DNA from: an uncultured Sphingobacteriales bacterium
GTDB taxonomy: Bacteria > Bacteroidota > Bacteroidia > Chitinophagales > Chitinophagaceae
Direction of reading: 5' to 3'
NCBI GenBank assembly: GCA_946887085.1
Contig: CAMPKG010000031.1
Coordinates: 1 to 16,055, forward strand
DNA: 16,055 bases
A program made the translations under genes and the position numbers. This document shows, in pieces, positions 1 to 16,055 of this stretch. Each line of letters starts with the position of its first letter. Within the stretch, counting starts at the first letter, position 1. The notes beneath the pieces were generated by a model. It was not told the origin of the DNA. It saw only the letters and a program-made list of their open reading frames with translations, and made no database searches.

Positions 1-684
1 CCCCAGGTTGCTTATAAAGAGGCGTTCACTACAAGGATCGAACACCGTGAAGTATTTAAGAAACAAACCGGTGGCCGCGGTAAGTTCGCTGACATCCAGT
101 TCGAGATCGGCCCTGCAGATGAAGAATTCCTGAAAGAAGGCAAAGGAACTTACCAGTTTGTGAACGATATCTTCGGTGGTTCTATTCCACGTGAATTCAT
201 CCCTGCGATACAAAAAGGCTTCGAGGCATCTATGACCACTGGTCCACTGGCTGGCTTCCCTGTAGAGCACATGAGGGTACGTATATTCGATGGTTCATTC
301 CACGCGGTCGATTCTGATGCGATGTCTTTTGAGCTTTGCGCTAAATCAGGTTTCCGTGAGGCTGGCCGTAAGGCTAAACCGGTTATCCTGGAGCCGATCA
401 TGAAAGTAGAAGTAACTACTCCTGACCAGTACATGGGTGATGTAACAGGCGACCTTAACCGTCGTCGCGCTATGCTGGAAGGCATGGACAGCCGTAACAA
501 CCTGCAGGTGATCAAAGCGAAAGTACCTCTGAGCGAAATGTTCGGTTATGTTACCCAACTGCGTTCATTGTCATCAGGCCGTGCAACTTCGGTAATGGAG
601 TTCAGCCACTATGCACCTGCTCCGCGCAATATCGAAGAGGAAGTAGTAGCAAAAGCTAAAGGCAAAAAAGTTGGCGCTGAGTAA
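1..684 (+). CDS. fusA: Elongation factor G, C-terminal part (5' end outside window)
   Basis: The reading frame is open from base 1 and gives the last 227 residues of the ribosomal translocase EF-G, the GTPase that moves tRNA and mRNA through the ribosome and helps recycle ribosomes. What is visible is domain IV (GGRGKFADIQFEIGP, then the HAVDSDAMSFEL and KPVILEPIMKVEV stretches) and domain V (YMGDVTGDLNRRRAMLEGMD, LRSLSSGRATSVMEFSHYAP). The GTP-binding domain lies upstream of the window. The C-terminus ends in a short lysine-rich tail, as is usual. A strong intrinsic terminator follows 20 bases after the stop, so the transcript ends here and does not continue into rpsJ and the S10 ribosomal-protein genes. 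Identity is certain; whether this is the only fusA copy in the genome cannot be seen. Confidence 0.97.
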   Translation, partial: PQVAYKEAFTTRIEHREVFKKQTGGRGKFADIQFEIGPADEEFLKEGKGTYQFVNDIFGGSIPREFIPAIQKGFEASMTTGPLAGFPVEHMRVRIFDGSFHAVDSDAMSFELCAKSGFREAGRKAKPVILEPIMKVEVTTPDQYMGDVTGDLNRRRAMLEGMDSRNNLQVIKAKVPLSEMFGYVTQLRSLSSGRATSVMEFSHYAPAPRNIEEEVVAKAKGKKVGAE

Positions 685-704
685 TTAGTGCTAAAATGAT
701 AGAG

Positions 705-735
705 AAAGTCCCGCCCGCAAGGCGGGACTTTTTTC
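705..735 (+). terminator. Rho-independent terminator after fusA
   Basis: A perfect 10-base-pair stem (AAGTCCCGCC pairing with GGCGGGACTT) around a 5-base CGCAA loop is followed by a run of six T residues. It lies just after the fusA stop codon and should end that transcript. Confidence 0.93.
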
Positions 736-774
736 TTTAGGCATGTTTTTATTGGGGTTATTGAAACTTCAATT

Positions 775-1005
775 ATGGACGGAGAAGCCATTCGACAAGA
801 ACTGATATCTTACATTCACGACAACTTTATTCATGACACTGAGGTGAAGCAATCGCGTGTCATCACGTACATGCATTCGCTCGATCCATCTATACGCGAG
901 GATAGTGTGGTATCCCTCATTCGCGAAATGGCGGATAACGGACAATTCGGTATCGCCAAAAATGATGAAGGTGAAACCGTCATAAAATTACCCACGGCAA
1001 GATGA
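775..1005 (+). CDS. Small conserved-looking hypothetical protein, possible winged-helix fold
   Basis: A 76-residue soluble protein with an ATG start and no signal peptide or membrane segment. The sequence reads as two or three helices (EAIRQELISYIHDNF; REDSVVSLIREMADNGQ) followed by a short hairpin-like end (GIAKNDEGETVIKLP). That helix-helix-helix-wing order resembles a minimal winged helix-turn-helix, but no diagnostic motif is present, so DNA binding is only a guess. It starts 40 bases after the fusA terminator, so it probably has its own promoter; none was recognised. The lipoprotein ORF 74 bases downstream could be co-transcribed. Not recognised as a named family. Confidence 0.75.
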   Translation: MDGEAIRQELISYIHDNFIHDTEVKQSRVITYMHSLDPSIREDSVVSLIREMADNGQFGIAKNDEGETVIKLPTAR

Positions 1006-1078
1006 AATATAATTGTTTCGTATATGTGGTGAAAATTTGAGGAAGGCGTATTATATTGTACAAAATTTGGTCCTTCTT

Positions 1079-1330
1079 ATGAAATCCGGGATTCTAGTCA
1101 CTACTGTATGCCTTTCTTTGATCAGCCTTAGTTCTTGCCTGAAGACCTATAACTGTAGCTGCGAAACAACCAGCTACGCAGACTACCAGGTGGTGGGTAC
1201 CAAGGCCATAAAACACGAGTACAACGGATCGCGTAAATACACCGCTGTTCAGGAGTGCGCGAAGCTACGGGACAGCAGTATGAACAATAACGGCACCGGG
1301 CATATAACCAGGTGTTCTATAGACGAATAA
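1079..1330 (+). CDS. Small cysteine-rich lipoprotein, first of a tandem pair
   Basis: The reading frame opens at 1013, but the ATG at 1079 is preferred because it places a normal lipoprotein signal at the N-terminus: MKSG, a hydrophobic stretch, then the lipobox LSSC with Cys20 as the lipidated residue. The mature part is about 64 residues. It starts C-L-K-T-Y-N-C-S-C and has two further cysteines (QECAKL and TRCSIDE). The same pattern (lipid Cys, aromatic, C-x-C, later single Cys, terminal Cys) occurs in the next gene, so the two are probably tandem paralogues. The four non-lipidated cysteines could form two disulfides outside the inner membrane. Function unknown. A terminator follows. Confidence 0.78.
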   Translation: MKSGILVTTVCLSLISLSSCLKTYNCSCETTSYADYQVVGTKAIKHEYNGSRKYTAVQECAKLRDSSMNNNGTGHITRCSIDE

Positions 1331-1352
1331 TTATTTGTACATCATATTTTCC

Positions 1353-1379
1353 AGCCTGTTCTCTGACAGGCTTTTTTTA
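1353..1379 (+). terminator. Rho-independent terminator between the two small lipoprotein genes
   Basis: A 7-base-pair stem (AGCCTGT with ACAGGCT) around a 6-base loop is followed by seven T residues. It separates the two related lipoprotein genes into different transcripts. Confidence 0.85.
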
Positions 1380-1449
1380 TTATTTGGAAATTTTGTGAAC
1401 ACTACCTCTTAAAGATGTTTTTTTCTATTTTTAGTTCAAATTACAATTC

Positions 1450-1698
1450 ATGAAGAAGGCATACTTCCCGTTTCTTTTACTTTTCGTAGCCATTTCAGCG
1501 GTGTCTTGCAATAAGAGTTACGACTGTGAGTGCACGAGCGAAGAATATTTTGAACACACGCTTAGGGATACCAAAACGCGTATAGTTGATGTAAAGGCAA
1601 AGAGTCGGGGAGCTGCTGAAACCGATTGTGAAAAAATGAGCCTGGAGTCTATTGATGACGAAGGCTATGGTTCTATAAAGATCTGTGACTTAAAATAA
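1450..1698 (+). CDS. Small cysteine-rich lipoprotein, second of a tandem pair
   Basis: An 82-residue protein with a lipoprotein signal: MKK, a hydrophobic core (FPFLLLFVAIS) and the lipobox AVSC with Cys20 as the lipid site. The mature part starts CNKSYDCECT, matching CLKTYNCSCE of the preceding gene, and both have a later single cysteine (TDCEKM here) and a cysteine close to the C-terminus (KICDLK here). The spacing is similar enough to suggest duplication followed by strong divergence. It is acidic (DTKTRIVD, SIDDEG). No catalytic motif is visible and the family is not recognised. The gene is bounded by terminators on both sides, so it is probably transcribed alone. Confidence 0.82.
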   Translation: MKKAYFPFLLLFVAISAVSCNKSYDCECTSEEYFEHTLRDTKTRIVDVKAKSRGAAETDCEKMSLESIDDEGYGSIKICDLK

Positions 1699-1710
1699 GA
1701 ACTGACTTAT

Positions 1711-1745
1711 AAAAAAACCGCCGGCTCAAAGCCGGCGGTTTTTTT
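1711..1745. terminator. Bidirectional terminator between convergent genes
   Basis: A 15-base-pair perfect inverted repeat (seven A, then CCGCCGGC, loop TCAAA, then the complement ending in seven T) works on either strand. It ends the lipoprotein transcript coming from the left and the DUF58 transcript from the right. The last two bases overlap the DUF58 stop codon. Confidence 0.95.
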
Positions 1746-3126
1746 ATAGAGTACCTGAAGTAACATTGCTTCGTTTCAATATCTCCTCCAGTTCTTTTTC
1801 CCTGCGCTGTACCTGCAGGCGAATAGGCGAAAATATCCAGCGGCTGCGTAGTTTGTTCAGCCTGTCTTTGGGTGGCAGGAGTATCAGGCGCTTCAGCCAG
1901 TTCCACGCCACAAAATGACGGAATACCCGCGACAATTTCACGAAATAGACTACAGTTCCCGAATCGCATTGCTCCAATATATTTCTAAGCTCATCCGGAT
2001 CGGTAAAGGAGGAAACACACAACACAGTAGCCTGCCGCGGATTGAAATACTGGTTAAGCGATTTATCGCGATGCCAGGAGCTATTGCTGATGATACGTGC
2101 GCTGCGCTCGGGTACCGATAAATGCTCAGGTACATTAAACGATTGATCGGGGATAAACCTAAGGTCCCATTCTTTCTGCGACAAAGTATCATACACCGTC
2201 CACACGCTGTTTTTGTAGTAGTTCAGCATCTCCTTCAGGTAGCCCTCATTCAACCACTGGCTTTTTACCGAGGCATGAAACGATGCATAGAAGTAGAGAT
2301 GTGACGCGTAAGGCTCAAACATTTCAGGTACGCGCACCACCAGTTCGCGGTTTTTGGCATATACTTTCCACACAATGCGCCTTACATCATCGCCGCTTTC
2401 AAAATCCTTATAGTTCAGGTATTCGCCTTCAACACGTCGCAGCTGTTCTATGCGCACATCCATCGTCTCCGTTTTCTTCGGAAACACGTCACGGTCATCG
2501 TCTTTGGCCAATACAGGTGGCTGATAAAAATGTCCGGCTATCGGTTGACTCACTGCCAGCGAGAAAATATGCAGCATGTCCTCGAAGTAGAGAAAGCCGC
2601 CTTTCAACTGGTATTCTTTGATGTCAGGCAGGTTCATCCGGCTGCGGCCGGCGATGGCTGCGCGCCAGATGCTGTTTTCTTTACGCTTGTTTGATAGCAG
2701 GCTGAACTTATCAGTGAGCTGATGGTCGTCGTAAAACAACCGTCCCTTGATAAAACCAAGAATTGGCCTGCGAACACCTTTTAGCAAAGCATTTAGGTAA
2801 AGCTTGTTCTTCTTTCCGTTTTTGGTTTCGGTAGTAAAGTTTACTTCAAGCTGGTATTTTTTGCTGTGGTTCAGCCAGAGATAGTAGAGCCAGCTAACTA
2901 TTGTGCTGAGTATAGACAACCCAACTAATGCAATGGCAAACCAGAAAACCATTTTGCCCATCAGGATGATGAAGGGACGGAAAGGAGCAGGATCTTCCTT
3001 AGGTGCAGGCATGTACAGCAATTTATAAGCCGCATATGCCGCTGCTGCGCATAAAACTGTATTAATTGTAAAAGGGAAATATTGCAGGAAATATCTGATC
3101 CGCCATTTTAGCTCTTTCCAGTTCAT
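1744..3126 (-). CDS. DUF58 domain-containing membrane protein
   Basis: A 460-residue protein with two N-terminal membrane segments (about residues 19-38 and 51-85) and a long soluble region. The DUF58 signature lies at about residues 235-268: EYLNYKDFESGDDVRRIVW followed by KVYAKNRELVVR, matching the family pattern of R/Y-x-Y, GDD-x-R-x-I-x-W and A-K-x-x-x-L-x-V. DUF58 proteins usually sit beside a MoxR AAA+ ATPase and von Willebrand factor A proteins and are thought to take part in envelope or complex assembly; the domain also has a von Willebrand-like part. No MoxR gene is present here, so this is a solitary copy. The basic C-terminal tail (QRREKELEEILKR) is a probable short coiled coil. 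The start is ATG; no clear ribosome-binding site is seen. Confidence 0.87.
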   Translation of the reverse strand: MNWKELKWRIRYFLQYFPFTINTVLCAAAAYAAYKLLYMPAPKEDPAPFRPFIILMGKMVFWFAIALVGLSILSTIVSWLYYLWLNHSKKYQLEVNFTTETKNGKKNKLYLNALLKGVRRPILGFIKGRLFYDDHQLTDKFSLLSNKRKENSIWRAAIAGRSRMNLPDIKEYQLKGGFLYFEDMLHIFSLAVSQPIAGHFYQPPVLAKDDDRDVFPKKTETMDVRIEQLRRVEGEYLNYKDFESGDDVRRIVWKVYAKNRELVVRVPEMFEPYASHLYFYASFHASVKSQWLNEGYLKEMLNYYKNSVWTVYDTLSQKEWDLRFIPDQSFNVPEHLSVPERSARIISNSSWHRDKSLNQYFNPRQATVLCVSSFTDPDELRNILEQCDSGTVVYFVKLSRVFRHFVAWNWLKRLILLPPKDRLNKLRSRWIFSPIRLQVQRREKELEEILKRSNVTSGTL

Positions 3127-3187
3127 TTGATGCCAACGCTCTTAACTGCTGAATTTAGACAGTAAAAGTCAAAACCTGTGTTAAAAT

Positions 3188-3218
3188 AAAAAACCTTGCG
3201 TTAGGAGCAAGGTTTTTT
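3188..3218 (-). terminator. Rho-independent terminator after the type IX secreted protein gene
   Basis: A 12-base-pair stem (six A plus CCTTGC on the plus strand, with the perfect complement GCAAGG plus six T) surrounds a 7-base loop. It lies 3 bases past the stop of the minus-strand secreted-protein gene. The stem is symmetric, but only minus-strand genes flank it, and it separates the secreted protein from the DUF58 gene. Confidence 0.92.
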
Positions 3219-3221
3219 CTT

Positions 3222-4850
3222 TTATTCTTTAACGAAGTTTTTTTGGACAACCTGGTGATCGTTGCTGAGCGTCAATATATAAATGCCCGGAGCGAGGTGA
3301 CCAATATAAACTGAGTTGCCGGTATAGCTGATTTCCATCTCCTGACCGGACATATTGTGAACTGCAATTTTACTCCATTCAGCCTTGTTAAAATATATAT
3401 ACTCGGTTGCCGGATTCGGGTATATCATGAACTGCACATCGGTAACATCTTCTATTTTGTCGGGAAACATATCGAGCATATACAGTGAATGCCCTTCATA
3501 ATAATTCCAGTGGTTACCCAAGAATAACTTGTTACCGAACGGTATCAAAGCAGCACGACTCAACGTCATCCCAACGAGTCGTCCGGAAAATGAAGTTATG
3601 TCGCTGCCCGGATAGACGATTTGCTGAGTACCGGCGTCCGTTCCATCTGTCCGCCATATCTTACTGATGAACCCGGTATCACGTGCGCGGAAATACAGAT
3701 GCCCGCCAAACAACGTTAACTGGCTGGGATATGATGCGAAGTTGCCGGCAGGTGTAACATCTTTAAACTCAACAGTTCCAATATCGGTGCCGTCGCTGAC
3801 CCACAATTCGTACTCGTAAGGTGGCGTGATAAATGATGCAGGAAAATATACTTTACCATTGTACGGAACCAGGAACCCGGTATTGCCCCAGTTCCCAGCC
3901 GCGATCTTGTTTAACTGCAGTTCTTTGACGAGTTGGGTTCCTGTCGGTGTACCGTCCAGAACCATGAGCCCAGTCGTTTGCCCTTTTCCACCAATAAAAA
4001 ACAGCTTATTACCGACTATTGCATAGTCAGACATAGTACTGTATACAGTGTCTCCGATAGCGACGGTGCCTGGGTCCGTTCCGTCGGTTTTGTACATGTG
4101 TACGGTATTGACATCGTTTGCGCAAAATATCAGGTTGCCATTAAAGAGCATAAAACGTTCGGGCCCTGTATTGAATGTAGACGTACCGGAGTAGATGTCT
4201 TTCACAAGATGAGTTCCTGATGACGTTCCATCAGTCACCCACAACTCCGGTCCTGTCGTACCGTCATTAGCAGAAAAATATACTTTATTGTTCATTACGG
4301 CAATGCAGGCTTTTGGCAGTTCGCCGTTGGTGGTGTCAAGAATATCCCCGGCGGGATTGATATCCTTTATCATTTGAGTTCCGCCGGATGTTCCATCGGT
4401 TTTCCACAATTCAATGCCGTGAATACCGTCGTCTGCATAGAAAAACATTTCGCTGCCGGCAGTAACCATGGTGAAATCTATGTAGGACGTGATAATTCCA
4501 CGTCCGTTTATGGCGCTAATATCTTTCACTTTTTTAGTTCCGGTTGCATTGCCATCACTCTCCCATAGGTCATAACCAGTATTGTCATTCGCGACGAAAT
4601 ACATTTTTCCGTTAAATACTTTCATTTCAATAATGCCAAGCTCAGTGACTTTTTGTGTTCCGTTCTGCGTGCCGTCACTCACCCATAACGCATTTTGGGC
4701 CATGAAGTACAATTTGCCGTTGAATTCTATAGCAAGCTGTCCCATTGGAAGGTCAATGGTCTTGACATATTTCGGCACAGGCAGATTTTGCGCGTAAATG
4801 TGGCCACAAAGTAATAGAAGGGTAAACAGTGCAGTAGTTAACTTTCTCAT
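3222..4850 (-). CDS. Type IX secreted ELWxxDGT-repeat protein (probable beta-propeller)
   Basis: The 542-residue product begins at the ATG at 4850, giving a normal signal peptide (MRKLTTALFTLLLLCGHIYA, cleaved near AQ at 20-21). A TTG seven codons upstream is less likely because it lies within the promoter element. Eight repeats of the form [E]LWxxDGTxxGTxxV occur at about residues 54, 94, 147, 202, 251, 294, 348 and 397, each preceded by a NGKLYF-like strand. The spacing of 40-55 residues is what blades of a beta-propeller give. Repeats five and six are degenerate (HMYKTDGT, GLMVLDGT). The last ~70 residues are a Por secretion sorting domain: YPNPATEYIYF, an NMSGQEM segment, and the terminal LAPGIYILTL ... 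VVQKNFVKE. The protein should cross the outer membrane by type IX secretion and be released or surface-attached. No catalytic motif was seen; adhesion or binding is inference. Confidence 0.93.
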   Translation of the reverse strand: MRKLTTALFTLLLLCGHIYAQNLPVPKYVKTIDLPMGQLAIEFNGKLYFMAQNALWVSDGTQNGTQKVTELGIIEMKVFNGKMYFVANDNTGYDLWESDGNATGTKKVKDISAINGRGIITSYIDFTMVTAGSEMFFYADDGIHGIELWKTDGTSGGTQMIKDINPAGDILDTTNGELPKACIAVMNNKVYFSANDGTTGPELWVTDGTSSGTHLVKDIYSGTSTFNTGPERFMLFNGNLIFCANDVNTVHMYKTDGTDPGTVAIGDTVYSTMSDYAIVGNKLFFIGGKGQTTGLMVLDGTPTGTQLVKELQLNKIAAGNWGNTGFLVPYNGKVYFPASFITPPYEYELWVSDGTDIGTVEFKDVTPAGNFASYPSQLTLFGGHLYFRARDTGFISKIWRTDGTDAGTQQIVYPGSDITSFSGRLVGMTLSRAALIPFGNKLFLGNHWNYYEGHSLYMLDMFPDKIEDVTDVQFMIYPNPATEYIYFNKAEWSKIAVHNMSGQEMEISYTGNSVYIGHLAPGIYILTLSNDHQVVQKNFVKE

Positions 4851-4868
4851 ATAGGGTTGCTTTGGTGC

Positions 4869-4876
4869 CAAAAATA
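4869..4876 (-). promoter_or_regulatory. Bacteroidota-type -7 element for the type IX secreted protein gene
   Basis: Read on the minus strand this is TATTTTTG, an exact match to TAnnTTTG. A TTG lies about 25 bases further upstream (minus-strand 4904-4902), slightly wider than usual for the -33 element. Transcription would start about 12 bases before the ATG at 4850, which supports that start over the TTG upstream. Confidence 0.6.
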
Positions 4877-4974
4877 GGTAATTGGTCGATTATGTAGGTC
4901 TCAACTGGCATGTTTTTATAGCCGTATATAGCAAACACAACCCGTGTTGCACCGCTCTGCCGGGGTTTGACGTA

Positions 4975-6009
4975 ATGACAATCAAAAGCTCTATGAAAGA
5001 AGAAATAACGCATAAGGAAGAAACAAAACTGTTCTTTGAGGTAGCGCCTCATGTGTGGGGAACCAAGGACATTTTCGTGAACATGTACATGGTGCAGAAC
5101 CCTGAAGACCAATCCTGGGTATTGATCGATACAGGGTTAAAATCCTCAGCGCCAAAGATCAAAAAAATGGCTGCCGAGCTTTTTGGGGAAGACAGCAGGC
5201 CCAACGCGATCTTATTAACGCATGGGCATTTCGACCACACAGGCTCGCTGAAAAAACTGGCTGACGAATGGGATGTGCCCATTTATTGCCATTATCTCGA
5301 GCTGCCTTACCTGAGTGGCAGGTCGGCATACCCACCGGGGGATTCAACAGTGGGCGGAGGGTTGATGGCGAAAGTGTCGTGGATGTATCCCAAGAAGCCT
5401 GTTAACGTGGAGAACCGCCTGCGGATATTGCCGCCGGATGGCAGTATACCTTTTCTCCCGGGTTGGATATATGTCAACACACCGGGGCATGCTCCCGGTC
5501 ATGTAAGTTATTTCCGTCAGCGCGACAAAGTGCTTATAGCCGGCGATGCCATAGTAACAACCAAACAGGAATCGGTGATGTCGGTAATGCTGCAAAAGAA
5601 AAGGCTTTCGGGGCCCCCTAAGTATTTCACATACGACTGGACGGCAGCAGGTGTATCTGTAAAAAACCTTGCTGAGCTGGAGCCGGAGATAGTAGCCAGC
5701 GGACATGGGCAGCCAATGAACGGTGAAGAGATGCGAATAGCCCTCACCAATCTTTCTGTGCATTTCGATGACCTGGCTGTACCACGGAAAGGACGTTATG
5801 TGGATGACCCGGCCGTGGCTGATGCCGCAGGGTTTAAATACATACCACCCAAACCCAAGGACAATACCTTGTTGATATTGACTGTTGGTGCTGTTGTTGC
5901 AGGTGCCGCGTTGGCATATCTATTGATGTCGGGGAAGGAAAAGAAAAGGAGAACGCTTTTACAGAGGTTAGGTGAGGAGTACCTCCCTAAAAAACTAAGG
6001 GGCGCCTAA
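4975..6009 (+). CDS. Metallo-beta-lactamase-fold hydrolase with C-terminal membrane segment
   Basis: The N-terminal ~275 residues carry the full metal-site series of this fold: THGHFDH (H83, H85, D87, H88 from the ATG at 4975), a later His in NTPGHAPGH, Asp in AGDAIV and a final His in ASGHGQP. The protein should therefore bind two metal ions and hydrolyse an ester, thioester or similar bond; the substrate cannot be read from sequence. After the catalytic domain comes a proline-rich linker (YIPPKPKDN), one hydrophobic segment of about 21 residues (LLILTVGAVVAGAALAYLLM) and a strongly basic tail (GKEKKRRTLLQRL), which should hold it at the membrane. The frame is open from a TTG at 4882, but 4975 is the first ATG; the ATG at 4993 (MKEEITHK) is an alternative. 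Its stop codon lies in the loop of the terminator hairpin. Confidence 0.9.
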   Translation: MTIKSSMKEEITHKEETKLFFEVAPHVWGTKDIFVNMYMVQNPEDQSWVLIDTGLKSSAPKIKKMAAELFGEDSRPNAILLTHGHFDHTGSLKKLADEWDVPIYCHYLELPYLSGRSAYPPGDSTVGGGLMAKVSWMYPKKPVNVENRLRILPPDGSIPFLPGWIYVNTPGHAPGHVSYFRQRDKVLIAGDAIVTTKQESVMSVMLQKKRLSGPPKYFTYDWTAAGVSVKNLAELEPEIVASGHGQPMNGEEMRIALTNLSVHFDDLAVPRKGRYVDDPAVADAAGFKYIPPKPKDNTLLILTVGAVVAGAALAYLLMSGKEKKRRTLLQRLGEEYLPKKLRGA

Positions 6010-6020
6010 GCGCCCTTTTT
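6000..6020. terminator. Compact terminator between convergent genes, containing a stop codon
   Basis: A 6-base-pair GC-rich stem (GGGCGC with GCGCCC) has the loop CTAA, and five T residues follow. The hydrolase stop codon TAA is the last three bases of the loop. On the minus strand a T-rich tract also follows after a 5-base gap, so it may serve the cvfB-like gene too. Confidence 0.8.
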
Positions 6021-6021
6021 C

Positions 6022-6858
6022 TTATTCCTGTATTAGTTTGATGCCTGTTTTGGTCAGTTCTACTTTCTGTTGTTTGTACAGTGCACCGACGGTCATCTTG
6101 AAGGTCTTTTTGCTCATGCCGAAGAACTCATAAATATCGTCCGGGTCAGATTTGTCGTGGTAGGGCAGGTAGCCATCATTCTCCTGCAACAGGCGCAATA
6201 TCTTTTCGGCCTCGCCCTCAACTCGTTTATAACCGCGCTCACCCAGCGCAACATCTATCTTATTCTCCTCGCGGATCGTCTTGATGAAGCCTTTCTCTTT
6301 ATCGCCGATCTGCAATTCCCTGAATACCTCGTTATAATGCAGGACGCCGGTATGCAGGTTGTTGATAATGACTTTATAACCGATATCTGTCTTCTGGTAA
6401 ACGACAAGGTCAACTGGTTCTCTTTCTGTAACAGTCAGATCATCATTGCTTAAGAAGCGGGCTATCCTTTGTGTAGCTGCGACACGGCCGGTTTGTTCGT
6501 CGATATAGACCCGCACTAAGTAGCTGTGTCCCTCCTGCATGCGCTCCTCTTGTTGTGATAACGGAACGAACAGGTCCTTCATCAATCCCCAATCCAGGAA
6601 AGCGCCCTGTTTGGTCGTCGCCACAGCTTCCATCATGGCTATTTCTCCTGCAAGCGCTTTGGGGCGTTGGGTGGTGGCAATAACCCTGTTTTCCGAATCA
6701 TGGTAAAGGAACACTTCCAGTTCGTCGCCTTCCTGCACACCAGGAGGGACAAAACGCTTGGGCAGCAAGATCTCTTCGCCTTCGCCACCGTCGAGGTAAA
6801 GCCCGAAATCAACCTTTTTTATAACTCTCAGCGTGTTATATCGCCCAATTTCTGCCAT
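6022..6858 (-). CDS. cvfB: CvfB-family S1-like RNA-binding protein
   Basis: The 278-residue length and layout match the CvfB/YitL family: consecutive S1-like OB-fold domains followed by a C-terminal winged helix. The first OB segment runs about residues 4-62 (NTLRVIKKVDFGLYLDGG, then ILLPKRFVPPGVQEGDELEV). The second runs about 66-130 (VATTKQGAFLDWGLMKDLFV, then EGHSYLVRVYIDEQTGRVAA). A third, more divergent one follows (IGYKVIINNLHTGVLHYNEV). The winged helix is at about 210-278 and includes IYEFFGMSKKTFKMTVGAL. CvfB proteins are cytoplasmic RNA-binding regulators that affect virulence-factor expression in staphylococci; the role in Bacteroidota is not established. The cupin gene ends 28 bases upstream on the same strand, so the two are probably co-transcribed. 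Confidence 0.88.
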   Translation of the reverse strand: MAEIGRYNTLRVIKKVDFGLYLDGGEGEEILLPKRFVPPGVQEGDELEVFLYHDSENRVIATTQRPKALAGEIAMMEAVATTKQGAFLDWGLMKDLFVPLSQQEERMQEGHSYLVRVYIDEQTGRVAATQRIARFLSNDDLTVTEREPVDLVVYQKTDIGYKVIINNLHTGVLHYNEVFRELQIGDKEKGFIKTIREENKIDVALGERGYKRVEGEAEKILRLLQENDGYLPYHDKSDPDDIYEFFGMSKKTFKMTVGALYKQQKVELTKTGIKLIQE

Positions 6859-6886
6859 GAGTGCTCAATGAGGCGGCTAAGGTAGT

Positions 6887-7297
6887 TTATTTGTTCTTGT
6901 TTTCTCTGGCCATGGTCAGCAGGCATACCGACTCTTCGGCCGCGGTGATAGAGAACGGAATATGCTCATGCAGCATCACCATCTGTCCCCGGTTGAACTC
7001 AAGTGTTTCGACCTCGGTTTTAAACTTAATGCTCCCTTCCAGTACCTGCAGGCTCATGCAGCCTGTACCATCTACTGTAGCCGGCCTTGTTTCGGTATCT
7101 TTATGTAATGCTATCAGCACCACCGTAAAATCGTCTGATTTGAATACAGTGATGGAATTGCGTTCGTTTCGCTGCCAGGCTTCTTCCTGCATCAGCTGCT
7201 GGGTGAATGCATGGAGGTCAACGGGAACCAGCGGTGCATCCAGCGGCCTTTCGCCCCAGGGACGGTTAATGGTGGACTCATTATGCTTTACTTCCAT
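6887..7297 (-). CDS. Small cupin-domain protein
   Basis: A 136-residue soluble protein with a single cupin-like beta-barrel. The second half shows the cupin order: GTGCMSLQVLEGSIKF (motif 1 region with the G-x-x-x-V-L-x-G core) and then the LEFNRGQMVMLHEHIPFSI segment (motif 2 region with G-x-x-x-x-x-P and histidines). The usual paired H-x-H of motif 1 is not obvious, while H-x-H occurs in motif 2 (LHEHIPF), so the metal site may be atypical or absent. The N-terminal half (VDLHAFTQQLMQEEAWQRNE) reads as helical. It lies 28 bases upstream of the cvfB-like gene in a likely two-gene operon. Cupins of this size are enzymes or small-molecule sensors; neither can be chosen here. Confidence 0.8.
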   Translation of the reverse strand: MEVKHNESTINRPWGERPLDAPLVPVDLHAFTQQLMQEEAWQRNERNSITVFKSDDFTVVLIALHKDTETRPATVDGTGCMSLQVLEGSIKFKTEVETLEFNRGQMVMLHEHIPFSITAAEESVCLLTMARENKNK

Positions 7298-7403
7298 AGA
7301 GTTTGTTTTTGCAGCTCAACAGCATAAATACCATTCCGCGAAGCCAGCGTTTAGTTGGGTTATTATAGAAAACACGAAAAATTAAATCGGAATTAATTTT
7401 ACG

Positions 7404-7424
7404 ATTGTTAACAGTATTAACAAT
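7404..7424. promoter_or_regulatory. Perfect palindrome, candidate operator
   Basis: Two perfect 8-base arms, ATTGTTAA and TTAACAAT, flank a 5-base spacer CAGTA. The centre-to-centre spacing of the arms (13 bases) is in the range of dimeric repressor sites. It ends 18 bases before the TAAATTTG element, so it covers the -33 region of that promoter. It could also act on the cupin operon, whose start is 107 bases away on the other strand. Confidence 0.5.
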
Positions 7425-7442
7425 TATTTAAACAGACGGCAC

Positions 7443-7450
7443 TAAATTTG
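7443..7450 (+). promoter_or_regulatory. Bacteroidota-type -7 promoter element
   Basis: TAAATTTG matches TAnnTTTG exactly. Its expected -33 element is weak (TTAAC at 7417-7421, inside the palindrome), which would fit a regulated promoter. It points at the small ORF at 7510, leaving a leader of about 50 bases. Confidence 0.5.
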
Positions 7451-7509
7451 AGGTAATATTTCAGAAGCAGAGGAGATAAGCAGGAGAGTTTTTTGTTTAC
7501 CTTGACTAA

Positions 7510-7635
7510 ATGTTTTGTATGGCCCCGACAAATCACGAAAAACACTCGAAGATCAAAGCTTTTTTTAAGGCGATGTTTTTAAAATTCCTGAAAACTGTAT
7601 TTGAGATGAAAGATAAGGAGGCGGTAACACCCTAA
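7510..7635 (+). CDS. Putative small cationic amphipathic peptide
   Basis: A 41-codon ORF (ATG at 7510, alternative in-frame ATG at 7519, stop TAA) encodes a peptide whose residues 14-31 read KIKAFFKAMFLKFLKTVF. Lysines recur every 2-5 residues with aromatic and aliphatic residues between them, the pattern of a membrane-binding amphipathic helix. Net charge is about +4 without counting histidines. The flanks are polar (TNHEKHS before, EMKDKEAVTP after). A consensus promoter and a palindrome lie upstream. No ribosome-binding site lies at normal spacing, which is common in this phylum but lowers certainty. It converges with the oxidoreductase gene, 8 bases away. It may be a toxin-like or antimicrobial peptide, a membrane-associated small protein, or a chance ORF. 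Confidence 0.45.
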   Translation: MFCMAPTNHEKHSKIKAFFKAMFLKFLKTVFEMKDKEAVTP

Positions 7636-7643
7636 AAGTGTTG

Positions 7644-8657
7644 CTACACCCGCACTGAGCCCGCGTACATCTGTTCTATCATGCGGACAACCTCGCGCCC
7701 TTCTTCGGCGCTCGTCATCACAGCATGGCCATGGTGTAATACATCCACGACATTTTGGATCACCTTATCATGATTGCTCATTGAGCCCTGGTATAAACCA
7801 TAGTCGTTGGACTTGGCAGTGATATTTATTTCAGGCAGCGTTGCAGCTCCAAGTTTCTGATATTCAATGGTATTGAGGTATTGTCCGCCTATTTTTACAG
7901 TGCCTTTTTCGGCAAATATCGTAATGGAGCCCTCCATATTACGTTCATAGGCGCAGGTAGTGAAGTTGAAATTGACGATGGTGCCGTTTGCCCCGCGTAG
8001 AACAAAACTGCCTGAATCTTCCACCTCGGTATTGTGTTTATGGGCAAAATTGTGGACCCAGCCCTCGGCGTTGGTGACGCGGCCGTTTAAATAGTAAAGG
8101 ATGTCTACAAAATGGCTGAACTGGGTAAACAAGCAGCCGCCGTCTTTGTCTCTTTTTCCCCTCCAGCTACTTTCTGCATAGTACGCATCGCCCCGGTTCC
8201 AGAAGCAGTTTACCTGCATCATATATACCTCGCCGAGTTCATTGTTAGCTATCAGCTTTTTTACGGCCTGAACGGGCGGGTTGTATCGGTTTTGCTTTAC
8301 GGCAAAAATGGTTTTTCCCGTTTCCCCAGCCGCAGCTATCATACGTGTACATTCAGCCGTGCTTATAGCCATGGGTTTTTCCACTACAGTGTGCAGTCCT
8401 GCCTTCAGCCCGGAGATGGTATGGGGTTCATGCAGGTAGTTGGGTGTGCATACGCAAAGCACATCAGTCCTTGCTTCTCTGAGCATTTTCTCCAGGTCGG
8501 TATAGAAGGTGACTCCCCTTGGAACCTTAGTGCCTGCCTGCTCTTTTATATCGCAGACAGCCACCAGTTCGGTGTCCGGGTTTTGCAGGATGTGTTCGGC
8601 ATGCCTGCGGCCTATGTTTCCAAAACCAACTATCGAAAAACGTATTTTCTCAGCCAT
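7644..8657 (-). CDS. Gfo/Idh/MocA-family oxidoreductase
   Basis: A 337-residue NAD(P)-dependent dehydrogenase from the ATG at 8657 (the frame opens 4 codons earlier at a TTG). The N-terminal Rossmann fold carries GFGNIGRRH (residues 11-19), followed by VAVCDI with the acidic residue that contacts the cofactor ribose. The family's catalytic EKPMA is at 93-97 (Lys94). The C-terminal alpha/beta domain has DGG (172-174) and then FTQFSHFVDILYYLNG, where His182 and Asp185 occupy the usual catalytic positions. Most members oxidise or reduce a sugar, cyclitol or nucleotide-sugar hydroxyl. The FWNRGDAYY and SSWRGKRDKDGG segments suggest a sugar substrate, but specificity cannot be assigned. It starts 30 bases after the recQ stop and is probably the last gene of that operon. 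Confidence 0.92.
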   Translation of the reverse strand: MAEKIRFSIVGFGNIGRRHAEHILQNPDTELVAVCDIKEQAGTKVPRGVTFYTDLEKMLREARTDVLCVCTPNYLHEPHTISGLKAGLHTVVEKPMAISTAECTRMIAAAGETGKTIFAVKQNRYNPPVQAVKKLIANNELGEVYMMQVNCFWNRGDAYYAESSWRGKRDKDGGCLFTQFSHFVDILYYLNGRVTNAEGWVHNFAHKHNTEVEDSGSFVLRGANGTIVNFNFTTCAYERNMEGSITIFAEKGTVKIGGQYLNTIEYQKLGAATLPEINITAKSNDYGLYQGSMSNHDKVIQNVVDVLHHGHAVMTSAEEGREVVRMIEQMYAGSVRV

Positions 8658-8687
8658 GTGTAGCGACAAATGTATAAATCCCCGCGG

Positions 8688-10586
8688 CTATTTTATTATT
8701 GACAGTGTACCATTTTCGTGCATCTTTATCTGTCCCTCATCGATCATCTGTCTTATCAACGAGCCAATCTCTTCTTTTATTGCCTGAGGAAAAGCCGAAG
8801 ACAGTTGGCGTAATCCGGTAGCATTTTCAGAAAGCCTGCTGAGTATCTGGGAACGCAAAGCATCGGATTCAAACGACGGCGGGCGCTTTGTAGCACATAC
8901 ATCGCAGTGCCCGCAGTCTGTTTGTTTTGCTTCGCCGAAATAAGCAAGCAGTTGCCTGTTACGGCAAACATCATCAGTTTCCAGGTAGGCGATCATCGCT
9001 CTCAGCCTTGCTTCGTGCTGTTTTTTAAGTGTCGTAATGCGCTTTGCATCGATGATCAGGTGCCTGCTGTCGACGCGGTAATGATGGAAGAACAATTGCG
9101 GGCCGTCTTTGGGTTTGTTGTATTCAAGCACTTCCATATGGTGCAGCCGCGTGATCAGAGCATCAGCATGTTCCCGCCTTACTTTCATTTGTTTTGCCAC
9201 CACAGCTGTGCGCACTGGGGTAGGATAGTAGAATACCGAACCGTAAAGCCTGAGCAGTGCGGTAATAGCCATTGCCAGCTCGGGGTGGGCATGCATCACG
9301 TTATCCAATTCTTCACGACTGGTGGTGAATTGTACCGTAGCCGGACTGAACACCGCTTCGCTTAGTGTCCAGAGGCCTTCCTGCTCCAGGAGCTTGAGCG
9401 CGTAGGATGCAGGAGTTGCTTCAAAACCGAATTTGCGGCTGAAATCAGCCAGGTCAAAATCAAAATACTTGTCAGGTTGGGCACTGATGGGTACCTGCAG
9501 GTATTCGGCAACCGCCTGGTATATTTTCCGCAGATAGTCTTCCGGTGGAAAGCGGACGTCCAGCGATTGTATAAGATTTTTGATATTCAGTTTGTTGAAC
9601 AGCAATAGTGAAACCGATGGTTTGCCGTCCCTTCCTGCTCGGCCCGATTCCTGGTAGTAAGCTTCGAGATGTTCGGGCACGTCATAGTGTATCACGGAGC
9701 GCACATCCGGTTTATCTATCCCCATTCCAAATGCAGTGGTGGCGACCATGACACGTACGTTCCCGTTCATCCAGTCTTGCTGAACTTGCTGCCTTCGGTC
9801 TTTGGCCATACCCGCGTGGTAGTGCGAAGCACGTTCGCCATGCTGCACCAGGTACGTCGCCAGTATTTCAGTTTGCCTCCTGCTGCGGCAGTAGATGATG
9901 TTGGTGCCGGGGTTGCGTTTCAGGCAATCCAGCACATCGCCGTTCTTATTGTCGGAATTCCTGGCCTCGTAGAAGATATTAGTTCGCTCAAAGCCGGAAG
10001 CGAAGAACGAAGGCCGCTCAAGTCGCAGCTGGGTAACGATGTCTTTTTGCACCTCAGGTGTGGCTGTGGCCGTTAAGGCGGTCATTGGCACGTCATCATT
10101 GCCGGTTCTTATACCTGCGATCTTCAGGTAATCAGGACGGAAATCATGTCCCCACTGCGAGATACAATGCGCTTCATCTACCGCTACGAAGCTGATATTG
10201 AAAGCTGGCAGATACTCTTGAAATAGTTCTGATTGCAAACGCTCGGGAGAAATGTATAACAGCTTATACGGCCCGTGCACCATGTTTTCCAGGATGCGCT
10301 TTACCTCGTTATAGTGCATGCCCGCATGTATACAGACTGCGCGGATCTCGCGCTTTTCAAGTTGTTCCACCTGGTCTTGCATCAGTGCTATCAATGGCGA
10401 TATGACTAATGCAAAGCCGTCCATCATCACCGCGGGCAACTGGTAACACAGCGATTTGCCGCCACCTGTTGGCAACAACGCCAACAGATCACGACCCTGC
10501 AATACAGCGTTCACGATCTCCTCCTGCCGCGGCCGGAAACTATCGTAGCCCCAGTACTGTTTCAGTATTTGGTGTGGAGTGGACAA
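8688..10586 (-). CDS. recQ: RecQ-family ATP-dependent DNA helicase, short form
   Basis: A 632-residue superfamily-2 DNA helicase that unwinds DNA 3' to 5' in recombination and repair. Visible motifs are FRPRQEEIV (motif 0), PTGGGKSL (Walker A, residues 39-46), DEAHCISQWGHDFRPDY (motif II and aromatic-rich loop, from 137), ALTATATP (motif III), YCRSRRQTE (motif IV) and ATTAFGMGIDKPDVR with the QESGRAGRDG segment (motifs V and VI). Four cysteines of the RecQ zinc domain are at 541, 558, 561 and 564 (YFGEAKQTDCGHCDVC). They lie about 160 residues later than in Escherichia coli RecQ, and only 68 residues follow, so no HRDC domain is present. The start must be TTG at 10586: the frame is closed by TAA five codons upstream, and the first internal ATG would remove Walker A. 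The HolD-like gene ends 5 bases before the start. Confidence 0.95.
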   Translation of the reverse strand: MSTPHQILKQYWGYDSFRPRQEEIVNAVLQGRDLLALLPTGGGKSLCYQLPAVMMDGFALVISPLIALMQDQVEQLEKREIRAVCIHAGMHYNEVKRILENMVHGPYKLLYISPERLQSELFQEYLPAFNISFVAVDEAHCISQWGHDFRPDYLKIAGIRTGNDDVPMTALTATATPEVQKDIVTQLRLERPSFFASGFERTNIFYEARNSDNKNGDVLDCLKRNPGTNIIYCRSRRQTEILATYLVQHGERASHYHAGMAKDRRQQVQQDWMNGNVRVMVATTAFGMGIDKPDVRSVIHYDVPEHLEAYYQESGRAGRDGKPSVSLLLFNKLNIKNLIQSLDVRFPPEDYLRKIYQAVAEYLQVPISAQPDKYFDFDLADFSRKFGFEATPASYALKLLEQEGLWTLSEAVFSPATVQFTTSREELDNVMHAHPELAMAITALLRLYGSVFYYPTPVRTAVVAKQMKVRREHADALITRLHHMEVLEYNKPKDGPQLFFHHYRVDSRHLIIDAKRITTLKKQHEARLRAMIAYLETDDVCRNRQLLAYFGEAKQTDCGHCDVCATKRPPSFESDALRSQILSRLSENATGLRQLSSAFPQAIKEEIGSLIRQMIDEGQIKMHENGTLSIIK

Positions 10587-10591
10587 TCGGT

Positions 10592-11065
10592 TTAGCTTTT
10601 ACCGTACACTTTGTCGACAAATGCTGGCTTCAGTCCGTTTGCCCAGAGTTGTTTCTTGGTGTCAGGCTGTTTCTCCAGCTCCTGCAGCGATGGGGCCGCT
10701 ATGAAAATGCGATCGTTGAAACGGGTGGGGTAGAAAAAATTGAATATGGCGGCAATACCCAGCTGGTTAGGTGTGATACCCAGCAGTACGATATAGTCAG
10801 GGTTGAGACTTGAACGCAGCTGATGCCATGGCAACACTTTTCCCTCCTCAGCCTGCACTACATTATAATCCGTTTCGGCCAATTGGCAGGCCTGCATCAT
10901 TTTTTTCAGCTGCGTATCTTCAGCGCCACCGGCTGTGAAATACGTGCTCAGCAACAGTGTTTTTGCACCGGTATTTATGTTCTCGGGCAGCTTCACTTCG
11001 CTCCAGAAATCATTCCATTCGCTGCTAATGATCTTTGATGATATGATATTGGGAAAATCGCTCAT
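10592..11065 (-). CDS. Hypothetical protein resembling DNA polymerase III psi subunit (HolD-like)
   Basis: A 157-residue soluble protein with alternating strand and helix segments: TLLLSTYF (36-43), a helix DTQLKKMMQACQL, DYIVLLGI (90-97), DRIFIAAPSL and LQELEKQPDTKKQLW. The end of that series, IAAPSLQELEKQPDTKKQLW (122-141), resembles the C-terminal stretch of proteobacterial HolD as I recall it (a hydrophobic strand, A/S-P-A/S-L, x-x-L, then P-x-x-[KR]-x-x-LW). The upstream strand-helix order also fits the psi fold. HolD links the clamp loader to chi and single-stranded-DNA-binding protein. This resemblance is inference from a short motif. The gene starts the operon with recQ (5-base gap), which supports a role in DNA metabolism. 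Otherwise it is an uncharacterised protein. Confidence 0.72.
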   Translation of the reverse strand: MSDFPNIISSKIISSEWNDFWSEVKLPENINTGAKTLLLSTYFTAGGAEDTQLKKMMQACQLAETDYNVVQAEEGKVLPWHQLRSSLNPDYIVLLGITPNQLGIAAIFNFFYPTRFNDRIFIAAPSLQELEKQPDTKKQLWANGLKPAFVDKVYGKS

Positions 11066-11120
11066 AATCAGTGTTCAACGCTGTTTTGGCTTAGCGCTCA
11101 AGCCTTTGGGAAAATTTTCG

Positions 11121-11128
11121 TTTCTTTG
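11121..11128 (+). promoter_or_regulatory. Probable promoter -7 element for ilvE
   Basis: TTTCTTTG, followed by CAC, differs from TAnnTTTG by one base. The TTTG ends 41 bases before the ilvE ATG. No clear -33 element at standard spacing was found. The region lies between divergent genes (HolD-like and ilvE). Confidence 0.4.
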
Positions 11129-11169
11129 CACGAAATTAATCGTTTTAGCGTCCGTTTTAACATCTAGAT

Positions 11170-12237
11170 ATGAGTGTTTTCGTTATGGATATACCTGTGC
11201 AAAAAGTAGATAAAAGCCGCATCAACCAACTCGATCCCGCTAACATACAGTTTGGCAAGTTATATTCAGACCACATGCTGGTGGCGCATTACGAGAATGG
11301 CGAATGGGGGCAGCCAGAGATCATGCCTTTCGGCAACCTGAGCCTGAGCCCGGCCACTACCTTCATGCATTACGGACAAGCCATATTTGAAGGCGTTAAA
11401 GCATATAAAAACGCTGAAGGTAACCCTATTATCTTCCGCCCTTACGACAACTGGAAGCGTTTCAACCGTTCGGCTGAGCGCATGGCGATGCCCGACGTAC
11501 CGGAAGAGCTTTTTATTGATGGTATGCGTCAGTTGGTGAACCTCGATAAAGCCTGGATACCGACAGGTGACAACACTTCTTTATATCTCCGCCCGTTCAT
11601 GATCGCAATTGATGAGTTCATCGGTGTGAAGCCGGCTGAGAAATTCATGTTCCTGATCATCACCAGCCCCGCAGGACCGTATTATTCAAAACCGGTATCT
11701 ATCTATGTGCAGGATAAATATGTGCGTGCATTCCCCGGTGGTATTGGTTTCACCAAGGCTGCAGGTAACTACGGCGCCAGCATGTATCCGACACAGGAGA
11801 TCAGGAAGATGGGTTACGACCAGATATTGTGGACGGATGGCCTGCACAAGAAATACGTACAGGAGATCGGTACGATGAACGTATTCTTCGTTATCGGTGA
11901 CAAGGTGATCACTCCTGAAACCAGCGAGACCATATTGGAAGGCGTTACCCGCGACAGCGTGGTGACACTGCTGCGTGAGAAAGGAGTTACTGTAGAAGAG
12001 CGTCCATTGAGCATCGACGAGATAGCTGAGGCATATAAAGCTGGTCAGCTGCGTGAGGCATTTGGTACAGGTACTGCGGCTTCGATATCGCACATCTCCG
12101 AGCTTACTTACCATGATATGCATATGGTATTGCCCGATGGCAAGAACTGGGAAATATCGGAGTGGCTGAAAGCAGAGCTCAACGATATACGTTACGGCCG
12201 CAAAGAAGATACCCACGGCTGGATAGTAAAAGCATAA
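11170..12237 (+). CDS. ilvE: Branched-chain amino acid aminotransferase
   Basis: A 355-residue class IV, pyridoxal-phosphate-dependent aminotransferase. It catalyses the last step of leucine, isoleucine and valine synthesis (and the first step of their breakdown) with 2-oxoglutarate/glutamate as partner. The Schiff-base lysine is Lys196 in GGIGFTKAAGNYGASM, the form found in the long, eukaryote-like BCAT type. Other family marks are FEGVKAY (73-79), the substrate-loop region SLYLRPFMIA, the EIGTMNVFFV segment (Glu232 region) and the phosphate-binding FGTGTAASIS (298-307). Length matches the family. It starts with ATG, is divergent from the HolD-like/recQ operon, and has its own terminator, so it is probably a single-gene transcript. 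No leader-peptide attenuator was seen upstream. Confidence 0.96.
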   Translation: MSVFVMDIPVQKVDKSRINQLDPANIQFGKLYSDHMLVAHYENGEWGQPEIMPFGNLSLSPATTFMHYGQAIFEGVKAYKNAEGNPIIFRPYDNWKRFNRSAERMAMPDVPEELFIDGMRQLVNLDKAWIPTGDNTSLYLRPFMIAIDEFIGVKPAEKFMFLIITSPAGPYYSKPVSIYVQDKYVRAFPGGIGFTKAAGNYGASMYPTQEIRKMGYDQILWTDGLHKKYVQEIGTMNVFFVIGDKVITPETSETILEGVTRDSVVTLLREKGVTVEERPLSIDEIAEAYKAGQLREAFGTGTAASISHISELTYHDMHMVLPDGKNWEISEWLKAELNDIRYGRKEDTHGWIVKA

Positions 12238-12256
12238 TTTTAATCGAGATATTCAG

Positions 12257-12284
12257 AAAGCCTCCGCATCGACGGGGGCTTTTA
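12257..12284. terminator. Terminator shared by ilvE and the acyltransferase gene
   Basis: A 10-base-pair stem with one T-G pair (AAAGCCTCCG with CGGGGGCTTT) surrounds a 6-base loop and is followed by TTTT-A-TTTT sequence. It lies between two convergent genes and its right end overlaps the acyltransferase stop codon at 12282-12284. Confidence 0.85.
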
Positions 12285-13370
12285 TTTTGACTGCGGTTGC
12301 GGGACAGGCATATTCATTTGTCCCGCATTTCTGCGAATGAGCTTATTTAAGGGCTGCTCGTAATAAGTGTATATAGCGAATGAAATAATGGATGTGAGTG
12401 CGTATACCACTATGGCGTACAGCCACCAAACCCCACCTAAAGACGGTAGTATATAAGGCTGCGCAACATAGGTGATGACGATCATGTGCAGCAGGTAGAA
12501 AGCATAAGAGCTTTTGCCCAGTTTATCAAACAGGTCTGCACCGAGGAGGCGGGAGATAACAGAGCGCTCACAAATAAGCCCGAAATAGAAAATCGCCGTG
12601 GGTATAGCGATGAGAAAATTATTGATAGCAATGCGAATGGTAAGATCTGTTGTTGACGCAAGCAACGGCAACATGAATATCATACCGAGGCCACCGATAA
12701 TTGTCCATTTGGGAAAACGGGACGCAGCGGTTTCGCATTTGCGTTTGAGCACTATCATGGCCAAAACAATACCTGCAAAAAACTCAAAGAAATGCCCGAA
12801 GAATGTAGTAGTAAAGATGAATGCCGGAGTTTGCAGCAGCGAAATATCGAACAATGAGATACTCAGCGCGAGGCAGAGCAGGCCTATGCAGAATGAAAAG
12901 CAGGCAACAAATCCTGACCTTCTTATTAACAACATCAACAGTGGCGCCAATGCATAAAAACACTCCTCCACCGTCAGCGACCAGCTGGGGCCGATGGCTT
13001 TGTCCGACAGGTTGTTGAACAATGCATGGGTGAGCGTGTAGTTCTTGAACAGGAACAGCGGGCGGAAATCAGTTTTCAATACTATTGCGATGGTTACCAG
13101 CAGAAAATATACCGGGTATATGCGCGCAAACCGGTTGACGAAATAGCTGCCGATCCATTGCCGCGAAAGGGTAACAGTCGGATTGTAAATGTACACGATG
13201 AGAAAACCACTCAGCACAAAAAAGAAGCTCAGCACATTCATTCCATGGAGAAAATGGCTACCCTGCGGTAAAATATGGTTGATAAAAACGAGCGCGGCAC
13301 CCAATGCGCGTATCCCTGTTAGTGCAGGGAAAACTTCCTTGCGGGGTTCATTTTTTGGGAAAAGCGACAT
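12282..13370 (-). CDS. Acyltransferase-3 family membrane protein (OafA/YrhL type)
   Basis: A 362-residue integral inner-membrane protein with about ten hydrophobic segments. It has the landmarks of the acyltransferase-3 family: LTGIRALGAALVFINH with the conserved Arg21 and the proposed catalytic His32, FFVLSGFLIVY (50-60), NRFARIYPVY (79-88) and PSWSLTVEECFYALAPLL (128-145). Such enzymes move an acyl group, often acetyl, across the membrane onto surface polysaccharide, lipid or peptidoglycan. The acceptor cannot be read from the sequence and there are no glycan genes next to it. There is no fused extracellular SGNH domain, so it is the short form. The start is ATG; its 62-base upstream region is shared with the divergent alpha/beta hydrolase gene. 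Confidence 0.92.
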   Translation of the reverse strand: MSLFPKNEPRKEVFPALTGIRALGAALVFINHILPQGSHFLHGMNVLSFFFVLSGFLIVYIYNPTVTLSRQWIGSYFVNRFARIYPVYFLLVTIAIVLKTDFRPLFLFKNYTLTHALFNNLSDKAIGPSWSLTVEECFYALAPLLMLLIRRSGFVACFSFCIGLLCLALSISLFDISLLQTPAFIFTTTFFGHFFEFFAGIVLAMIVLKRKCETAASRFPKWTIIGGLGMIFMLPLLASTTDLTIRIAINNFLIAIPTAIFYFGLICERSVISRLLGADLFDKLGKSSYAFYLLHMIVITYVAQPYILPSLGGVWWLYAIVVYALTSIISFAIYTYYEQPLNKLIRRNAGQMNMPVPQPQSK

Positions 13371-13394
13371 TGGCAGCGATAAACTAGTGTATAT

Positions 13395-13419
13395 GGTTTA
13401 AATTTAATCAATCTAAACC
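13395..13419. promoter_or_regulatory. Inverted repeat with embedded promoter-like palindrome between divergent genes
   Basis: Arms GGTTTA and TAAACC are separated by 13 bases, in the 62-base gap between the divergently transcribed acyltransferase and hydrolase genes. The palindrome TAAATTTA (13399-13406) lies inside and is one base from TAnnTTTG on both strands. It could be a bidirectional promoter or operator; this is weak evidence. Confidence 0.3.
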
Positions 13420-13432
13420 GTCAGACATAGCG

Positions 13433-14038
13433 ATGAAAAAACAAATACTCATGCTGCTGGTTTGCCTTTGCGCGTTTGGCAGGTCGAATGCAGCAACCCA
13501 ATTTGTGTTTTACCTGCACGGGGCTATTGTCGAGGGTTCCGATGGTGCGCCTATCAGCCAGGCTTTCGGGCGCTATGAATACCACGACATCGTAAAGACG
13601 CTGATGAAATATGGCTTTGTCGTGATCAGCGAAATACGCCCGGCCAATACCAACGCACAAGGTTACGCGCTCAAAGTAGCCGGGCAGATAGACAGCCTGA
13701 AAAAAGCGGGAGTGGCTCCTGAGAACATAGCCGTCATTGGTGCGTCGAAGGGCGCCGGGATAGCCATGATGACCTCCGCACTGGTGAAGGATAAGAAAGT
13801 GAAATATGTGCTGATGGCAGGCTGCCACGACGGCCCCGGCGAAGACCTGTACGGACAAGTGCTATCGATCTACGAGAAGTCGGATGGAGTAGCAGGCTCC
13901 TGCAGCAAAGTAAAAAAGAACTCGAACGGGATATCGAAGTATAAAGAGATAGAACTGGACACAGATTTGAAACATGGGTTTATCTACCGCCCGATAAAGG
14001 AATGGGTGGAGCCTGCGGTGCTGTGGATACAGAAATAA
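13433..14038 (+). CDS. Exported alpha/beta hydrolase
   Basis: A 201-residue protein with a signal peptide (MKKQILMLLVCLCAFGRSNA, cleaved around residue 20) and no lipobox at the cleavage site. The alpha/beta-hydrolase pattern is complete: FYLHG (26-30, the His-Gly strand end near the oxyanion hole), nucleophile elbow VIGASKGAG with Ser105, a later Asp151 (SIYEKSDGV) and His181 (DLKHGFIY) in the order expected of a Ser-Asp-His triad. It is short for the fold, so it should have only a minimal lid. The substrate is unknown; esterase or peptide hydrolase are the usual options. The cell location should be periplasmic. The OMP gene follows 53 bases later on the same strand. Confidence 0.82.
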   Translation: MKKQILMLLVCLCAFGRSNAATQFVFYLHGAIVEGSDGAPISQAFGRYEYHDIVKTLMKYGFVVISEIRPANTNAQGYALKVAGQIDSLKKAGVAPENIAVIGASKGAGIAMMTSALVKDKKVKYVLMAGCHDGPGEDLYGQVLSIYEKSDGVAGSCSKVKKNSNGISKYKEIELDTDLKHGFIYRPIKEWVEPAVLWIQK

Positions 14039-14091
14039 GCCCTGCTGCATAAAGGATTATTCATTATTATTATGCCTTAATTTTTGTGAAC

Positions 14092-14922
14092 ATGAGGATA
14101 TGCAGGATGGCCGTTCTGGCGCTGCTTGGGTTTTTAATGGCAAGCCAGGGGTTTGCACAGGAAGATGCCGAAGGGATTGTTTCCCCCGCGGGCTTTATAC
14201 GCTATTTTACCATTGGCGGCGGGGCCGTGTACCAGGAGTTTTTTGACGAATCTATCTCATCCATCAGGTACCAGGGCTTTGGTGCCGCGCCGCAGTTTGG
14301 CAATATCAAGATGAATGAGAAGATGTACTCGGAGCTGATCTTACAGCCTTCTTACGCGGTATTGAAACGACCCAGCGATAAGACTTTCAAAACCGATGTA
14401 AAGTCTTACCGTGGCTCACTGGATTATAAGCACCTCTATAAAATACAGCTCCGCAATGAGCGCCTTGATTTCCGTCCCGGTGGTTTGGTGTCTATGAACT
14501 TTAACTATAAGGACGCGCCGCAGATGGCCAGCACGGGTTACGTACGCGAGTACGCTATATCACTGGGTGTGGCTGCACGTATAGCCAAAGAAATAGAGCT
14601 GGATGAACAACGCCTCGCGCATTTATCCTGGGCCGTGGGTATACCGCTGGTAGCGCATTATGCACGCCCTACTTACCTTAACAGGATAGAACGCCTGGAC
14701 CCCGACGACAAACCCGGTACTGATTTTTTTGCTAACAGCCGTACCAGCTTTATCGGCAAATACATGCGCTTCAACAGCAAGATAGCTTATGACTATGCAC
14801 TGCATAATGGCAACATCCTGATGATAGGCTATACCTGGGATTATTATAAAATGAAGACCGACATTAACACAGTCTGGTTTGCCGAGAATACTGTTTCACT
14901 CACGCTAATGTTCAACTATTGA
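14092..14922 (+). CDS. Probable outer-membrane beta-barrel protein
   Basis: The ATG at 14092 is preferred over the in-frame GTG at 14086 because it starts a clean signal peptide (MRICRMAVLALLGFLMASQG, cleaved at FAQ|ED). The 276-residue product has alternating polar and hydrophobic stretches with many aromatics (YFTIGGGAVYQEFF, GGLVSMNFNYKD, YAISLGVAARIA, GNILMIGYTWDYY) and ends in VSLTLMFNY. A terminal aromatic after an alternating strand is the mark of outer-membrane barrels recognised by BamA. No known family is recognised. Its stop codon overlaps the ATG of the S41-like gene by one base (TGATG), so the two are translationally coupled and probably work together. Confidence 0.78.
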   Translation: MRICRMAVLALLGFLMASQGFAQEDAEGIVSPAGFIRYFTIGGGAVYQEFFDESISSIRYQGFGAAPQFGNIKMNEKMYSELILQPSYAVLKRPSDKTFKTDVKSYRGSLDYKHLYKIQLRNERLDFRPGGLVSMNFNYKDAPQMASTGYVREYAISLGVAARIAKEIELDEQRLAHLSWAVGIPLVAHYARPTYLNRIERLDPDDKPGTDFFANSRTSFIGKYMRFNSKIAYDYALHNGNILMIGYTWDYYKMKTDINTVWFAENTVSLTLMFNY

Positions 14923-15962
14923 TGCTGCCCTGGAAAATGAGAACATCCATCGTTTGTTTGTTTGTCGCACTTGCTTTCGCATCCTGCGAAAAGGTAATAA
15001 TGCCCGAGACGAAATCAAAAAAGCCTTCTGCTGTATTTGAAGAACTATGGTCGACTTTAGATGAAGGATACTCACTCTTCGATCAGAAAAAACTGCGCTG
15101 GGATTCTGTGCACATGAAGTTTCAGCCGCTGATATACGATTCGATGACGAGCAGACAACTCTATGATACCGTTTATAAAATGCTGGTGAAGCTGAACGAT
15201 CCTCATGTGGTCTTGAATGCAGGCTTCACACAAACCAATTTCGATAACAGGTATAAATATCCGGCGAACTTCGACAGGCTGCTGCTGGAACGCAACTACT
15301 GGAAGAACTGCGAAAAAACAGGGCCCTTCATACATACCATCATCGATTCAATAGGTTATGTGTACTATGAAAGCTTCGACCAGGAAGTGACTGAGGAACA
15401 ACTAAACCTGGTCATCGAACGCTTCCGCAATGTCAACCTCAAAAAAGGAACCATCATCGATATACGCGGCAACAAAGGCGGCAACATCAACAATGCTTTT
15501 ACTATCCTTTCAAAGATCGATATACCCGACGAGCTGCTGAACACGACAACACTGCTTTATTCCATCGCCTATAAGAACGGGCCTAAGCACGACCAGTTCA
15601 CCAAAACACAGGATAACTGGCTGAAGGAAAGCGAAGGGGACAAATTTGTTGGCGATGTAGTGATACTTACCAATCGCGACAACCGTGGTACGGCCGCATT
15701 GTTTGCATCGGGCGGCAAGAGCTTTGCGAATGCAAAGGTGATGGGCGATACAACCATGGGCTATAGCGGTCCGCTTTCGGGTTACGAGCTTTCCAATGGC
15801 TGGACCATTCATTACCCCAGTGCCTTAGTATTTACCGCCGATGGGCGCTCTATGATGAACGGAGTGCCGCCCAACGAAGTAGTACAAATGAAACCGGATG
15901 AAATTGCGCAGGGCAAGGATGCCATTCTTGAGGCTGCTTTGGTGGAGTTGAATAAAGAGTAG
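14922..15962 (+). CDS. S41-peptidase-like lipoprotein, catalytic serine apparently absent
   Basis: A 346-residue protein from the ATG at 14922 that overlaps the previous stop; an in-frame ATG at 14937 (MRTSIVCLF) is an alternative. A lipoprotein signal is present with lipobox FASC and lipid Cys22. The S41 (C-terminal-processing/tricorn core) features are an N-terminal helical part, LNDPHVVL (91-98, the family's L-x-D-x-H), the GTIIDIRGNKGG strand-loop (176-187), VVILTNRD (246-253), MGDTTMGYSGP (274-284) and NGWTIHYPSA. No PDZ domain is seen. In typical members the LTNR segment runs on to a serine (as in TNRxTxSAAE), but here it reads TNRDNRGTAALF, with Gly256-Thr257 at that place. It may be a non-catalytic binding protein, or use Thr257 or Ser263. 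Confidence 0.85.
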   Translation: MLPWKMRTSIVCLFVALAFASCEKVIMPETKSKKPSAVFEELWSTLDEGYSLFDQKKLRWDSVHMKFQPLIYDSMTSRQLYDTVYKMLVKLNDPHVVLNAGFTQTNFDNRYKYPANFDRLLLERNYWKNCEKTGPFIHTIIDSIGYVYYESFDQEVTEEQLNLVIERFRNVNLKKGTIIDIRGNKGGNINNAFTILSKIDIPDELLNTTTLLYSIAYKNGPKHDQFTKTQDNWLKESEGDKFVGDVVILTNRDNRGTAALFASGGKSFANAKVMGDTTMGYSGPLSGYELSNGWTIHYPSALVFTADGRSMMNGVPPNEVVQMKPDEIAQGKDAILEAALVELNKE

Positions 15963-15966
15963 TATT

Positions 15967-16055
15967 TTACCTTTCACCTATTTCTTCCGCCGCGTGCACA
16001 TCATGTATATGTGGCATTTTACCCTGCCTGTATTCGTGGTAGAGTCGTGTAATAT
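15967..16055 (-). CDS. 3' end of an unidentified gene running in from the right edge
   Basis: Read on the minus strand from the right edge, one frame is open for 28 codons to a TAA. It gives a plausible soluble C-terminus (RLYHEYRQGKMPHIHDVH, then AAEEIGER). The other two minus-strand frames contain stops, and the residue mix looks like real protein. It would be convergent with the S41-like gene, with 4 bases between the stops and no terminator between them. Too little is present to name the product. Confidence 0.5.
   Translation of the reverse strand, partial: ITRLYHEYRQGKMPHIHDVHAAEEIGER

Follow-up and report, generated by a model that had tools for sequence, protein, structure and literature searches.

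Small regulators of membrane proteins—those of the MgrB, SgrT and AcrZ kinds—have fewer than 50 residues and are encoded by stand-alone genes. Type I toxins, among them the Hok, Ldr/Fst, TisB and Ibs kinds, are short hydrophobic peptides that include basic residues, and phenol-soluble modulins and the cationic helical antimicrobial peptides consist of a cationic helix of about 20 residues. SpoVM of Bacillus subtilis is likewise small and helical. It is described as a curvature-sensing small protein that adsorbs to the membrane surface (PMC4307972).

The open reading frame (ORF) that we describe here occupies positions 7510–7635 of the window, as we call the whole 16,055-base stretch of DNA that was analysed, and it has something in common with each of these. 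Like the MgrB, SgrT and AcrZ kinds, it has fewer than 50 codons and stands alone, behind a promoter that may be condition-dependent; unlike them, its product is not a spanning helix. Like type I toxins, the product is short, hydrophobic and furnished with basic residues, but no antisense promoter or spanning helix is predicted, and there is one match per genome. It shares a cationic helix with the phenol-soluble modulins and the helical antimicrobial peptides, and departs from them in having no recognised export genes nearby, a conserved C-terminal tail and a hydrophobic moment that is not exceptional. SpoVM serves as a model of action only: the ORF product may, by analogy, bind to a membrane, but SpoVM has its sporulation context and none is known at the ORF. 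The features of the locus are as follows.

6887–7297, minus strand: divergent neighbour, a 136-aa cupin-like protein (weak manA and MPI_cupin_dom matches, below cut-off).
7404–7424, either strand: dyad ATTGTTAA-N5-TTAACAAT, probable operator, its centre 28.5 bases upstream of TAnnTTTG.
7443–7450, plus strand: Bacteroidota promoter element TAAATTTG, the only plus-strand TAnnTTTG in the window.
7451–7509, plus strand: predicted 5' leader, in which the blocks GATAAG, AGAGT and TTGTTTA are conserved (alignments A4 and A7).
7510–7635, plus strand: almost certain small protein gene, 41 codons from the ATG at 7510, stop included in the coordinates; frame kept in loci L009 and L057, homologue P0003, single helix in the AlphaFold2 model.
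7519–7635, plus strand: alternative, possibly true start at M4, giving 38 aa; this form is P0002 in the protein collection.
7623–7645, either strand: hairpin GGTAACAC / GTGTTGCT spanning the stop codon, and possibly a terminator between the two convergent genes (fold z −1.42).
7644–8669, minus strand: convergent neighbour, a Gfo/Idh/MocA oxidoreductase (Pfam PF01408).

Translation of 7510–7635 on the plus strand gives MFCMAPTNHEKHSKIKAFFKAMFLKFLKTVFEMKDKEAVTP*, 41 residues, at the position and in the frame that the original prediction assigned to it. The helix that it saw at residues 14–31, KIKAFFKAMFLKFLKTVF, and the net charge of about +4 are borne out as well, the charge being counted on the 38-aa form. 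Two of its remarks on the setting fare less well. The supposed gene desert is an intergenic gap of about 346 bp (7298–7643) with the cupin-like gene on one side and the oxidoreductase gene on the other, and annotation pipelines do not overlook the ORF: the 38-aa form from M4 is listed in 12 contigs in the protein collection, and hence some gene caller did find it. Length, for its part, is no evidence for a gene, because ATG ORFs of 41 codons or more turn up in 263 of the 1000 dinucleotide-shuffled versions of the gap.

Comparison with other genomes is more informative. A genome scan with the neighbouring oxidoreductase yielded 54 loci, and at two of these, L009 (from a Flavipsychrobacter MAG) and L017, the cupin neighbour lies on the same side. 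L009 keeps the frame at the syntenic position, with 49% identity over residues 2–40 (tblastn E 3e-11). L057, in genome G097 of the same genus as L009, was found by genome search, and here, too, a cupin and an oxidoreductase flank the ORF; its protein is MLRMTPTKLERDSALKSFFKTLFLRILRSIFETKDEGAVTQ. Searching the protein collection with a profile added P0003, a 61-aa JGI hypothetical protein that ends CMTPAKQVKASVTVKSFFRSLLIRILRSIFETKDEGAVTN; it is one metagenome protein, which we count as a family member.

Frame loss and stop codons, which the original prediction named as grounds for refutation, were looked for in the two close syntenic copies, L009 and L057, and the ORF survived. Computed pairwise over 38 codons from three DNA sequences only, with synonymous sites near saturation, pN/pS is 0.50 for window–L009, 0.33 for window–L057 and 0.16 for L009–L057 (dN 0.10, dS 1.04), and it changes little if one omits the last six codons, which overlap the hairpin. 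Ratios in the two remaining forward frames are at least 0.85, with three to five stops per copy. The antisense mirror frame (0.35–0.71) is open in L009 and L057 and has a stop in the window copy. When the same substitutions were placed at random in the ORF, the observed protein similarity was reached in 0–3 of 5000 trials in each of six comparisons. The frame is under purifying selection, less constrained in the window pairs (0.33 and 0.50) than the cupin neighbour, for which the same pairs give 0.19 (window–L009) and 0.22 (window–L057); the cupin value for L009–L057 is 0.11. We regard the ORF as almost certainly a real protein-coding gene.

Translation may begin at M4 (7519) rather than at M1 (7510). 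M4 is kept in the four close members of the family, and P0003, which keeps it, has no methionine at the place of M1. Counting against M4, the AAATG block of the ATG at 7510 is kept in three DNA sequences; between the two methionines, L009 differs by a three-base indel that keeps the frame. In Flavobacterium johnsoniae, an adenine at −3 is described as favouring translation (PMC6847099), and neither window start has it: positions 7507 and 7516 are both T.

At the other end of the gene, the modeled hairpin at 7623–7645 could act as a terminator of both convergent transcripts. Nineteen of 200 shuffles are equally stable, and the corresponding hairpins of L009 (30 of 200) and L057 (66 of 200) are weaker. 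Pfam searches of 17 neighbouring ORFs matched nine at 0.001 and left eight without a match, and no transporter, processing, immunity or antitoxin family was among them. Elsewhere in the window, at 1013–1330 and 1450–1698 on the plus strand, two adjacent small genes appear by eye to encode related Cys-containing lipoproteins (SSCLKTYNCSC and VSCNKSYDCEC); neither has a Pfam match.

The fourth syntenic locus, L017, is in genome G002. There the frame MRNRKSTSRISVKAQIKRMVYKLLRFGFEVRVRDKARTAVR holds the corresponding position next to the end of the oxidoreductase gene and is preceded by TAATTTTG. By sequence alone, with a profile built without it, the L017 protein ranks sixth among 14,688 frames at E 4.3, which is not significant; we consider it a probable positional orthologue. 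The profiles for the genus and 393-genome searches included L017, and so its low E-values there arise by construction. L009 was likewise in those profiles, and L057 in that of the 393-genome search; in a search whose profile excluded it, L057 scored E 5.9e-18. In G002 the cupin gene is separated from the small ORF by a gene that looks, by eye, like an aldo/keto reductase (L017, 6360–7307).

The family is narrow, lineage-restricted and without a match in the libraries searched. Strong small-protein matches occur in three of 15 genomes of the genus and in three of 393 relatives. The three carriers are G001, G097 and (by profile construction) G002, with one match each, and the same three genomes possess a close cupin orthologue, 64–76% identical. 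Genome G303, by comparison, has an oxidoreductase orthologue (77%) without a recognised copy of the ORF, and its cupin, a distant one (38%), is on another contig. Of the 46 loci whose oxidoreductase is about 65% identical or closer, the small ORF was recognised only in L009 and L017, though several of the others stop too close behind the gene to show whether it is there. Weak matches, four in the genus at E 0.02–0.08 among them, were set aside as chance: they lie in G080, G299, G297, G298 and G267 (E 0.0027–0.081), and the one in G080 overlaps a longer coding sequence, as read by eye. Plasmids and phages returned no match to the small protein. The best Pfam match to the window protein is DUF2683, at 12.7 bits versus a cut-off of 27, and NCBIfam, PHROGs and PADLOC contain no family that matches it at E 1. 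The proteins P0001 and P0003 have no match in PADLOC, and the L017 protein reaches 14.1 bits versus a cut-off of 32 with TIGR01766 of NCBIfam. Sequence searches of the PDB gave only non-significant matches, to ribosomal protein eL27 (three sequences, E 0.096–0.17), and searches by fold gave none at E 10.

That the ORF has its own promoter region is well supported. TANNTTTG is described as a Bacteroidetes promoter element (PMC6847099), and the exact TAnnTTTG copy noticed in the original prediction, TAAATTTG at 7443–7450, is the sole one on the plus strand in 16,055 bases; the minus strand has two, neither of them within 7300–7700. The element stands at the corresponding place in the other loci—as TATATTTG in L009, TATCTTTG in L057 and TAATTTTG in L017. 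L009 and L057 have a further TATTTTTG within the ORF, and L017 has a minus-strand copy of TAnnTTTG ahead of the neighbouring gene. The predicted palindrome of eight plus eight bases is present, too, as ATTGTTAA, five nucleotides, then TTAACAAT, at 7404–7424. In the window, L009 and L057 a perfect inverted repeat, with arms of 7–10 bp and a 5-base spacer, is centred at precisely the same distance, 28.5 bases, upstream of TAnnTTTG. A second inverted repeat in the window gap (8-bp arms, centred 53.5 bases upstream) is absent from the other loci. L017 has a different dyad, ACCGTTTTAAAACGGT, 30 bases upstream of its TAnnTTTG. The leader that follows the promoter folds no better than its shuffles do (z −0.02 to −0.43).

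The exact 7+5+7 core, TTGTTAA-N5-TTAACAA, occurs once each in G001 and G097, at the ORF locus, and not at all in the 13 other genomes of the genus; G002, for example, is without it. A wider regulon for this dyad was sought and rejected: sites with up to two mismatches number 22 and 42, versus 33 and 47 for the reversed control. The L017-type dyad, ACCGTTTWWAAACGGT, is found at 11 places in the 15 genomes (three in G002, one in G302, seven in G303), and a control pattern at none. Nine of the 11 sites were inspected, the L017 ORF locus included, and an exact TAnnTTTG lies 30–33 bases downstream in four of the nine and not in the other five; with the L017 ORF locus set aside, the arrangement holds at three of eight. 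The four consist of the L017 locus, a 485-aa gene (an aldehyde dehydrogenase, by eye) and two sites in G303. Loci L101, L102, L106 and L107, in G002 and G303, belong to this set, and four sites fall within 2 kb of one G303 contig. The ACCGTTTWWAAACGGT dyad is probably the operator of some regulator, or else a short repeat.

AlphaFold2, given four sequences, folds the product into one helix, residues 9–38, with a mean pLDDT of 92 at residues 21–30, 73.8 overall and a pTM of 0.38. Basic residues at helix places 1, 5, 10 and 13 and a closing FE are common to all five members. In the four close members the helix core is rich in Phe, Leu, Ile, Val and Met, the N- and C-terminal flanks are conserved along with the helix, and the C-terminal tail has the form FE-x-KD-x-x-AVT. 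Net charge is +2 to +6 in these four (L057 having the +2) and +12 in L017. The highest 19-residue Kyte–Doolittle mean is 0.94 in the window copy and 0.40–1.13 across the family, which makes the helix too polar for a membrane-spanning one. Its hydrophobic moment at 100 degrees, 0.34–0.41, was equalled in 1294 of 5000 shuffles for the window helix, in 843–974 for the other three close members and in 903 for L017, and so falls short of proving it amphipathic. For all five, a 90-degree angle, chosen after the results had been inspected, gives a larger moment than 100 degrees does.

That there is a gene here is near certain; what its product does, and by what mechanism, is not. The original prediction was of a membrane-active or membrane-associated peptide, possibly a type I toxin or an antimicrobial. 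We keep the real small-protein gene and, as the best reading, the membrane-associated cationic helix, and we find no support for the toxin and antimicrobial options. Our preferred explanation, which we put forward tentatively, is that a small protein, its production tied to some condition, sits at the inner membrane surface and uses its conserved tail to act on a partner. A lineage-restricted protein of 38–41 residues would be made from its own promoter, under the control of a dyad-binding regulator that responds to some condition and whose site would have its centre some 40 bases upstream of where transcription starts. Sites at about that distance are where many activators bind. The cationic, hydrophobic helix would lie on the inner face of the cytoplasmic membrane, and the C-terminal tail might then contact a partner protein, as known small regulators of membrane proteins do.

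The two kinds of dyad invite a more speculative extension, one that we think doubtful. Protein and promoter geometry would have been kept while the operator was swapped between branches (TTGTTAA-N5-TTAACAA versus ACCGTTTTAAAACGGT), and the product would be an orphan membrane-surface regulator whose control has passed between dyad-binding regulators. This reading takes L017 to be a true orthologue, which the L017 sequence alone does not prove.

The main rival to the membrane-surface explanation is nucleic-acid binding: a small basic protein whose target would be nucleic acid, or else a ribosomal or RNA partner, with its hydrophobic residues packed on that partner. We judge this unlikely, if worth taking seriously. 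It would account for the conserved basic residues and for a helix with no membrane-spanning segment, and the sole PDB profile matches, non-significant as they are, are to eL27. The strongly basic L017 protein (+12) would suit it also, and counts against the membrane reading. The net charge of L057 is only +2, however, and a helix core rich in Phe, Leu, Ile, Val and Met is unexpected in a surface-exposed binder.

The product is probably neither a toxin nor a secreted peptide. A type I toxin, or some other self-acting peptide that disrupts membranes, would likewise be short, cationic, hydrophobic and helical, and could well be encoded by a stand-alone gene with its own promoter element. We find it improbable, nevertheless. 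The consensus scan detects no TAnnTTTG on the minus strand within 7300–7700, and the single sigma-70-like match on that strand, at 7423–7396, is what chance alone would give (1.0 expected) and falls outside the ORF. Hydropathy over 19 residues in the window copy, at most 0.94, falls short of membrane-spanning. The gene occurs as one match in each of three carrier genomes, with the same chromosomal neighbours in three loci, and there is no phage or plasmid match, nor does PADLOC match P0001 or P0003.

A peptide exported as an antimicrobial or a signal would also have a cationic hydrophobic helix of about 18 residues, yet this seems more improbable still: no transporter, processing or immunity family is recognised by Pfam among the 17 neighbours (eight of which have no match at 0.001), no signal peptide is obvious on inspection by eye, plasmids and phages have no match, and in the four close members conservation takes in the flanks as well as the helix. 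Least probable of all is that the ORF encodes no protein and that a regulatory RNA or leader, conserved as such, only gives the impression of a frame, for while leader and dyad are conserved too and ORF length is within chance, there is third-position bias, pN/pS is 0.16–0.50 here against at least 0.85 in the other forward frames, simulations did as well in 0–3 of 5000 trials, the leader folds no better than shuffles, and Rfam has no match in the window.

The wider significance of the membrane-surface candidate is modest, given its narrow distribution. A 41-codon ORF flagged from raw sequence can, all the same, be shown to code by means of a few syntenic genomes. The locus is a compact example of a small gene that combines a narrow distribution with a fixed promoter architecture, and it adds a family with no match in the searched libraries to the little-known small proteome of the Bacteroidota.
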